Origin: Rhodococcus spongiicola
GTDB taxonomy: Bacteria; Actinomycetota; Actinomycetes; Mycobacteriales; Mycobacteriaceae
DNA length: 64,000 bases
Direction of reading: 5' to 3'
Assembly (NCBI RefSeq): GCF_004011835.1
Contig: NZ_RKLN01000003.1
Span: forward strand, 1 to 64,000
Below, one piece after another: positions 1 to 64,000 of this stretch; the first letter of the stretch is position 1, and each line of letters begins with the position of its first letter. The position numbers were made by a program, and so were the translations under genes. The notes under the pieces are model-generated. The model saw only the letters and a list, made by a program, of their open reading frames with translations. It had not been told where the DNA came from and did no database searches.

Positions 1-1
1 A

Positions 2-120
2 GTTACGGCGGCCATAGCGGAGGGGAAACGCCCGGCCCCATTCCGAACCCGGAAGCTAAGCCCTCCAGCGCCGATGGTACTGCACCCGACAGGGTGTGGG
101 AGAGTAGGACACCGCCGAAC
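2..120 (+). rRNA. rrf: 5S ribosomal RNA
   Basis: This is a complete 5S rRNA of about 119 nt. The 5' end (GTTACGGCGG) pairs with the 3' end (CCGCCGAAC) to form helix I, and the conserved loop blocks ATTCCGAACCCGGAAG and TGGGAGAGTAGG are present. It is the last gene of an rRNA operon whose 16S and 23S genes lie upstream of the window. A strong hairpin follows within 11 nt. Confidence 0.97.
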
Positions 121-130
121 ACCCGTTGCC

Positions 131-162
131 GAAAGGGGACCCGACACAGTGGGTCCCCTTTC
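131..162 (+). terminator. rRNA operon terminator
   Basis: A near-perfect hairpin (GAAAGGGGACCC, 8-nt loop, GGGTCCCCTTTC) is followed by a short T-rich stretch (GTGTTTTG). It sits directly after 5S rRNA and fits an intrinsic terminator for the rrn operon. Confidence 0.9.
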
Positions 163-186
163 GTGTTTTGTATGAAAGGAATGGCC

Positions 187-1299
187 GTGTCGGAAAGCAG
201 TGGTGATCGTCGGAAATTCCGCGGAGACGGCACCCATGATTCCGAGGAACGACGTAGCGGCCGGCCGGTACACCGTCGTGGCCAGCGGGATGACCTACGC
301 CAGGCCGGCCGGGAGGATGACCGGCGCCAGGCGCCTAGGGGCCGGGACCGCGGCGACCGACAGGCTCGAGGAACGGGTCAGTGGCGCGGTCGCGACGAGC
401 GGCGCGCTGACGCCCGCCGCGAGGACAGGCGTGACGACAGACGCGGTGAGGAACGACGGGAACGCCGAGGCGATGGTCGTGGTGATGACCGCCGCCAGTT
501 CGCCAGCCGCGGAGGTGACGATCGTCGTCGAACCGGTGGTGCACCTCGGGACCGAAGCGGCAGAGGCAGTTCCGGTCCGGAACGTGGTCGCGACCGCGCA
601 GGCGGTCCGCAGCGCCGCGAGCCACGCCGCGACGAGCCCGACATTCCCGAGGATGTCGAAGCAGGCGAACTGGACTCCGCAGTTCGCCGCGATTTGCTGA
701 GCCTGGACAAGAACAATGCGAATGCGGTTGCGCGTCATCTCGTGATGGCCAGCCGCCTCATCGATGATGATCCGCGCCTGGCTCTGGCGCATGCTCGGGC
801 AGCGCGACAGCGCGCTGGGCGCATCGCTGTTGTACGCGAGACTGCCGGTATCACCGCCTATCGCGCGGGTGAGTGGGCGGAGGCTTTGTCGGAGCTACGT
901 GCCGCTCGACGGATGTCGGGTGGCCCGGGTTTCCTGTCGGTCATGGCGGACTGCGAGCGAGGGCTCGGACGTCCCGAGCGCGCGATCGAGCTGGGCCGAA
1001 GCGACGAGGCTCGCCAGCTCACCGGGGACGACGCGAGCGAGCTGCGGATGGTCGTGGCAGGAGCACGCATGGATCTCGGACAGTTCGACCAGGCGGTCGT
1101 CACACTGCAGACCTCTGATCTCGATGCCAAGCGCACCGGATCGGCTGCCGCACGGCTGTTCTACGCCTACGCCGACGCGTTGGTCGCGGCGGGTCGGACA
1201 AAGGACGGACTCGAGTGGTTCCTCAACTCCGCCGCAGCTGACCTCGATGGTGAAACGGATGCAGAGGAGCGGGTGGCCGAGCTGACCGGGGAGGGATAG
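187..1299 (+). CDS. TPR-like protein with disordered Arg/Asp-rich N-terminus
   Basis: This 370-residue protein is the positional counterpart of M. tuberculosis Rv1691. The first ~130 residues are a low-complexity, highly charged tract built from repeats such as DRRD, RGDR and EDRR, likely intrinsically disordered. The C-terminal ~220 residues are Ala/Leu-rich helices in tetratricopeptide style (for example AGITAYRAGEWAEALSELRAA). GTG 187 is preferred because GAAAGGA lies 6 nt upstream; in-frame ATGs at 172 and 181 lack a properly spaced ribosome binding site. The stop overlaps the next start by one base, so it heads the downstream operon. The biochemical role is unknown; a scaffold or RNA-associated role is only an inference from the charge pattern. 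Confidence 0.85.
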   Translation: MSESSGDRRKFRGDGTHDSEERRSGRPVHRRGQRDDLRQAGREDDRRQAPRGRDRGDRQARGTGQWRGRDERRADARREDRRDDRRGEERRERRGDGRGDDRRQFASRGGDDRRRTGGAPRDRSGRGSSGPERGRDRAGGPQRREPRRDEPDIPEDVEAGELDSAVRRDLLSLDKNNANAVARHLVMASRLIDDDPRLALAHARAARQRAGRIAVVRETAGITAYRAGEWAEALSELRAARRMSGGPGFLSVMADCERGLGRPERAIELGRSDEARQLTGDDASELRMVVAGARMDLGQFDQAVVTLQTSDLDAKRTGSAAARLFYAYADALVAAGRTKDGLEWFLNSAAADLDGETDAEERVAELTGEG

Positions 1300-2324
1300 T
1301 GACGGATTCCGTGAGCACCCCTCTCAGGGCAGGGTACGACGTTCTGCTCCTCGACCTGGATGGCACTGTCTATCAGGGTCCGGAGGCCATTCCCGGCGCG
1401 CGTGAGGCGCTGGCCGCGGGCGCTGAGCGTCAGTTCTACGTCACCAACAACGCGAGCCGCAGTCCGGCGCAGGTCGCCAGCCACTTGCGCGAGCTCGGAT
1501 TCGACGCCACGGACGCCGATGTGGTCACGAGTTCGCAGTCGGCGGCGCGCCTTCTGTTCGAGCGGCTCGAGCCAGGGTCCGCCGTGTTGGTCGTCGGCAC
1601 CGATGCCCTCGCGGATGAGGTGGCGAACGTCGGTCTGCGGCCGGTCCGGCGGTTCGAGGACTCACCGATTGCCGTCGTCCAGGGGCATTCGCCGGCCACG
1701 GATTGGTCGATCCTCGCCGAAGCCACGTTGGCGATCCGTGCGGGTGCGACGTGGGTCGCGGCGAACGTGGACACGACTCTTCCCACCGAGCGTGGCCTGG
1801 TCCTGGGCAACGGCTCGCTGGTGGCCGCGTTGCGGACCGCGACGGCGCGAGAACCGGTTGTCGCGGGCAAGCCGGCGGCCCCGTTGTTGGAGGATGCGCT
1901 GAACCGTTCCGGTGCGGCCCGGGCGTTGGTCATCGGCGATCGTCTCGACACCGACATCGCCGGGGCAAACGCGGTCGGGGTGGATTCGTTGCTCGTCCTA
2001 ACCGGAGTCAGCACGACGGCAGAGCTCCTGCGCGCGGACACGCTCCACCGCCCGACCTACGTCGCCGAGTCCCTCGACGCGCTCAACCGCCTGGCCGGGG
2101 ACGCGGCAGTCACATCTCGTCCCGGGTGGAGCGTCGAATTCGTGGGTGGTGATCTGGTCGTCCGGTCGGAGAATCGCGAGGCCGCGGTCGAGTCCCGCGT
2201 GGATCGTTCAGCGGCTTTCCTGTCCGTTCTCGACGCCGCATGGCGGCATCCCGAGTTCGTCCGGGTCCGCACGGCTGACGACGACGCCCACGCGGCGGTG
2301 GCGTTTCTACTTGGCGATATGTGA
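1299..2324 (+). CDS. HAD-family sugar/glycerol phosphate phosphatase (NagD-like)
   Basis: This 341-residue HAD hydrolase of the NagD/phosphoglycolate phosphatase type dephosphorylates small phospho-metabolites in the cytoplasm. Motif I is LLLDLDGTVY, with D19 as nucleophile and D21 as acid/base. The motif II region is FYVTNNASRS, and VAGKPAAPLL followed by VIGDRLDTDIAGA supply the motif III lysine and motif IV aspartates. About 80 extra residues at the C-terminus match the architecture of Rv1692, described as a glycerol 3-phosphate phosphatase, and the position between the Rv1691-like gene and tlyA supports orthology. The GTG start at 1299 overlaps the preceding TAG by one base. Confidence 0.9.
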   Translation: MTDSVSTPLRAGYDVLLLDLDGTVYQGPEAIPGAREALAAGAERQFYVTNNASRSPAQVASHLRELGFDATDADVVTSSQSAARLLFERLEPGSAVLVVGTDALADEVANVGLRPVRRFEDSPIAVVQGHSPATDWSILAEATLAIRAGATWVAANVDTTLPTERGLVLGNGSLVAALRTATAREPVVAGKPAAPLLEDALNRSGAARALVIGDRLDTDIAGANAVGVDSLLVLTGVSTTAELLRADTLHRPTYVAESLDALNRLAGDAAVTSRPGWSVEFVGGDLVVRSENREAAVESRVDRSAAFLSVLDAAWRHPEFVRVRTADDDAHAAVAFLLGDM

Positions 2325-2389
2325 CGGTCCGACAGAACGTCCCGTGCCGCAGTCGCCGGTGGTCAGGTCGATGGGCTAGGTTTGCACCG

Positions 2390-2623
2390 ATGGGCACGTC
2401 AGTACCAGTTCCAGGCCAACACCTACCCGGATCGGGTGGTGGTGTCGACCCGGCGGACGTTCACAGCCGGGTCGACGCCCTGCTCGACCGGTTGGACAGT
2501 GTCGGCGCCGAGGGTGCCGGCGCCGACAGCGGTGACCCCGAAGCGCTCGCCCGGCAGGCACAGATTCTCGAACGGGCTCACGATGTTCTCGTCGAGTCCT
2601 TGGCAGCAGTGGACAAGGTCTGA
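2390..2623 (+). CDS. small conserved actinobacterial protein (Rv1693-like position)
   Basis: This acidic 77-residue protein ends in a predicted helix (QAQILERAHDVLVESLAAVDKV). It occupies the place of the small Rv1693 gene between the HAD phosphatase and tlyA. ATG 2390 is chosen; an in-frame start at 2321 would add an Arg-rich extension overlapping the HAD gene and looks less natural. tlyA begins 1 nt after the stop, so translation is probably coupled. No known domain is recognised and the function is unknown. Confidence 0.6.
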   Translation: MGTSVPVPGQHLPGSGGGVDPADVHSRVDALLDRLDSVGAEGAGADSGDPEALARQAQILERAHDVLVESLAAVDKV

Positions 2624-2624
2624 G

Positions 2625-3458
2625 GTGGCACGTCGAGCAAGAGTCGATGCGGAGTTGGTGCGGCGGGGGCTTGCGCGCTCACGCGAGCAAGCGGTGGAGT
2701 TGATCTCCGCGGGCCGCGTGCGGATTGCGGGCACCGTTGCGACCAAGCCCGCGACCGCGATCGAGACGGGTACTCCACTTCTCGTCACCGAGCTCGACGA
2801 CGAGATCTCGTGGGCCTCCCGGGGTGCGCACAAGCTGATCGGCGCGCTCGACGCCTTCGTGCCGCAGGGACTGACGGTCGAAGGCCGTAGGTGCCTGGAC
2901 GCGGGCGCCTCCACGGGCGGCTTCACTGACGTCCTACTGCACAACGGTGCGCGCGAGGTGGTTGCGGTCGATGTGGGGTACGGCCAACTGGTGTGGCGTC
3001 TGCAGTCCGACGATCGGGTCCACGTCGTGGACCGGACCAACGTGCGATCAATCGACGCCGACACGATCGGCGGCCCAGTCGATCTCGTGGTGGCCGACTT
3101 GTCGTTCATCTCGCTGAAGTTGGTGTTGCCGGCGCTCGCCGCGTGTGTCGACGCCGGGGCGGACCTGATCCCGATGGTCAAGCCCCAGTTCGAGGTCGGC
3201 AAGGAGCGAGTCGGATCCGGGGGCGTCGTGCGGGATCCGCAGTTGCGCGCGCGTGCCGTGTCGGAGGTTGCCGAGGCGGCCGCGAATCTGGGTCTGCGTA
3301 CCGTCGGAGCCGTCGCGAGCCCCCTTCCGGGCCCGTCCGGCAATGTCGAGTACTTCTTGTGGCTACGCAAGGACGGTGAGCCACTGAGATCCGAACAGGT
3401 GGAGAGCACCTCGATCGAGGCCCTGATCCGTCGGGTGGTTGAGGAAGGTCCCCAGTGA
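2625..3458 (+). CDS. tlyA: 16S/23S rRNA (cytidine-2'-O)-methyltransferase TlyA
   Basis: This 277-residue protein has an N-terminal S4 RNA-binding domain (residues ~1-60, with [21 protein letters not shown]) and a C-terminal FtsJ-type Rossmann methyltransferase. Visible motifs are the SAM loop [15 protein letters not shown], the acidic [10 protein letters not shown], and [10 protein letters not shown], which supplies a catalytic Lys. TlyA 2'-O-methylates rRNA in both ribosomal subunits, and loss of it causes capreomycin/viomycin resistance in mycobacteria. The GTG at 2625 makes the protein start directly at the S4 domain as in homologues. The stop overlaps the NAD kinase start (GTGA). Confidence 0.95.
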
Positions 3459-4411
3459 CCGATTCCCCAGGGACCGACGTGTCGGCATCCAACCTTCCTG
3501 AGCGGCAGATTCTCCTCGTCGCGCACTCTGGGCGCGAGGAGATCACAGAGACCGCGCGTCGCGTCGCGGCGATCTGCTCCCGTGCAGGGATTGCGCTTCG
3601 ACTGCTGGAGAACGAGGTCGACGTCGCCCGTGTCGGGTCGCCGTTGGACGGGCCGGACAAGCCGGTGATCAGCGTCGTGCCCGAAGGCCCAGGTGCGGCG
3701 TCCGATTGCGAGATGGTGATCGTACTCGGTGGTGACGGTAGCTTTCTGCGAGCCGCCGAACTCGCCCAGTCAGCCGACGTTCCCGTACTCGGGATCAACC
3801 TCGGCCGCATCGGGTTTCTCGCGGAGGCAGAGGCCGAGCACCTCGAAGCCGCACTGGAACAGGTGATTCGGCGCGAGTACCGCATCGAGCATCGAATGAC
3901 TCTCGACGTGCTGGTGAGAGTCGAGGACCGGGTCGTGCAGCGTGGCTGGGCGCTCAACGAGGCAAGCATCGAGAACCGATCACGTCTCGGGGTGCTCGAG
4001 GTCGTGCTCGAGGTCGACGGACGTCCGGTGTCTTCATTCGGCTGTGACGGCGTCCTGATCGCGACTCCGACTGGGTCCACCGCATACGCCTTCTCTGCGG
4101 GCGGGCCAGTGGTGTGGCCGCAACTCGAGGCGCTGCTGGTGATCCCCAGCAATGCGCACGCACTCTTCGCTCGTCCACTGGTCACGAGCCCGGAGTCGGT
4201 CATCGCGGTTGAGACCGTCGCCGACAGCCACGACGGACTCGTCTTCTGTGACGGTAGGCGGACGCTGGAGCTGCCTGCCGGAGGTCGCGTCGAGGTGGTC
4301 CGAGGCAAGGATCCGATCCGATGGGTGCGGCTCGACTCCGCGCCTTTCGCCGACCGAATGGTGCGCAAGTTCGATCTTCCGGTGACGGGATGGCGAGGGA
4401 GGAAACGATAG
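3455..4411 (+). CDS. nadK: NAD kinase
   Basis: This 318-residue ATP/polyphosphate NAD kinase makes NADP+. It shows the invariant GGDG motif in [25 protein letters not shown], and the substrate-binding loop [16 protein letters not shown], all in the usual order for the family. It starts at GTG 3455, overlapping the tlyA stop by 4 nt, and lies between tlyA and recN exactly as Rv1695 does. The extreme C-terminus overlaps the untranslated leader of recN. Confidence 0.97.
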
Positions 4412-4413
4412 CG

Positions 4414-6189
4414 GTGTTGGCGGAGATTCGGATCGACAACCTGGGGGCTATTTCGTCGGCGTCCGTGCAGTTCCATTCCGGCCTGACGGTGCTGACGGGC
4501 GAGACTGGCGCCGGCAAGACGATGGTGGTCACCAGCCTGCATCTGCTGAGCGGGGAGCGCGCTGACGCGGGCCGGGTCCGGGTCGGCGCGTCCCGTGCCG
4601 TTGTCGAAGGACGGTTCCAGGTCGACCAGTCAGCGCCGGAGATCGATCGCGCGGTGGCCCGGCTCCTCGAATCGTGCGGCGCCGAGCGGGACGACGACGG
4701 CAGTGTCATCGCGGTCCGGACCGTCGGGGGAGACGGCCGCTCCCGGGCTCACCTGGGCGGGCGCAGCGTCCCCGCGGGCGTATTGTCCGAGTTCACCGAT
4801 CCGCTGCTCACCGTGCACGGCCAGAACGATCAGCTGCGCCTGCTGCGTCCGGGCGAGCAGCGCAGCGCACTGGACCGGTTCGCAGACAAGACCATCGGGC
4901 CGCTGCTCACCAGGTACAGCAAGCATCGCTCCGAATGGCTGGAAGCCCGTCGGGAACTGGACGAACGCACGGGTCGGGCCCGCGAACTCGCGCAGGAAGC
5001 CGATCAGCTGACATTCGCGCTCGAGGAGATAGACCGGATCGGGCCGACCCCGAGCGAGGACGTCGAGATCGTGGCCGAGGTACGTCGGCTCGGCGACCTC
5101 GATTCGTTGCGGGCTGCTGCGGAGGGCGCTCATGCGGCACTCACCGGCCTCGACGACGGAGCGGTCGGCGAAAGCGGTGCTCTGGATCTGCTCGGGGAGG
5201 CGCGGTCGCGGGTCGAGTCCTCCGACGATGCCGCACTCTCCGAACTCGGCCCACGGCTGGGCGAAGCGGCTGCTGTCGTCGCCGACGTGGCGGGTGAACT
5301 GTCCGCATACCTGTCGGGGTTGCCGAGCGACCCGGGTGCACTCGACAACCTGCTGACCCGCCAGGCCGAACTCAAGACGCTGACCCGGAAGTACGCGGCC
5401 GACATAGACGGTGTCCTGGAGTGGGCTGACACCGCCCGTGAGCGGCTCGCGCGGATCGACACCTCGTCGGACGCGCTGGCCGCACTGGCCACCCGGGTGG
5501 ATGAGGCGGCAGAGCTCACCGCCGACGCCGCTGCCGCGTTGTCCGCCGCAAGGGCAAAGGCTTCCGTGAAGCTCGCGAAGGCAGTCAGTGCGGAACTGTC
5601 CGGCCTCGCGATGGGCCGGGCAGCGCTCGAGGTCTCCGTACATCCGCGTGAGGTCGGTCCCGATGACTCGGCTCCGCTCGTCGTGGACGGACGGGAAGTG
5701 CACGCCGGAGCGTCTGGCGTCGACGAGGTGGAGTTCCGTCTGGCCGCGCACAGCGGGGCTCAGGCCCTCCCGATCAGCAAGAGCGCGTCGGGCGGCGAAC
5801 TGTCCCGCGTGATGCTCGCACTCGAGGTGGTGCTCGCGGGATCGGATCGCGGCGCGACCATGGTGTTCGACGAAGTAGATGCAGGGGTCGGCGGCCGGGC
5901 GGCCGTCGAGATCGGCCGTCGGCTCGCCCGGCTCGCGCGGACGCACCAGGTCATCGTCGTCACTCACCTGCCACAGGTTGCGGCGTTCGCGGACACGCAC
6001 CTCGTCGTCGACAAGATCGACGACGAGCGCAGCGGCATCGACAGCGGTGTCCGCGCCCTGACAGAGGATGATCGGGTGGTCGAGCTCGCCCGCATGCTCG
6101 CGGGCCTCGACGACACCGAGACCGGACGTGCGCACGCGGAGGAACTGTTGTCGATCGCGGGGCAGGAGCGCAGCACGGTGTTCGCATGA
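4414..6189 (+). CDS. recN: DNA repair ATPase RecN
   Basis: This 591-residue SMC-like ATPase acts in double-strand-break repair. Walker A (GETGAGKT) is at residues 29-36, the long middle part is a coiled coil rich in Glu/Ala/Leu/Arg, the ABC signature is KSASGGELSRVMLALE, and Walker B is MVFDEVDAGVGG with VIVVTHLPQVAAFAD following. GTG 4414 is preferred: AGGGAGGA lies 10 nt upstream and it yields the family N-terminus MLAEIRIDNLGAIS. An in-frame ATG at 4390 would overlap nadK. It is the last gene of this tight run, followed by about 100 nt before steA. Confidence 0.96.
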   Translation: MLAEIRIDNLGAISSASVQFHSGLTVLTGETGAGKTMVVTSLHLLSGERADAGRVRVGASRAVVEGRFQVDQSAPEIDRAVARLLESCGAERDDDGSVIAVRTVGGDGRSRAHLGGRSVPAGVLSEFTDPLLTVHGQNDQLRLLRPGEQRSALDRFADKTIGPLLTRYSKHRSEWLEARRELDERTGRARELAQEADQLTFALEEIDRIGPTPSEDVEIVAEVRRLGDLDSLRAAAEGAHAALTGLDDGAVGESGALDLLGEARSRVESSDDAALSELGPRLGEAAAVVADVAGELSAYLSGLPSDPGALDNLLTRQAELKTLTRKYAADIDGVLEWADTARERLARIDTSSDALAALATRVDEAAELTADAAAALSAARAKASVKLAKAVSAELSGLAMGRAALEVSVHPREVGPDDSAPLVVDGREVHAGASGVDEVEFRLAAHSGAQALPISKSASGGELSRVMLALEVVLAGSDRGATMVFDEVDAGVGGRAAVEIGRRLARLARTHQVIVVTHLPQVAAFADTHLVVDKIDDERSGIDSGVRALTEDDRVVELARMLAGLDDTETGRAHAEELLSIAGQERSTVFA

Positions 6190-6292
6190 TGCCGTGAGTC
6201 AGGCCTTTTCGGTGGTGAGGCCGTGGCGTGTGTGGTAGCCGACACGGCGCGCCTTCCGGAACATCCGATCGCGACGGGCGATCATCGAGGCC

Positions 6293-7477
6293 ATGAAGAT
6301 GCCGGCGCTGCTCTCCCGTAAGACCGAATCGCTACCTGGAATCAGCGGCATCGCTCGGGTCGGCCGCGACACCGGCAAGTTGCTGCGTCGCGTGGGGCAC
6401 GGCGACGTCGTCTTTCTCGACGAGATCGATCTGGATCGAGTGACGGCGGACGCGTTGGTCGCGGCCGACGTGCTCGCTGTCGTCAACGCATCGACGTCGA
6501 TCACCGGCCGCTACCCGAATCTCGGTCCGGAGGTCCTGGTCGCGAATGGCATCGTGCTGATCGACGCCGCTGACGCCGAGATCTTCAAGGTGATCAAGGA
6601 CGGTTCGAAGGTTCGTCTGCACGAGGGTTCCGTGTATGTCGGCGAGAGGAAGCTGACCGAGGGAACAGAGTTGACCGAGGCGGAGATTTCCGATCGGGTG
6701 ATCGAAGCCAAGACCGGTCTCGTCGACCACCTGGAGGCGTTCTCGGGCAACGCGATCGAGTTCATTCGGTCGGAGAGCCCGCTCCTGATCGATGGTGTCG
6801 GCGTCCCGCACCTCGACGTGAACCTAGAGGACCGTCACGTCGTGATTGTGGCGGGTGGGCCCGACCATCAGGCGGATCTCAAGGCGCTGAGGCCGTTCAT
6901 CAAGGAGTACTCACCGATCCTCATCGGCGTCGGCACTGGTGCGGATGCGTTGACAAAGGCCGGCTACCGCCCCGATCTGATCGTCGGGGATCCGGACGGC
7001 ATTACCAGCGAGACCCTCAAGTGTGGCGCCGAGGTCGTGCTGCCCGCGGACTCGGACGGTCACGCCCAGGGACTCTCGCGCATCCAGGACCTCGGCGTCG
7101 GTGCCGTCACCTTCCCTTCGTCGGCGTCTGCGAGCGAACTGGCGTTGCTACTGGCCGATCGCCATGGTGCGGCGTTGATCGTGACAGTCGGCAGCAAGGT
7201 CTCGCTCGACGAGTTCTTCGACAGCGACCGCCGCGACACGAACCCGGCAGCGTTCATGACCCGGCTGAGGGTGGGGCCCAAACTGGTTGACGCCAAGGCC
7301 GTCGCGACGCTGTACCGCAGTCGGGTGTCCGGTGCCGCCATTGCGCTCTTGGTGCTAACCGCGCTGACCGCGGTGATCGTGGCGCTCGCCGTCTCGAACA
7401 TCGGCGGGGACGCGGTGGACTGGGCAATCGATACGTGGAACAGCTTTGCCCTTTGGGTTCAGGGGCTCTTCGAGTGA
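6293..7477 (+). CDS. steA: SteA, cell-envelope/division-associated protein
   Basis: This 394-residue protein is the counterpart of Rv1697 and corynebacterial SteA, which with SteB supports cell separation and peptidoglycan hydrolase control. The N-terminus MKMPALLSRK resembles the mycobacterial protein. The middle contains a Rossmann/thiamin-pyrophosphokinase-like region (GVGTGADALTKAGYRPDLIVGDPD), and one transmembrane helix lies near the C-terminus (AAIALLVLTALTAVIVALAV) followed by a short Trp-rich tail. An alternative start is ATG 6299. The stop overlaps steB (GTGA), indicating a coupled pair. Confidence 0.9.
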   Translation: MKMPALLSRKTESLPGISGIARVGRDTGKLLRRVGHGDVVFLDEIDLDRVTADALVAADVLAVVNASTSITGRYPNLGPEVLVANGIVLIDAADAEIFKVIKDGSKVRLHEGSVYVGERKLTEGTELTEAEISDRVIEAKTGLVDHLEAFSGNAIEFIRSESPLLIDGVGVPHLDVNLEDRHVVIVAGGPDHQADLKALRPFIKEYSPILIGVGTGADALTKAGYRPDLIVGDPDGITSETLKCGAEVVLPADSDGHAQGLSRIQDLGVGAVTFPSSASASELALLLADRHGAALIVTVGSKVSLDEFFDSDRRDTNPAAFMTRLRVGPKLVDAKAVATLYRSRVSGAAIALLVLTALTAVIVALAVSNIGGDAVDWAIDTWNSFALWVQGLFE

Positions 7478-8418
7478 TTTCGTTGCGTCAACACGCCATC
7501 TCCATCGCGGCGATCTTCCTGGCCCTCGCGATCGGCGTGGTTCTCGGCTCCGGGTTGCTGTCGGACGGCATGCTCTCGGGCCTGCGTGACGACAAGGATC
7601 AACTGCAGAACGAGATCGAGCAACTGACCGAGACGAACAATCGCCTCGGCGAGCAGCTCACCTCGGCGGATCAATTCGACTCCGCGGTCTCCGACCGGGT
7701 CGTGCGTGACACCCTCGCGGAGCGCTCGGTCGTCGTCATCACCACCCCGGACGCCGATCCTGGCGACCTCGAGGGGCTGCAGCGGATCGTCGCGCAGGCC
7801 GGGGGTACGGTCATCGGCCCGGTATCGCTCACGGAGTCGTTCGTCAACGGGGCCAATGGGGACCAGCTGCGCACGACGGTGACGAACATCATTCCCGCCG
7901 GTGTTCAGCTCCGGACCGGTGCCATCGACCAAGGCAGCCTTGCGGGCGACCTGCTGGGCTCGGTGCTGTTGCTCAACCCGCAGACGGCGCAGCCGCAAAC
8001 CACTCCCGAGGAACTGGCACTCGCGCTCGACACGCTCCGTGGTGGCGGCTTCATCGACTTCGACGGGAATGTACAGCCGGCCCGGCTCGCGGTCGTGCTG
8101 ACCGGAAGCGGTGACCCGGACAACACCAGTGGCAACCGCGGGGCGGCCATCGCGCGCTTCGCGGACGCACTCGACGGTCGCGGGGCCGGAACGGTCCTGG
8201 CAGGTCATCGCGCTTCCTCTGAAGGCAACGGTCCGATCGCTGTTGCGCGTGCCGACGCCGCGGTGTCGGCGGTACTGACAACGGTCGACGACGTCGACCG
8301 TGAATCAGGGAGGATCACGACCGCTCTCGCGCTCCAGGAACAGCTGGAAGGCGGTTCGGGGCGGTACGGGACCGGTCCCGGCGCGACCGCGGTTACCGTC
8401 GGATCGGAGCAGTCGTAG
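7474..8418 (+). CDS. steB: SteB / MctB-family membrane-anchored protein
   Basis: This 314-residue protein starts at GTG 7474 inside the steA stop and gives the characteristic N-terminus MISLRQHAISIAAIFLALAI, a single transmembrane segment. A coiled coil follows (DDKDQLQNEIEQLTETNNRL) and then a ~230-residue outer domain. The M. tuberculosis counterpart Rv1698 was described as MctB (copper homeostasis, outer-membrane channel), while corynebacterial SteB acts with SteA in cell-envelope biogenesis. The overlap with steA supports the SteAB interpretation; a copper role cannot be judged from sequence. Confidence 0.88.
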   Translation: MISLRQHAISIAAIFLALAIGVVLGSGLLSDGMLSGLRDDKDQLQNEIEQLTETNNRLGEQLTSADQFDSAVSDRVVRDTLAERSVVVITTPDADPGDLEGLQRIVAQAGGTVIGPVSLTESFVNGANGDQLRTTVTNIIPAGVQLRTGAIDQGSLAGDLLGSVLLLNPQTAQPQTTPEELALALDTLRGGGFIDFDGNVQPARLAVVLTGSGDPDNTSGNRGAAIARFADALDGRGAGTVLAGHRASSEGNGPIAVARADAAVSAVLTTVDDVDRESGRITTALALQEQLEGGSGRYGTGPGATAVTVGSEQS

Positions 8419-8491
8419 TGTGTTTGCAACGTATCTCGTGCGGGTATCACGGAGCGTCGTGCAGGGTTGAGGCCGACAGGTGTTACCGTGA

Positions 8492-10303
<1,812 letters not shown>

Positions 10304-10312
10304 CGGCCACCG

Positions 10313-10963
10313 ATGGGCCGGCCGGGGCAACACGAGTTCGACACCGTTGGGTCGCGTGACGTGTACAGCGGAGCGATCGTGGCGCTGCGCGTGGACCAGG
10401 TGGTGATGCCGGGCGGGCGAGTAGTGGATCGGGAGGTTGTCGAGCACCACGGCGCTGTTGCGATCGCGGCGCTCGATGATGCTGACCGGCTGGTGCTCAT
10501 CCTGCAGTACAGGCACCCGCTCGGCCGACGGTTGTGGGAGTTGCCGGCCGGGCTGCTCGACGAGCCCGGTGAGGATCCGCTGGATGCTGCCCGTCGGGAG
10601 CTCGGGGAGGAGACCGGACTCGCGGCCGACGAGTGGTCGGTCCTCGTCGATGTCGCCCTCTCACCCGGGTTCACCGACGAGTCGGTGCGTGTGTTTCTCG
10701 CGACAGGTCTGCACGAGGTCGGTCGTCCGGACGCCCACGACGAGGAGGCCGATCTCGAGGTCGCCCGGGTGCCGTTCGACGAGGCGGTGGCGATGGCGTT
10801 GCGAGGGGACGTCGTGAGCGCAACCGCGGTATCCGGGATCCTCGCGCTCGCCGCTGCCCGGGCTCGGCCCGATGCCCTCCGGCCGTCGGGCGCCGAATGG
10901 GTCGACCGGCCCGAGTCGTTCGCGCGGCGAAAGCAGGGTCGGCCCGACAGCGATGTCACATGA
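10313..10963 (+). CDS. Nudix hydrolase (ADP-ribose pyrophosphatase-like)
   Basis: This 216-residue cytosolic hydrolase is the counterpart of Rv1700. The Nudix box is [20 protein letters not shown] continuing into ETGL, with the REx2EE metal-binding core intact and one extra residue in the first spacer, as in other ADP-ribose pyrophosphatases. It likely cleaves ADP-ribose to AMP and ribose 5-phosphate. It lies 9 nt after pyrG and overlaps xerD by 4 nt (ATGA), consistent with one transcript. Confidence 0.92.
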
Positions 10964-11889
10964 CCGCGCTGAGCGGTCAGATCGACACCTATCTGGACCA
11001 CCTTGCGGTCGAGCGCGGTGCGGCTAGCAACACCCTCAGCTCGTACCGGCGTGACCTGGATCGATATGCGCGATTCCTGACCGATCGGGGCGTCCGCGAC
11101 TTAGGTGGGGTCACCGAGAGCGACGTCAGCGAGTTCGTCGTATCGCTGCGACGCGGAGACCCGGAGACAGGAACTGCCGCGCTCGCGCCCAGTTCGGCAG
11201 CGCGGGCGCTGATCGCGGTCCGCGGCCTGCACCGGTTCGCGGCCGCGGAAGGCACGACGATCGGCGACGTGGCCCGTGCGGTGAAGCCCCCGGCCCCGGG
11301 GCGGCGACTGCCGAAGTCTCTGCCTCTCGACGACGTGTTGTCGATACTCGACGCGGCCGGTGGAGACGGTGCGTCGGCCACTCCGCGCATGGTTCGGGAC
11401 CGGGCGCTGCTCGAACTTCTCTACTCGACAGGCGCGCGTATCTCGGAGGCGGTCGGTCTCGACATCGACGACATCGACGGGCAGTCACGTTCGGTGCTGT
11501 TGCGAGGAAAGGGCGGTAAGGAGCGAGTGGTACCTGTCGGCCGCCCCGCGATTGCGGCGATCGACGCCTACCTCGTCCGAGGCCGACCTGGCCTTGTGAC
11601 GAAGGGGACGCCGGCGCTGTTCCTCAACGCCCGGGGAGGCCGGTTGTCGAGGCAGAGCGCGTGGCAGGTCTTGCACGATGCCGCGGAGAAGGCAGGCATA
11701 TCGGTCGGTGTGTCGCCCCATACGCTGCGGCACTCGTTCGCCACGCACCTGCTCGACGGGGGCGCAGATGTACGGGTCGTGCAGGAATTGTTGGGGCATT
11801 CCTCGGTGACGACGACACAGCTGTACACCATGGTCACCGCGGGTGCTCTGAGAGAGGTGTGGTCTCAGGCGCATCCCCGGGCGCGCTGA
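10960..11889 (+). CDS. xerD: Site-specific tyrosine recombinase XerD
   Basis: This 309-residue recombinase works with XerC at dif to resolve chromosome dimers. It has an N-terminal SAM-like core-binding domain (residues ~1-95) and a catalytic domain with all expected residues: Arg in [13 protein letters not shown], Lys in [10 protein letters not shown], the HTLRH box, His in LLGHSS, and the tyrosine in TTTQLYT. The start ATG 10960 overlaps the Nudix stop. Core-genome neighbours (parA-like, scpA, scpB) argue for the housekeeping XerD rather than a phage integrase. Confidence 0.95.
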
Positions 11890-11983
11890 CGTGGTGCGTG
11901 TTGGCGTCGTTTCAGATCACGAAGCGGTAGCGTTATGGAAGCAGCTCGGCGACGGGACGGGATCGACAAGACAGGGGACATTG

Positions 11984-12907
11984 GTGGTGACACCTCAGCC
12001 ATCGCAGGCGGAGCAGGCGCACCAGGATGCGCTGTCGTACGTGGGGAACCTCGAATCGGGGCACGATGTGCCGCTCGGTCCCACCGGCCGCCCGCTGCGC
12101 GACATACCGGAGCCCACACCCGTCAGCAGTCATGGACCTGCCCGGGTCATTGCGATGTGCAATCAGAAGGGTGGCGTCGGCAAGACCACATCGACGATCA
12201 ACTTGGGTGCTTCACTCGCGGATTACGGTCGTCGGGTGCTGCTCGTGGACCTCGATCCGCAGGGGGCGTTGTCCGCGGGGCTCGGCGTCGCTCACCACGA
12301 CCTGGACCTGACCGTTCACAACCTGCTGGTCGAGCGCAAGAGATCCATCGATGATGTGCTCATGCGGACGAGGATCGAGGGACTCGACCTGTTGCCGAGC
12401 AACATCGATCTGTCGGCGGCCGAGATTCAGCTCGTCACCGAGGTCGCGCGCGAGCAGACGCTGGGGCGGGTCCTCGATCCGGTGCTCGACCGCTACGACT
12501 ACGTGCTGATCGACTGCCAGCCTTCCCTTGGCCTGCTGACGGTCAACGCGTTGGCGTGCGCGGACAGCGTGATCATCCCGATGGAGTGTGAGTTCTTCTC
12601 GCTGCGCGGGCTCGCATTGCTCAACGACACGATCGAGAAGGTGCATGATCGTCTCAACCCGAAGTTGTCGCTCGAGGGCATCGTGGTGACCATGTTCGAC
12701 GTGCGTACGCTGCACGCCCGTGAGGTGATGTCGCGGGTCGTGGAGGTCTTCGGTGACTTGGTCTACCACACCGTCATCAACCGCACCGTGAGGTTCCCCG
12801 AGACGAGTGTCGCGGGCGAGCCGATCACGACATGGGCGCCCAATTCCGGTGGTGCGGAGGCGTACCGGGCACTGGCTCGCGAGGTCATCCACCGCTGTGC
12901 CCGGTGA
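11984..12907 (+). CDS. ParA-family ATPase (Rv1708-like)
   Basis: This 307-residue ParA/Soj-type ATPase has a deviant Walker A (CNQKGGVGKTTSTINLGASL), VLLVDLDPQGALS, and Walker B VLIDCQPSLGLLTVNAL. An N-terminal ~60-residue polar extension precedes the ATPase domain. GTG 11984 (or 11987) is favoured because AGGGGA lies 5-8 nt upstream; the frame stays open back to GTG 11891, which would add 31 residues. Its placement directly before scpA/scpB suggests a role in chromosome organisation separate from the main parAB locus. The scpA start overlaps its stop. Confidence 0.88.
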   Translation: MVTPQPSQAEQAHQDALSYVGNLESGHDVPLGPTGRPLRDIPEPTPVSSHGPARVIAMCNQKGGVGKTTSTINLGASLADYGRRVLLVDLDPQGALSAGLGVAHHDLDLTVHNLLVERKRSIDDVLMRTRIEGLDLLPSNIDLSAAEIQLVTEVAREQTLGRVLDPVLDRYDYVLIDCQPSLGLLTVNALACADSVIIPMECEFFSLRGLALLNDTIEKVHDRLNPKLSLEGIVVTMFDVRTLHAREVMSRVVEVFGDLVYHTVINRTVRFPETSVAGEPITTWAPNSGGAEAYRALAREVIHRCAR

Positions 12908-13767
12908 ACGCGGACGTCGCTGAGGGGGTCGAGACGGCGGAGGCTGAGGACGCCGAGACGGCGAAGCCGGGCACCGGTGCCCCGGATGACGCCGGTTTTC
13001 GGGTGCGCCTGCGCAATTTCGAGGGCCCGTTCGACTTGCTCCTGACCCTCATCAACCAGCACCAGTTGGACGTGACCGAGGTCGCGTTGCACGAGGTCAC
13101 CGATGAGTTCATCGCATACACGCGCAGCCTCGGCCGCGAGATCGGCCTGGATCAAACCACCGAGTTCCTGGTGGTCGCAGCGACGCTCCTCGACCTCAAG
13201 GCGGCGCGGTTGCTTCCCGCGGGCGAGGTGGACGACGCCGACGACCTGGCGCTGCTCGAAGCCCGCGACCTCCTCTTCGCGCGCCTGCTGCAGTACCGGG
13301 CCTACAAACAGGTCGCCCAACTGTTCGGCGAGTTCGAGGCCGCCGCGCTACGCCGCTACCCGAGGTCGGTGTCAGTCGAGGACCGGTATGTCGAGTTGCT
13401 CCCTGAGGTGTTGCTCGGCGTCGATCCGCAGCAGTTCGCGGAGGTAGCGGCGGCGGCGATGCGGCCCCGACCGGTCCCGACGGTCGGGCTCGGTCACCTG
13501 CACGTGCCAACGGTGTCGGTGCCGGAGCAGGCGGCCCGGATCCTCGAGCTACTTCGGGAGCGCGGACGGGACGAGTGGGTCCCGTTCGGTGAACTGATCG
13601 TCGAATGCGAGATGCCCGTCCAGATCGTGGCCCGCTTCCTCGCGCTGCTCGAACTGTACCGGGAGCAGTCGGTACTGTTCACGCAAACCGAGCCGCTGGG
13701 GAGCCTGCTGGTGAGCTGGACCGGTGAGACCACGGACGCACCCGCGAGCGAGGAGGACTACGGATGA
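12904..13767 (+). CDS. scpA: Segregation and condensation protein ScpA
   Basis: This 287-residue kleisin bridges the heads of the Smc dimer. The N-terminal Smc-binding signature is FRVRLRNFEGPFDLLLTLIN followed by the DVTEVALHEVTDEFIAY helix, and a C-terminal winged helix lies around residues 215-275. An acidic Ala/Glu/Thr-rich leader of ~38 residues precedes it. GTG 12904 overlaps the parA-like stop (GTGA), and the stop overlaps scpB (ATGA), so three genes are coupled. Confidence 0.95.
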   Translation: MNADVAEGVETAEAEDAETAKPGTGAPDDAGFRVRLRNFEGPFDLLLTLINQHQLDVTEVALHEVTDEFIAYTRSLGREIGLDQTTEFLVVAATLLDLKAARLLPAGEVDDADDLALLEARDLLFARLLQYRAYKQVAQLFGEFEAAALRRYPRSVSVEDRYVELLPEVLLGVDPQQFAEVAAAAMRPRPVPTVGLGHLHVPTVSVPEQAARILELLRERGRDEWVPFGELIVECEMPVQIVARFLALLELYREQSVLFTQTEPLGSLLVSWTGETTDAPASEEDYG

Positions 13768-14471
13768 CGTCCCTGAACACGCAGGAAGATGCGGAGGACG
13801 TGAACCCATTCGAGGATGAGTTTGCACCGATGCCGGACGATCGCCTGGTGGCGGCACTCGAGTCCATGCTGCTTGTCGTCGACGCCCCGGCGTCTGCGGA
13901 GATGCTGGCGTCTGCACTCGGGGAATCCGAGGCGCGGGTCGAGACGATGCTGCGCACGATGTCCGACGACCTCACTGCCCGCGGCAGCGGCATCGACCTG
14001 CGGTTTGCCGGGGATGGCTGGCGGTTCTACACCCGCACAGACCACGCCCGGTACGTCGAACGATTGTTGCTCGACGGAGCCCGGTCGAAGCTGACCCGTG
14101 CGGCGCTCGAGACGCTCGCAGTGATCGCGTACCAGCAGCCGCTGACTCGGGCTCGGATCAGCGCGGTCCGCGGCGTCAACGTCGACGGCGTCGTCCGCAC
14201 GCTGCTGGCCCGCGGTCTGATCACCGAAGCCGGCCCAGATCCGGAGACAAATGCGACAACCTATGCGACCACTGAACTGTTCCTCGAACGCCTCGGGCTG
14301 GCCTCACTGAAGGATCTGCCACCGCTCGCGCCGCTGCTGCCGGACGTCGATGTGATCGACGACATCAGTGAGAGTCTCGAAGCGGATCCACGATTTGCGA
14401 GAATGGGGACGACTCCGTCCTCACTGGGGTCGGCGGACACGCTGGACCCCGAGATCGACATAGAAGACTGA
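13764..14471 (+). CDS. scpB: Segregation and condensation protein ScpB
   Basis: This 235-residue protein has two winged-helix domains and forms the Smc-ScpAB condensin with ScpA. The recognisable core is LVAALESMLLVVDAPASAE ... LTRAALETLAVIAYQQPLTR, then AEIRG-like SAVRGVNVDGVVRTLLARGL. The C-terminal ~60 residues are acidic and probably disordered. It starts at ATG 13764, overlapping scpA. Confidence 0.95.
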   Translation: MTSLNTQEDAEDVNPFEDEFAPMPDDRLVAALESMLLVVDAPASAEMLASALGESEARVETMLRTMSDDLTARGSGIDLRFAGDGWRFYTRTDHARYVERLLLDGARSKLTRAALETLAVIAYQQPLTRARISAVRGVNVDGVVRTLLARGLITEAGPDPETNATTYATTELFLERLGLASLKDLPPLAPLLPDVDVIDDISESLEADPRFARMGTTPSSLGSADTLDPEIDIED

Positions 14472-14484
14472 CAGGGATCGAGAA

Positions 14485-15483
14485 GTGAACAAGCCCGCTC
14501 GCCGTGATGGCATACCGGACCGTAGAAGAAGGCAGGCCAGGGAGGGTGCCCCCGGCACTGCCCGACCGACCCCTGCATCGAGCAAGAAGACGAACAAAGC
14601 GACGAACAAGCAGACGAACAAGCACGGCAAGCCGAAGGCGCCTAAACCACAACGTGCTCAGCTGCAACCTCACGTCCCCAAGATCAGCAACGCCAAACCG
14701 GCAAAGCACCAGTACACACCCGTCGACCGTGACCTCACGGTCGTGCAGGGCGATGGCGTCCGGCTGCAGAAGGTTCTCGCCAAGGCCGGTGTCGCATCTC
14801 GCCGCGCCGCCGAAGAGCTCATCGCGCAGGGCCGCGTCGAGGTCGACGGACGGATCGTCGTCGAGCAAGGGCTGCGCATCGATCCCGAGAACGCCGTCGT
14901 GCGTGTCGACGGCACCCGCGTGGTCGTCAAGGAGGATCTGGTTCATCTCGCGCTGAACAAGCCGCGCGGATGGCAGTCCACGATGTCCGACGATCTGGGG
15001 CGCCCGTGCGTCGGCGACATCGTCTCCGAGCGCGTCGCCGCAGGCCAGCGCCTGTTCCACGTCGGACGTCTCGACGCCGACACCGAGGGGCTCTTGCTGC
15101 TGACGAACGACGGGGATCTGGCACACCGCCTGATGCACCCTTCATACGAGGTGTCCAAGACGTACCTGGCAACGGTGCAGGGCGTCGTGGGTCGCAGCGT
15201 CGGCAAGACCCTCAAATCTGGTGTCGAACTCGATGACGGGCCCGCAAAGGTGGACTCGTTCGCACTGCTCGACATCAGCGAGGGCAAGTCGCTGGTGAAG
15301 GTCGTGCTGCACGAGGGACGCAAGCACATCGTGCGCCGCTTGCTCGAGGCTGTCGGGCATCCGGTGATTCGCTTGGTCCGCACCGACATCGGTGCGGTCG
15401 CGCTCGGCGACCAGCGGCCCGGAACCCTGCGGGTGCTCGGCCGCCACGAGGTGGGCGGCCTGTACGGGGCGGTCGGCCTGTGA
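14485..15483 (+). CDS. RsuA/RluB-family pseudouridine synthase
   Basis: This 332-residue protein modifies a uridine in rRNA (RluB/RsuA family, Rv1711 position). Residues 1-85 are a basic low-complexity tail rich in Lys, Thr and Asn ([19 protein letters not shown]). An S4 domain ([20 protein letters not shown]) and the catalytic domain with [20 protein letters not shown] follow, the Asp of GRLD being catalytic. GTG 14485 is supported by GGGATCGAGAA upstream. Its stop overlaps cmk. RluB (23S U2605 equivalent) is the best family guess, but RsuA specificity cannot be excluded. Confidence 0.92.
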
Positions 15484-16178
15484 GCGCGGCGAACGAGGGC
15501 GCACTGGTCGTCGCGATCGATGGACCGTCGGGCACGGGGAAGTCCAGTGTGTCCCGCCGGCTGGCGGCACGGCTCGGTGCCCGCTACCTAGACACCGGTG
15601 CCATGTACCGGATTGCGACGCTTCACGTCTTGCGTCAGGGCGTCGACCTCGCCGATCCGGCCGCCGTGGCGGAGGTGACTGCATCGCTGCCGCTGACCAT
15701 CGGGACCGATCCCGAGCACGCCGGGGTGCAACTCGACGGTGAGGACGTCACCGCCGAGATCCGCGGCGCGGAAGTCACGCGTGCCGTCTCCGCGGTGTCG
15801 GCGGTACCCGACGTGCGAACGTTCCTCGTGGACCTGCAGCGGCGGATCGCCGAAGAGGCCGAGCGGATCGTCGTCGAGGGCCGCGACATCGGAACCGTCG
15901 TGCTACCGGATGCGGACGTCAAGATTTTCCTCACGGCCTCCGCGGAGGCGCGGGCGTTGCGGCGCCACGCCCAAGACCTTGCAGAGGGCCGCGACGGTGA
16001 CTTCGACGCCGTCCTCGCCGACGTACAGAGACGTGACCACCTCGACTCCACCCGAGCGGTATCGCCGATGCGTCCGGCGGAGGACTCGGTGACGGTCGAC
16101 ACGAGTGAATTGGGCATCGAAGACGTGATCGGCAGACTGCTGCTAGTGGTCAGCGACAGAACTGGAGCAGTGCGGTGA
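15480..16178 (+). CDS. cmk: Cytidylate kinase
   Basis: This 232-residue CMP/dCMP kinase has the P-loop [18 protein letters not shown] at its N-terminus, the substrate-binding [10 protein letters not shown], and the [20 protein letters not shown] block diagnostic of bacterial cytidylate kinases. It overlaps the rluB-like gene and der by 4 nt each (GTGA), as in Rv1711-Rv1713. Confidence 0.96.
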
Positions 16179-17614
16179 CCGACGATGTTGTGAGCGACCT
16201 GGCCGATGGCGGGTTCGCCGGTGACGGCACCTGGATCGAAGAATCTGACTGGGATCTAGCCGAATTCATCGATGGCGACGATGCGGAGGAGCATCTCGCG
16301 GTCCCCGTGGTCGCTGTCGTCGGCCGACCCAATGTCGGCAAGTCGACGCTGGTCAACCGGATCATCGGTCGCCGTGAAGCGGTCGTCGAGGACTTCCCGG
16401 GCGTGACACGGGACCGCGTCTCTTACGACGCGACCTGGGCCGGACGCCGGTTCACCGTCCAGGACACCGGCGGCTGGGAACCCGACGCGAAGGGGCTGCA
16501 GCAGTCGGTGGCGCGTCAGGCCGAGCAAGCGATGCGGACCGCCGACGCCGTTCTGCTCGTCGTCGACGCCGTCGTCGGCGCGACCGCTACGGACGAGGCG
16601 GCCGCCAGGGTTCTGCGCCGGTCCAAGACACCCGTCATCCTGGTTGCGAACAAGGTCGACGATGCCCGCACCGAGGCCGAAGCGGCAGCACTGTGGTCGC
16701 TCGGTCTGGGGGAGCCGCGCATGGTCAGTGCCACGCACGGCCGCGGCGCCGGCGACCTCCTGGACGACGTCCTGTCGGTGCTTCCGGAGACCCCGCGCGA
16801 AGGAACCGGCGGTGGGCCACGCCGGGTGGCGCTGGTCGGCAAACCCAATGTCGGGAAGTCGAGCCTGCTCAACAAGCTGTCGGGCGATGAGCGGTCGGTG
16901 GTGCACGATGTGGCAGGCACCACTGTCGACCCTGTGGACTCCCTCGTCGAACTCGGCGGTAAGGTCTGGCGGTTCGTGGACACGGCGGGCCTGCGAAGGA
17001 AAGTGAGCCATGCCAGCGGGCACGAGTTCTATGCGTCGCTGCGCACCAAGTCTGCGATCGAGGCTGCAGAGGTCGCGATCCTCCTGATCGACGCGGCGCA
17101 GCCGATCACCGAGCAGGACCTGCGGGTCCTGTCAATGGTGGCGGACGCCGGCCGGGCGCTGGTCCTCGCGTTCAACAAGTGGGATCTGGTCGACGAGGAT
17201 CGCCGCTACGTGCTCGAGAAGGAAGTGGACCGCGAACTGGTCCGCGTTCCGTGGGCACAGCGGGTCAACATCTCCGCGCAGACCGGGCGGGCTGTCCAGA
17301 AGCTGGTGCCTGCGATCGAGACAGCGCTGGAGTCGTGGGACAAGCGCATCCCGACCGGGCGCCTCAACACGTGGCTCAAGGAGGTGGTGGCGGCGACGCC
17401 GCCGCCGATGCGTGGCGGGCGTTTGCCGCGCATCATGTTCGCGACCCAAGCCGGCACACGCCCGCCGACCTTCGTGCTCTTCACCACGGGCTTCCTCGAG
17501 GCCGGCTACCGCCGCTTCCTCGAGCGCCGCCTGCGTGAGGAGTTCGGGTTCGACGGCAGCCCAGTGCGCATCTCAGTGCGCGTGCGGGAGAAGCGAGTCC
17601 GCAAGAATCGCTGA
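16175..17614 (+). CDS. der: Ribosome-assembly GTPase Der (EngA)
   Basis: This 479-residue GTPase for 50S subunit maturation has tandem G domains. The first is [21 protein letters not shown] and NKVD; the second is [20 protein letters not shown] and NKWD. A C-terminal KH-like domain ends in the basic tail [10 protein letters not shown]. An N-terminal acidic extension of ~45 residues is common in actinobacterial Der. It closes the conserved operon. Confidence 0.96.
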
Positions 17615-17723
17615 CCTACCGCCCGCTGTGCTACCCCCAACCAGTCGCGGGACACGCTGACCAGGCGATTCGCCTTCCCGAGCGCCGCTGTTGTAATCTC
17701 TTGAGGCGCCCGAGGGGCGTGGA

Positions 17724-17799
<76 letters not shown>

Positions 17800-17803
<4 letters not shown>

Positions 17804-17840
17804 ATCCCCAGGTGAGACACTGTTTCACCTGGGGATTCTC
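17800..17840 (+). terminator. tRNA-Pro terminator hairpin
   Basis: A perfect 16-bp inverted repeat (GAGAATCCCCAGGTGA / TCACCTGGGGATTCTC, 9-nt loop) begins 2 nt after the tRNA. It fits an intrinsic terminator for tRNA-Pro. Confidence 0.85.
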
Positions 17841-18384
17841 CGTTTCCGGAGCGTCCCGCTGGGTCCCGCAAGAGCCCGAGGAATCGGCGATAGAGCCACC
17901 AGCCGGCAAGTAGCAGATTGCGCCCCACCCGGACCGGATTGGTGTGCGAGACCCCTGATCGACAAACCGAAAATTGATCTCCGGCGCGTGCGCTAACACC
18001 CCCGGAGCATGGCCGAAGACTCCCAACTCCGATCCGATCGCCTCTGTCCACGATTTGATCTGCAGCAACTCGGGTCGAACCTCTTCTTCGACGCCCGCGC
18101 GTGGAAGACTTTCGGCGCCCGGGCGGTGGCCTGATGAGCACCGAAACGGGCCGCGCAGGCTGCGGCGAGTTCATGGCCTACGCCTGGGCGCTCATCGTCG
18201 GCGCCAACGCCCGCGCGTAGGGGCCTCCGAGGCGACGGTGCGGCGAATGTTCGCCCAGGTCGCCGCACGCTGACTCACCTCTGGACGATGAAACGCCCCA
18301 ACATCTTCCACGTTGGCGCGACATTGAAAGCGGCACCGAGCGGCGTGGCGGCGTGAAGACTCCTGGGATGCCTAGAGTTACTTC
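17841..18384 (+). other. intergenic/degenerate segment inside the tRNA island
   Basis: No convincing gene was found. Two short, adjacent frames share a TGATG junction: 18009-18134 (41 aa, MAEDSQLRSD...) and 18134-18220 (28 aa, MSTETGRAGC...). They have no good ribosome binding site and resemble nothing I recognise, so they may be remnants of the integrated element's small genes. At the right end, TAGAGT (18373-18378) is a plausible -10 element for the SIR2 gene, placing the transcription start at or next to its GTG. Confidence 0.4.
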
Positions 18385-20205
18385 GTGACCACTTCACCTC
18401 CGTCTCCGTACAACGCCAGCGAGAGGCTTGCTCTGTCGATGCATTCAAGTCCCGGCGTGTACGCGCTGCTCGTGGGTTCCGGGATCTCGGTGGGTTCGGG
18501 CGTCGCGACGGGCTGGGACGTCATTCAGGCACTGGTCCGCAAGATGGCAGCGGTAGCGACTCCCGGCAGGGCCCTGGGGAGCGACTTCGACGTCGAGACG
18601 TGGTGGAACACAACGCACCCCGGTATCGAACTCGGATATGACAGTGTGCTCGAAGCCTCTACCCTGACTGCAGCCGAACGGCGGCGCGTCCTCGAACCGT
18701 TCTTCCTCCCCACCGCGGAGGATCTCGAGGCAGGCCGGAAGGTGCCGGCGGCCGCTCACCAGGCGATCGCCCAACTCGTCAAGCGCGGCACAGTTCGGGT
18801 CGTTGTCACGACCAACTTCGACGACCTGATCGAGAAGGCGCTCGACGAGATCGGAGCCCCCTATCAGGTGATCGCGACGCCGAGTGCGATTGAAGGATCA
18901 GAAGCCCTACGGCACAGCGCTTGTACCGTCATCAAGGTTCACGGCGACTACAGCCGCATCGACGTGCTCAATACCGCCGACGAACTCGCCGGATACCACC
19001 AAGATTTGGATGGGCTACTCGACCAGGTCTTCGACGAGTACGGACTCCTTGTGTGTGGATGGTCCGCAGACTGGGACACCGCACTTGTCGACGCCATCAG
19101 ACGTGCACCGGCCCGACGATATCCGCTCTACTGGGCCACCCGCGGTGACCTCGGCGGCAATGCCAACGAACTGATCGGCCAGCGCCGCGGCATGATCGTC
19201 CCGATCACCGACGCCGATCGGTTCTTCACCACACTCGCCGAACGCCTCGGCACCCTCGACCGGATGGCCAACCCGCCGCTCACGCTCGACTTCGCGGTCG
19301 GGCAACTCAAGCGTTGCCTGCCCGACCCCGTCCGACGACTCGATCTACGGGACCTGTTCGACCAGGAGATCCTGCGCCTGCGCGACATCCTGAGCGAACG
19401 TCCGCTGTCACCGGAGACGAACGAGGTCGACTGGGGAAGGGAACTCGACGGCCTCTCCGCACACGTCGACATCATCAACCATCTGCTCGCACACGGCATC
19501 ATCCTCGACAACACCCGAGACCACGATGATCTCTGGATCTGGGTCATCGAACAGCTCATGCGCGCCTGCCCACACCTCTCCGGCGGACGTTTCGGCCCTG
19601 ATTGGCAGCGCATGTTGCACTACCCCGCATGGTTGGCGCTCATGACCGCGAGTTTCGCTGCTGTCTACGCCAAGCGTGACGACCTCTTGATCAGGCTGTT
19701 CCGCGAACCCACCGTGCACGACTTCGGCACCTACGACGACAACGGGGAACAAGAGCCCGAAGCACCAGCAAGCAAAGTCCTTTACGACTACCAGCTGTTC
19801 AGCGAAACTATCTCGGAGAACCTCTATCCCGAAACGGATGCGGCGTGCCAGGTGCGCAAGCACACGAAAGACCGGATGCGGCCGATATTCCTGCGGATCG
19901 TCGGAAACCCCTCATCGTTCGATTTCCTCGGGCTCCGCTCCGAGTACCGAATCGCCCTCATCCAAGCAAGTCTTGGAGCGACTACTTCGATCATCCCGCA
20001 CCATGTCACCTATCACCCGGTCATCGAGTACACCTGCCACCGCTTCCAATTCGGCATCGAAGGCAAGTGGAAGATGCACGAAGACTTCACCGCTACTGCC
20101 GACCAGCAACGTTGGGTTCGCGGGCTCGATCTCGACAGTGACAAGGAGTTCGAGACGCTGCGGAACCAACTCAGAGATGAGGCGCATCTCCAAAAGTGGG
20201 GGTGA
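18385..20205 (+). CDS. SIR2-domain protein, candidate anti-phage NADase
   Basis: This 606-residue protein has an N-terminal SIR2/TIR-like NAD-binding domain (~residues 20-280) and a ~320-residue C-terminal part of unknown fold. SIR2 motifs visible are LLVGSGISVGSG (28-39), VTTNFDDLIE (141-150), KVHGD with candidate catalytic H186, and GWSADWD (225-231). In bacterial defence proteins of this type (ThsA, DSR1/DSR2, SIR2-pAgo) the domain degrades NAD+ when phage is sensed, and the unique C-terminal region would be the sensor. It starts at GTG 18385 with no Shine-Dalgarno sequence; the -10-like TAGAGT 6 nt upstream suggests a leaderless mRNA. It is the only intact gene of a tRNA-anchored island. 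Defence is inferred from domain plus context; a metabolic deacylase is unlikely given the size and lack of Cys4 zinc motif. Confidence 0.8.
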   Translation: MTTSPPSPYNASERLALSMHSSPGVYALLVGSGISVGSGVATGWDVIQALVRKMAAVATPGRALGSDFDVETWWNTTHPGIELGYDSVLEASTLTAAERRRVLEPFFLPTAEDLEAGRKVPAAAHQAIAQLVKRGTVRVVVTTNFDDLIEKALDEIGAPYQVIATPSAIEGSEALRHSACTVIKVHGDYSRIDVLNTADELAGYHQDLDGLLDQVFDEYGLLVCGWSADWDTALVDAIRRAPARRYPLYWATRGDLGGNANELIGQRRGMIVPITDADRFFTTLAERLGTLDRMANPPLTLDFAVGQLKRCLPDPVRRLDLRDLFDQEILRLRDILSERPLSPETNEVDWGRELDGLSAHVDIINHLLAHGIILDNTRDHDDLWIWVIEQLMRACPHLSGGRFGPDWQRMLHYPAWLALMTASFAAVYAKRDDLLIRLFREPTVHDFGTYDDNGEQEPEAPASKVLYDYQLFSETISENLYPETDAACQVRKHTKDRMRPIFLRIVGNPSSFDFLGLRSEYRIALIQASLGATTSIIPHHVTYHPVIEYTCHRFQFGIEGKWKMHEDFTATADQQRWVRGLDLDSDKEFETLRNQLRDEAHLQKWG

Positions 20206-21221
20206 TCCGAACGGCTCTCGAGCGCATGTTGGGGTCCCGCAGCGGTCCTCGTAACGCCAGCATTCCCCGAAGGCGAGGCAAAGGCGTGCAGTGTCCGTCG
20301 TAGTCGGATGGATCTGGATGGATCTTGTCCGGAACTGGGCATGGAAGGCGCTGTCCGTAAAAGAATTCCGGTTCACCTTCGGCGCTACGACGCCCGGTTT
20401 GGGGGCAAACCACACCTTCTGCCGTGGGGGATTTCGACTCATCACGCAACTCGCCAACCTCGCCGAAACCGGTGTTTCGTAGCAGGAAGCCGGACGCCGA
20501 ATGGGAGCATCCGCCGACGCGGTTCGCGCCTGGGTTGCGAGAGGGGCGGCAGGGTAGAGCGGCGGCTCATCCTGAGCAGGCCTCATCAGACCGCTAGCTC
20601 GAGTGTGCCTTTGAGACCTTCCGAACCACGCACACTGGGTGACGCCGTGCTCGAACAGCGGCGACCGAGAGCCGCCAGGCAGCAAGATCGCTCAGGGCTC
20701 TGGTCAGAGCCCCATCTTCTCTGACTGGCCGCAAGTGGTCGCAGGTTCAAATCCTGTTAGCCCGACCGAGATCGAGCGTGGTGGAGGCGGTTTCCCGGAA
20801 GCGGAGGACCGCCCCTCGTCTGCTTTGGGCGAGCCCCGGGAGGGCGGGCAATTCACATGACTGGAACCGGATAGGGTGTCAAGACGTCGGAAGTATCGGG
20901 TGGCGGGGGAGACCGAGTCGTGTCGAGGGGGATTTGTGAATGAGGCGATCTACGTTCCGGACCCAGAGTACTTCCAGGGTGACTAGCGGCGCCAACAGCA
21001 CCTTCGCACCTCGATAACCTCAGCGCTCTGCCACACCATCGGTCCGAATGCGACACTCGCACAACGCTGTTCCCGCATCATCGTGGCAACGCGGCTGCCG
21101 GCCGGAGGTGGGTAGTTCAGCTGGCAGTTGCTCTATCCGACATCCCACAGAAGAGACCACCATCACCTACGAGACCGGCTCATCCAGATCTGGTCCAGAG
21201 AGAATAGAGGGTAAAAAGAAC
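20206..21221 (+). other. non-coding or degenerate stretch spanning the island's right end
   Basis: No full gene is supported here. It contains the right att-like repeat (20732-20771). At 20936-20986 a 16-codon frame (MNEAIYVPDPEYFQGD) starts with GTG and has a strong GAGGGGG 4 nt upstream, either a tiny gene or the stub of a lost one. The remaining open frames have unlikely composition and look spurious. Confidence 0.45.
20732..20771 (+). repeat. att-like direct repeat, right copy (partial tRNA-Pro)
   Basis: This is the second copy of the 40-nt tRNA-Pro 3' segment (39/40 identical to 17764-17803). It lacks the 5' half of the tRNA, so it is not a functional tRNA. The C-to-T change falls in the acceptor stem. 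It marks the distal boundary of a 2.97-kb segment. Confidence 0.85.
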
Positions 21222-21848
21222 ATGGAAGTTAGCGGCATGAAGAAGCTCGCCGCAGGAGTCGCCGCCTCGGCTGCGATGATCGGTACGGTTGCGGTTGCCA
21301 CCCCCGCAACCGCGTCGGCCCAATCTATGGGGTCCAGCTCACTCGGTTCGGGGGAAGACACGGGCTACGTGTTCGGATTCGACATGGGGTCCCTGGGTGT
21401 CTGGGACACCGATTCCCTCGGGGTACTGGATACCGCCCCGAAAATGGAGGCGACCGTGAAAGACGGCAAAGTCACGGTTCAGGTCGTTCCCCCGGAGGAC
21501 TTTCGCGGAACCTGCTCCCCGACCCTGTTTCGTGTGGACGACCTCGCCGAACTCATGATGGAGTCCGGCTCGGTCTCCGGCAGCCTCGAGGGTGACAGGG
21601 AGGTGTTCATCCCCTACATCTTGAGGAAGAACACGTGGGAAAGCGTCGGCAAAGTCGAGGACGGCGTGTACGCACTCGTCGGCGAGTGCACCGGCTTGCC
21701 TTTGACGGAATTGGCAGTTCAGGTCTTGGTTGTTCCCGGCGGAATCGGCAGCGTGGGGCCATACCTCGAACTCGGTAGCACCTCGGCCGTGGGTTCCATC
21801 ACCGGCAGCCTGGGATCGCTCGCTGGCGACGGATCATCGAGTAGCTGA
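21222..21848 (+). CDS. secreted protein of unknown function
   Basis: This 208-residue protein has a classical signal peptide: a basic start (MEVSGMKK), a hydrophobic core (LAAGVAASAAMIGTVAVATP) and an Ala-X-Ala type cleavage region (ATASAQS). The mature part is acidic, Gly/Ser-rich, and contains two Cys that could pair (FRGTCSPT and VGECTG). No known domain is recognised. ATG 21222 is preceded by AGAGGG; ATG 21237 is an alternative start closer to the signal peptide. It is likely exported and cell-wall associated or free. Confidence 0.7.
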   Translation: MEVSGMKKLAAGVAASAAMIGTVAVATPATASAQSMGSSSLGSGEDTGYVFGFDMGSLGVWDTDSLGVLDTAPKMEATVKDGKVTVQVVPPEDFRGTCSPTLFRVDDLAELMMESGSVSGSLEGDREVFIPYILRKNTWESVGKVEDGVYALVGECTGLPLTELAVQVLVVPGGIGSVGPYLELGSTSAVGSITGSLGSLAGDGSSSS

Positions 21849-22049
21849 CGAACTGAGGCCCGGTCTTGTCTTGATGGACTGGCCCGGGCCTCAGTCGCTC
21901 TCGGCGCAGCCGAGAGCAGGGGAGCCCTCGATACCGCTGGTCGTACGTGACACCCGGTAGATTGTCCGAGATTTGTTGCCGACCGACATATTCGACCCAG
22001 ATGTTGTAGGAGCAGGACCATCAAGACGCACCTGAACGACACTGGCATA

Positions 22050-22190
22050 GTGGCGTCGATCTTCGCGGGGATCGTCGTCCTCATCGCCGCCGCCATCACT
22101 CCCAACTGGTTCATGGCCGGCGTAGCGGTCGTGTGGGCGATCGCCACCATTGTCGCTGTCGGCAACGTTGCCAGGAAGGGTCGGCGCTGA
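22050..22190 (+). CDS. small membrane protein
   Basis: This short frame encodes a protein that is nearly all transmembrane: VVLIAAAITPNWF and AVVWAIATIVAVGNVA, with a basic tail ARKGRR, giving two closely spaced helices. From GTG 22050 it is 46 residues. The same frame continues upstream to an ATC codon at 22020 (IKTHLNDTGI...) with AGGAG 7 nt before it, so the true start may be a rare ATC, or an ATG changed by mutation or base error. The function is unknown. Confidence 0.45.
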   Translation: MASIFAGIVVLIAAAITPNWFMAGVAVVWAIATIVAVGNVARKGRR

Positions 22191-22394
22191 GGCCACACAC
22201 AGGCCCCGCCAGTGCATTGATGGCGGTACGGAACATTGTTCATCCCGCTGGCCGATCATGGATTTGCCTACGCCGATGCCGTGAACGCGTTGCCACGAGG
22301 ATCGCAGGGAAAGCTCGAGTACCGGAGCCCGCCTGGGCGTACCACGCCGGTTAGCTTCGCGAGCACTACCCGCCTGGCCGATCGGCGCTGCACC

Positions 22395-22416
22395 ACCTAT
22401 CCGCGATAGGTACCAT
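22395..22416 (+). promoter_or_regulatory. operator-like inverted repeat over lpqS copy 1 promoter
   Basis: A perfect 7-bp inverted repeat (ACCTATC-CGC-GATAGGT) abuts and overlaps a -10-like TACCAT (22411-22416). The same arrangement, slightly imperfect (CCTATC-TGT-GATCGG then TAGCAT), precedes lpqS copy 2. The layout suits a repressor that blocks RNA polymerase. Mycobacterial lpqS is controlled by the copper sensor RicR, so a CsoR/RicR-type regulator is a reasonable guess. Confidence 0.55.
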
Positions 22417-22482
22417 CGTGAGAACGGGCTAGAAGTGTTTAGCCAGCGAAGCGAACCGGGCATTGCCGGGATCGAGGGCGTT

Positions 22483-22872
22483 GTGAACACGGTTGTACAT
22501 GGTCCGGCGCGGAGGTACCGCGTCGCAGTCCTCGCGGGCGTCCTCCTCGTCCTCAGCGTCATTCTCCAGTGGGGTATCACCACTGCCAGCGCCGGACCTG
22601 ACGTGCATGTGCATGTGCTGTCGGCTTCCTCGACGCCATTGACGCCATTGACCGAGGACGGAGCGCCTGGGCGGGCGCACATCCAAGCCGCGCCGCCGGA
22701 TCGCTTCGATGAACCGCTGTACATCATCGCGGTCCCGCGCAACGCCGACAATTCACCGCGTTTGCCGATGGTCGCTGGTTTCGCTGAGGACCCAATCCGT
22801 TCGGCGGCGGTGGTGGTTGCGGAACCGGCGAGTCCGCGACCACCACCGCATGGGGCGCTACCTATCAGCTAA
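22483..22872 (+). CDS. LpqS-like membrane-anchored protein, copy 1 (C-terminus frameshifted)
   Basis: This 129-residue product starts at GTG 22483 (GAGGG 4 nt upstream) and has one hydrophobic segment (VAVLAGVLLVLSVILQWGIT). A His-containing outer part (DVHVHVLSA, RAHIQAAPP) suggests metal binding. It matches the position and look of LpqS, a copper-induced mycobacterial protein encoded just before cysK2. Compared with copy 2, one base is missing between 22867 and 22880, so the frame ends early (GALPIS) and the conserved ending DICISRC lies in another frame. Either the C-terminus is mutated or the last peptide is translated separately from GTG 22875 (MDVLNDICISRC). Confidence 0.6.
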   Translation: MNTVVHGPARRYRVAVLAGVLLVLSVILQWGITTASAGPDVHVHVLSASSTPLTPLTEDGAPGRAHIQAAPPDRFDEPLYIIAVPRNADNSPRLPMVAGFAEDPIRSAAVVVAEPASPRPPPHGALPIS

Positions 22873-22887
22873 AGGTGGATGTCTTGA

Positions 22888-22939
22888 ACGACATCTGCAT
22901 CAGCAGGTGCTGATCAGTCCTAACAGGCACTGAGCACCC
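22888..22939 (+). promoter_or_regulatory. conserved 52-nt leader/attenuator-like element, copy 1
   Basis: This 52-nt block is identical to 26964-27015 although sequences on both sides differ between copies. It spans codons for DICISRC, the TGA stop (22911-22913), and the start of the leader before cysK2. Two folds compete. Fold A pairs ATCAGCA (22899-22905) with TGCTGAT (22908-22914). Fold B pairs GGTGC (22906-22910) with GCACC (22934-22938), enclosing TCAGTCCT/AGGCACTGA. Ribosome position at the Cys codons or stop would choose between them, which suggests attenuation or translational control of cysK2-MFS. Confidence 0.55.
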
Positions 22940-23025
22940 GTCTTTGGGATCTGGCTTCGCATTGCGCAGCTGCGCAATCAGGCGTGCACAGATCACCCCG
23001 TACTGACGAAATGTAGGGATCACCC

Positions 23026-25421
23026 CATCATGAACTGTGCATCCTCTCTTCTCGCGTCTGCTCTTCCTGACCGTTGCTCGGACCCTTTGGCGTGTGGTGG
23101 GTCCGCGCAACCGGGCAGGTTGGTCGGTAATACACCGGTCCTGTGGATCGGTGCTCCTTTCGCCCGTGATGGTCGCGGATTTTGGGCGAAACTCGAAGGC
23201 TGTAACCCGGGTGGTATGAAGGACCGCCCTGCCCTGCACATGGTCGAGTGTGCCCGGGCGCGTGGTGACCTTGCTCCGGGTGCGATGATCATCGAATCCA
23301 CCAGCGGCACTCTCGGTCTGGGATTGGCGCTGGCCGGCATCGTGCACCATCATCCGGTCACGGTGGTGACCGATCCGGGTATGGAACCGATCATCCACCG
23401 GATGCTGTCGGCCTATGGGGCGACCGTTGTCGTGGTCACGGAGCCTCATCGGGTCGGCGGTTGGCAGCAGGCCCGCCGTGAGAAAGTGCGTGAACTTCTC
23501 GACTTGTATGCCGGGTCGTGGTGTCCGGACCAGTACACCAACCCTGACAATGTTGCGGGTTACGAGCCGCTCGCTACTGAACTGATCGCTCAGCTCGGCC
23601 GGATCGACACTCTGGTTTGTTCGGTGGGCACGGGGGGTCATTCTGCCGGGGTGGCGCGTGGGCTGCGCCGGGTCAACCCGGGGTTGAAGCTGGTCGGGGT
23701 CGATACGGTGGGTTCGACGATCTTCGGCCAGCCCGCGGGGTCGCGGCTGATGCGTGGGCTCGGTTCGAGCATCTATCCGAGCAACGTGGACTATGCGGCC
23801 TTCGACGAGGTGCACTGGGTGGCGCCGCCGGAAGCGGTGTGGTCGTGCCGGGCCTTGGCCGCGACCTGTCATCACGCCAGTGGCGGCTGGAGTGTGGGTG
23901 CGGTGGCGCTGGTGGCGGGGTGGGTCGCCCGTACCAGCGACGAGGGCACCCGGATTGCCGCGATCTTCCCCGACGGTCCCGATCGGTACTTCGACAGCGT
24001 CTACAACGACAGCTACTGCGCCGAGCACGGACTCTTCGGTATCGACGCCCCCAGAGCGCCGGATGTCATTGCGCACCCGACCGAACGGGTCGTCAGGTCC
24101 TGGACACGTTGTACGACCGTGGTCGCTCCCAAGGATCTGTCATGAGACGCCTGGTGGCCGAGTTCCGCAGCTTCGACCGTGCCAGCCGGGTGTTGATGGT
24201 CAACCAGTTCTCCATCAATATCGGCTTCTACATGCTGATGCCGTACCTGGCGGGTTATCTGTCGGGTTCGATCGGGCTGGCGGCATGGGCGGTCGGGCTG
24301 GTGCTCGGTGTCCGGAACTTCTCCCAGCAGGGCCTGTTCCTGGTCGGGGGCACGCTCGCCGACCGGTTGGGGTACAAGCCGCTCATCGTTGCGGGTTGCC
24401 TTCTGCGGGTGGCTGGGTTCGGGCTGCTGGCCGTTGTCCAGTCGTTGCCGGCGATCCTGGTGGCCTCGGCCGCCACTGGGTTCGCCGGTGCACTGTTCAA
24501 CCCTGCCGTTCGTGCCTACCTCGCTGCCGACGCCGGACCCCGACGGGTCGAGGCGTTTGCCGTGTTCAACGTCTTCTACCAGGCCGGAATCCTGCTCGGC
24601 CCGCTGGTCGGGCTGGCACTGACGACGTTGGATTTCCGTATCACCTGCTTGGTGGCGGCGGGGGTGTTCACCGCGTTGACGATCACGCAGATCTGGGCGT
24701 TGCCGGCTGCACGGGTCGATGATGTCCATCAGCCGAACCGGGTGCTGCACGATTGGCGGACGGTGGCAACGAATCGGCCGTTCGTGCTGTTCGCTGTGGC
24801 GATGGTCGGGTCGTACGTTCTGTTGTTCCAGATCTATTTGGCGCTGCCTCTGCAGGCTGCCGTCATCACCGGGGCTGCGTCGTCGACTGCTCTGGTGACC
24901 TCGATCTTCGTCATCTCGTCGCTGGTGGCCATCGCTGGGCAGATGCGGATCACCGCCTGGTTCTCGAAATTATGGGGGCCGCAGCGCAGCTTGGTGATCG
25001 GCATGTCCGTCATGGCAGTTGGCTTCGCGCCGTTGGCAATCGTTCCCGGGACGTCGCCGTTGGGGGTGACTGCCGCGGTGGTGGCTCTGCTGTTGTCGGC
25101 TGGGCTGTTGGCGGTGGGTACCGCGGCGGTGTTTCCGTTCGAGATGGACACCGTTGTCGCGCTGTCGGGTGGGCGGTTGGTCGCCACTCATTACGGGTTC
25201 TACCAAACCGTCGTCGGGATCGGGATCCTGCTGGGCAACCTCGGGACCGGCGCGGTGTTCGGGAGCCTGCAGGCAGCGCAGATGGGCTCGGTGATCTGGG
25301 TGATGTTGATCGCCATCGGCGTGGGCTGCGCCACGGCACTGCACAGGCTCGAGCGTTCGGGACACCTGAGGGCCGCGAAGGTCGAGCCCGGCCACGCAGA
25401 CTCGATCGCAGCCGGCCACAC
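23026..25421 (+). repeat. 2.4-kb direct repeat, copy 1 (cysK2-MFS)
   Basis: From 4 nt before the cysK2 start to 5 nt before the MFS stop, the sequence recurs at 27098-29493 (offset 4072). Both encoded proteins are identical over this span and no nucleotide difference was noticed on reading. Outside it, homology continues but with many substitutions, on both sides. Confidence 0.9.
23030..24145 (+). CDS. cysK2: CysK2-type PLP-dependent S-sulfocysteine/cysteine synthase, copy 1
   Basis: This 371-residue fold-type II PLP enzyme has the Schiff-base lysine K64 in [13 protein letters not shown], the substrate loop [12 protein letters not shown], and the phosphate-binding glycine loop [11 protein letters not shown]. 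Overall it reads like M. tuberculosis Rv0848 (CysK2/Cds1), which makes S-sulfocysteine from O-phosphoserine and thiosulfate and can release sulfide from cysteine. The first 25 residues hold three Cys (C3, C16, C22), an unusual extension. It is followed by the MFS gene with an ATGA overlap and preceded by lpqS, as in the Rv0847-Rv0849 operon. Copy 2 at 27102-28217 encodes the same protein. Confidence 0.9.
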
Positions 25422-25425
25422 GTAG
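24142..25425 (+). CDS. MFS transporter (Rv0849-like), copy 1
   Basis: This 427-residue major facilitator protein has about 10-12 hydrophobic segments and the family motif A region [14 protein letters not shown] between helices 2 and 3. The ATG at 24142 overlaps the cysK2 stop, so longer in-frame starts inside cysK2 are rejected. It corresponds to Rv0849, encoded after cysK2 in mycobacteria. The cargo is unknown; export of a sulfur compound or metal-binding metabolite is inferred only from operon context. The C-terminal residue before the stop is Thr here and Ala in copy 2. Confidence 0.88.
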
Positions 25426-25440
25426 GCCTTGATCACGGGG

Positions 25441-25458
25441 CCCGGCCACCGGGCCGGG
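25441..25458 (+). terminator. GC-rich hairpin after MFS copy 1
   Basis: CCCGGCC and GGCCGGG form a 7-bp stem with a 4-nt loop, 16 nt after the MFS stop and without a T tract. It may terminate or attenuate transcription before the lipoprotein gene. It is missing after MFS copy 2. Confidence 0.5.
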
Positions 25459-25539
25459 TCACCGGTATCGTCGTCTCCGGTTCAGCTGCGTATGTGGTTG
25501 CATGTCCACCGCCCCTCCGAACACGAAACGAGTTCGTCG

Positions 25540-26367
25540 ATGCCCCGCACCCGTGTCCCACGCACCCGTGTCACTGTCTCAATACTGTCGGCGGCCGCAC
25601 TCGTTCTTGTCGGCTGTTCAGGGGCGGGACAGCCGACAACGCCGGAGCCCGCCACCGCCCCGGCAGTGGCGTTGGATACTGCGCTCACCCATGTGCACGG
25701 ACTTCATGTCCGCGCCGATGGAACCGTATTGGCCGGTACCCACACCGGTCTCTACGCCCTCGACTCAGCGGGCGGTACCTCTCGGGTCGGGGACTCGGAC
25801 GACGATTTCATGGGCCTTACAGGAGTACCCGGCACCGACACCCTCTATTCCTCCGGCCATCCCGGCGTATCGAGCGACGCCCCGAATCCGCTTGGGCTGC
25901 GGGGTAGCAACGACGGCGGCACCACCTGGTCCGACCGTTCGCTGGGTGGACAAACGGACTTCCACGCCTTGGCGTCCGACGGACGTCTTCTCGTCGGTTT
26001 CGACGGCGCCGAGGGTCTGGCGGTGTCCACGGACGCCGGTTACAACTGGACGCGAGGAGCATCCGTTGATGCCTATGCCCTGGCTATGACAACCGCGGCT
26101 GTCTGGGCTTTGACCCCGGACGGCTTGATGCGCAGCACGGATGGTGCCCAGTCCTTTGCGGCGGCAGTCGACAGTCCCACGCTGGTGCTGCTGGCCGGCG
26201 CAGGCGACGCTCTGTGGGGCATCGATGCCAGCGGCGACGCCTGGCGCAGTCGTGATGGAGTCGACTGGCAGAAGGTCGACCGGGTTGGTGCGGTCGACGC
26301 GTTGACCGCGGTCGACTACGACACCGCGTACGCCGCGACCAATCAGGCCTTCTTCATTCTCGGCTAG
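25540..26367 (+). CDS. lipoprotein with BNR/sialidase-like beta-propeller (F510_1955 type)
   Basis: This 275-residue exported lipoprotein has an n-region rich in Arg (MPRTRVPRTRV), a hydrophobic stretch and the lipobox LVGC, Cys being the lipidation site. The mature part begins with a His-containing segment (LTHVHGLHVRADG) and contains Asp-box-like repeats (SNDGGTTWSD, STDAGYNWTR, SRDGVDWQKV) of a beta-propeller. Such proteins are labelled glycosylhydrolase by similarity, but enzymatic activity is unproven. It follows the duplicated cysK2-MFS unit; a 48-nt remnant of a second copy lies at 29552-29599. Confidence 0.8.
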   Translation: MPRTRVPRTRVTVSILSAAALVLVGCSGAGQPTTPEPATAPAVALDTALTHVHGLHVRADGTVLAGTHTGLYALDSAGGTSRVGDSDDDFMGLTGVPGTDTLYSSGHPGVSSDAPNPLGLRGSNDGGTTWSDRSLGGQTDFHALASDGRLLVGFDGAEGLAVSTDAGYNWTRGASVDAYALAMTTAAVWALTPDGLMRSTDGAQSFAAAVDSPTLVLLAGAGDALWGIDASGDAWRSRDGVDWQKVDRVGAVDALTAVDYDTAYAATNQAFFILG

Positions 26368-26475
26368 CTGCCTGCTGCGTGGTGGTCAACCGCGGAGAAA
26401 TGGTTGTTACGGCGCCGCATGGCGGGCGATCCGAGACATCGCGAGCTACCGACCTGGCCGATCGGCGCGACGCCG

Positions 26476-26496
26476 CCTATCTGTGATCGGTAGCAT
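26476..26496 (+). promoter_or_regulatory. operator-like inverted repeat over lpqS copy 2 promoter
   Basis: An imperfect inverted repeat CCTATC-TGT-GATCGG is followed by the -10-like TAGCAT (26491-26496). It aligns with 22395-22416, and the sequence between it and the lpqS start (for example CGGGCATTGCCGGGATCGAG) is also conserved. Confidence 0.5.
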
Positions 26497-26563
26497 CGTG
26501 TGTACGGGCTAGAGATCATCGAGCCAGCTAAGCGAACCGGGCATTGCCGGGATCGAGGGCGTT

Positions 26564-26989
26564 GTGAACACGATTGCACTTGGTCCGGCGCGGACGGGGA
26601 ACCGCGTCGCAGCCCTCGCTGGCCTCCTTCTCGCCTTGGGCATCATTCTCCAGGGCGGTATCACCATCATGAGCGCCGGCCCTGCCACGCATGTGCATGT
26701 GCAGTCGGTGTTCTCGACGCCATCGACCGAAGAGGGAGCGCCTGGGCATACCCACATCCAGGCCATGTCCCCGGCCCCCTCCAATGAACCGATGGCCGTC
26801 GTGGCGATGCCGCGCGACGACGGCAAACTACTGCGTTCGGCGATCGTCGCGGTTCTTGCTGTGGGCGCAATCGGTTCGGCGGCGATATTGATCGCGGCAC
26901 CGGGGATTCCGCGGCCGCGATCGCCTGCGGCGCTACCTATCCGGCATGGCCGCATGGTCTTGCACGACATCTGCATCAGCAGGTGCTGA
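26564..26989 (+). CDS. LpqS-like membrane-anchored protein, copy 2
   Basis: This 141-residue protein begins at GTG 26564 with GAGGG 4 nt upstream. It has an N-terminal hydrophobic segment (VAALAGLLLALGIILQGGIT), a His-bearing segment (ATHVHVQS, GHTHIQAM), a second hydrophobic stretch (IVAVLAVGAIGSAAILIAAP), and the C-terminal motif VLHDICISRC. The His and Cys residues suit copper binding. It is clearly paralogous to copy 1 but diverged, and here the frame is open to the conserved Cys-rich end. It resembles mycobacterial LpqS by position, size and C-terminal style; no lipobox is evident. Confidence 0.65.
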   Translation: MNTIALGPARTGNRVAALAGLLLALGIILQGGITIMSAGPATHVHVQSVFSTPSTEEGAPGHTHIQAMSPAPSNEPMAVVAMPRDDGKLLRSAIVAVLAVGAIGSAAILIAAPGIPRPRSPAALPIRHGRMVLHDICISRC

Positions 26990-27015
26990 TCAGTCCTAAC
27001 AGGCACTGAGCACCC
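26964..27015 (+). promoter_or_regulatory. conserved 52-nt leader/attenuator-like element, copy 2
   Basis: This block is identical to 22888-22939. Here it includes the in-frame 3' end of lpqS copy 2 and its TGA (26987-26989). Fold A arms are 26975-26981 and 26984-26990; the outer arms of fold B are 26982-26986 and 27010-27014. A ~85-nt diverged leader then leads to cysK2 copy 2. Confidence 0.55.
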
Positions 27016-27097
27016 ATCCTTGGGGCCTGATTCTGTGTTGCGCTGCTCGCAGTCAGATACGTAGGACCACCCTGTTTGAAAGAAATGTCGGGGGCAC

Positions 27098-29493
27098 CAT
27101 CATGAACTGTGCATCCTCTCTTCTCGCGTCTGCTCTTCCTGACCGTTGCTCGGACCCTTTGGCGTGTGGTGGGTCCGCGCAACCGGGCAGGTTGGTCGGT
27201 AATACACCGGTCCTGTGGATCGGTGCTCCTTTCGCCCGTGATGGTCGCGGATTTTGGGCGAAACTCGAAGGCTGTAACCCGGGTGGTATGAAGGACCGCC
27301 CTGCCCTGCACATGGTCGAGTGTGCCCGGGCGCGTGGTGACCTTGCTCCGGGTGCGATGATCATCGAATCCACCAGCGGCACTCTCGGTCTGGGATTGGC
27401 GCTGGCCGGCATCGTGCACCATCATCCGGTCACGGTGGTGACCGATCCGGGTATGGAACCGATCATCCACCGGATGCTGTCGGCCTATGGGGCGACCGTT
27501 GTCGTGGTCACGGAGCCTCATCGGGTCGGCGGTTGGCAGCAGGCCCGCCGTGAGAAAGTGCGTGAACTTCTCGACTTGTATGCCGGGTCGTGGTGTCCGG
27601 ACCAGTACACCAACCCTGACAATGTTGCGGGTTACGAGCCGCTCGCTACTGAACTGATCGCTCAGCTCGGCCGGATCGACACTCTGGTTTGTTCGGTGGG
27701 CACGGGGGGTCATTCTGCCGGGGTGGCGCGTGGGCTGCGCCGGGTCAACCCGGGGTTGAAGCTGGTCGGGGTCGATACGGTGGGTTCGACGATCTTCGGC
27801 CAGCCCGCGGGGTCGCGGCTGATGCGTGGGCTCGGTTCGAGCATCTATCCGAGCAACGTGGACTATGCGGCCTTCGACGAGGTGCACTGGGTGGCGCCGC
27901 CGGAAGCGGTGTGGTCGTGCCGGGCCTTGGCCGCGACCTGTCATCACGCCAGTGGCGGCTGGAGTGTGGGTGCGGTGGCGCTGGTGGCGGGGTGGGTCGC
28001 CCGTACCAGCGACGAGGGCACCCGGATTGCCGCGATCTTCCCCGACGGTCCCGATCGGTACTTCGACAGCGTCTACAACGACAGCTACTGCGCCGAGCAC
28101 GGACTCTTCGGTATCGACGCCCCCAGAGCGCCGGATGTCATTGCGCACCCGACCGAACGGGTCGTCAGGTCCTGGACACGTTGTACGACCGTGGTCGCTC
28201 CCAAGGATCTGTCATGAGACGCCTGGTGGCCGAGTTCCGCAGCTTCGACCGTGCCAGCCGGGTGTTGATGGTCAACCAGTTCTCCATCAATATCGGCTTC
28301 TACATGCTGATGCCGTACCTGGCGGGTTATCTGTCGGGTTCGATCGGGCTGGCGGCATGGGCGGTCGGGCTGGTGCTCGGTGTCCGGAACTTCTCCCAGC
28401 AGGGCCTGTTCCTGGTCGGGGGCACGCTCGCCGACCGGTTGGGGTACAAGCCGCTCATCGTTGCGGGTTGCCTTCTGCGGGTGGCTGGGTTCGGGCTGCT
28501 GGCCGTTGTCCAGTCGTTGCCGGCGATCCTGGTGGCCTCGGCCGCCACTGGGTTCGCCGGTGCACTGTTCAACCCTGCCGTTCGTGCCTACCTCGCTGCC
28601 GACGCCGGACCCCGACGGGTCGAGGCGTTTGCCGTGTTCAACGTCTTCTACCAGGCCGGAATCCTGCTCGGCCCGCTGGTCGGGCTGGCACTGACGACGT
28701 TGGATTTCCGTATCACCTGCTTGGTGGCGGCGGGGGTGTTCACCGCGTTGACGATCACGCAGATCTGGGCGTTGCCGGCTGCACGGGTCGATGATGTCCA
28801 TCAGCCGAACCGGGTGCTGCACGATTGGCGGACGGTGGCAACGAATCGGCCGTTCGTGCTGTTCGCTGTGGCGATGGTCGGGTCGTACGTTCTGTTGTTC
28901 CAGATCTATTTGGCGCTGCCTCTGCAGGCTGCCGTCATCACCGGGGCTGCGTCGTCGACTGCTCTGGTGACCTCGATCTTCGTCATCTCGTCGCTGGTGG
29001 CCATCGCTGGGCAGATGCGGATCACCGCCTGGTTCTCGAAATTATGGGGGCCGCAGCGCAGCTTGGTGATCGGCATGTCCGTCATGGCAGTTGGCTTCGC
29101 GCCGTTGGCAATCGTTCCCGGGACGTCGCCGTTGGGGGTGACTGCCGCGGTGGTGGCTCTGCTGTTGTCGGCTGGGCTGTTGGCGGTGGGTACCGCGGCG
29201 GTGTTTCCGTTCGAGATGGACACCGTTGTCGCGCTGTCGGGTGGGCGGTTGGTCGCCACTCATTACGGGTTCTACCAAACCGTCGTCGGGATCGGGATCC
29301 TGCTGGGCAACCTCGGGACCGGCGCGGTGTTCGGGAGCCTGCAGGCAGCGCAGATGGGCTCGGTGATCTGGGTGATGTTGATCGCCATCGGCGTGGGCTG
29401 CGCCACGGCACTGCACAGGCTCGAGCGTTCGGGACACCTGAGGGCCGCGAAGGTCGAGCCCGGCCACGCAGACTCGATCGCAGCCGGCCACGC
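27098..29493 (+). repeat. 2.4-kb direct repeat, copy 2 (cysK2-MFS)
   Basis: This is the second copy of 23026-25421 with essentially perfect identity. The pair could recombine, deleting or amplifying the 4.07-kb unit between them. Confidence 0.9.
27102..28217 (+). CDS. cysK2: CysK2-type PLP-dependent synthase, copy 2
   Basis: This 371-residue protein is identical to the product of 23030-24145, with the same PLP lysine K64, STSGTLG loop and GTGGHSAG loop. Two copies should raise enzyme dosage without new specificity. It overlaps the following MFS gene (ATGA). The upstream leader is related to, but different from, that of copy 1, so the two copies could be induced differently. Confidence 0.9.
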
Positions 29494-29497
29494 ATAG
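28214..29497 (+). CDS. MFS transporter (Rv0849-like), copy 2
   Basis: This 427-residue transporter is identical to copy 1 except for the last residue (Ala instead of Thr), where the repeat ends. It starts at ATG 28214 inside the cysK2 stop. After the stop the sequence runs directly into a lipoprotein-gene remnant rather than an intact lipoprotein gene. Confidence 0.88.
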
Positions 29498-29551
29498 GCC
29501 TCGACCGGGCCAGCCACCGAATCGGCTTGGGGTGCGGGGGGCGGCGAGGGC

Positions 29552-29599
29552 GACACCGCCTACGCAGCGACGAATCAGGCCCTCTACATCCTCGGCTAG
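29552..29599 (+). pseudogene. 3' remnant of a second BNR lipoprotein gene
   Basis: These 48 nt encode DTAYAATNQALYILG and a stop, matching the end of the intact lipoprotein (DTAYAATNQAFFILG). Some similarity continues after the stop (GTTACGG.GCCG.ATGG). It shows that the duplicated unit once included the lipoprotein gene and that the rest of this copy was deleted. Confidence 0.75.
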
Positions 29600-29669
29600 A
29601 CCCGTTGTTCGGCGTGGCCGCCAAGGGGCAGGGGCCGTTACGGTGCCGAATGGCTAGATTCGAAGATGC

Positions 29670-30345
29670 TCAGCGAGGACGTCCCGAGTAAGCGTCAGCG
29701 GACTCGGGGATCAATGTGCGGAGCGCGTCCCTCGTCTGCTCATCCGTCGAGTAGATGACCGTGCCGACCATACCGCGGGTCAGGAGCACCTTGTAGACAT
29801 TGCGGACCAACTTGCCGAAGTGCGGTTCACTGACCCTTTTAGAATTCCTGAAGTCGGGATCCCGGTTGGCTGCTCGCACTGTGGTGAATCGACCGTCGCG
29901 CCAGACCAGGTCCGGGCCGAGAATGACACCGTTCCAGTCGTACTCGAAGCCCTGCGCGGTGTAGACACAGCCGACCTGCTCGAAGCCGCCCTCCGCGGTG
30001 GCCCACATCGGTGCCGGGGGAACGTCACCGATGCGTCTGTCGCTCTTACTGTTCCATGGCCGAGCCCAGTCGTCGATGGCGACGTCAGAAATGAGGGTGC
30101 CATCCTTGCGGGCGTCGCTCCACGGCCAGCAGTAGCCGGCGGTGATACGCGCCCCGTAGCCGCCCTCGATCTGTTGGGCAAGAAGGTGCTCGAGTTCCTC
30201 AGGGCTGTCGGCAACGCGGACAGTGAACTGAGGGTCGCCCTTCCACGGGGACGGTCCACCCTCAGCCAGCCCACGCAGTCGCTTGGCCCAGAGCACGTAC
30301 TCTTCGCTGCCGCCGCATCGGAACTCCTCCCCGAGATGCACATGC
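29670..30345 (-). pseudogene. C-terminal fragment of a DUF2075-type helicase/ATPase gene
   Basis: About 225 residues resemble the C-terminal half of DUF2075 (Schlafen-like P-loop) proteins: EEFRCGGSEEYVLWAKRL, DWARPWN, QGFEYDWNGVILGPDLVW, and LVRNVYKVLLTRGM followed by GTVIYSTDEQTRDALRTLI. The Walker A and B half is absent; upstream the frame becomes an implausible Arg/Pro-rich sequence. DUF2075 domains often occur in defence and mobile-element proteins. I treat this as a truncated gene left by rearrangement. Confidence 0.65.
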
Positions 30346-30879
30346 TGGACGTCGAGACTTCTTCCCCGACAAGGTCGTCCGCCAGCTCGGGCTTGAGCGT
30401 GCGTGCGTTGCTGGGCGTTGCGCCGGGGAACATCAGGGTCTGCACTCCATTCGAGCAGGGTTCCTGCGGGTGGTGCGTGCCAAACGAGTCGGCTCCGCGC
30501 GGGTCCATGGTGCCATGTGTGGGGTGAATTGCGGTGCACCCCAGGTCGGGGTTCGGGTGGTGGCCGGGCCACGAACGGTGAGCGATATCCCAGAACACTG
30601 CGATTTGTGCAGGGCGGACGGGTGCCGCGTAACCAGATGAAGCCACCACCTGCATCGGCGCAGTCCTCTCGAGGGAGCAGCGGGACGAAGCAACCACGGA
30701 AGCGCGAAGCGTATCTTCGACGCTGGTTGTGAACAGCGCGGCATGACGAGTAGACGACGACCGCCGGCTCTCTCACACTCCTACTCGCGGCTACCTCTAC
30801 GCCGGAACCTTGCCGGCCTTCCGTCGCCGAAACCCTTCGTCCCAAGGGTATTCGACGGGTTCCGGTGGAGCCGACACAC
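30346..30879. other. no recognisable gene
   Basis: All frames here have unlikely composition. This is probably decayed sequence upstream of the DUF2075 fragment. Confidence 0.5.
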
Positions 30880-30946
30880 GCTCCCACGACCGGTGCGTAG
30901 GCCGTCCTGCTAGGTTATCCGCCGGGGTCACCGATTCGAGGGGGGA
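30880..30946 (+). promoter_or_regulatory. promoter and ribosome binding site of the T7SS effector operon
   Basis: A -10-like TAGGTT (30911-30916) lies in the context GGTGCG...CCTGCTAGGTT. The same block recurs before the second membrane gene at 33749-33771. A strong GAGGGGGGA (30938-30946) precedes the TTG start. Confidence 0.5.
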
Positions 30947-30953
30947 CGTTTCG

Positions 30954-31163
30954 TTGGACGTCGATGTGGAGATGCTGCGGCGGTTCGCTGCAGCGATCAC
31001 CGATGTGGCGGATTCGATCATCGGTGCCGATGTGAGCACTCCGTTCGCGGACTCCGAGGCCGCGCTGCCGGGGACCGAGTTCGCCCACGGCACGGCGGGT
31101 GAGTACGAAGTGTCCGAGGCCGATTTCACCGGCATGCTGCACGCGATGGACGTTCCGGCGTGA
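30954..31163 (+). CDS. EspC-like type VII secretion target (small partner protein)
   Basis: This 69-residue acidic protein starts at TTG 30954, 7 nt after GAGGGGGGA. The beginning DVDVEMLRRFAAAI followed by ADVSTPFADSEAALPGTEFA matches the start of EspC/'type VII secretion target' proteins (helix, then a 'TPFADVxxAMPGS' segment). The usual second helix of ~30 residues is shortened here. The next gene overlaps by 4 nt (GTGA), so the two products probably form a heterodimer for secretion. Confidence 0.65.
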   Translation: MDVDVEMLRRFAAAITDVADSIIGADVSTPFADSEAALPGTEFAHGTAGEYEVSEADFTGMLHAMDVPA

Positions 31164-32161
31164 GCCTGACCGTCTCCGAGGTCACCGGGTGGACGCCCGA
31201 GTCGCTCCGAACGACGGCCGAGGGGATCGACGCGATCGTCACCGGACTGGACGGACAGTTCGACTCCGTGGCCGCCGAACAGGATGCGCTCGCCGAAACC
31301 TGGCACGGCGCGGCGGCCACCGCGGCGGCCGAACGGGTGGTGCAGGAGAAATCGTTGGGCCGGGCCGTGGCCGGCGCTCTCGAGGAAGTGGCCGCGCAGT
31401 TTCGGGAAGCGGCGGCAATCGTGGACGGGGCGCGATCACATCTGGTTTCCGTCGTCGCGGATGCGCGCGCACGCGGATTCGCTGTCGAGGACGACGGGTG
31501 GGTCGACCCGACCGGCAAAGTCGCCTGGGTTGTGTTGGCCCCGGAGCACAGCCGAGAGGCTGTCCGGCTGCGAATCCTGCAGGAGGCCGCCGAACTCACC
31601 CTCGTCGTCGCCGATGCGTTGAGGCAGGCAGACGAGTCTGCGGTCGACGCGGCCGCTCGCATCCAGACCGCAGTCGATGCGTTGCAACAGGCGGGGCTGG
31701 CGGCCACGCCGGGCAATGTCGTCGACCGCGGTGACGGTGAGTTCTCCTGGGAACCGGACTGGCCGGCCACCGTCGCCGCATCCACGATCGGGGTAATGAC
31801 CGACACGACCGGTAAGGCCCTTACCAGCGCCGCGGCCGCCTCGGCCGACGACGTGGCGCGGACGATCGGGCGTGGCCTGGGCCCGTTCGGTGCCGTCATC
31901 GGCACCGTGCCCGCGATCGCCAATGACATCGAGGGCGGAATGGATCCCGCGAAAGCCATCGTGTCCGAAGGCGCTGGCACCGCGGTGGGTGTAGGCGTAG
32001 CTACGGGGGTTGGCATGGTTGCCAGCTATGCGGTGGCAGGATCTGCCATCGGATCGGTAGTTCCAGGTGCAGGCACGGCCGCGGGTCTGGTTGTTGGAGC
32101 CGTGTTCGGGGCTGCCGCGACGTGGGTTACGTCAAAGGGAATTCAAGCGGTGTGGGACTAG
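31160..32161 (+). CDS. WXG-type T7SS effector with glycine-zipper C-terminus
   Basis: In this 333-residue protein, residues ~1-100 form a helical-hairpin WXG100-like region with a WHG turn at 48-50 (ETWHGAAAT). A middle helical region reaches ~200. The last ~95 residues are strongly hydrophobic and rich in Gly/Ala with repeated GxxxG spacing (AGTAVGVGVATGVGMVAS, GAGTAAGLVVGAVFGAAATW). The architecture matches LXG/WXG polymorphic toxins whose C-terminal domain inserts into membranes. It is paired with the EspC-like gene and followed by multi-pass membrane proteins that could be immunity proteins. Toxicity is inference; a structural or non-toxic secreted role is possible. Confidence 0.65.
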   Translation: MSLTVSEVTGWTPESLRTTAEGIDAIVTGLDGQFDSVAAEQDALAETWHGAAATAAAERVVQEKSLGRAVAGALEEVAAQFREAAAIVDGARSHLVSVVADARARGFAVEDDGWVDPTGKVAWVVLAPEHSREAVRLRILQEAAELTLVVADALRQADESAVDAAARIQTAVDALQQAGLAATPGNVVDRGDGEFSWEPDWPATVAASTIGVMTDTTGKALTSAAAASADDVARTIGRGLGPFGAVIGTVPAIANDIEGGMDPAKAIVSEGAGTAVGVGVATGVGMVASYAVAGSAIGSVVPGAGTAAGLVVGAVFGAAATWVTSKGIQAVWD

Positions 32162-32197
32162 GGCCGGCCGCGTGAACAAACTCTCGAGGAGGTTGGA

Positions 32198-33157
32198 ATG
32201 ACCGGTACCGAGTCCGGCTCGGCTACACCACTGCGATCGCCCTTACCTGAAAGTGGTCTACCACCGCGCTGGCCACAGCCCCTGAGAGTCGGCTGGCTGC
32301 TCTATACCGTTTTTGTAGTCTGCGTTTCTGCGGTGATTTTGTTTGCCGTGGTCAAGGCAGTCGAAGACGACGAGCCCGGGTTGGTCGTCGGATTCATCTC
32401 GCTCGTGGTCATGCTCGGACTGAGTTCCATGGGAATGTTGGGAAAGTCCGGTTTTCGTTCGATCGGATTGCCGCGCAGAATCACCGCCTGCGACAGCGAC
32501 CGATACGGCCAGGGCATTCAGATCCCTAAGGAACGTCTAGAGCACGCGGCATTGATCACTGCCCTCTTTGGTGCCGCGACCGCTGGGCTGACAACCGCGA
32601 TCACCTGGTACCTCGGGATCGGCGAAACCCTGTTGCCATTCGGACGCGAGACCAACGCGGGCGCCAACTTCATGGGGGTCTGCGGTGGCGTCGCACTGAT
32701 CGCTGCCCTGTTCCTCCTCGCCATTCGCTTGCCGACCACAGTCAGCATCCACCCCACCGGCGTCCGCCGACACGTCCGCCAGTGGCGGGGACTCTCGTTC
32801 AAGACATACGACGCGTTCCTCCGGTGGGACGACATCGCACGAATTTCGGCTGATGAGTTGGTCGTTGGCGGTGGGTCGAGCGAAACCGGCAGACCCCGCA
32901 TCACACTGAAGTCAGCGACTCCCGTTCCAGCCGAGCATCAACTCGGTTTCGACGGTGAGAACGAGATCACCCTGATGGCCTATCAACTCGTCGCCGAACC
33001 GAACACCCTGCTCGCCCTGCTTCAGTTCATGCGGGACAACCCCGACCAGCGCGGCATCGTCGCTCGGCCGGACGCCCGCGAACTCCTCACCCCCCCACCG
33101 CTGCGCGAACGATTCCGCGCCGCACGACTGGCAAAGAAGACGGCACCCGATGCCTGA
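32198..33157 (+). CDS. four-helix membrane protein, module copy 1 (candidate immunity protein)
   Basis: This 319-residue protein has four hydrophobic segments (~31-52, 61-81, 116-139, 156-176) and a ~140-residue soluble C-terminal domain with the conserved ending RPDARELLTPPPLRERFRAA. ATG 32198 has GGAGG 6 nt upstream. It overlaps the LpqN-like gene by 8 nt. A diverged paralogue lies at 33798-34745. The position behind a membrane-active-looking T7SS effector suggests an immunity or effector-specific membrane role; no named domain is recognised. Confidence 0.6.
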   Translation: MTGTESGSATPLRSPLPESGLPPRWPQPLRVGWLLYTVFVVCVSAVILFAVVKAVEDDEPGLVVGFISLVVMLGLSSMGMLGKSGFRSIGLPRRITACDSDRYGQGIQIPKERLEHAALITALFGAATAGLTTAITWYLGIGETLLPFGRETNAGANFMGVCGGVALIAALFLLAIRLPTTVSIHPTGVRRHVRQWRGLSFKTYDAFLRWDDIARISADELVVGGGSSETGRPRITLKSATPVPAEHQLGFDGENEITLMAYQLVAEPNTLLALLQFMRDNPDQRGIVARPDARELLTPPPLRERFRAARLAKKTAPDA

Positions 33158-33695
33158 ATTTCCCACCGGGTCGGACACGATGACCGTGCAGGAATACCTC
33201 GAGGCCCACCAGGTGACCTGTACCCCATGTCACCCGGACACCGCTGAGCCGGTGACCGTGGCGATCCCGCAACTTCCCGGATGGGTCCCCGCCCAACCCG
33301 AGGCAGTCCCCGGCGCCTACACTGCCCTCGTCAATCCCGACCACATCAAGGACAATTGGTGCCCCAATGCCGTGCTCCTGCACGGCAAACTCTCCACGAC
33401 AGTCGACGCCGAACAACTGTTGAACTGTGCCGCCGTCGACTCCCGGCGTCTTCCGTACTGGCGCGAATACGAGTCGAATCGCGCTCCGTATCAGGGTCAC
33501 CCATCGGTGTTCGTCCGGGGCGTCTACACGGTCGAACAGTGGACGCTGTCCGCTACCACCCGTTACACCGTCGTCAACGACGGACCCCACCAGTACCTGA
33601 CACAGTTGACCGTGACCACACTGCTCGACCAGGCCGACGACCTCGACGTCGACGTCACCGTGATCAACCTCGGACTGACCATCACCACCAGCTGA
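33150..33695 (+). CDS. LpqN/LpqT-family protein without signal peptide, module copy 1
   Basis: This 181-residue protein has the LpqN fold (Mog1/PsbP-like): TVQEYLEAHQVTCTPCHPDT, VAIPQLPGWVP, PGAYTALVNPDH, CPNAVLLHGKLS and later RYTVVNDG. Family members are usually lipoproteins, but this one has no signal peptide or lipobox. LpqN-like genes are frequent beside WXG/EspC genes in Rhodococcus and Nocardia type. It begins within the end of the membrane-protein gene (ATG 33150). A role as chaperone or adaptor of the effector is plausible but unproven. Confidence 0.7.
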   Translation: MPEFPTGSDTMTVQEYLEAHQVTCTPCHPDTAEPVTVAIPQLPGWVPAQPEAVPGAYTALVNPDHIKDNWCPNAVLLHGKLSTTVDAEQLLNCAAVDSRRLPYWREYESNRAPYQGHPSVFVRGVYTVEQWTLSATTRYTVVNDGPHQYLTQLTVTTLLDQADDLDVDVTVINLGLTITTS

Positions 33696-33744
33696 CTGGC
33701 GACCCGGCGTAGCAGACGGCCCTCGTCAGCGTCCTGCCGCGCCG

Positions 33745-33786
33745 ATGACTGGTGCGCCGCCCTGCTAGGTTGACCGATCCGAGGAG
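33745..33786 (+). promoter_or_regulatory. duplicated promoter before module copy 2
   Basis: GACTGGTGCG...CCTGCTAGGTT with the -10-like TAGGTT at 33766-33771, followed by GAGGAG (33781-33786), copies the promoter layout of the effector operon. The duplication therefore included or acquired its own promoter. Confidence 0.45.
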
Positions 33787-33797
33787 TATCGACAAAC

Positions 33798-34745
33798 GTG
33801 ATTGCCGGATCATCTCAAACGAACTCCGGGTCTTTGGTGGGCAAGCCCCCGGCCACCGTTTGGCCGCAGAGTCTCCGCGTCGCCTGGCTCGCTCTCGCCG
33901 CGCTCATGTTCATGTTGGCAGTGGTTTCGGGGTTCTCCACCATTACAGACATTCGCGATGAGGAACCTGGTATAGCCGTCGGGACCGCGGGTGGGTTCAT
34001 TCTCTTTGTGGGCCTACTACTCTCCACGATCATGCTTTCTGGATTTCGATGGATCGGGTTGTCGCGCAGGATTTCTCGTTGTGGTAGCGAGTACGGCGAG
34101 GGAATACAGATTCCGACGGGACGCGCAGGCGTGTTGAGCCTGAGCGTCATGTTCGTTGGCTGCAGTGCGTACGCGCTGGTCGCCGTAATTGCCTCCTACT
34201 CGGGTTTGGGGAACAAGCTGTTACCCGCGGGCCGAGACACGGAAACTGGACGAACGTACATGGCGGTCCTTTTCGTGGGTGCATTGGTGATCGCCACAGT
34301 TCTTCTCATGTTCCGAAGTTCTACGACACTCCGCATCTATCCGGGTGGAGTCGAGCGATTCACCCGAAAGCGGATGTTATTCTCCGTCAGGCGTTCTGAA
34401 ATATTCCTACCTTGGGATAACATTCAAAATGTAGTCGCCGACGAGATTGTAATCGCAAACGGTCAATCTGCGGTTCGCCATCCAATAATCAAGCTACAGA
34501 ACAGTTCAAATGTTCCGGACCGGATGCTCCTCAAGTTCGAGAGCACCCACGAGTTGGCTCTGATGGCCAAACTGTTCGTGGCTGAGCCGAACACCCTGTT
34601 GTCCCTGCTCCGGTTCCTGAAGGACAGCCCCGACCAACGCGACATCGTCGCCCGGCCCGACGCACGCGAACTGCTCACACCCCCGCCGCTGCGCGAACGC
34701 TTCCGCGCGGCACGACAGGCGAAGAAGGCGGTGTCCGATGGCTGA
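33798..34745 (+). CDS. four-helix membrane protein, module copy 2
   Basis: This 315-residue paralogue of 32198-33157 has the same order of four membrane segments and the same C-terminal block (RPDARELLTPPPLRERFRAA), but a diverged middle, with AT-richer codons around 34380-34500. GTG 33798 is preceded by GAGGAG 11 nt upstream. Orphan immunity paralogues of this kind protect against effectors of neighbouring cells in polymorphic toxin loci; that is inference here. Confidence 0.6.
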   Translation: MIAGSSQTNSGSLVGKPPATVWPQSLRVAWLALAALMFMLAVVSGFSTITDIRDEEPGIAVGTAGGFILFVGLLLSTIMLSGFRWIGLSRRISRCGSEYGEGIQIPTGRAGVLSLSVMFVGCSAYALVAVIASYSGLGNKLLPAGRDTETGRTYMAVLFVGALVIATVLLMFRSSTTLRIYPGGVERFTRKRMLFSVRRSEIFLPWDNIQNVVADEIVIANGQSAVRHPIIKLQNSSNVPDRMLLKFESTHELALMAKLFVAEPNTLLSLLRFLKDSPDQRDIVARPDARELLTPPPLRERFRAARQAKKAVSDG

Positions 34746-35172
34746 ATTCCCCGGCAGGTCGGGGGCGATGACCGTGGCGGAATACCTCGATGCGCAGCAG
34801 GTGACCTGTTCCCCGTGTCACCCGGACACCGCCGAGCCGGTGGTTGTGGCGATTCCGCAACTCTGCGGGTGGGTCCCGGCCCCACCGGACGCGGTGCCCG
34901 GTGCGTACACCGTCCTCGTCAATCCCGCTCACATCACCGAGGATGGGTGCCCCAATGCCGTGCTCCTTCACGGCAAACTCTCCACGACAGTCGACGCCGG
35001 AGAGTTGTTGAACTGTGCCGCCGTCGACTCCCGGCGTCTTCCGGACTGGCGGGAATACGAGGCGAGTCGCGTTCCGTATCAGGGTCACCCATCGGTGTTC
35101 GTTCGGGGCGTGTACACGGCCGAGCAGTGGGCGCTTTCGGCTACCACCTGCTACACCGTCATCAACGACGGA
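34738..35172 (+). pseudogene. LpqN-family protein, module copy 2, 3'-truncated
   Basis: It begins like copy 1 (MAEFPGRSGAMTVAEYLDAQ) and stays closely similar for about 145 residues to CYTVINDGP. At ~35172 the similarity stops abruptly and the frame continues into antisense NERD-gene sequence, ending at 35292. The last beta-strands of the fold are lost, so the protein is probably non-functional. Confidence 0.7.
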
Positions 35173-35422
35173 CCCAGTTGGTCTCGGTGCCGCCGAGGCT
35201 ACCCGCGAAGTGCTTCAACTCGATCAGGTGCAGGCGGCGCCGGCCCAGGACCAGAGCATCAACCTCATGCCACATGCCGTGGTTGTCCATGAACTCGAAG
35301 TTCGTCCACGCCCGGTACGGAGATGCATTGGGAACAATTTCGCGGAGGAAGTTCAGGCCCTCGGTCTCGTGGGCGAACGCCGATTTCGACACCTCGACCC
35401 ACCGGTCACTGCCTTGTGCCAC
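35173..35422 (-). pseudogene. N-terminal fragment of a NERD-domain (PglW-like) gene
   Basis: Read on the minus strand, 83 residues match the start of the gene at 63408: DRWVEVSKSAFAHETEGL, SPYRAWTNFEFMDNHG, MWHEVDALVLGRRRLHLIEL and KHFAGSLGGTETNWVRR. This is the nuclease-related NERD domain that opens PglW-type kinases. The fragment stops at the junction with the truncated LpqN copy. It is a relic of another defence-type gene. Confidence 0.75.
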
Positions 35423-36056
35423 TTCGCCGCCCCGCTACGAATCTCTGTCGCGGCCCATCCAGGTCGCGTTTGACGAGCAAGAGACTACCAAGCGAGTGAG
35501 GATGCTCGGCGCCGCTCAACTCCGTGAGCATGCCCACGGGACTAGCCGGCAGACCCGGCCACGGGTAGTTCGGTGAGAGCCTTGCTGTCGGCATCTTGCC
35601 GCCCGTACTGCGTCCAAGAGCGCACCTTTGCTGATTAGCGCGATACTGCGCTAAAGTTTGAAATGAAATGACTCTAACGGGGGGTGTGATGAGGTTGTCC
35701 GAGATGCGAACCGCCGGCCGGTGACTCGCTCGGTGCCGTAAACGAGTTGACGACGCCGGGGCCCGACGGGGTGATTGACATGATCGGAGGCGGGTTCGAC
35801 TCGTTTGTCCCAGGCGAGTGAACAACGACGCCTCAACAACGACACCTCGATGATGCTCGCGGTTGTCGAGATCGCTGCGACCCGCAGATCACGCTTGCCC
35901 CGTCCACGCGAGGACCCCTGAGAAGGGCTGATGAGGCATTCAACCTTCGTGACGGCAAGCCCGTTGCGGTATGTCCGCGACCCGAATGTTCCGGAGAGGC
36001 ACTACCTGGTTGGGCCATGAACGTCCTGGCTGGGCCATGAACCAAAGGAAGCTGAT
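35423..36056 (+). other. gene-poor stretch with an orphan operator and a truncated start
   Basis: No full gene is visible. At 35635-35654 there is a perfect inverted repeat (TTAGCGC-GATACT-GCGCTAA). Next comes an AT-rich promoter-like segment, GGGGGG (35680-35685 region), and a short frame from ATG 35689 (MRLSEMRTAGR, stop at 35724). This looks like the control region and first codons of a lost gene. Just before the next gene, AAGGAAG serves the start at 36057. Confidence 0.45.
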
Positions 36057-36500
36057 ATGACCGAAGGTGCCACGCGCACTGTGATCTTCGATATGGACGG
36101 CACGCTGGTCGATACCCGCTCGATCGTGCATCACCTATTCGAGGAGCCCCGCAACTACGACGCCTTCTATACGTATGGCGAGTTCTGCCCGCCCAACGAG
36201 GCCGTCCTCGCGACTGCCGAATGGTTGCACGAACGCGGATACGAGACCCTCATCGTTACCGGGAGGGACGGGGCGTGGATCGGTCAGACCCAACGCTGGC
36301 TCGCCAAGCACTTCCCCCGGCACGCGGGACTGTTCATGCGACCGGAAGGTGACCGGCGTCCCGGGCATGTCGTCAAGGAGGAGATTCTCATACAACTGCG
36401 TGAGTCCGGCAAGGAGATCGTCTTCGCCGCCGATGACGATCCGAGGATCGTCGAGATGTGGGAACGCAACGGCATCAACACGATCCACGTCACCCGATAG
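36057..36500 (+). CDS. HAD-type phosphatase, polynucleotide-kinase 3'-phosphatase-like
   Basis: This compact 147-residue HAD protein has motif I VIFDMDGTLVDTRS, motif II TLIVTGRDG, the basic FMRPEGDRRPGHVVK segment, and motif IV FAADDDPRIVEMW. The FMRP.GD.RPxHVVK pattern is typical of the phosphatase domain of phage T4-type polynucleotide kinases, suggesting a nucleic-acid 3'-end phosphatase, perhaps for RNA repair. The start ATG 36057 has AAGGAAG 6 nt upstream. No kinase or ligase partner is adjacent, so the biological role is open. Confidence 0.75.
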   Translation: MTEGATRTVIFDMDGTLVDTRSIVHHLFEEPRNYDAFYTYGEFCPPNEAVLATAEWLHERGYETLIVTGRDGAWIGQTQRWLAKHFPRHAGLFMRPEGDRRPGHVVKEEILIQLRESGKEIVFAADDDPRIVEMWERNGINTIHVTR

Positions 36501-36599
36501 GGAGCGGCCATGGGGGCGGGATTTCGCTGGCATAAGGGTAGCTACTGAAGAACGGCACTGTGCACGCCGACGGCGAGGGTGTTGCGGCGGTGATACAGG

Positions 36600-37069
36600 T
36601 CAGGGCGCGGTCACCCTCGCGAGAAGCGTTCACCGCTGCCCGAGGTCGGGTGATCTGGTGACGCAGTGATTGTGCGGCAGGAAGCGACTCGGCCTCGACT
36701 TGCTCGTAGGTCGAGGTCTGAGTGAACAGCTCGAGTGCCTCGCGACGTTGAGTGCCACTGCGGCGCCGAGGGAGATCCCGCCCATGACGAACCGTTCGAG
36801 ATCGAGGTGGTCGGCCAGGGCGATGACGTCGTCGGCGAAGGCATCGAATCTCTACCGGGACGGGGCGATGATGTCGCTGCGTTGCCGTGTCCCCGTGCGG
36901 CCATCGAGATGAGATCGGTTGTGGGCAGGGCGCTGACGTAGCCCGGGAGCTGTTGCCAGCTACCGCCCATTCCGTGTTGGAAGAGGAACGAGGTGGTGGT
37001 CGTACCGCTGGCTGCGGGACGAACCTCTTACTCGACGCGGGCGCCGTCGTCTCGGATGATCCGCGGCAT
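36600..37069 (-). pseudogene. alpha/beta hydrolase pseudogene
   Basis: On the minus strand the gene starts with ATG at 37069, sharing its A with the stop of the isomerase gene (TGATG). After 13 codons there is an in-frame TAA, then FLFQHGMGGSWQQLPGY and later, in another frame, DDVIALADHLDLERFVMGGI and SLGAAVALNVARH (GxSxG nucleophile elbow). At least one stop and one frameshift break it. It was the third gene of a sugar-metabolism operon. Confidence 0.65.
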
Positions 37070-37929
37070 CACACGCTCCTATTGTTGGGCGGCGCGCCAG
37101 TTTCGGTGTCGATAAGCGGTGCGAGGGTCTCGACCGCGATCGGAACTCCGGAAGGGGGCAGGCCGTGCATGACGACGGCCCCGATGTAGTTCACCACAGT
37201 GAGCTTGTCGATGATGTGCTGCCACGGCAACACACCCTCGCCTGGCGCGACCTGCTCCCGAGAGACGACGAGTTCCTTGGCGTGGGCCAATGCGAGGTCC
37301 GGGCCGAGAAGGTCCAGGGCCCGATCGATCACCGCCCCGATAGTGCGGGCACTCAGGTCGGCGGCATCGAGCAGGTTCGCGGCGTCGAACACGATCTTCA
37401 GGCGGTCGGATCGGACCTCGTCCAGCATGGTTCGGGCGAGCTCGGCGGTCGAGACGACGTTTGTGTGCTCGGGTTCGAAGGCAGCTTTGACGCCGGTGGT
37501 TTCGGCGATCACGGCGAGCTGTTGGAGGCTTGTCCGCGAATCCTCCCAAGCCTCCGGGGTCGAGTTGTCCGGATGGTGCTGCCACATGTCCTGTGGGTGT
37601 CGACTGCCGCTGCGCAGGGTGATGACGGACACGCCGAGTTCGTCGGCGGCGGCCGCAAGTACCGGGAATCGCGTGATCCCGGCGTGACGAACCGCGGGGT
37701 CGGGGTGCGTGATGTTGAAGGTGCCGGAGATCGCCGCGAGTTCGACGCCGTGCTTTGCGGAGGCCCCCGCGATTCGGGTGAGCACAGCGGGCGGGGCCTG
37801 CTCGGGCACGGTGCCGATGCCGGCGATCGACAGGTTGTACTGGACCGCGCGAATGCCGGCCGCGGCGACCGCGGCCATGTTCTCGTCGATGTCGCCGGGG
37901 AACGTCTTGGCGAAGATGCCGAGCTTCAT
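37069..37929 (-). CDS. sugar phosphate isomerase/epimerase (AP-endonuclease-2 fold)
   Basis: This 286-residue TIM-barrel protein begins MKLGIFAKTFPGDI. It has the metal-site residues typical of xylose-isomerase-like enzymes: AAFEPEHTN (Glu/His), KIVFDAANLLDA (Asp), LAHAKEL (His/Lys) and a final VAVETLAP-type Glu. The substrate cannot be deduced; sugars or polyols such as inositol derivatives are common. ATG 37929 overlaps the Gfo/Idh stop (TGATG). Its operon partners on both sides are broken, so it may now be an orphan. Confidence 0.8.
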   Translation of the reverse strand: MKLGIFAKTFPGDIDENMAAVAAAGIRAVQYNLSIAGIGTVPEQAPPAVLTRIAGASAKHGVELAAISGTFNITHPDPAVRHAGITRFPVLAAAADELGVSVITLRSGSRHPQDMWQHHPDNSTPEAWEDSRTSLQQLAVIAETTGVKAAFEPEHTNVVSTAELARTMLDEVRSDRLKIVFDAANLLDAADLSARTIGAVIDRALDLLGPDLALAHAKELVVSREQVAPGEGVLPWQHIIDKLTVVNYIGAVVMHGLPPSGVPIAVETLAPLIDTETGAPPNNRSV

Positions 37930-38362
37930 CACAGGCCACCCTCGACGTCGGCGAGACGGACCCAGTCACCGGATTCGACGGAGCGGGCGAGGGCTACCAT
38001 GCCACGGACACTGGCCAGCCCGTCGACGGCGGTGGCGCCGCGAGGAGTGGACCCGGTACGGGCGGCCCTGGCGAGGTCCTCGATCCGCAGGCGGAACACG
38101 TTGGCGTCGGCGCCGATCGGCTGGTGGAACTGTTCATCCTTGACCGAGAACGCTTGCTCGGCGCCCTGGTGGTCGGCGGCGTCGAACTCGGCGACCTGCC
38201 CGACCCGGACGCCGCGCGCGGTGTCGAGCAGGCGACTGCCGTGGCCGAGTACGTAGTAGCGCTGCCGGTCGGCCTTGGGGTCGCCGGATGGTCGGCGGGG
38301 GGGCGGACCCCGGCATCGCGTTCGCGCACGACTTCATCCGAGAACTTCCGCCCGAACCCGGG
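37929..38362 (-). pseudogene. Gfo/Idh/MocA oxidoreductase, C-terminal remnant
   Basis: The minus strand reads GFGRKFSDEVVRERDAG, then after a shift at a 7-G tract (38297-38303) DRQRYYVLGHGSRLLDTAR, and then FRLRIEDLARAARTG and DGLASVRGMVALARSVESGD to a stop overlapping the isomerase start. This is the typical C-terminal end of NAD-dependent sugar dehydrogenases. The NAD-binding N-terminal half is missing, replaced by the divergently oriented DeoR gene. Confidence 0.7.
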
Positions 38363-39165
38363 ATGCGATCGAGAAACCCGAGTTCGCCGACGAACGCCGT
38401 CAACGCATCGTCGACATTGTGCAAGCGCGGGGCCGAGTTCGGGTTCGCGATTTGGCAGCGCTGCTGCGGGTGACGGAACCCACGGTTCGCAAGGACATCA
38501 CCGACCTCGCCGCGGCTCGACTGCTCAAGCGCGTCCACGGCGCGGCAGTCGCGATCACCCCGTCAAACGAGGTGGACATCAGCGAACGGGTGGGTACGAA
38601 CGCGGCAGCCAAGGCGGCGATCGCCCGGGCATGCCTGGAAGAAATCGTCGACGGCGACGCCGTGTTCTTCGATTCGGGAACCACAGTCAGTGCCCTGGCT
38701 AGACTGCTTGGTTCGCCTGGCCCGGAACGATTCGACGGCGTCCGCGTTCCTCGAAACGTCAACGTTCTCACCAACTCGATCGACGTCGCGCGTTTGCTCG
38801 CGAACTCGCCCACCCGTCACACCGTCGTGGGCGGGCAGTACCGAAGTGCGGGTGGGAGTTTTGTCGGACCCCTAGCCATCTCCGCGCTACAGCAGTTCAC
38901 CCTCAACACCGCATTCATCGGCGTCAGCGGGTTGAACGAAGTTGGCCTGACCGTCGCGGACTTGTCCGAGGCCCAAGTCAAACGAACCGCGATGGAGCAG
39001 GCACGCCGGGTGATCGTCCCCATGGACAGCAGCAAGATGGGAGTCAGCGACTTCGCCATCGTGTGTGAACTCGGCAACGTCGACGTGCTCATCACCGACC
39101 AAGACGACCCCGAACTCGAACGACTCTGTACCGACCACGACGTCACCGTCGTGGTCGCGAAGTAG
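38275..39165 (+). CDS. DeoR/GlpR-family regulator with displaced start
   Basis: The recognisable protein starts at about 38371 (KPEFADERRQRIVDIV) with a DeoR helix-turn-helix (VRDLAALLRVTEPTVRKDIT). It continues through the sugar-phosphate-sensing domain: FDSGTTVSALARLL, NVLTNSIDVARLL, TAFIGVSGL and a final VDVLITDQ. No ATG or GTG precedes this block; the frame reaches only TTG 38275 through sequence that is antisense Gfo/Idh. The native start and the divergent promoter appear to have been deleted, so expression is doubtful. It probably regulated the adjacent sugar operon. Confidence 0.7.
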   Translation: MGSPDGRRGGGPRHRVRARLHPRTSARTRDAIEKPEFADERRQRIVDIVQARGRVRVRDLAALLRVTEPTVRKDITDLAAARLLKRVHGAAVAITPSNEVDISERVGTNAAAKAAIARACLEEIVDGDAVFFDSGTTVSALARLLGSPGPERFDGVRVPRNVNVLTNSIDVARLLANSPTRHTVVGGQYRSAGGSFVGPLAISALQQFTLNTAFIGVSGLNEVGLTVADLSEAQVKRTAMEQARRVIVPMDSSKMGVSDFAIVCELGNVDVLITDQDDPELERLCTDHDVTVVVAK

Positions 39166-39519
39166 GAAACGACAACGGAGCGTAGACAACGATGGATCCG
39201 CCCCAGCGCCGTTCTTTCGCAAGCATCTGGCGAAGAAGCGCTACTTGGACTATCGTCCAACTCGCTGCCCTTCTCGACCGGAAGGACAGTGGGTCGGGCG
39301 TGGGTTGATTCCACTGCTCGTAAAAGGGGGGCGGGCGCGGGCGGTGCCGATTTGATGGGGATCGGCACCGCCCGCATCGCTGCCCAGGTGGACGAGCAGC
39401 TGCATCCTGTCTTGCGCCGGTGGGGCGAATACAGGTAGTCGAACAGGTAGTCCTCACGTCCCCGTAGTCCCCATTCGCGCGGCAGTCTGGAACTAGTCGT
39501 TCAGACCGACCTTTGGAGC
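39166..39519. other. intergenic region with terminator
   Basis: No gene is seen. It holds the hairpin at 39337-39375 and the upstream region of the next small gene. Confidence 0.5.
39337..39375 (+). terminator. strong hairpin terminator
   Basis: A perfect 15-bp stem (GCGGGCGGTGCCGAT / ATCGGCACCGCCCGC) has a 9-nt loop. It ends transcription beyond the DeoR gene. Confidence 0.8.
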
Positions 39520-39714
39520 GTGACTGAGATGATGGGGCGCGGGCGTAAGACGCTCATTGCGCTGGACAGCGGTAACTGGTGCATGGCCCGAGTCGTTGGA
39601 CGGCGTCGCGGCGAATCCGGTGTCCGCGTCCGGTACCTGAAGCACCGACCCGGAGACAAGTATCCGGTCTTCACCATCGCCGACTCGAGTGCCGGCGACG
39701 GCTTCGCTCTGTAG
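39520..39714 (+). CDS. small basic protein of unknown function
   Basis: This frame gives up to 64 residues: an N-terminal basic stretch (GRGRKTLIALDSGNWCMARV), then VRVRYLKHRPGDKYPVFTIAD. GTG 39520 follows GGAG by only 3 nt; ATG 39529 or 39532 are alternatives. Codon use looks coding, but I recognise no family. The 274 nt that follow, up to 39988, contain no supported gene. Confidence 0.4.
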   Translation: MTEMMGRGRKTLIALDSGNWCMARVVGRRRGESGVRVRYLKHRPGDKYPVFTIADSSAGDGFAL

Positions 39715-39988
39715 CCGGTTCGGTGAGGCAGCCTCTCCTCGGGGGAGGCTCTGATCAAAGAAGCACTGGCGTCCTACACCCGCGGGCATGCAGGTCGTCT
39801 CTGAAGTTCAAGCCCGAAAATGCCCCGACCAGAACCTGATTCGACGTTGCAGTCCACCAGGTCCGTCGCTGCCCGGCGGGTTCTCCGGTAGGGACCTAGA
39901 GCACCGTGCACTGAGCGTGCGGGCGCCTCACGGAAACCGGAATGACACGCATCTCATGCTCGGAGATCGGTCGGCTCGGCCAAGCCGC

Positions 39989-40528
39989 TCACGCGAACTG
40001 GGGGCAGTACGCGACAGTTGCGGCCATGAGAACGTTGGCAACCTCTCCCTCGGAATAGCCTCCGCCGGTGACCAATTCGGCGGTGATATCGGGCTTGCTC
40101 TGACCCCCGGTCAGCCCGTCGCATATCGACCGCCCGAGTCGGATCTGGTCGGCCTCGGGCCGCTGAATGAGGTTGAAATCGGTGATGTACGACAGGAACA
40201 TCAGATCTTCGCCGCCCAGAACCGGGTTCGGTACGGAGACCTGGCCATCCTGGGAGGTGGCTGGCTCCTGGGGAACTGGGGGCTCGGCGACGGAGTCATC
40301 GGCTGGGTCCGCATCGGGTGCGGCCGGGGCAGGGTCAGGTGCTTCCTGGACCTGATGAGTCGTCGTCGGATTCGGCGACGTCTGCGCGAGCTCGACAGGG
40401 TCAGCGTCTTCCGGTGAGCTGCTGCATCCTGTCAGGACCAGGAGCGCGGTGCTGAGTGCGGCGAGGCCGAGCCGGGCGGTTCGAATCACGATGCGAGATC
40501 TTGCCTTACCAGTGCTAGGCGATCGCAT
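39989..40528 (-). CDS. DUF732 lipoprotein
   Basis: This 179-residue exported protein has an Arg-rich n-region, a hydrophobic core ending in the lipobox VLTGC, and a Pro/Ala/Asp-rich linker (~residues 40-100). It ends in a DUF732-like domain: FLSYITDFNLIQRPEADQI, GRSICDGLTGG and VLMAATVAYCPQF, with two Cys expected to pair. DUF732 proteins are common in mycobacteria and relatives, of unknown function. The frame starts at ATG 40528; GTG 40489 is a possible shorter start. Confidence 0.8.
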   Translation of the reverse strand: MRSPSTGKARSRIVIRTARLGLAALSTALLVLTGCSSSPEDADPVELAQTSPNPTTTHQVQEAPDPAPAAPDADPADDSVAEPPVPQEPATSQDGQVSVPNPVLGGEDLMFLSYITDFNLIQRPEADQIRLGRSICDGLTGGQSKPDITAELVTGGGYSEGEVANVLMAATVAYCPQFA

Positions 40529-40646
40529 TCGGGTCGCCAGACGAGGCTGGTTTTCTTCCGGGTGAACTCAGATCGCAGCCGCCCATGTCGGCGCGCTGCC
40601 GCGAAAATCCCGGTGGGCGCCTGCCAACACGACTAGCGTCAGGACC

Positions 40647-41690
40647 GTGAGCATCCTTGGATCGATTCTGCGTTCCGTCGATCGCACCGGCATCGAACCG
40701 GTGGCCTGGCAGCCGCCGCCCGCCCCGCCCGAGACCGGGCTGTTCGGCCCCAGCCGGGAACTCGACGGAGCTCAGCTGTGGAAGCTGCCCACCGGGCGCG
40801 GTCCCGAAGATGTCGCCGTGGACGGTGACGGGCGTGTGATCACAGGGGGCGACGACGGGCGTCTGTGGCGGTTCGACGTCGACGGGCGTGCAACCGAACT
40901 CGCGCACACGGGCGGGCGCCCGCTCGGTGTCGAGGTGCTCGACGACGGCCGCTACCTCGTGTGCGACAGCCGGCGCGGCGTGTTGCGCGTCGACGAGGCG
41001 GGCCGGGTCGAACTGCTCGCCGACACGGCGCTGGGGCAACCTGTGTTGGCGTGCAACAATTCCGCTGTCGGCCGGGACGGCGTCGTGTACTTCAGCGATT
41101 CCTCTGCGCGGTTCACCATCGAGGACCACCGTCTCGATCTGCTCGAACACAGCGGCACCGGGCGTCTGCTTCGCTTCGATCCAAGTACCGGCGAGATGGA
41201 CCTGCTCGCCGACGGACTCCAGTTCGCAAACGGTGTCGGATTGTCCAGCGACGAGTCTTACGTGATTGTTGCCGAGACCGGCTCCTACCGGATACAGCGA
41301 GTCGAGCTGACCGGTCCTCGCGCAGGAACGGTATCCGTGCTGGCGGACAATCTGCCCGGAATCCCGGACAACGTCACCTCGCAAACCTCGGACGGCATCT
41401 TCTGGGTCGCGCTGTACAGCCCCCGGATGCGACTGCTCGATCAGGTGGCGCCGCACCCCACGCTGCGGATCCTCACGGCGAACTTGCCGGACTTCATCCA
41501 GCCCGACCCTGAACACCGGGCGTGGGTGCTGGGACTCGACGGCGACGGCCGGGTCGTGCACAGCCTGCGGGGCGGCAAGGGCAGCTACGCGCCGGTCACC
41601 GGAGTTCGAGAGACGCCCGACTGGATCTACCTTGGGAGCCTGACCGCTGGGACTGTCGCGCGGGTGCCGAGGAGCGAACTGGCAACCTAG
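40647..41690 (+). CDS. SMP-30/gluconolactonase/strictosidine synthase-like beta-propeller
   Basis: This 347-residue cytosolic protein is a six-bladed propeller of the SMP-30/strictosidine-synthase type. Repeated blade motifs are GPEDVAVDGDGRVITGGDDG, GRPLGVEVLDDGRYLVCDS, GVVYFSDSSARF and FANGVGLSSDESYVIVAET. Several Asp/Glu/Asn residues could bind the catalytic calcium. It likely hydrolyses a lactone or ester. It begins at GTG 40647, divergent from the DUF732 gene. The substrate is unknown. Confidence 0.85.
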   Translation: MSILGSILRSVDRTGIEPVAWQPPPAPPETGLFGPSRELDGAQLWKLPTGRGPEDVAVDGDGRVITGGDDGRLWRFDVDGRATELAHTGGRPLGVEVLDDGRYLVCDSRRGVLRVDEAGRVELLADTALGQPVLACNNSAVGRDGVVYFSDSSARFTIEDHRLDLLEHSGTGRLLRFDPSTGEMDLLADGLQFANGVGLSSDESYVIVAETGSYRIQRVELTGPRAGTVSVLADNLPGIPDNVTSQTSDGIFWVALYSPRMRLLDQVAPHPTLRILTANLPDFIQPDPEHRAWVLGLDGDGRVVHSLRGGKGSYAPVTGVRETPDWIYLGSLTAGTVARVPRSELAT

Positions 41691-41854
41691 CCGAACGCAA
41701 CGTGGCCGAACAGATCAGCGGCTGCGAACCGCGATTTCGTGAAGGATTTGGCGTTGCCGGCGCTGGCTAGGCGAATATGCGCTGGTGGAGGGCCAGTTTC
41801 TGACATGTGGCAAGCTGGCCACCGACAATTCGGACGAATCTGAGGGGAATGCCG

Positions 41855-42478
41855 TTGGATGGGGTGGGACAGGACAAGCCCGGTGTCGGTCAGCGTACCG
41901 ACCGCGTCCTGACGGTCCCGAACCTGCTCAGCGTCGTGCGGCTCGCGGGGGTGCCGCTGTTCCTGTACCTGCTGCTGGGATTGCAAGCCGACGGTTGGGC
42001 GCTCGTGGTCCTCATGTTGAGTGGATTCACGGACTGGGCCGACGGCAAGCTTGCGCGCTTGCTCAACCAGACATCGAGGCTCGGCGAGCTTCTCGACCCG
42101 TTCGTCGACCGCCTGTATGTAGTAACGACGCTGATCGCGTTCGTTCTACGCGACATCATCCCCTGGTGGCTTGCGGCGATCCTCATCGGCCGTGACCTGA
42201 TACTGGCCCTGACGTTGCCCATCTACCGTCGCCGCGGACTCCCACCGCCCGAGGTCATCTACCTGGGCAAGGCCGCGACGTTCGCGCTCATGGTCGCGCT
42301 GCCGCTCCTGCTTGCGGCTCAGGGCGACTGGGGCTTTGCCGACGCCGCGCAGGCGTTGGGTTACGCACTGCTCATCTGGGGAACCGCCTTGTACGTGTGG
42401 ACAGCGGGGCTGTACATCGCGAAGGCCGTCGGGGTGGCTCGGGACCTGCCGCCGATCGGTACTCGGGGTGGCGCATGA
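41855..42478 (+). CDS. CDP-alcohol phosphatidyltransferase (PgsA2-like)
   Basis: This 207-residue membrane enzyme of phospholipid synthesis corresponds to Rv1822 (PgsA2). The family signature DGx2ARx8Gx3Dx3D is complete in DGKLARLLNQTSRLGELLDP followed by FVD, and five to six hydrophobic helices are present. TTG 41855 is favoured because AGGGG lies 7 nt upstream; ATG 41849 is only 1 nt from that site. It probably makes phosphatidylglycerol phosphate or cardiolipin. It overlaps the following DUF881 gene (ATGA). Confidence 0.88.
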   Translation: MDGVGQDKPGVGQRTDRVLTVPNLLSVVRLAGVPLFLYLLLGLQADGWALVVLMLSGFTDWADGKLARLLNQTSRLGELLDPFVDRLYVVTTLIAFVLRDIIPWWLAAILIGRDLILALTLPIYRRRGLPPPEVIYLGKAATFALMVALPLLLAAQGDWGFADAAQALGYALLIWGTALYVWTAGLYIAKAVGVARDLPPIGTRGGA

Positions 42479-43353
42479 CGGAAACCCCACGGCAGGTCCG
42501 ACGGAATCCGGTCCCTTCACTGCTCAAATCGCTCATGACCGATCACCTCGACCCCGGGTATGCGGGGGCTGCCGAGGATCGGAGACTGGGTCACGCCAAA
42601 CGTGGGCGGGTGGGCGTACGCGCCTGGATCGCGGTGGGCGCGGCGCTGGTCGGGTTGGTATTCGGAATCGGGTACGCACAGGCGTCGTCGTCCGCGAGTG
42701 ACGTCGACCAGACTCGGACCGAACTACTGACCAAGGTGCGTGCCGCAGAAGAGCAGGGCCGAACGCTCGCCGCGAATCGTGAAGAGCTGACCGTCCAGGT
42801 CCAGCAGCTGCAGGCGAGTGTCCTCGCCAACGATGCCGAGGGCGCGAAGGTGCTCGGCGAGTTGCGCGATCTCCAGGCTGCTGCCGCGAACGAATCGGTG
42901 CGGGGGCCCGGTTTGGTTGTCACCCTCACCGACCCGTCCACCCGACCCGACCTGTCGGACTCGTCACAACGCGTGCCCGGTTCACCGCAAGCCGGAGTCC
43001 TGGACCGCGATCTACAGGCAGTCGTCAACTCGCTGTGGGCGAGCGGCGCGGAGGCCATCGCAGTCGGAGAAGTACGAGTCGGGCCCGACGTCACCATCCG
43101 ACAGGCCGGCGGCGCGATGCTCGTGGACAATCAGCCTGTACCGTCGCCGTACCGGGTGGCCGCGATCGGGTCGCCGTCGAGATTGGAGACGGGATTCGTC
43201 GTCAGCGACGCGTTCTTCAGGATGCAAGCGGTCCGGGACCTGTACGAGGTGGGGTTTACCATCGCCGGGTCCGATGATCTGACGCTGCCCGCCGCGACAG
43301 GTCGCCAAACGAGGTTCGCGCAGGAATTCGTACAGGAAACGGGGGCGCCTTGA
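42475..43353 (+). CDS. DUF881 membrane-anchored protein (Rv1823-like)
   Basis: This 292-residue protein has one transmembrane helix (AWIAVGAALVGLVFGIGYAQA at ~residue 60), a coiled coil (residues ~85-145) and the DUF881 domain with GPGLVVTLTDPS and AVVNSLWASGAEAIAVGEVRV. Members resemble spore or division-related membrane proteins of Firmicutes; the function in actinobacteria is unclear. It is the first of a DUF881-DUF1290-DUF881 trio, translationally coupled on both sides. Confidence 0.88.
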   Translation: MTETPRQVRRNPVPSLLKSLMTDHLDPGYAGAAEDRRLGHAKRGRVGVRAWIAVGAALVGLVFGIGYAQASSSASDVDQTRTELLTKVRAAEEQGRTLAANREELTVQVQQLQASVLANDAEGAKVLGELRDLQAAAANESVRGPGLVVTLTDPSTRPDLSDSSQRVPGSPQAGVLDRDLQAVVNSLWASGAEAIAVGEVRVGPDVTIRQAGGAMLVDNQPVPSPYRVAAIGSPSRLETGFVVSDAFFRMQAVRDLYEVGFTIAGSDDLTLPAATGRQTRFAQEFVQETGAP

Positions 43354-43718
43354 GGACCGTGAAAACTCTGAGAAACGGCTACGCGCTCTACGGCGTGCTC
43401 GCGCTCGTCGCCGGAATCGGGATCGGGATCGTGTTCAGCCCGCAGGTACCCGACATCGTCCAGCCCTATCTGCCGATAGCCGTCGTGGCGGCCCTCGATT
43501 CCGTGTTCGGCGGTCTACGCGCGTACCTCGATGAGATCTTCGACGCCAAGGTCTTCGTGGTGTCCTTCGTGTTCAACGTGCTCGTCGCGGCGTTGATCGT
43601 GTGGCTCGGCGACCAGTTGGGCGTCGGAACTCAGTTGTCGACCGCGATCGTCGTCGTGCTCGGCATACGCATCTTCGGCAACGCCGCGGCTCTCCGTCGC
43701 CGCCTGTTCGGGGCATGA
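43350..43718 (+). CDS. small basic membrane protein, DUF1290 (Rv1824-like)
   Basis: This 122-residue protein has three to four hydrophobic helices (GVLALVAGIGIGIVFSP, FVFNVLVAALIVWLGDQL, AIVVVLGIRIFGNAAAL). It is typical of the 'small basic protein' Sbp family found between two DUF881 genes. It starts at TTG 43350 overlapping the previous stop (TTGA) and ends overlapping the next gene (ATGA). Confidence 0.88.
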   Translation: MRTVKTLRNGYALYGVLALVAGIGIGIVFSPQVPDIVQPYLPIAVVAALDSVFGGLRAYLDEIFDAKVFVVSFVFNVLVAALIVWLGDQLGVGTQLSTAIVVVLGIRIFGNAAALRRRLFGA

Positions 43719-44539
43719 CGCGGATGGACGGACAGGCACAGCCCGAAGCACAGGCACAGCCCGACGCACAGGCACACTCCGAAACAACTATGGGGCCCCG
43801 CAGCGAGGGGCGGCACGAAGTTCCTGCGCCGACCGGCGGGCGGACGCGCTCCCGCTTCGGATTCGGTCTGTTGGCGTTGTTGCTGATGGCGGCACTCGGT
43901 GTCGGGATCGCGACTCAAGTGAGTAGCGCCGGTTCGGGTGACCACCTCGATTCCGCGCGTCCCGCGGATCTGCTCGCGGTGCTGGGCAATCTGAACCAGC
44001 GCGAGGCGGCGCTGCGGCAGGAGATCGCGGACCTCGAGCAGACGCTGTCGAAGCTCGAGGCAGGCGGCGGGAGTTCGAGCGCTGCGCTCGACGAGGCGAG
44101 AGCGCGGCTGTCGGCACTGGCCATTCAGGTGGGAACGGTCGCCGCGACCGGCCCCGGCGTCGAGTTGACCGTGCAGGATCCCGGGAATGCGGTGGGCTCC
44201 GAAGTGTTGCTCGACGTCGTGCAGGAACTGCGCGCTGCCGGTGCCGAGGCGATCGAGATCAGCGGGTCGGAAGCCGCTTCGATCCGGATCGGCGTCGACT
44301 CGTGGATCAGCGGCGGCGGTGGGAACGTCACCATCGACGGACGCAGGGTCGCCGCGCCCTTCCAGGTGACTGCTATCGGTGATCCGCCGACGCTGGCGGC
44401 CGCTCTCAACATCCCCGGAGGTGCGGTGGACGCGGTCGCACGGACAGGAGGCCGGTTGCAGATCGAGCAATCCACGCAGGTCACCATCGCCGCCTTGCGA
44501 GAGATCAAACCACGCAAATACGCTCAACCCGAGAACTGA
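43715..44539 (+). CDS. DUF881 membrane-anchored protein (Rv1825-like)
   Basis: This 274-residue paralogue of the gene at 42475 has an N-terminal Gln/Ala/Pro/His repeat tract (AQPEAQAQPDAQAHSE) in the cytoplasm. A transmembrane helix (FGLLALLLMAALGVGIATQ), a short coiled coil, and the DUF881 domain (GPGVELTVQDPG, VVQELRAAGAEAIEISG) follow. ATG 43715 overlaps the DUF1290 stop. Confidence 0.87.
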   Translation: MTRMDGQAQPEAQAQPDAQAHSETTMGPRSEGRHEVPAPTGGRTRSRFGFGLLALLLMAALGVGIATQVSSAGSGDHLDSARPADLLAVLGNLNQREAALRQEIADLEQTLSKLEAGGGSSSAALDEARARLSALAIQVGTVAATGPGVELTVQDPGNAVGSEVLLDVVQELRAAGAEAIEISGSEAASIRIGVDSWISGGGGNVTIDGRRVAAPFQVTAIGDPPTLAAALNIPGGAVDAVARTGGRLQIEQSTQVTIAALREIKPRKYAQPEN

Positions 44540-44583
44540 TCTTCTTTGATCCACAGTCGAGTTGTCCCCGAAAGGAATCCACC

Positions 44584-44988
44584 GTGAGCGACCTCGCCAC
44601 CCCTGCCGATCTGCGATACACAGCAGAGCATGAATGGGTGCGACGCACCGGCCCGACGACAGTGCGTGTCGGCATCACCGACTTTGCGCAGTCGCAGCTC
44701 GGTGACGTGGTGTTCGTGCAGCTTCCCGCCGAGGGCGAAGACGTGACCAAGGCCGAGTCGTTCGGCGAGGTGGAGTCCACCAAGAGCGTGTCCGACATCT
44801 TCGCGCCACTGACCGCGAAAGTAGTTGGTGTGAACGCCGATCTGGAGGGCAGCCCAGAACTGGTGAACGGCGAGCCCTACGGCGGAGGATGGCTCGTCGA
44901 CCTCGAGGTCGAGAGCGAGGCCGCGCTGGATGAGGCGCTTGCCGGGACGTTGGATGCGGACGCATACCGCGCGGTTTCCGAAAGCTGA
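44584..44988 (+). CDS. gcvH: Glycine cleavage system H protein
   Basis: This 134-residue lipoyl carrier shuttles the aminomethyl group between GcvP and GcvT. The lipoylation lysine is K67 in GEVESTKSVSD, in the expected hammerhead fold (EHEWVRR, GITDFAQSQLGDVVFVQLP). GTG 44584 has AAAGGA 8 nt upstream. gcvP lies 3.2 kb downstream; gcvT is not in the window. Confidence 0.96.
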   Translation: MSDLATPADLRYTAEHEWVRRTGPTTVRVGITDFAQSQLGDVVFVQLPAEGEDVTKAESFGEVESTKSVSDIFAPLTAKVVGVNADLEGSPELVNGEPYGGGWLVDLEVESEAALDEALAGTLDADAYRAVSES

Positions 44989-45208
44989 TCCCCGGGGATA
45001 ATTGCGAGACTTGACCGGTCCTGGAACGGCCTGTCCACCTACACGCGCTGCCACTGTCAGGGTACGGTCAAGGTGAGCGCAATGCCGTGTCGGTGTGCAG
45101 TTCCGCATCGGAATGTGATCGTGGCCGAGATCCGTCTGGGCCGAGTTGTATCGCGTGGCCCCGGGGCGCGAGAGGCCTTCTGGGCAAACGGACTGAGGAG
45201 GAGAAGCG

Positions 45209-45706
45209 GTGAGCGAAAACGACAACGATGCGGGTTACGGGGAGACACCGGCCGAGACCACATCGGTTTTTCGTGCGGATTTTCTCACCGAGATGGAGAG
45301 CGGGACGTCTCAGGCGGCCGAGGCTCCGGTCTCCGGGGTCGAAGGTTTGCCCGCCGGGTCTGCACTGCTTGTGGTCAAGAGGGGACCCAACGCGGGCTCG
45401 CGCTTCCTACTGGATCAGCCGACCACTTCCGCGGGGCGTCACCCCGACAGCGACATCTTCCTGGACGATGTCACGGTGAGTCGTCGGCACGCAGAGTTCC
45501 GCCAAGATGACGACGAGTTCCAAGTGGTCGACGTCGGTAGTCTCAACGGCACCTACGTCAACCGTGAACCGGTCGACTCTGCGGTGCTCGCGAACGGCGA
45601 CGAAGTTCAGATCGGCAAGTTCCGGTTGGTGTTCCTGACCGGTCCCCGCGACAACGCAGGCGGTTCGCCGATCGGTGAGTCCGCGGCTGGTGCGGGCAAC
45701 CAATGA
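45209..45706 (+). CDS. garA: FHA-domain regulator GarA
   Basis: This 165-residue FHA protein controls 2-oxoglutarate metabolism (inhibits 2-oxoglutarate decarboxylase and NAD-glutamate dehydrogenase, activates glutamate synthase) until phosphorylated. The N-terminal phospho-switch ETTSVF (T17, T18) targeted by PknB/PknG is intact. The FHA domain has SAGRHPDSDIFLDDVTVSRR and GSLNGTYVN. GTG 45209 has GAGGAGGAG upstream. It overlaps ftsR. Confidence 0.95.
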   Translation: MSENDNDAGYGETPAETTSVFRADFLTEMESGTSQAAEAPVSGVEGLPAGSALLVVKRGPNAGSRFLLDQPTTSAGRHPDSDIFLDDVTVSRRHAEFRQDDDEFQVVDVGSLNGTYVNREPVDSAVLANGDEVQIGKFRLVFLTGPRDNAGGSPIGESAAGAGNQ

Positions 45707-46440
45707 CAGCCGTTCGGCAGGGCGCCGCTACAGGCATGTCCATCGGGACGGTACTTGATCGACTTCGTCCAGATTTCCCGGACGTGACGATCTCCAAGAT
45801 CCGGTTCCTCGAGGCCGAGGGATTGATCAGTCCTGAGCGGACACCGTCGGGCTATCGGCGGTTCTCAGCCGCGGACATCGAACGCTTGCGCTACGTCCTC
45901 ACTGCACAGCGGGACCAGTACCTTCCGCTCAAGGTGATCAAGGAGCAGTTGGAGGCGATCGACAGGGGTGTTGCGACGGTGGGCGCCGTGGACTCGGTTC
46001 CGCGGCGCCCCCGCGCGTTGGCCGTCGCCCCGGGTGAGGTGTCGCCCGAAGAGTTCCGGACGGATCGCGCGGTCCGTATCAGTCGCGATGACCTGATCGG
46101 CCGCTCGGGCATCGACGACCGCTTCCTGAGCGAGTTGCTCCGCAGCGGTCTCGTGGTCCCCGGGCCCGCCGGGTTCTTCGACGAGGACGCGGTTACCCTG
46201 GCGCGCACGGCGAAGTCGATGTCGGAGTTCGGTCTCGAGGTCCGACACCTGCGCGCATTCAAGCTAGCCGCAGATCGTGAGGCCGGCCTCGTGGCGCAGA
46301 TTGCGGGACCCGTCGCCAAAGGACGCGACGCCGGTGCCCGAGATCGTGCCGAGGAGATGGTTCGTGAACTCGCCGCGCTCTCGCTGACATTGCACACGTG
46401 CCTCGTGAAAGGTGCGGTGCGTGGGGCTCTCGATCGCTGA
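45703..46440 (+). CDS. ftsR: MerR-family regulator FtsR
   Basis: This 245-residue MerR-type DNA-binding protein has the N-terminal winged helix SIGTVLDRLRPDFPDVTISK and FLEAEGLISPERTPSGYRRF. A second helix-turn-helix-like part (LIGRSGIDDRFLSELLRSG) and a C-terminal helical domain follow. It corresponds to Rv1828 and corynebacterial FtsR, an activator of ftsZ. It starts at ATG 45703 overlapping garA. Confidence 0.92.
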   Translation: MTAVRQGAATGMSIGTVLDRLRPDFPDVTISKIRFLEAEGLISPERTPSGYRRFSAADIERLRYVLTAQRDQYLPLKVIKEQLEAIDRGVATVGAVDSVPRRPRALAVAPGEVSPEEFRTDRAVRISRDDLIGRSGIDDRFLSELLRSGLVVPGPAGFFDEDAVTLARTAKSMSEFGLEVRHLRAFKLAADREAGLVAQIAGPVAKGRDAGARDRAEEMVRELAALSLTLHTCLVKGAVRGALDR

Positions 46441-46538
46441 CGGCCACAGCGGGAACGAATAGAATCGGGGAGTACGTCAAACGGGGCTCGTTCGCCGTTC
46501 GAGGTGGACCCGGTCACCGGTACGAGGTGGAGGACACG

Positions 46539-47012
46539 ATGAGTGAGATGCGTGTGATCGGAATCCGTGTCGAACAGCCGCAGAACCAACCGGTGTTGCT
46601 GCTGCGTGAGAGCGACGGGGATCGATATCTGCCGATCTGGATCGGGCAGACCGAAGCCACCGCGATCGCGCTGGAGCAGCAGGGTGTCGAACCCGCCCGT
46701 CCGCTCACGCACGATCTCATCAAGGACCTGCTCGAGGCATTGGGGCACACACTGCTCGAAGTGCGGATAGTGGATCTTCAGGCCGGCACCTTCTACGCGG
46801 ATCTGGTGTTCGAGGACAATGTGAGAGTGTCTGCGCGACCGTCGGATTCGATCGCGATCGCATTGCGCATCGGTGTGCCGATCTTCGTGGAGGAAGCGGT
46901 TCTCGAGGAGGCTGGCCTGGTGATGCCGGACGAGCGCGAGGACGAGGTCGAGAAGTTCAAGGAATTTCTCGAGTCGGTGTCGCCGGACGACTTCAAGGCG
47001 ACCGACGGTTGA
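46539..47012 (+). CDS. bifunctional nuclease family protein (DUF151)
   Basis: This 157-residue DUF151 protein is the counterpart of Rv1829. Conserved blocks are LPIWIGQTEATAIALEQQG, RPLTHDLIKDLLEALG, TFYADLVFEDN and SARPSDSIAIALRIGVPIFV. ATG 46539 has a GAGGTGGAGG tract upstream. Plant and bacterial homologues have RNase/DNase activity, but the physiological role is unsettled. It sits between two merR genes. Confidence 0.9.
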   Translation: MSEMRVIGIRVEQPQNQPVLLLRESDGDRYLPIWIGQTEATAIALEQQGVEPARPLTHDLIKDLLEALGHTLLEVRIVDLQAGTFYADLVFEDNVRVSARPSDSIAIALRIGVPIFVEEAVLEEAGLVMPDEREDEVEKFKEFLESVSPDDFKATDG

Positions 47013-47020
47013 CCGAACTG

Positions 47021-47043
47021 CTCAACCTCAAGTTGAGGTTGAG
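47021..47043 (+). promoter_or_regulatory. MerR-type palindrome upstream of the second merR gene
   Basis: A perfect 23-nt palindrome (CTCAACCTCAA-G-TTGAGGTTGAG) lies 9 nt after the DUF151 stop and 207 nt before the merR-like start. Dyads of this shape are typical MerR-family operators, so autoregulation by Rv1830-like or FtsR-like protein is likely. Confidence 0.7.
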
Positions 47044-47250
47044 AGTTATGGGCGTGTCGCATTGACCGCGTGTGTCCGGGGTTCTAGCGTCTGGGTCCGT
47101 AAACGTCAGCCACGCCGGGTGCCCCGGGCGTACGCTGAGTGGATCCACCGTTCGGGTTTGCTCTATGTCACGAGTGGGTGGCTAGCAGCGTGGAGAAGTG
47201 TTTCATTCCTCTCCTTGCTGGTCGCCACTGAACGCGAGAGGGAGTAGTCC

Positions 47251-47868
47251 GTGGGAGATCAACCAGAGGAACACCAGTTGGACCTTGTTGGCGAAATGAC
47301 CATCGGGGCGCCCGCCCTCGACGAGGACGTGCAGCCAGGGTTGTTTCCCGACGACTCCATTCCTGACGAACTCGTCGGCTACCGCGTGCCGACCGCATGC
47401 CAGATCGCGGGCATCACTTACCGGCAACTCGACTACTGGGCCCGTACCAACCTCGTCGTGCCTTCGATTCGTGGAGCCGCCGGATCCGGCAGCCAGCGTC
47501 TGTACTCGTTCAAGGACATTCTCGTCCTGAAGATCGTCAAGCGACTGCTCGACACCGGTATCTCTCTGCAGAACATCCGGGTAGCGGTCGACCACCTCCG
47601 CCAACGAGGTGTAGGCGACTTGGCACACATCACCTTGTTCTCCGACGGCACCACGGTCTACGAGTGCACGTCGCCAGAGGAGGTCGTGGACCTGCTGCAG
47701 GGCGGCCAAGGCGTCTTCGGCATAGCGGTGAGCGGCGCGATGCGCGAGCTGACCGGGAAGATCGCCGGCTTTCCCGCCGAGCGCGCCAGCGGAGGCGACG
47801 CCACTGAACGTCCCGAGGACGAGCTGGCGTCCCGACGCAGAAATCGTGGCGATCGCAAGACCGGGTAG
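47251..47868 (+). CDS. MerR-family regulator (Rv1830-like)
   Basis: This 205-residue regulator has an acidic N-terminus, then a MerR helix-turn-helix (YRVPTACQIAGITYRQLDYW) with WARTNLVVPSIRGAAGSGSQ and RLYSFKDILVLKIVKRLLD. The C-terminal effector part is short and basic. GTG 47251 has GAGAGGGAG upstream. It is conserved between the DUF151 and gcvP genes in this order. Confidence 0.9.
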   Translation: MGDQPEEHQLDLVGEMTIGAPALDEDVQPGLFPDDSIPDELVGYRVPTACQIAGITYRQLDYWARTNLVVPSIRGAAGSGSQRLYSFKDILVLKIVKRLLDTGISLQNIRVAVDHLRQRGVGDLAHITLFSDGTTVYECTSPEEVVDLLQGGQGVFGIAVSGAMRELTGKIAGFPAERASGGDATERPEDELASRRRNRGDRKTG

Positions 47869-47930
47869 CCGTGTTCTGGGCATTCGTCCAGGTGTCGTCC
47901 AGTGGCATAGACTGACGTAGCGTCGCCGCC

Positions 47931-48160
47931 GTACGGGAGAGTTCTGGGCAGGCCGTCAGGGCTGTTCGGACGCCGAAGGAGCAACACCTCCCCGTCAATC
48001 TCTCAGGCACCGAGGACCGTGCGGGCTACGACGCCTCTGGAGAGCGGTGGGAGCACCCACCCGCCCACGGGGAAAGGCGCGTAGCGTCCGCGGAACGTTG
48101 TGGACGCGGCGGCAGCCGAATCTCTCAGGCGCTCGGGATTCCCGAGCAGGTGACAGAGGG
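47931..48160 (+). promoter_or_regulatory. tandem glycine riboswitch of gcvP
   Basis: The first aptamer (about 47931-48021) has the hallmark blocks CGGGAGAG, CGCCGAAGGAGCAA and ATCTCTCAGGC. The second (about 48035-48160) opens TGGAGAG and contains GCGGCAGCCGAA and ATCTCTCAGGC. The order GGAGAG ... GCCGAAGG ... CTCTCAGGC in duplicate is the cooperative glycine riboswitch architecture. It lies just before gcvP, so glycine should switch on glycine cleavage. Confidence 0.92.
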
Positions 48161-48219
48161 GGAGGAACGTTCCACCGGTGGAACGCATCCTGAACCTGAC
48201 TTACCGCTTGGGAGTTCAC

Positions 48220-51072
48220 TTGATCGACCCTCGTAGCCACTCGTTCACCGATCGCCATGTCGGTCCCGACTCGGCCGAGCTGTCACGCATCCTCGATGTC
48301 GTCGGCGTCGACTCGCTCGGCGAACTCGCGGCTCGTGCCGTGCCCGCGAGCATTCTCGATCCTGCGACCGAGGGTGTCGCTGCGGGTCTCGACACGCTCG
48401 ACGAGCCGCTGACCGAACACGAGGCGCTCAACGCGCTTGCCGCACTTGCTGACCAGAACACCGTCGCGACGTCGATGATCGGTCTTGGCTACTACGACAC
48501 GCTGACTCCGCCGGTTCTCGTACGAAACATCCTCGAGAACCCGGCCTGGTACACGGCTTACACGCCGTACCAGCCGGAGATCAGCCAAGGGCGGCTCGAG
48601 GCGCTGCTGAACTTCCAGACCATGGTCGGCGACCTGACCGGCATGGAGATCGCGAACTCGTCGATGCTGGACGAGGGCACTGCGGCAGCCGAGGCGATGA
48701 CGTTGTTGCGCCGCGCGTCGCGCAGCAAGTCGTCTCGGTTCGTCATCGACACCGATCTGTTCCCGCAGACCCGCGCCATCGTGGTGACCCGGGCCGAGCC
48801 ACTAGGCATCGACATCGTCGAAGCAGACCTCACGCAGGGCCTGCCGGACGGCGAGTTCTTCGGTGTCCTCGCGCAGGTCCCGGGTGCGTCCGGCCGCGTG
48901 GTGGACTACTCGACGATGATCGAGGCGGCGCACGAGCGAGGCGCGTTGGTGGCGGTCGGTGCCGACCTCCTGGCGCTGACCATGCTCACCCCTCCCGGTG
49001 AGATGGGTGCCGACGCGTGCTTCGGCACCACCCAGCGGTTCGGCGTGCCGATGGGCTTCGGCGGTCCGCACGCCGGCTATCTGGCCGTTCACACCAAGCA
49101 CGCGCGGCAGCTCCCGGGCCGGCTCGTCGGTATCTCTGTGGATGCTGACGGCGACAAGGCCTACCGGCTGGCATTGCAAACCCGCGAGCAGCACATCCGC
49201 CGTGAGAAGGCGACCAGCAACATCTGCACCGCGCAGGTGCTGCTCGCCGTCGTCGCGGCCATGTACGCCAGCTACCACGGCGCCGAGGGCCTGAAGGCGA
49301 TCGCGCAGCGTGTGCACGATCGGGCCGGCTATCTCGCGGCCGGACTGCGCGCCGCCGACGTGGAGGTCGTCCACGAACGCTTCTTCGACACCGTCCTCGC
49401 GCGGGTGCCGGGGCGCGCCGCCGACGTCGTCGGGCAGGCGAAGGCGTGGGGCGTCAACCTGCGTTTGGTCGACGACGATCACGTGGGCGTCGCGTGCGAC
49501 GAGGCAACCACCGAGGAGCACCTCGAGTCGGTGCTCGCGGCGTTCGGGCTGCCATCCGGCGTCGAGATCGCGTATGCACCGACTTCTTTTGGGGACCGCA
49601 CCACCGCATTCCTGCAGCACGAGGCTTTCACGAAGTACCGCACGGAGACAGCGATGCTCCGCTACTTGCGGGCTCTGTCCGACAAGGACATCGCACTCGA
49701 TCGCAGCATGATTCCGCTCGGCTCGTGCACGATGAAGCTCAACGCGACCGCCGAGATGGAGCCCATCACATGGCCCGCCTTCGCGAGGCTTCATCCGTTC
49801 GCGCCGACCGAGGATGCGCCGGGCATGCTGAAGGTGATCTCCGATCTGCAGGACTGGTTGGTCGCCATCACCGGCTACGACGCGGTGAGCCTGCAGCCCA
49901 ACGCGGGGAGTCAAGGCGAGTTCGCGGGGCTGCTCGCGATCCGCAACTACCATCTCAGCCGCGGGGACCACCATCGGGACACCTGCCTGATTCCATCCAG
50001 TGCGCACGGCACCAACGCGGCGTCGGCGGTGATGGTCGGAATGCGTGTCGAGGTCGTCGCATGCCGTGAGAACGGCGACGTGGACCTCGACGATCTGCGT
50101 GCCAAGATCGCCGACCACGCCGAACGCTTGGCGGCGATCATGATCACCTACCCGTCGACGCATGGCGTCTACGAGGAAGAGGTCGGTGAGATCTGCGCGG
50201 CGGTGCACGACGCCGGCGGACAGGTGTACGTCGACGGCGCGAATCTGAACGCGCTTGTCGGACTGGCTCGGCCGGGCCGGTTCGGCGGTGATGTGAGCCA
50301 CCTGAACCTACACAAGACGTTCTGCATCCCGCACGGCGGCGGCGGCCCGGGCGTCGGTCCGATCGGTGTCCGTGAACACCTCGCTCCGTTCCTCCCGGGT
50401 CATCCGATGGCCCCCGAACTCGGTGGTTCGGGCCCGGTGTCCGCGGCACCGTACGGCAGCGCGTCGATCCTGCCGATCACGTGGATGTACATCAAGATGA
50501 TGGGCGCGCAGGGCCTGCGTCGTGCTTCTCTGACCGCAATCGCGTCGGCCAACTACATCGCCCGGCGCCTCGACGAGTACTTCCCTGTGCTGTACACGGG
50601 TGAGAACGGCATGGTCGCGCACGAGTGCATCCTGGACCTGCGTCCGCTCACCAAGGAGACGGGCGTGACGGTCGATGACGTCGCGAAACGTCTGGCCGAC
50701 TACGGGTTCCACGCGCCGACGATGAGCTTCCCAGTTGCCGGCACCCTCATGGTGGAGCCGACCGAGAGCGAGAACCTCGACGAGATCGACGAGTTCTGTG
50801 AGGCAATGATCGCGATCCGCCGTGAAATCGATCGGGTCGGGGCGGGGGAGTGGCCCGTCGATGACAATCCGCTGCGCGGCGCCCCGCACACCGCTGCATG
50901 CCTGGTCTCCGATTGGAAGCACCCGTACTCACGCGAGATCGCGGTCTACCCGCGCGGAAAGGGGAGTGACTCTCGCCCCAAGGTGTGGCCCGCAGTCCGC
51001 CGCATCGACGGTGCTCGCGGCGATCGCAACCTCGTGTGCTCGTGCCCGCCGATCGAGGCGTTCACCAGCTAG
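48220..51072 (+). CDS. gcvP: Glycine dehydrogenase (decarboxylating), P protein
   Basis: This ~950-residue PLP enzyme decarboxylates glycine and loads GcvH. It has the fused two-half architecture: N-terminal half with [20 protein letters not shown] and [13 protein letters not shown]-terminal half with PLP lysine K699 in [21 protein letters not shown] 48220 is favoured (GGGAG 5 nt upstream; gives [10 protein letters not shown] near the N-terminus). GTG 48178 would add 14 residues. It is controlled by the glycine riboswitch and ends at a strong terminator. Confidence 0.95.
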
Positions 51073-51087
51073 CCGATCGGCGATCGA

Positions 51088-51120
51088 CGGCCCGGATGCT
51101 CGCATCGAGCATCCGGGCCG
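51088..51120 (+). terminator. gcvP terminator
   Basis: A perfect 15-bp stem (CGGCCCGGATGCTCG / CGAGCATCCGGGCCG) with a 3-nt loop begins 15 nt after the gcvP stop. Confidence 0.88.
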
Positions 51121-51519
51121 TCACCGTTCCGGGGAAGCGATCACACTGAACTCGGTGCGGGACGGAAGCATTAGAATACCCGAACCCAGTAGGGCTCGAC
51201 CAAATCAGCGACGAATCGCCAACGACGAATCGACAATGACATCGCCACAGGAACGATCTCGGCTGGCGGGGTAGGGGACTGGAGCCGGCTACGGCCGCGA
51301 AGTTGTGGTTCCGGTCGTGCGAGATTGTGTACACGTTGGGGCGGACGCTCCTGGACTTCGTCGATACGCACAGTGGGGCATCCAGAGGGGCTCAGCCCAC
51401 TGTCGTTCCCGTTCCGGAAGAAAGCGACATGGCGCCTTTCCCATGCAAGAAATCCGAGCCGCACGGAACCCATGAAATACCCAAATTCAGCACCGGACCG
51501 CAAGAACCAAAAAAATCCC
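51121..51519. other. intergenic region between convergent genes
   Basis: No supported gene was found. It separates gcvP from the minus-strand VWA gene; open frames here are short and of unlikely composition. An A-rich stretch (AAAAAAATCCCC, ~51510) lies just outside the VWA stop. Confidence 0.5.
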
Positions 51520-53274
51520 CTACAGCAAGAGTTCTCCGAAGGCGCCACCGATGGCGGGGCCTTCAGTGGAGGGGACCGCGATCAACGTGCCACCGGTCTG
51601 GTCGGCGACTGCTTGCAGTGTCTCCTGGTCGCTGTTGTCATCGATCGAGACGACGTCGACGCGTACGGGGTGGGCGCCGCCGGTGAGTGCCGTCGTCAAT
51701 TGCTCTCTGGTGGTGGAGGTGTCGTCGTTGGGTCCATCGGTGATGAGCAGGATCGAATTGGGGCGGCCTTCGACGAACCCGTCGACGGCGCTCTCGTGTG
51801 CGGCGATCAGGGACGCGTAGGTCGATGTTGCGGTGGCTGGGCGCAGGGAATGTAGCGCGGTCTCGAGCCGCTGCCGGCGATCGTCTTCGTTCATTGGCCC
51901 GGTCGGGACCTCCACTCGATACGGCTCGTTTCCATTGAGGCCACGGCTGTACACCCACAGACCGACGTCGGCCCCATCCGGCAGTGCCGCGATTCGAGCG
52001 GAGAGCGCGTCGACGGTGTTGCTCATTCGGGTACCCGTTCCGTCGTTGAAGCCCATGGATCCGGAGATGTCCAGCAGGATTGTCGTTGCCTGCGGGATGA
52101 CAGGGCTGGCAAACGTCGCGGCAAGGTGGGTGGCGGCGGGCCCGGTGGCCGGCGCGAGCACCTGCCCGAGCGGCGGCATCGGGGTCCAGTCGGTTGACGG
52201 GGGCGTCTGGTCGCCGACACGGAATCCTGCATCGACGAGGTCCTGTACCTGCTCGGGCTGGCTCAGGAAGTCCACGAACTGCGCGGCGGCGCGGCTGAGG
52301 GTCTCGTCGACCCACGGTGCCGCAAGGATCGCGGCTGGATGGTCGGCGACCGGCGTGGCGCCGAACGGGGCGAACGCGACCAGGCGCTGTGCTCTTTCTC
52401 CGACGGCGTAGATCTGCTGTTCGGTGGCGGGGACGGCGTGGAACGGCGCCCGCGCGGGGTCGGGTTGGGTGGCCAACGCGGTGATCGCGTCGGGCGTGGA
52501 CGCGGGTGCTCCCTCGTGTGCCGCGCTGCTGTTGGCAAGCGCGGCAATCGCGGTGGTGACCCGCGGGGACGCGGCCTGGGCCGCGTCAAGCGGCCCGGTG
52601 CCGACGTTCGCGGTCGCAGCGGCGACAGCGTCCAGGGCGGACGTGGTAGCGGCGGATCCGGCGCCGGTGGGAAGTGCGAGCTTCAGGCTGCCCCAACCGT
52701 TGAGTCCCAAACCGGCGAGCGAATCTGTCCCTGACTGCAGTGTGGGGAGGGTCTGCCAATTGATTCTGGCTGCGGTGAGGGCGTGGCCGAGTTCCTGGGG
52801 GACCGCGACGACGACCGGACTGAAGGCGACAGACTTCGGTTGGCCGTCGATGGCGCCGGTTCCGGAGAGCCGGTTGACCGGCTCGCTGGTCGCGGGGATC
52901 CACAGCGCCGGGGCCGGGCCGAGGTTGTTGTTCCAGGGACCTTGCGGTGCCGCGGACAGCGCGCCCGTCACGGCGGCGGAATCGGCATCGTGCACCGACA
53001 CCGACACGCAGTGGTCCCGAATCACCGGCCGGGTCTCGGTGAAGCGGGCAGCGAGTTCACGGATCGGGCCGGCGATGTCGGGGTCGGCGGCGACGACGAG
53101 TGTGACGGCACCCTCGACGCACGCTCCAGCCGCCGCGGTGCCCTGGCTACTTGTGCGGTCCTTCAACTGGAACCAGCCGACGACGCCGAGCACGAGGACG
53201 ATCACCGTCACCGCCGAGATGATCGGCCCCTTGCTGACGCCACGAAATCGTCGATCGTTGCGATGCCGTCCCAC
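51520..53274 (-). CDS. membrane-anchored substrate-binding/VWA-domain protein (Rv1836c-like)
   Basis: This 584-residue protein has one N-terminal transmembrane helix (IISAVTVIVLVLGVVGWFQL), a periplasmic-binding-protein-like domain (~70-370), and a C-terminal von Willebrand factor A domain. The VWA MIDAS motif is LLDISGSMGFND, with later Thr (STYASL) and LLITDGPNDD. GTG 53274 is preferred (AAGGCGG 5 nt upstream); the frame extends 28 codons further without a site. It probably acts in metal-dependent binding on the outer face. The location near glcB matches M. tuberculosis. Confidence 0.85.
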   Translation of the reverse strand: MGRHRNDRRFRGVSKGPIISAVTVIVLVLGVVGWFQLKDRTSSQGTAAAGACVEGAVTLVVAADPDIAGPIRELAARFTETRPVIRDHCVSVSVHDADSAAVTGALSAAPQGPWNNNLGPAPALWIPATSEPVNRLSGTGAIDGQPKSVAFSPVVVAVPQELGHALTAARINWQTLPTLQSGTDSLAGLGLNGWGSLKLALPTGAGSAATTSALDAVAAATANVGTGPLDAAQAASPRVTTAIAALANSSAAHEGAPASTPDAITALATQPDPARAPFHAVPATEQQIYAVGERAQRLVAFAPFGATPVADHPAAILAAPWVDETLSRAAAQFVDFLSQPEQVQDLVDAGFRVGDQTPPSTDWTPMPPLGQVLAPATGPAATHLAATFASPVIPQATTILLDISGSMGFNDGTGTRMSNTVDALSARIAALPDGADVGLWVYSRGLNGNEPYRVEVPTGPMNEDDRRQRLETALHSLRPATATSTYASLIAAHESAVDGFVEGRPNSILLITDGPNDDTSTTREQLTTALTGGAHPVRVDVVSIDDNSDQETLQAVADQTGGTLIAVPSTEGPAIGGAFGELLL

Positions 53275-53406
53275 GAAAACCGCCTTGCTCTCCGCTCGGT
53301 CGGTTCTGGGCCCGACCAGCCCTGACGACCGCAGTCTAATGACGATCGGGGGCATCATGACGGGCGCGGCCCCGAATCCTCCGTCGAGGAGTCGGGGTCG
53401 CGTGCG

Positions 53407-55263
53407 TCAGGGGCGTAGTGGTCTGCCTGAGCTGAGGTGACGAACCTCCGGCAGCCCGTAGACCGGGGTCGGGATTCCCTCGTACCTGGCCTTCAACTGC
53501 AGCGCGAGGTAGAGGGAGTACTGTCGCGCCTGAGCCAGGCCGCCGCACTGGAACCACAGCCCTTCCTGCCGGGTGGGCTTCCACATGTTGCGCAGCTCGC
53601 CCTCCCACGGACCCGGATCCTTGACGGTGCCGAAGCCGAGGCCCCAGCACTTGCCGATCTTGTCGGCCACCTCCTGACCCATGAGGTCCGCGACCCGGGC
53701 GCTGATCGAGCCGTAGCCGGTGGCGTAGACGACCAGGTCAGCGGGTAATTCGGTGCCGTCGGTGAGCACCACGGCGTCCTCGGTCAGCCGTTCCACCTGA
53801 CCCGACGCGAGGTGGATGCTGCCGTCGGCGACCAGATCCGACGCGCCGGCGTCGATGTGGTAGCCGGAGCCGAGACGCAGGTACACCGTGGCGAACCCCC
53901 ACCCGTCGTCCCCGAAATGGAGTTTGAATCCCACCTTCTCGAGCCGGTCGTAGAGATCCCTGTCCCGCTTGGCGACCTCCTGGTAGATCGGGATCTGGAA
54001 CTCGGGCATGATCTTGTACGGCAGCGATGCGGAAATGAGGTCGGCCTTCTCCGTCGTAATGCCCTCCGCCAGTGCACGTTCCGAATACAGGTCCCCGAAT
54101 CCCACATCCGTCAGCGTTTCCGACCTCACCACATACATGGGCGAACGCTGCACCATCGTCACGTCAGCGCAGTTCTCATGCAACGCCTGGCAGATGTCAT
54201 GAGCCGAGTTACCAGCGCCGATCACTACGGCACGTTTGCCGGCATAGGCGTCCGGCCCCGGGTGCTCGCCGGAATGATGCTGCTCGCCGCGGAACACGTC
54301 CTGACCGGGGAAGGTCGGGACGTGGGGCCTGCCTTGCAGTCCGGTTGCGAGCACTAGGTGCTTCGGCCGCAGGACAAGGAGCTGTCCGGCGCGGTCCAGG
54401 GCGACGGTCCACTCCCTCGCTTCCTCGTTGAACTTCGCCGACCGGCAGGTGGTGGATCCCCAGTACGGAATCTCCATCACCCTCGTGTACATCTCGAGCC
54501 AGTCGCCGAGCCTGTCCTTCGGTGAGAACACCGGCCAGTTGTCGGGAAACGGAAGGTAGGGGAGGTGGTCGAACCACACCGGATCGTGCAGGCACAGTGA
54601 CTTGTACCGTTTGCGCCACTGGTCGCCCGGGCGTCCGTGCTTGTCGACGACCAGCGCCGGAACGTCGAGCTGACGAAGCCGCGCACCGAGCGTTATACCG
54701 CCTTGGCTGCCCCCGATCACCAGCACGTACGGCTGGCGTGTGCCATCGAACTCTCGCGCCTCGATCGCACGCCCTTCCGCCCAGGTCCGGGTGCCGCCAC
54801 CGGAACCGGGCGTCGCACCGTTGACGCGATTTGTCCCCCGCCTCTCCTCGTAGCCTTTCAACTCCTCCATCGTGGTGAGGAGGGTCCACGCCTCGTCGCC
54901 CTCCAGCCGTACGTGCCCCTTGCCTCGGCCGATCGCCGTCTCGAACTCGATCAACGCGGACGTGACGCCACCGCGTTCCGGCACCTCTTCCTCGAGCACC
55001 TCGGTGGTACGGAAGTTCGACGGATCGGTGTCATCGAGCCGCGCCCGAAGCATCGCGGCCACGCCATCCCGTCCTTCGACCGTGGCGATATTCCAGGTGA
55101 ACGCCACCAGATCGCGCCAGAAGCAGTCGGCCGCGAACATCGCCGCGACGCGGTCGGTATCGCGGCCGGCCAGGGCGGACTCGAACCTCGCCAACCACAG
55201 ATCGACTCGTTCCTCAGGTGTCAATGTCATGTGGTCCGTGGACGGCAGGACTGACTTCGTCAT
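53407..55263 (-). CDS. NTF2-like/flavin-containing monooxygenase fusion, paralogue A
   Basis: In this 618-residue enzyme, residues ~15-130 are a SnoaL/NTF2-like domain (LDDTDPSNFRTTEVLEEE). From ~175 it is a class B flavoprotein monooxygenase with FAD-binding VLVIGGSQGGITLGARL, the FMO-like FPGQDVFRGEQHHSGEH, NADPH-binding VVIGAGNSAHDIC, and a C-terminal LVVYATGYGS. The FAD fingerprint has Ser at the middle Gly (GGSQGG), unlike paralogues B and C. It probably oxygenates ketones, amines or hydrocarbons with NADPH; the substrate is unknown. It is last of three tandem paralogues, 21 nt after B. Confidence 0.85.
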   Translation of the reverse strand: MTKSVLPSTDHMTLTPEERVDLWLARFESALAGRDTDRVAAMFAADCFWRDLVAFTWNIATVEGRDGVAAMLRARLDDTDPSNFRTTEVLEEEVPERGGVTSALIEFETAIGRGKGHVRLEGDEAWTLLTTMEELKGYEERRGTNRVNGATPGSGGGTRTWAEGRAIEAREFDGTRQPYVLVIGGSQGGITLGARLRQLDVPALVVDKHGRPGDQWRKRYKSLCLHDPVWFDHLPYLPFPDNWPVFSPKDRLGDWLEMYTRVMEIPYWGSTTCRSAKFNEEAREWTVALDRAGQLLVLRPKHLVLATGLQGRPHVPTFPGQDVFRGEQHHSGEHPGPDAYAGKRAVVIGAGNSAHDICQALHENCADVTMVQRSPMYVVRSETLTDVGFGDLYSERALAEGITTEKADLISASLPYKIMPEFQIPIYQEVAKRDRDLYDRLEKVGFKLHFGDDGWGFATVYLRLGSGYHIDAGASDLVADGSIHLASGQVERLTEDAVVLTDGTELPADLVVYATGYGSISARVADLMGQEVADKIGKCWGLGFGTVKDPGPWEGELRNMWKPTRQEGLWFQCGGLAQARQYSLYLALQLKARYEGIPTPVYGLPEVRHLSSGRPLRP

Positions 55264-55284
55264 GTGGCGGTCCCACCTGCTGTC

Positions 55285-57108
55285 TCAGCTGAGGTGATGG
55301 ACTTCCGGTAATCCGTAGACCGGAGTAGGGATTCCCTCGTACCTGGCCTTCAACTGCAGGCCGAGGTACAGGGAGTACTGCCTCGCCTGAGCCAGATTTC
55401 CGCCCTGGAACCACAGTGCTTCCTGCCGGGTGGGCTTCCACATGTTGCGCAGCTCGCCCTCCCACGGACCCGGATCCTTGGTGGTTGCGGAACCGAGTCC
55501 CCAACACTTGCCGACCTTGTCGGCCACGTCCTGACCCATGAGGTCGGCCGCCCAGCCGTTCATCGAGCCGTAGCCGGTGGCGTACACGACCAGGTCGGCC
55601 GGCAACTCGGTGCCGTCGGTGAGAACCACAGCATCTTCGGTCAGCCGTTCAACCTGACCTGACGCGAGGTGGATGCTGCCGTCGGCGACCAGGTCAGAGG
55701 CACCGACGTCGATGTAGTAGCCGGAGCCGCGGCGCAGGAACTTCATGGAGAGCCCCGACCCGTCGTCACCGAAGTCGAGCTTGAAACCGGCCTTCGCGAG
55801 CCGGTCGTAGAGGTCCTTGTCCCGTTCGGCGACTTTCTCGTAGATCGGGATCTGGAACTCGTGCATGATCCTGTAGGGCAGTGACGCCGTTGTGAGGTCG
55901 GCCTTCTCCGTCGTGATGCCCGCTGCGAGGGCACGCTCCGAATACAGGTCTCCGAGTCCGAGATCCATCAGCGTCTCCGACTTGACGACATTGGTGGACG
56001 AACGCTGGACCATCGTCACATCGGCACCGTTCAGGTACAACGCCTGGCAGATGTCATGAGCTGAGTTGTTCGAGCCGACCACCACGACACGCTTGCCGGC
56101 GTAGGCGTCGGGACCCGGGTGCTGACTGGAGTGATGCTGCTCGCCGCGGAACACGTCCTGACCGGGGAAGTCCGGGACGTTGGGCTTGCCGTGCATCCCG
56201 GTCGCGAGCACGACATGCTTCGGGTGCAACACCACGCGCTGCCCGGCGCGATCGAGGACGACAGTCCACTCCTCGAGTTCCTCGTCGAAATTCGCTGACA
56301 TGCACCTCGTGGAGGCCCAGTACGGGATCTCCATCAAGTTCGTGTAGCCCTCGAGCCAGTCGCCGATCTTGTCCTTGGGCGAGAAAACCGGCCAATTCTC
56401 AGGAAAGGGCAGGTAGGGGAGGTGGTCGTACCAGACCGGGTCGTGCAGGCACAGTGACTTGTACCGTTTGCGCCACTGGTCGCCGGCCCGTTCATGCTTG
56501 TCGACGACCAGCGCCGGAACGTCGAGCTGACGCAGCCGCGCGCCCAGCGCGATACCGGCTTGGCCGCCGCCGACCACCAGCACATATGGCTGTCGGGTGT
56601 AGCCGAGCTCCCGCTCTTCGATCTCGCGCTTTTCGGCCCAAGTCTGGGTGGCTCCGCGGGGACCGTGGACCGCACCGTTTACGCGATGGGGCCCGAGCCG
56701 CTCTTCGAAGCCTTTCAGCTCCTCCATCGTGGTGAGGAGGGTCCACGCCTCGTCGCCCTTCAGCCGCAGGTGTCCCTTGCCGCGGCCGATCGCCGTCTCG
56801 AACTCGATGAACGCGGATGTGACGCCGTTGTCTTCCTCCGGCACCTCGCTGGTGTGGAAGTTCGACGGATCGGTGTCGTCGAGCCGTGCCCGAAGCATCT
56901 CGGTGACGCCATCGCGGCCTTCGACGGTCGTGATATTCCAGGTGAAGGCAACCAGGTCGCGCCAGAAGCTGTCGACCTCGAACATGCGCGCGACGCGGTC
57001 GATGTCGCGGTCGGAGAGGGCGGACTCGAAGCTCGCCAACCACAGATCGACACGTTCCTGAGGGGTCAGAGTTAGTTGGTCAGAAGGCGGCAGGACTGAC
57101 TTCGTCAT
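55285..57108 (-). CDS. NTF2-like/flavin-containing monooxygenase fusion, paralogue B
   Basis: This 607-residue protein has the same two-part architecture as A, with a canonical FAD fingerprint (VVGGGQAGIALGARL), FPGQDVFRGEQHHSSQHPG, and a second nucleotide-binding loop VVVGSNNSAHDICQ (GSNNSA instead of GAGNSA). It carries the same C-terminal LVVYATGYGS. It starts at ATG 57108 with AGGAGAGA upstream on the minus strand. Confidence 0.85.
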   Translation of the reverse strand: MTKSVLPPSDQLTLTPQERVDLWLASFESALSDRDIDRVARMFEVDSFWRDLVAFTWNITTVEGRDGVTEMLRARLDDTDPSNFHTSEVPEEDNGVTSAFIEFETAIGRGKGHLRLKGDEAWTLLTTMEELKGFEERLGPHRVNGAVHGPRGATQTWAEKREIEERELGYTRQPYVLVVGGGQAGIALGARLRQLDVPALVVDKHERAGDQWRKRYKSLCLHDPVWYDHLPYLPFPENWPVFSPKDKIGDWLEGYTNLMEIPYWASTRCMSANFDEELEEWTVVLDRAGQRVVLHPKHVVLATGMHGKPNVPDFPGQDVFRGEQHHSSQHPGPDAYAGKRVVVVGSNNSAHDICQALYLNGADVTMVQRSSTNVVKSETLMDLGLGDLYSERALAAGITTEKADLTTASLPYRIMHEFQIPIYEKVAERDKDLYDRLAKAGFKLDFGDDGSGLSMKFLRRGSGYYIDVGASDLVADGSIHLASGQVERLTEDAVVLTDGTELPADLVVYATGYGSMNGWAADLMGQDVADKVGKCWGLGSATTKDPGPWEGELRNMWKPTRQEALWFQGGNLAQARQYSLYLGLQLKARYEGIPTPVYGLPEVHHLS

Positions 57109-57235
57109 GGGTCTCTCCTTCGCTCCGCAACCCAGAGTAGAGCGCCGTCATGGCGGCCCGGATATGTCGAAGCAACGGAGATGTCACAGCAGAGGGAGCG
57201 AAGCGCTTGTCGGTCGCAGACAGGGTCGAGCCGTA

Positions 57236-59068
57236 TCAGCTGAGGTGATGAACCTCCGGCAGCCCGTATACCGGGGTCGCGATGCCCTCGTACCTGGCCT
57301 TCAACTGCAGAGCGAGATACAGAGAGTACTGCCGCGCCTGAGACAGACCTCCGCCCTGGAACCACAGCCCTTCCTGCCGGGTGGGCTTCCACATGTTGCG
57401 TAACTCGCCCTCCCACGGACCCGGATCCTTGGTGGTTGCGGAGCCAAGTCCCCAACACCTCCCGACCTTGTCGGCCACCGCCTGACCCATCAAGTCGGCC
57501 ACCCGGCCGCTCATCGAACCGTAGCCGGTGGCATAGACGACCAGATCGGCCGACAACTCGGTGCCATCAGCGAGCACCACGGCATCCTCGGTCAGCTTCT
57601 CCACCTGTCCCGACGCGAGGCGAATGCTGCCGTCGGCAACCAGATCCGACGCACCGAGGTCGACGTAGAAACCGGAGCCGCGGCGCAGGAACTTCATCGA
57701 GAGCCCCGACCCGTCGTCACCGAAGTCGAGTTTGAAACCGGCCTTCGCGAGCCGATCGTAGAGGTCCCTGTCCCGTTCAGCGACCTTCTCGTAGACCGGG
57801 ATCTGGAACTCGGGCATGATCTTGTAGGGCACCGCCGCGGAGATGAGGTCGGCCTTCTCCGTTGTGATACCCGCTGCAAGTGCATCCTCCGAATACAGTT
57901 CTGCGATAAGGTCCCTCAGCGTTTCCGACTTGACGACGTGTGTGGACGAACGCTGCACCATCGTCACATCAGCGCCGTTCTCGTACAACGCTAGGCAGAT
58001 GTCATGAGCCGAGCTGTTCGAGCCGATCACGACGACACGCTTGTCTGCGTAAGCGTCGGGACCCGGATGCTGGCTGGAATGATGCTGCTCACCGTGGAAC
58101 ACGTCCCGGCCGGGGAAGTCCGGGACATGGGGCTCGCCATGAACCCCGGTCGCGAGCACGACATGCTTCGGGTGCAGCACCACTCGCTGTCCAGAGCGGT
58201 CGAGTACGGCGGTCCACTCCTCGAGCTCCTCGTCGAACTTCGCCGACATGCACCTCGTGGAGGCCCAGTACGGAATCTCCATCACCTTCGTGTACATCTC
58301 GAGCCAGTCGCCGAGCTTGTCCTTCGGCGAGAAGACCGGCCAGCTGTCGGGGAAGGGCAGGTACGGGAGGTGGCTGAACCAGACCGGGTCGTACAGGCAC
58401 AGCGACTTGTATCGTTCGCGCCACTGATCACCGGGCCGTTCGTGTCTGTCGACGACCAGCGCCGGAACGCCGAGCTGACGCAGTCGCGCGCCCAATACGA
58501 TTCCTCCCTGGCCACCGCCGATCACCAGCACATACGGCTGACAGGTGTAACCGAGTTCCCGCTCCTCGATCTCGCGCCTCTCCGCCCAACTCCGAGTGTT
58601 GCCAGCGGAACCGTGCACCGCACCGTTGACGCGAGTCGGCCCCCGTCGCTCTTCGTGGCCCTTCAGCTCCTCCATCGTGGTGAGCAGCGTCCACGCCTGA
58701 TCACCTTCGAGCCGCAGGTGCCCCTTGCCTCGGCCGGTCGCCGTTTCGAACTCGATCAACGCGGACCTGACCCCATCGCGTTCCGGCACCTCTTCCTCGA
58801 GCACCTCGGTGGTGCGGAAGTTCGACGGATCGGTGTCATCGAGCCGCGCCCGAAGCATCTCGGTGACACCGTCGTGGCCCTCGACGGTCGCGATATTCCA
58901 AGTGAACGCCACCAGGTCACGCCAGAAACTGTCGACTGTGAACATCGCTGCGACCCGGGCGATGTCGCGGTCGGAGAGAGCGGATTCGAAACTCGCCAAC
59001 CACCGATCGACACGTTCCTGGGGCGTCAAGATCGTTGGGGCAGTAGGCGGCAGAACCGACTTCGTCAT
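57236..59068 (-). CDS. NTF2-like/flavin-containing monooxygenase fusion, paralogue C
   Basis: This 610-residue enzyme is the first of the tandem set in transcription order. The FAD loop is VIGGGQGGIVLGARL, the FMO-like segment FPGRDVFHGEQHHSSQHPG, and the second Rossmann loop VVIGSNSSAHDIC. ATG 59068 is chosen because GAGGAG lies 6 nt upstream and it aligns with the MTKSVLPP start of paralogues A and B; the frame extends 27 codons further without homology. It is separated from paralogue B by 127 nt. Confidence 0.85.
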   Translation of the reverse strand: MTKSVLPPTAPTILTPQERVDRWLASFESALSDRDIARVAAMFTVDSFWRDLVAFTWNIATVEGHDGVTEMLRARLDDTDPSNFRTTEVLEEEVPERDGVRSALIEFETATGRGKGHLRLEGDQAWTLLTTMEELKGHEERRGPTRVNGAVHGSAGNTRSWAERREIEERELGYTCQPYVLVIGGGQGGIVLGARLRQLGVPALVVDRHERPGDQWRERYKSLCLYDPVWFSHLPYLPFPDSWPVFSPKDKLGDWLEMYTKVMEIPYWASTRCMSAKFDEELEEWTAVLDRSGQRVVLHPKHVVLATGVHGEPHVPDFPGRDVFHGEQHHSSQHPGPDAYADKRVVVIGSNSSAHDICLALYENGADVTMVQRSSTHVVKSETLRDLIAELYSEDALAAGITTEKADLISAAVPYKIMPEFQIPVYEKVAERDRDLYDRLAKAGFKLDFGDDGSGLSMKFLRRGSGFYVDLGASDLVADGSIRLASGQVEKLTEDAVVLADGTELSADLVVYATGYGSMSGRVADLMGQAVADKVGRCWGLGSATTKDPGPWEGELRNMWKPTRQEGLWFQGGGLSQARQYSLYLALQLKARYEGIATPVYGLPEVHHLS

Positions 59069-59186
59069 GTGTGGCTCCTCGCACTCTCCAACCCAGACTA
59101 GCGGCGCCATTGGCGTCCTGGAGGTCACCGCAGGGGGGCAGCGAACCACTTCTTCACGGTGGCACCCGCAAGCCGACGAGACACCA

Positions 59187-59232
59187 CAGGGAGTGCTTCC
59201 CGGGCCATGTGCGGCCCGGGAAGCACTCCCTG
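59187..59232 (-). terminator. long hairpin terminator after glcB
   Basis: A perfect 20-bp stem (CAGGGAGTGCTTCCCGGGCC and its complement) with a 6-nt loop lies 24 nt beyond the glcB stop on the minus strand. It separates glcB from the monooxygenase genes, which therefore need their own promoter. Confidence 0.88.
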
Positions 59233-59256
59233 GTGAGGTCAGGCGGGTTCGGCGGA

Positions 59257-61458
59257 CTATGCCCCGGCCACGGCGGCCTTGTACTCGCGCCGGCGGCGGT
59301 GCAGGATCGGCTCGGTGTAGCCGCTCGGCTGCTTACCGCCTTCGAGGATTAGCTCCTTGGCTGCCTGGAACGCGATGCTGGCCTCGAAGTTCGGGGCCAT
59401 CGGCCGGTAGGCGGCGTCATCGGAGTTCTGGCGGTCGACGACCGGCGCCATCCGCTCGAGGCTCGCGACGACGTCGGCCTCGGAGACGATGTCGTGCCGC
59501 AGCCAGTTGGCCAGCAGCTGGCTCGAGATGCGCAGCGTCGCCCGGTCTTCCATGAGCGCGACGTCGTGGATGTCGGGCACCTTGGAGCAGCCGACGCCGG
59601 CATCGATCCACCGCACCACGTAGCCGAGGATCGACTGGCAGTTGTTGTCGAGTTCCTGCTGCTTCTCGGCGTCGGACCAGTCGGTGCTGGGGGCGAGCGG
59701 GATCGTCAGGATCTCGTCGATGGTGGCACGCTGCTTGCCCTTCAGCTGGTCCTGGACCGCGAACACGTCCACCTGGTGGTAGTGGGTGGCGTGCAGGGTC
59801 GCGCCCGTCGGGGACGGCACCCACGCAGTGTTGGCGCCGGCCTTCGGGTGGCCGATCTTCTGCTCGAGCATGTCGGCCATCAGATCGGTCATGGCCCACA
59901 TGCCCTTACCGATCTGTGCCTTGCCTTGCAGGCCGCGCTCCAGGCCGGTGTCGACGTTCCAGTCCTCGTAGGCGGCGATCCACGTCTGCTTCTTCATGTC
60001 GGCCTTGCGCACCATCGCGCCGGCCTCCATCGAGGTGTGGATCTCGTCGCCGGTGCGGTCGAGGAAGCCGGTGTTGATGAACACCACCCGCTGGTCCGCT
60101 TCCTTGATGCAGGCGGCGAGGTTGACGGTGGTGCGCCGCTCCTCGTCCATGATGCCCACCTTGAGCGTGTTCGCCGGCAGTCCGAGGACCTCCTCGACGC
60201 GGCCGAACAACTCGGTAGTGAACGCGACCTCCTCGGGGCCGTGCTGCTTGGGCTTGACGATGTAGATCGAGCCGGTACGCGAGTTGCTCAGCGGTCCGTG
60301 CTGGTCGTCGACGCTCAGACCGTGAGTCGCGCACGCACTGGTGACGAGGGCATCGAGGATGCCCTCGGGCAATTCGTTGCCGTCGGTGTCGAGGATCGCC
60401 GGATTGGTCATCAGGTGTCCGACGTTGCGGACGAACAGCAGCGAGCGTCCGTGCAGCGTCAGCTCGTCGCCGTCCGGGGTGGTGTAGGTACGGTCGCCGT
60501 TGAGCGTGCGGGTGACTGTCTTTCCGCCCTTGGCGAAGTCCTCGGACAGGTCGCCGCGGTTGAGGCCGAGCCAATTGCGGTAGCCGACGACCTTGTCTTC
60601 GGCATCGACCGCTGCAACGGAGTCCTCGAAGTCCATGATCGTGGTGACCGCGGACTCGAGCACGACGTCCTTGACGCCGGCGCCGTCGGTCTGGCCGATC
60701 GGGGAGCTGGGGTCGATCTCGATCTCGATGTGCAGGCCATGGTTCCGCAGCAGCACCGAGTTCGGGGAGTCCTTCTCACCGAGGTAGCCGACGAGCTTCT
60801 CGGGCTGCGCGAGCCCGGTGATGACCTCGCCACCTAGCTCGACGCGCAGCTCGGTGCCGTCGATGAAGTAGCGAGTGGCCTCGGCGTGCGAGCCCTTGGC
60901 CAGGGGAGCGGCGGTGTCGAGGAATCCTCGGGCCCACGCGATCACCTTGTCGCCGCGGACCTTGTTGTAGCCGGGCTTTCCTCCGGGCGCCTTCTCCGCG
61001 CCGCCCTCCTCGGAGATCGCGTCGGTGCCGTACAGCGCGTCGTACAGCGAGCCCCAGCGGGCGTTGGACGCGTTGAGCGCGAAGCGGGCGTTGAGGACGG
61101 GCACGACGAGCTGCGGTCCGGCGGTGGTGGCGATCTCCGCGTCAACGTTCGCGGTCTCGATCTGGAACGGAGCCGGCTCGGGCAGCAGGTAGCCGATCTG
61201 CTGCAGGAACGCCTTGTACTCGGCGGTGTCGATCGGCTGGCCGACCCGCTCGCGATGCCAGCCGTCGATCTGTTCCTGCAGGTCGTCACGCTTGGCGAGC
61301 AGCGCCTTGTTCTTCGGGGCCAGGTCGGCGAAGACCTTGCCTGCACCCTCCCAGAACGCATCGGCGCTGACGCCGGTGCCCGGAAGGGCCTCGTCGTTCA
61401 CGAAGTCGTAGAGAACCTTGGCGACCTGAAGACCACCGACCTGCACGCGTTCAGTCAT
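59257..61458 (-). CDS. glcB: Malate synthase G
   Basis: This 733-residue glyoxylate-shunt enzyme condenses glyoxylate and acetyl-CoA. It has the G-isoform length and N-terminus ([20 protein letters not shown]), the [20 protein letters not shown] block with catalytic acids, [18 protein letters not shown], and [12 protein letters not shown]. The C-terminus has [20 protein letters not shown] and later [23 protein letters not shown] 61458 is the start. It matches Rv1837c in place. Confidence 0.97.
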
Positions 61459-61745
61459 TGAACTGCCTCACTTTTCCGGTACCAACGGCGCTGTGGACAT
61501 GGCCACACGAGGGGCACACGCGGGGACGCCGAACGGGACGACAACAATGAATGTTACCCGGGGGTAGCTTCCGGAAGCAGATCGGTCCGGTGTCGCTGCC
61601 GCGGGATCGATACAGCCAGCATCGATAGAACCAGTGCGGAGCTGGGGCGCGTGCGGTGGGCGCCGACTGCGGTCGGACGAGAAGGTGCGCGTCCGGATGC
61701 AGACTCGATCATGAAAGGCGAGTTGGCCGATCGTGCACCGATGAT
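61459..61745. other. glcB upstream region
   Basis: No gene is supported. It should hold the glcB promoter on the minus strand; I see no clear regulator site, although GTTACCCGGGGGTAGC (61554-61569) is a partly symmetric candidate. Confidence 0.4.
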
Positions 61746-61781
61746 ACGGCCCGGGCGATTTCGCTCGCTCGCCCGGGCCGT
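61746..61781 (-). terminator. SDR gene terminator
   Basis: A perfect 13-bp stem (ACGGCCCGGGCGA / TCGCCCGGGCCGT) with a 10-nt loop lies 20 nt beyond the SDR stop. Confidence 0.82.
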
Positions 61782-61800
61782 AGCTGCTCGCCGGTCGTTG

Positions 61801-62613
61801 CTACTTCTCGACCGATGCGCGCATCCGGACGTTGCCGAGCATGCGACTGACGACCAGCGCCGTGAGCCGGCGGGTCCCGAGTCGCGGGCCGAGTGCGGAC
61901 AGCTTGTTCGTCCACCCGGACATGACACTCGGCGGAGGGTTGCGGCGGTCGAGGGTCCGGAACGTGGTCTTCATCACCTGCTCGGCCGTCTGCATGTGCC
62001 CCGCGGCCGCCTGCTGGGTGCCGACGACGTCGAAGAACTCGGTGTGGGTCGGGCCAGGGGAGACCGCGAGCACTGTCAGTCCGGTACCCCGGGCCTCCGC
62101 CCACAACGCCTCGGTGAAGTGGAGGACGAACGCCTTGGTTCCCGCGTACACCGCCATGCCGGGAACCGGCTGGTACGCGGTGCTGCTGGCGATGTTCATC
62201 AGTAGGCCGCGCCCGCGGAGCAGATCGGGCAGGAAGACGTGGGACAACTCGACGAGCGTGGTGACGTTGAGCTGGATCGCGGACGTCATCCGGTCCAGGT
62301 CGGCGGAGGCGAAGTCGCCGTGCATGCCGAATCCGGCGTTGTTGACGAGGGAGTCGATGCGGATGTCGCGCGCGGCGAGTTCGCTCTTGAGCTTTTCGGC
62401 GACGCCGGGCGCGGCGAGGTCCATCGGGAGGACGGTGACCGTCACGCGGTGCTTATCGCGGATCTCGGTGGCAAGCTCCTCGAGCCGGTCGGCGCGGCGG
62501 GCGACGAGGACGAGGTTTGCCCCCCGCTCGGCGAAGCGCCGGGCGAACTCGGTGCCGAGGCCCGCGCTGGCGCCGGTGATGAGGACGGTCGATCCGGATA
62601 CGTCGACAGACAT
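61801..62613 (-). CDS. short-chain dehydrogenase/reductase
   Basis: This 270-residue classical SDR has the cofactor motif TGASAGLGTEFARRF, NNAGFG, catalytic Ser in IASSTAYQ, and the YAGTK catalytic Tyr-Lys pair. After the Rossmann beta-2 strand, VARRADRL suggests NADP preference. ATG 62613 has AGGAG upstream. It is transcribed divergently from a tetR gene that probably represses it. The substrate is unknown. Confidence 0.9.
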   Translation of the reverse strand: MSVDVSGSTVLITGASAGLGTEFARRFAERGANLVLVARRADRLEELATEIRDKHRVTVTVLPMDLAAPGVAEKLKSELAARDIRIDSLVNNAGFGMHGDFASADLDRMTSAIQLNVTTLVELSHVFLPDLLRGRGLLMNIASSTAYQPVPGMAVYAGTKAFVLHFTEALWAEARGTGLTVLAVSPGPTHTEFFDVVGTQQAAAGHMQTAEQVMKTTFRTLDRRNPPPSVMSGWTNKLSALGPRLGTRRLTALVVSRMLGNVRMRASVEK

Positions 62614-62640
62614 GCTTCTCCTAGTTGTTGAGTGCCCCCG

Positions 62641-62669
62641 AATGTAGTCACTGTCACCAATGTAGTCAA
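62641..62669 (-). promoter_or_regulatory. SDR promoter and probable TetR operator
   Basis: On the minus strand TTGACT (62669-62664) and TACATT (62646-62641) are spaced by 17 nt, a near-ideal housekeeping promoter. The 10-mer AATGTAGTCA occurs twice (62641-62650 and 62659-62668) and AATGT...ACATT forms an inverted repeat nearby. The adjacent TetR protein probably binds here. Confidence 0.65.
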
Positions 62670-62695
62670 TGCCAACATTGCGCTACGCTGATGCC

Positions 62696-63295
62696 ATGCC
62701 CGACCTCGAACAGCCGTACCACCATGGGAGTCTGCGCCAGGTGCTGCTCACCCGTGCCGAGAGCACCCTCGAGGAGGACGGCGTCGACGGCATCTCGCTC
62801 CGACGACTCGCCAGGGAGGCCGGGGTCAGTCATGCCGCACCCAGCAAACATTTCCGGGATCGGCAGGCCCTGCTCGACGCGCTCGTCGAGCAGGGGTTCC
62901 GACGCCTGACCGAGGCGCTCGAGCAGGCATTCGACGAGGCGGAACCGCATGCCCGCGCCCGCCTGGGTGCACTCGCCAGCGCCTACGTCACGTTCGCCCT
63001 CACCCACCGCGAGCTGCTCGCCCTGATGTACAGCAGCAAGCAAGCACCCGGGGCTGCCGCCGCGGTGGTGGAGGCCGGCCGCACGCCGATGGATCTGACC
63101 GTCCGGATCGTCACCGAGGCCCAGGCCGCGGGTGACATCGGCCCCGGCGACCCCCTCCACATCGCCCTTGTCGCGTTCGCCACCTTCCACGGCGTCGCCG
63201 CTGTCGCCGCGGGCGGAATGCTCTACGGCGCTTCGGTCGACGAGGTGGTTACCGCGGCATCCGACACGTTCTGGCGAGGTCTCACTCGAGAGTGA
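62696..63295 (+). CDS. TetR-family transcriptional regulator
   Basis: This 199-residue protein has an N-terminal TetR DNA-binding domain (GISLRRLAREAGVSHAAPSK followed by HFRDRQALLDALVEQGF) and an all-helical ligand domain. ATG 62696 is chosen; an in-frame start at 62669 would run through the shared promoter. It is divergent from the SDR gene at 61801, a standard autoregulated pair sensing an unknown ligand. Confidence 0.9.
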   Translation: MPDLEQPYHHGSLRQVLLTRAESTLEEDGVDGISLRRLAREAGVSHAAPSKHFRDRQALLDALVEQGFRRLTEALEQAFDEAEPHARARLGALASAYVTFALTHRELLALMYSSKQAPGAAAAVVEAGRTPMDLTVRIVTEAQAAGDIGPGDPLHIALVAFATFHGVAAVAAGGMLYGASVDEVVTAASDTFWRGLTRE

Positions 63296-63407
63296 GATGA
63301 CGCGACCCGCAGGGCATTTCGACGCGCCGTCCTCCGCGGTAGTTTTCTGTCGCCACCACGGTCTACATTGACCGGGCGACATTTCGGATCTCTGGGGAGT
63401 GTGATCA

Positions 63408-64000
63408 GTGCAGGACGGCCGGTGGGTAGAGATCTCACCTTCGCAGTTTGATCACGAGACGAAGGGCCTGGACTGGATCAAGCAACTCCTGCCCGACGCG
63501 CCGCCGTTCCGTGCCTGGTCGAATTTCGAGTTCCGGGACAGCCGCGGCCGCTGGCACGAGGTGGACCTGCTGGTCCTCGCGCGGGACACGCTGTACCTGA
63601 TCGAACTCAAGTACTACAGCGGCACGTTGCGCGGCAACGATCACGTGTGGAGCCGGGGCGGGCACCGGTCGGAGGACTCGCCGCTGCTGCTCGCCCGGCG
63701 CAAGGCGCAGTACTTCTCCTCGTTGCTCAAGGACCGGCTGGCGGAGAAGACTGGCAGCAAGGTCCCCAAGGGCGCGATCCCGTACGTGCAGGAGCTGGTG
63801 TTCCTGCATCATCCCGGCCTGGTGTGCGAGCTGCCGGCCAGTTCGGCGATCAACCTGTACGGCATCGACGGCAACGAGAGGACCAGCCGCCTGCCGGGCA
63901 TCGGCGAGCGCCTACTGGCACCGCCCACGCGCCAACCGGTCAGTGAGCAGAAGTCCTTGCTGATCCGGGATCTCATGACGGCGATCGGGTTGGCCCCGCG
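63408..64000 (+). CDS. NERD-domain protein, PglW-like, 5' part (runs off the window)
   Basis: 197 residues are visible. The N-terminal nuclease-related (NERD) domain reads RWVEISPSQFDHETKGLDW, FRAWSNFEFRDSRGRWHEVD and LYLIELKYYSGTLRGN; the E-V-D and E-x-K residues correspond to the nuclease-like active site. SEDSPLLLARRKAQYFSSLL follows. This matches the start of PglW, the kinase of phage-growth-limitation (Pgl)/BREX type 2 systems; kinase and other domains would lie beyond the edge. GTG 63408 has GGGGAG 8 nt upstream. Another NERD-kinase family is possible. Confidence 0.7.
   Translation, partial: MQDGRWVEISPSQFDHETKGLDWIKQLLPDAPPFRAWSNFEFRDSRGRWHEVDLLVLARDTLYLIELKYYSGTLRGNDHVWSRGGHRSEDSPLLLARRKAQYFSSLLKDRLAEKTGSKVPKGAIPYVQELVFLHHPGLVCELPASSAINLYGIDGNERTSRLPGIGERLLAPPTRQPVSEQKSLLIRDLMTAIGLAP

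What the first reader, a model, noticed from the sequence alone, without database searches (positions are those of the whole stretch)
22888..22939. 52-nt element with competing hairpins, identical in both lpqS copies, possibly a Cys-codon attenuator for cysK2
Seen directly: 22888-22939 and 26964-27015 are identical, although the lpqS coding sequence before and the leader after them differ between copies. The block encodes DICISRC plus stop and can form two mutually exclusive stems: ATCAGCA/TGCTGAT around the second Cys codon and stop, or GGTGC...GCACC enclosing TCAGTCCT/AGGCACTGA. Known: actinobacteria use Cys-containing leader peptides to attenuate sulfur genes, and lpqS-cysK2 is a copper-responsive operon in mycobacteria. 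Inference: ribosome stalling at the Cys codons, or termination at the stop, selects the fold and tunes cysK2-MFS expression to cysteine or copper.
Basis: partly seen in the sequence, partly recalled or inferred. Interest (0 to 1): 0.82.

Follow-up and report, generated by a model that had tools for sequence, protein, structure and literature searches.

The report
Copper-gene leader with RBS-masking tail codons
The flagged 52 bases are the last codons of a small copper-linked exported protein, LpqS, plus the start of the leader before the next gene; in relatives those codons can pair with the region just before that gene, so LpqS probably acts as a leader peptide that controls its translation, while the specific hairpins first proposed are not conserved.

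Summary
The 52-nt identity is exact, but the reading changes. The block holds the C-terminal codons of LpqS (NF052429) and the start of the lpqS-cysK2 leader. Its exact identity looks like a gene-conversion patch over a constrained tail. In copy 1 lpqS is frameshifted and stops before the block.

Of 188 CysK2-orthologue junctions, 152 have an upstream ORF ending in a conserved tail (GR..L..[FL]C[IV].R[RC]*), against 0 of 21 CysK2 paralogues; control windows give 5 and 1 of 188. In 64 aligned junctions the Phe/Leu-Cys-Ile codons pair with a GATACAG-type sequence about 10 nt before the cysK2 start, with covariation, as does a second hairpin. Sister contrasts support the tail-leader pairing (24 vs 7, p=0.003).

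Best reading: LpqS is a copper-sensing nascent-chain leader working like proteobacterial CutF/CruR; a ribosome on the tail opens the cysK2 ribosome-binding site. The RNA helix is supported; arrest, copper input and sign are inferred. The window's own copies are derived and lack the canonical helix.

The parts
26564..26989 (+). lpqS copy 2: exported/membrane protein with HVHV and HTH (His-Thr-His) motifs, ends GRMVLHDICISRC*; start codon uncertain (GTG)
   Evidence: ORF; NF052429 LpqS 51.5 bits (cut-off 35) to the last profile position; two hydrophobic stretches
26948..26989 (+). conserved LpqS C-terminal tail codons GRMVLHDICISRC plus UGA
   Evidence: family motif
26964..27015 (+). 52-nt block, copy 2: last 26 nt of lpqS incl. 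stop plus first 26 nt of the cysK2 leader
   Evidence: exact match to copy 1
26955..26963 (+). 5' strand of a predicted long-range helix in copy 2 (TGGTCTTGC), lineage-specific place; weak
   Evidence: MFE fold; its 8-bp core is not significant by shuffles (p=0.19)
27061..27069 (+). 3' strand of that helix (GTAGGACCA)
26990..27101 (+). lpqS-cysK2 leader, copy 2
27102..28217 (+). cysK2 copy 2 (PALP family; cysteine-synthase-like)
28214..29497 (+). MFS transporter copy 2, overlaps the cysK2 stop (ATGA)
22483..22872 (+). lpqS copy 1 from the GTG that matches copy 2's start (the ORF is open from GTG 22435); frameshifted, stops before the tail, second hydrophobic stretch weak
   Evidence: 18.7 bits, positions 2-110 only; hydropathy 1.11 vs 2.59
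22875..22913 (+). 12-codon GTG ORF carrying the tail MDVLNDICISRC* in copy 1
   Evidence: sequence; translation
22888..22939 (+). 52-nt block, copy 1
22914..23029 (+). leader between the tail ORF and cysK2, copy 1
23030..24145 (+). cysK2 copy 1, identical to copy 2
24142..25425 (+). MFS transporter copy 1 (family searched on copy 2 only; the two are identical to 25419)
22395..22411 (+). perfect palindrome ACCTATCCGCGATAGGT upstream of lpqS copy 1, possible copper-repressor operator (label recalled)
26475..26491 (+). weaker copy of that palindrome (2 mismatches) upstream of lpqS copy 2

Best explanation
LpqS is a copper-linked regulatory leader protein whose C-terminal codons have two jobs. As RNA, the codons for Phe/Leu-Cys-Ile pair with a segment overlapping or next to the cysK2 ribosome-binding site; this long-range helix, with a second conserved hairpin, keeps cysK2 (and the coupled MFS gene) poorly translated. 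As peptide, the tail, preceded in most relatives of this and neighbouring genera by R[GAS]PP about 21 residues from the end and often by a second membrane stretch just leaving the exit tunnel, makes the ribosome pause near the stop codon. A ribosome on the tail covers the pairing codons and frees the cysK2 start. By analogy with CutF, copper at the extracytoplasmic His motifs slows export, prolongs the pause and turns cysK2 on, giving an AND gate with copper-responsive transcription. Shown here (computed): tail conservation, helix and hairpin covariation, association with CysK2. Inferred: pausing, copper input, sign of the effect. The window's copies are derived: copy 2 keeps the tail and membrane layout but not the canonical helix; copy 1 is frameshifted.
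For: Tail motif at 152 of 188 CysK2-orthologue junctions, 0 of 21 paralogues, 5 of 188 in the next window upstream and 1 of 188 on the other strand. Picked by R[GAS]PP 17-22 aa before the end alone, 106 ORFs in 106 loci have Arg at -2 in 106, Leu at -9 in 105, Cys at -5 in 96. Helix: 79.9% paired, covariation 0.191 vs 0.139+-0.010 in shuffles (0/500), slid versions at most 0.100. The synonymous Cys third base tracks its partner (T-A 36, T-G 4, C-A 4, C-G 13). Downstream hairpin 0.323 vs 0.191+-0.012. Sister contrasts 24 vs 7 with 13 ties, p=0.0033; controls 16 vs 22 and 24 vs 17. L111: Gly GGT for Cys TGT with GATACCG for GATACAG; L049 (11 bp) and L081 (10 bp) have helices of other sequence, L008 and L069 (12 bp) extended ones. 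In 15 tailless orthologues GATRCAG is absent from 300 nt (0 of 15; 30 of 88 tailed have it in the last 45 nt), and L062, L067, L122 read GGAG there. Of 88 LpqS, 87 have a first and 67 also a second hydrophobic stretch, the latter ending a median 32 aa from the C-terminus.
Against: No arrest, copper or reporter data. In the window's own copies the canonical helix is absent, the predicted substitute is not significant (p=0.19), copy 2 has RSPA in place of R[GAS]PP, and blocking the tail lowers its computed start accessibility (0.71 to 0.60). Over 77 junctions accessibility rose in 44 and fell in 9, with no shuffle control. Only 38 of 88 (ungapped, base shuffles) and 62 of 153 (duplex) reach p<0.05 alone. 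For the helix the stricter measures are weaker: pairs with double changes 72/500, further pair types 7/500. Single-pair tests corrected for descent are underpowered. L104 has GATACCG with an unchanged Cys TGT, a mismatch. RNAalifold on the whole alignment gave no structure. The helix over the stop codon does not covary. UGA is not special: 81/88 vs 70/73 for cysK2. R[GAS]PP is missing in 41 of 107 proteins.
Confidence: 0.55

Rival explanations
1. Plain translational coupling: any ribosome finishing lpqS melts the helix and lets cysK2 be read. No arrest and no sensing; the peptide tail is conserved for some other LpqS function.
For: Helix and hairpin covariation need no arrest. The UGA stop is ordinary. 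Three similar tailless loci show GGAG in place of GCAG.
Against: Does not explain R[GAS]PP at a nearly fixed distance (18-21 aa from the end in 65 of the 66 proteins that have it), Arg at -2 in 106 of 106 ORFs picked without asking for it, or the similar tails of DUF6153 proteins (19 of 30 end LC[VLI][LMS]R[TIV]*).
Confidence: 0.25
2. Cysteine-codon attenuator: scarcity of Cys-tRNA stalls the ribosome on DICISRC and selects between two local hairpins.
For: The tail holds one or two Cys codons; Cys at -5 in 79 of 88; the downstream protein is cysteine-synthase-like. Cys leader peptides exist in mycobacteria (recalled).
Against: Both Cys in 16 of 88, last residue mostly Arg; Gly or Ser replaces the first Cys in 9 of 88, several with a helix kept in another form; the named stems do no better than controls; no terminator-like site; LpqS is a full exported protein.
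Confidence: 0.05
3. CruR-like transcription control: a ribosome paused on the tail shields the leader from Rho, so the structure mainly governs termination before cysK2.
For: CruR works this way in Bordetella with a RAPP motif (PMC9426467, abstract and passages). Leaders are long enough for it: median 104.5 nt in 88.
Against: The covarying helix sits just before the cysK2 start; the leader segment upstream of it shows no such coupling (16 vs 22). No DUF2946 match. Rho sites were not tested.
Confidence: 0.12
4. The 52-nt identity is only a gene-conversion patch with no function of its own.
For: In the block the two copies share 4 states against L004 and differ at 0, while in the lpqS body copy 2 sides with L004 at 72 sites; cysK2 shows the same conversion pattern (153 vs 0).
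Against: The 26 nt of tail plus stop are also identical in L004 (26/26) and the tail is conserved widely. True for the exact identity, not for the element.
Confidence: 0.03

Closest known systems
CutF (Rhodobacter capsulatus), copper-sensing nascent exported protein upstream of cutO (PMC9973294; abstract, sections 10 and 12, one term search)
   Same: Small exported protein with a metal motif, conserved C-terminus, downstream copper gene, RNA structure over the ribosome-binding site.
   Different: R[GAS]PP lies about 21 aa from the LpqS end, so LpqS fails the CutF filter (PP within the last 15); here the masking strand is the leader protein's own codons. The paper's main text holds none of the terms LpqS, Mycobacteri, Rhodococcus, Streptomyces.
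CruR / DUF2946 (Bordetella), copper-responsive uORF (PMC9426467; abstract and passages)
   Same: Exported uORF protein with a metal motif and a RAPP-type motif heading a copper operon.
   Different: RAPP lies three residues before the end; CXXC sensor; Rho-dependent output. The LpqS proteins tested do not match DUF2946.
RAPP/RGPP arrest peptides upstream of sec and yidC genes (PMC10987492; passages)
   Same: RAPP/RGPP motif in exported leader proteins.
   Different: Those control protein-localization genes; most E. coli and B. subtilis proteins tested there with RAPP-like motifs did not arrest well, so the motif alone proves nothing.
LpqS (NCBIfam NF052429), RicR-regulon protein of mycobacteria
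   Same: Family membership by profile for copy 2 and for relatives.
   Different: Named 'putative copper homeostasis (lipo)protein'; no regulatory leader role seen in the listings and passages.
DUF6153 (PF19650) proteins
   Same: Small proteins; 19 of 30 loci end LC[VLI][LMS]R[TIV]*; a DUF6153-like one in this genome precedes a likely multicopper oxidase, with a 9-bp tail-leader helix (p=0.016, post hoc).
   Different: Different family; covariation not tested.

Membership tests
LpqS (NF052429) | Profile score above the curated 35 bits | tested here: met
   Copy 2 51.5 bits, L003 88.3; copy 1 not met, 18.7
[quoted passage not shown]
   R[GAS]PP ends 18-21 aa before the C-terminus in 65 of the 66 LpqS that have it, one at 12; window copy 2 has RSPA and no PP there
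CutF-like proteins (PMC9973294 rules) | Under 150 aa with an N-terminal signal/hydrophobic stretch | tested here: met
   Copy 2 141 aa with an N-terminal hydrophobic stretch; 87 of 88 relatives have one. Starts are uncertain and some relatives run longer
CutF-like proteins (PMC9973294 rules) | Copper-dependent translation of the next gene | not testable with these tools
   Needs reporters
CruR / DUF2946 | Pfam DUF2946 match with CXXC and RAPP near the end | tested here: not met
   No DUF2946 hit for the window copies at E<=10 or for five relatives at E<=1
RAPP-type arrest peptides | RAPP-like motif shown to stall the ribosome | tested here: inconclusive
   R[GAS]PP in 66 of 107 LpqS, not in window copy 2; stalling not testable
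Cysteine leader-peptide attenuators | Short leader ORF rich in Cys codons before sulfur genes (features recalled) | tested here: not met
   ~140-aa protein; two tail Cys in only 16 of 88
Classical terminator attenuation | Intrinsic terminator competing with an antiterminator | tested here: not met
   0 terminator-like sites at both copies by a simple scan; named stems no better than controls
Known Rfam RNA families | Covariance-model match | tested here: not met
   0 matches at E<=1 in 22300-27200

The most novel reading that the evidence does not exclude
Actinobacteria carry a widespread class of copper-sensing arrest leader proteins (LpqS before cysK2, DUF6153 proteins before lipoprotein and multicopper-oxidase genes) whose last codons double as an anti-ribosome-binding-site strand, so one stretch of sequence is at once arrest peptide, metal-sensor readout and RNA mask. 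The mycobacterial 'lipoprotein' LpqS would be a regulator, not an effector.
Probability: 0.4. Interest if true: 0.82.

Novelty: new variant of a known kind. Interest (0 to 1): 0.66.

Why it matters
LpqS is a copper-regulated protein with no settled function in mycobacteria and relatives. If it is a nascent-chain copper sensor, an unexplained member of a well-studied copper regulon gets a concrete, testable role, post-transcriptional copper control of the CutF/CruR kind extends to an actinobacterial operon, and a dual-use coding tail (peptide signal plus ribosome-site mask) can be tested with one synonymous codon change and its matching partner.

Tried and rejected
Hairpin over the stop codon (CGCUGA-UCGG-UCAGCG): conserved but no covariation, so not claimed. 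UGA as a release-factor signal: rejected, cysK2 uses UGA as often (81/88 vs 70/73). RNAalifold on the whole alignment: empty. Duplex folding with the most upstream start codon: some starts were mis-set; replaced by the start nearest a 105-nt leader, chosen without scoring pairing but after I had seen the GATACAG pairing. Single-pair independent contrasts: right direction, too few. Rfam: nothing. Intrinsic terminators: none. No covariance model was built and no structure was predicted.

A circularity that I found on checking: the sets were picked with a pattern that asks for Arg or Lys at -2 and, for the main rows, Leu or Ser at -9, so their counts at those places are no evidence of conservation. 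One search repeats the count on ORFs picked by R[GAS]PP alone (Arg at -2 in 106 of 106) or by G[RQH] at -13/-12 alone (143 of 148). The long-range helix was first seen by eye in these sequences, so slid controls lean towards it.

Rows dropped: one search kept 80 of 483 relatives; 210 distinct junctions remain of 237 loci, many from close relatives; one with under 400 nt upstream was left out. 108 were kept at 86% similarity or less, of 153 with tail and start. Of the 78 core rows (pattern complete, 120-175 nt), 63 (window copy 2 among them) were aligned plus window copy 1, leaving out distant families. Of the 36 orthologues without the strict pattern about 20 carry variant tails by eye (such as LSLHCIARR); 15 without a tail were looked at, several of them close relatives of each other.

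Full report
What was checked. The two 52-nt blocks are exactly identical at the stated coordinates. They lie at the end of lpqS in a tandem lpqS-cysK2-MFS duplication; the cysK2-MFS part is identical over 2395 nt while the lpqS bodies are 74% alike (293/396). A third lpqS-cysK2 locus exists in the same genome (L003), with LpqS ending VLNELCINRC*.

Why the blocks are identical. Compared with a near relative (L004, Rhodococcus xishaensis), copy 2 sides with L004 against copy 1 at 72 sites of the lpqS body and at 25 sites of the following leader. In the block this number is 0, and the two copies share 4 states against L004. cysK2 shows the same pattern at 153 sites. The exact identity is therefore best read as a short gene-conversion patch. 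The 26 nt of tail and stop are the same in all three (26/26), which fits constraint on the tail itself.

What the block encodes. Copy 2 LpqS matches NF052429 at 51.5 bits, to the end of the profile. Copy 1 lpqS is frameshifted, stops before the block and scores 18.7 bits without the tail; its second hydrophobic stretch is weak (1.11 vs 2.59 on the Kyte-Doolittle scale). A 12-codon GTG ORF there still spells MDVLNDICISRC.

The family. CysK2 was used as anchor: 80 of 483 loci from named genomes, loci from searches of 301, 397 and 394 genomes that overlap and fetched regions gave 237 loci and 210 distinct junctions. With the strict pattern, 152 of 188 orthologues (at least 60% identity) have an upstream ORF ending in the tail motif, and 0 of 21 paralogues. 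The same pattern hits 5 of 188 in the next 240 nt upstream and 1 of 188 on the other strand. The pattern itself asks for some of the residues, so conservation was counted on ORFs picked otherwise: of 106 picked only by R[GAS]PP 17-22 residues before the end, 106 have Arg at -2, 105 Leu at -9, 105 Gly at -13, 96 Cys at -5 and 71 Arg at -1. In the alignment Arg at -2 is spelt with all six Arg codons, which points to selection on the peptide. Among 107 proteins, 83 have HxH and 66 have R[GAS]PP near the end; of those 66, 53 have it exactly 21 residues from the end, 12 at 18-20 and one at 12. Of 88, 87 have a first and 67 also a second hydrophobic stretch, the second ending a median 32 residues from the C-terminus. 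That is about the length of the ribosome exit tunnel (general knowledge).

The RNA. In alignment A2 the codons for Phe/Leu-Cys-Ile pair with a segment ending about 10 nt before the cysK2 start. Pairing is 79.9% of cells; covariation is 0.191 against 0.139 in shuffles (0/500) and at most 0.100 when slid. Two stricter measures are weaker: pairs with double changes 6 (72/500 shuffles reach it) and further pair types 20 (7/500). A hairpin after the stop codon covaries more strongly (0.323 vs 0.191; pairs 30/500, types 0/500). A helix over the stop codon does not. The synonymous Cys third base follows its partner (36/4/4/13, Fisher 1.6e-6, not corrected for descent). Corrected for descent, single pairs have too few contrasts, but whole-helix contrasts between tree neighbours (quick tree of 120-aa CysK2 pieces, 88 tips) give 24 for, 7 against, 13 ties, p=0.0033; control segments give 16/22 and 24/17. 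Own tail-leader pairing beats swapped leaders (19.6 vs 16.2, n=88), not corrected for descent. Single cases stand out: L111 (Gly GGT with GATACCG), L049 (11 bp, shifted upstream), L081 (10 bp), L069 and L008 (12 bp, extended). Against them, L104 has GATACCG with an unchanged Cys codon. In 15 tailless orthologues GATRCAG is absent from the 300 nt before the anchor, while 30 of 88 tailed ones have it in the last 45 nt; three similar tailless mycobacterial loci read GGAG where relatives have GCAG.

Results against. The window's copies lack this helix. Copy 2 has a predicted 9-bp substitute further upstream that is not significant (8-bp core p=0.19), and RSPA in place of RxPP. Only 38 of 88 junctions pass p<0.05 alone, 62 of 153 in the earlier duplex test. 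Accessibility modelling is mixed (rise in 44, fall in 9 of 77, fall in copy 2, no shuffle control). UGA use is ordinary.

Generality. LpqS with the tail also precedes a multicopper oxidase in two genomes (L269, L270; Pfam domains tested for L269 only) and what look by eye like PE/PPE genes in L268 and L274 (the L274 protein scores 19.3 bits, below the cut-off). In this genome a DUF6153-like protein (21.1 bits, below the 27.7 cut-off) ending RGPPSPGIDVLRLKCVLRT* precedes an ORF that looks by eye like a Tat-type multicopper oxidase (not searched), and its Lys-Cys-Val codons pair over 9 bp with the segment before an SD-like GGAG (p=0.016, post hoc). Of 30 DUF6153 loci, 19 end LC[VLI][LMS]R[TIV]* (9 of them exactly LCVLR[TIV]*), 5 end otherwise, and in 6 my script took another frame; several are followed by lipoprotein ORFs that look like DUF305 (name recalled, not searched).

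How it most likely works. The helix masks the cysK2 ribosome-binding site; a ribosome held on the tail frees it. That the ribosome is held, and that copper sets how long, is inferred from CutF and CruR (PMC9973294 abstract and sections 10 and 12; PMC9426467 abstract and passages) and from the protein layout. In M. tuberculosis lpqS is reported as copper-induced and a RicR target (PMC8131098, passages), and cysK2 is listed in the RicR regulon (PMC10470581, passages).

Known or new. In what was seen of the papers found (listings, and passages of five papers; open-licence PMC only) none describes LpqS as a leader peptide or this RNA. By the CutF rules LpqS fails one feature (PP within 15 residues), and the proteins tested do not match DUF2946, so it is filed as working like CutF/CruR, not as a member.

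Noticed in passing
L275 (own genome G000:C24:82000-86000), minus strand, about 2750-3380: DUF6153-like protein ending RGPPSPGIDVLRLKCVLRT* before a likely Tat multicopper oxidase; tail codons GAAGTGTGT pair over 9 bp with ACACACTTC just before an SD-like GGAG (p=0.016, post hoc).
   Followed up: partly
L282-L311: 19 of 30 DUF6153 loci end LC[VLI][LMS]R[TIV]*, several before DUF305-like lipoprotein ORFs (by eye); a possible second family of the same regulatory kind.
   Followed up: partly
L269 and L270: LpqS with tail sits before a multicopper oxidase; in L269 a cysK2-like leader (GATACAGGG...GTGAATAATGCAG) remains between them.
   Followed up: no
L268 (3161-3631, minus orientation) and L274: LpqS-type tails before what look like PE/PPE genes, in L268 as a second LpqS after the MFS gene.
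   Followed up: no
L062, L067, L122: CysK2 orthologues without the LpqS tail read GATGGAGAAGCGAC where tailed relatives read GATGCAGAAGCGAC, as if a stronger Shine-Dalgarno replaced the pairing strand.
   Followed up: partly
22395-22411 and 22860-22876: Palindrome ACCTATCCGCGATAGGT upstream of lpqS copy 1; a one-mismatch copy ACCTATCAGCTAAAGGT at the premature lpqS stop. Six matches at up to 3 mismatches in the window is near chance (30 of 100 shuffles), but the perfect one is not explained.
   Followed up: no
25540-26367: F510_1955 family glycosylhydrolase (NF045728, 200 bits) between the two units; a similar-looking protein follows the oxidase in L269/L270.
   Followed up: no
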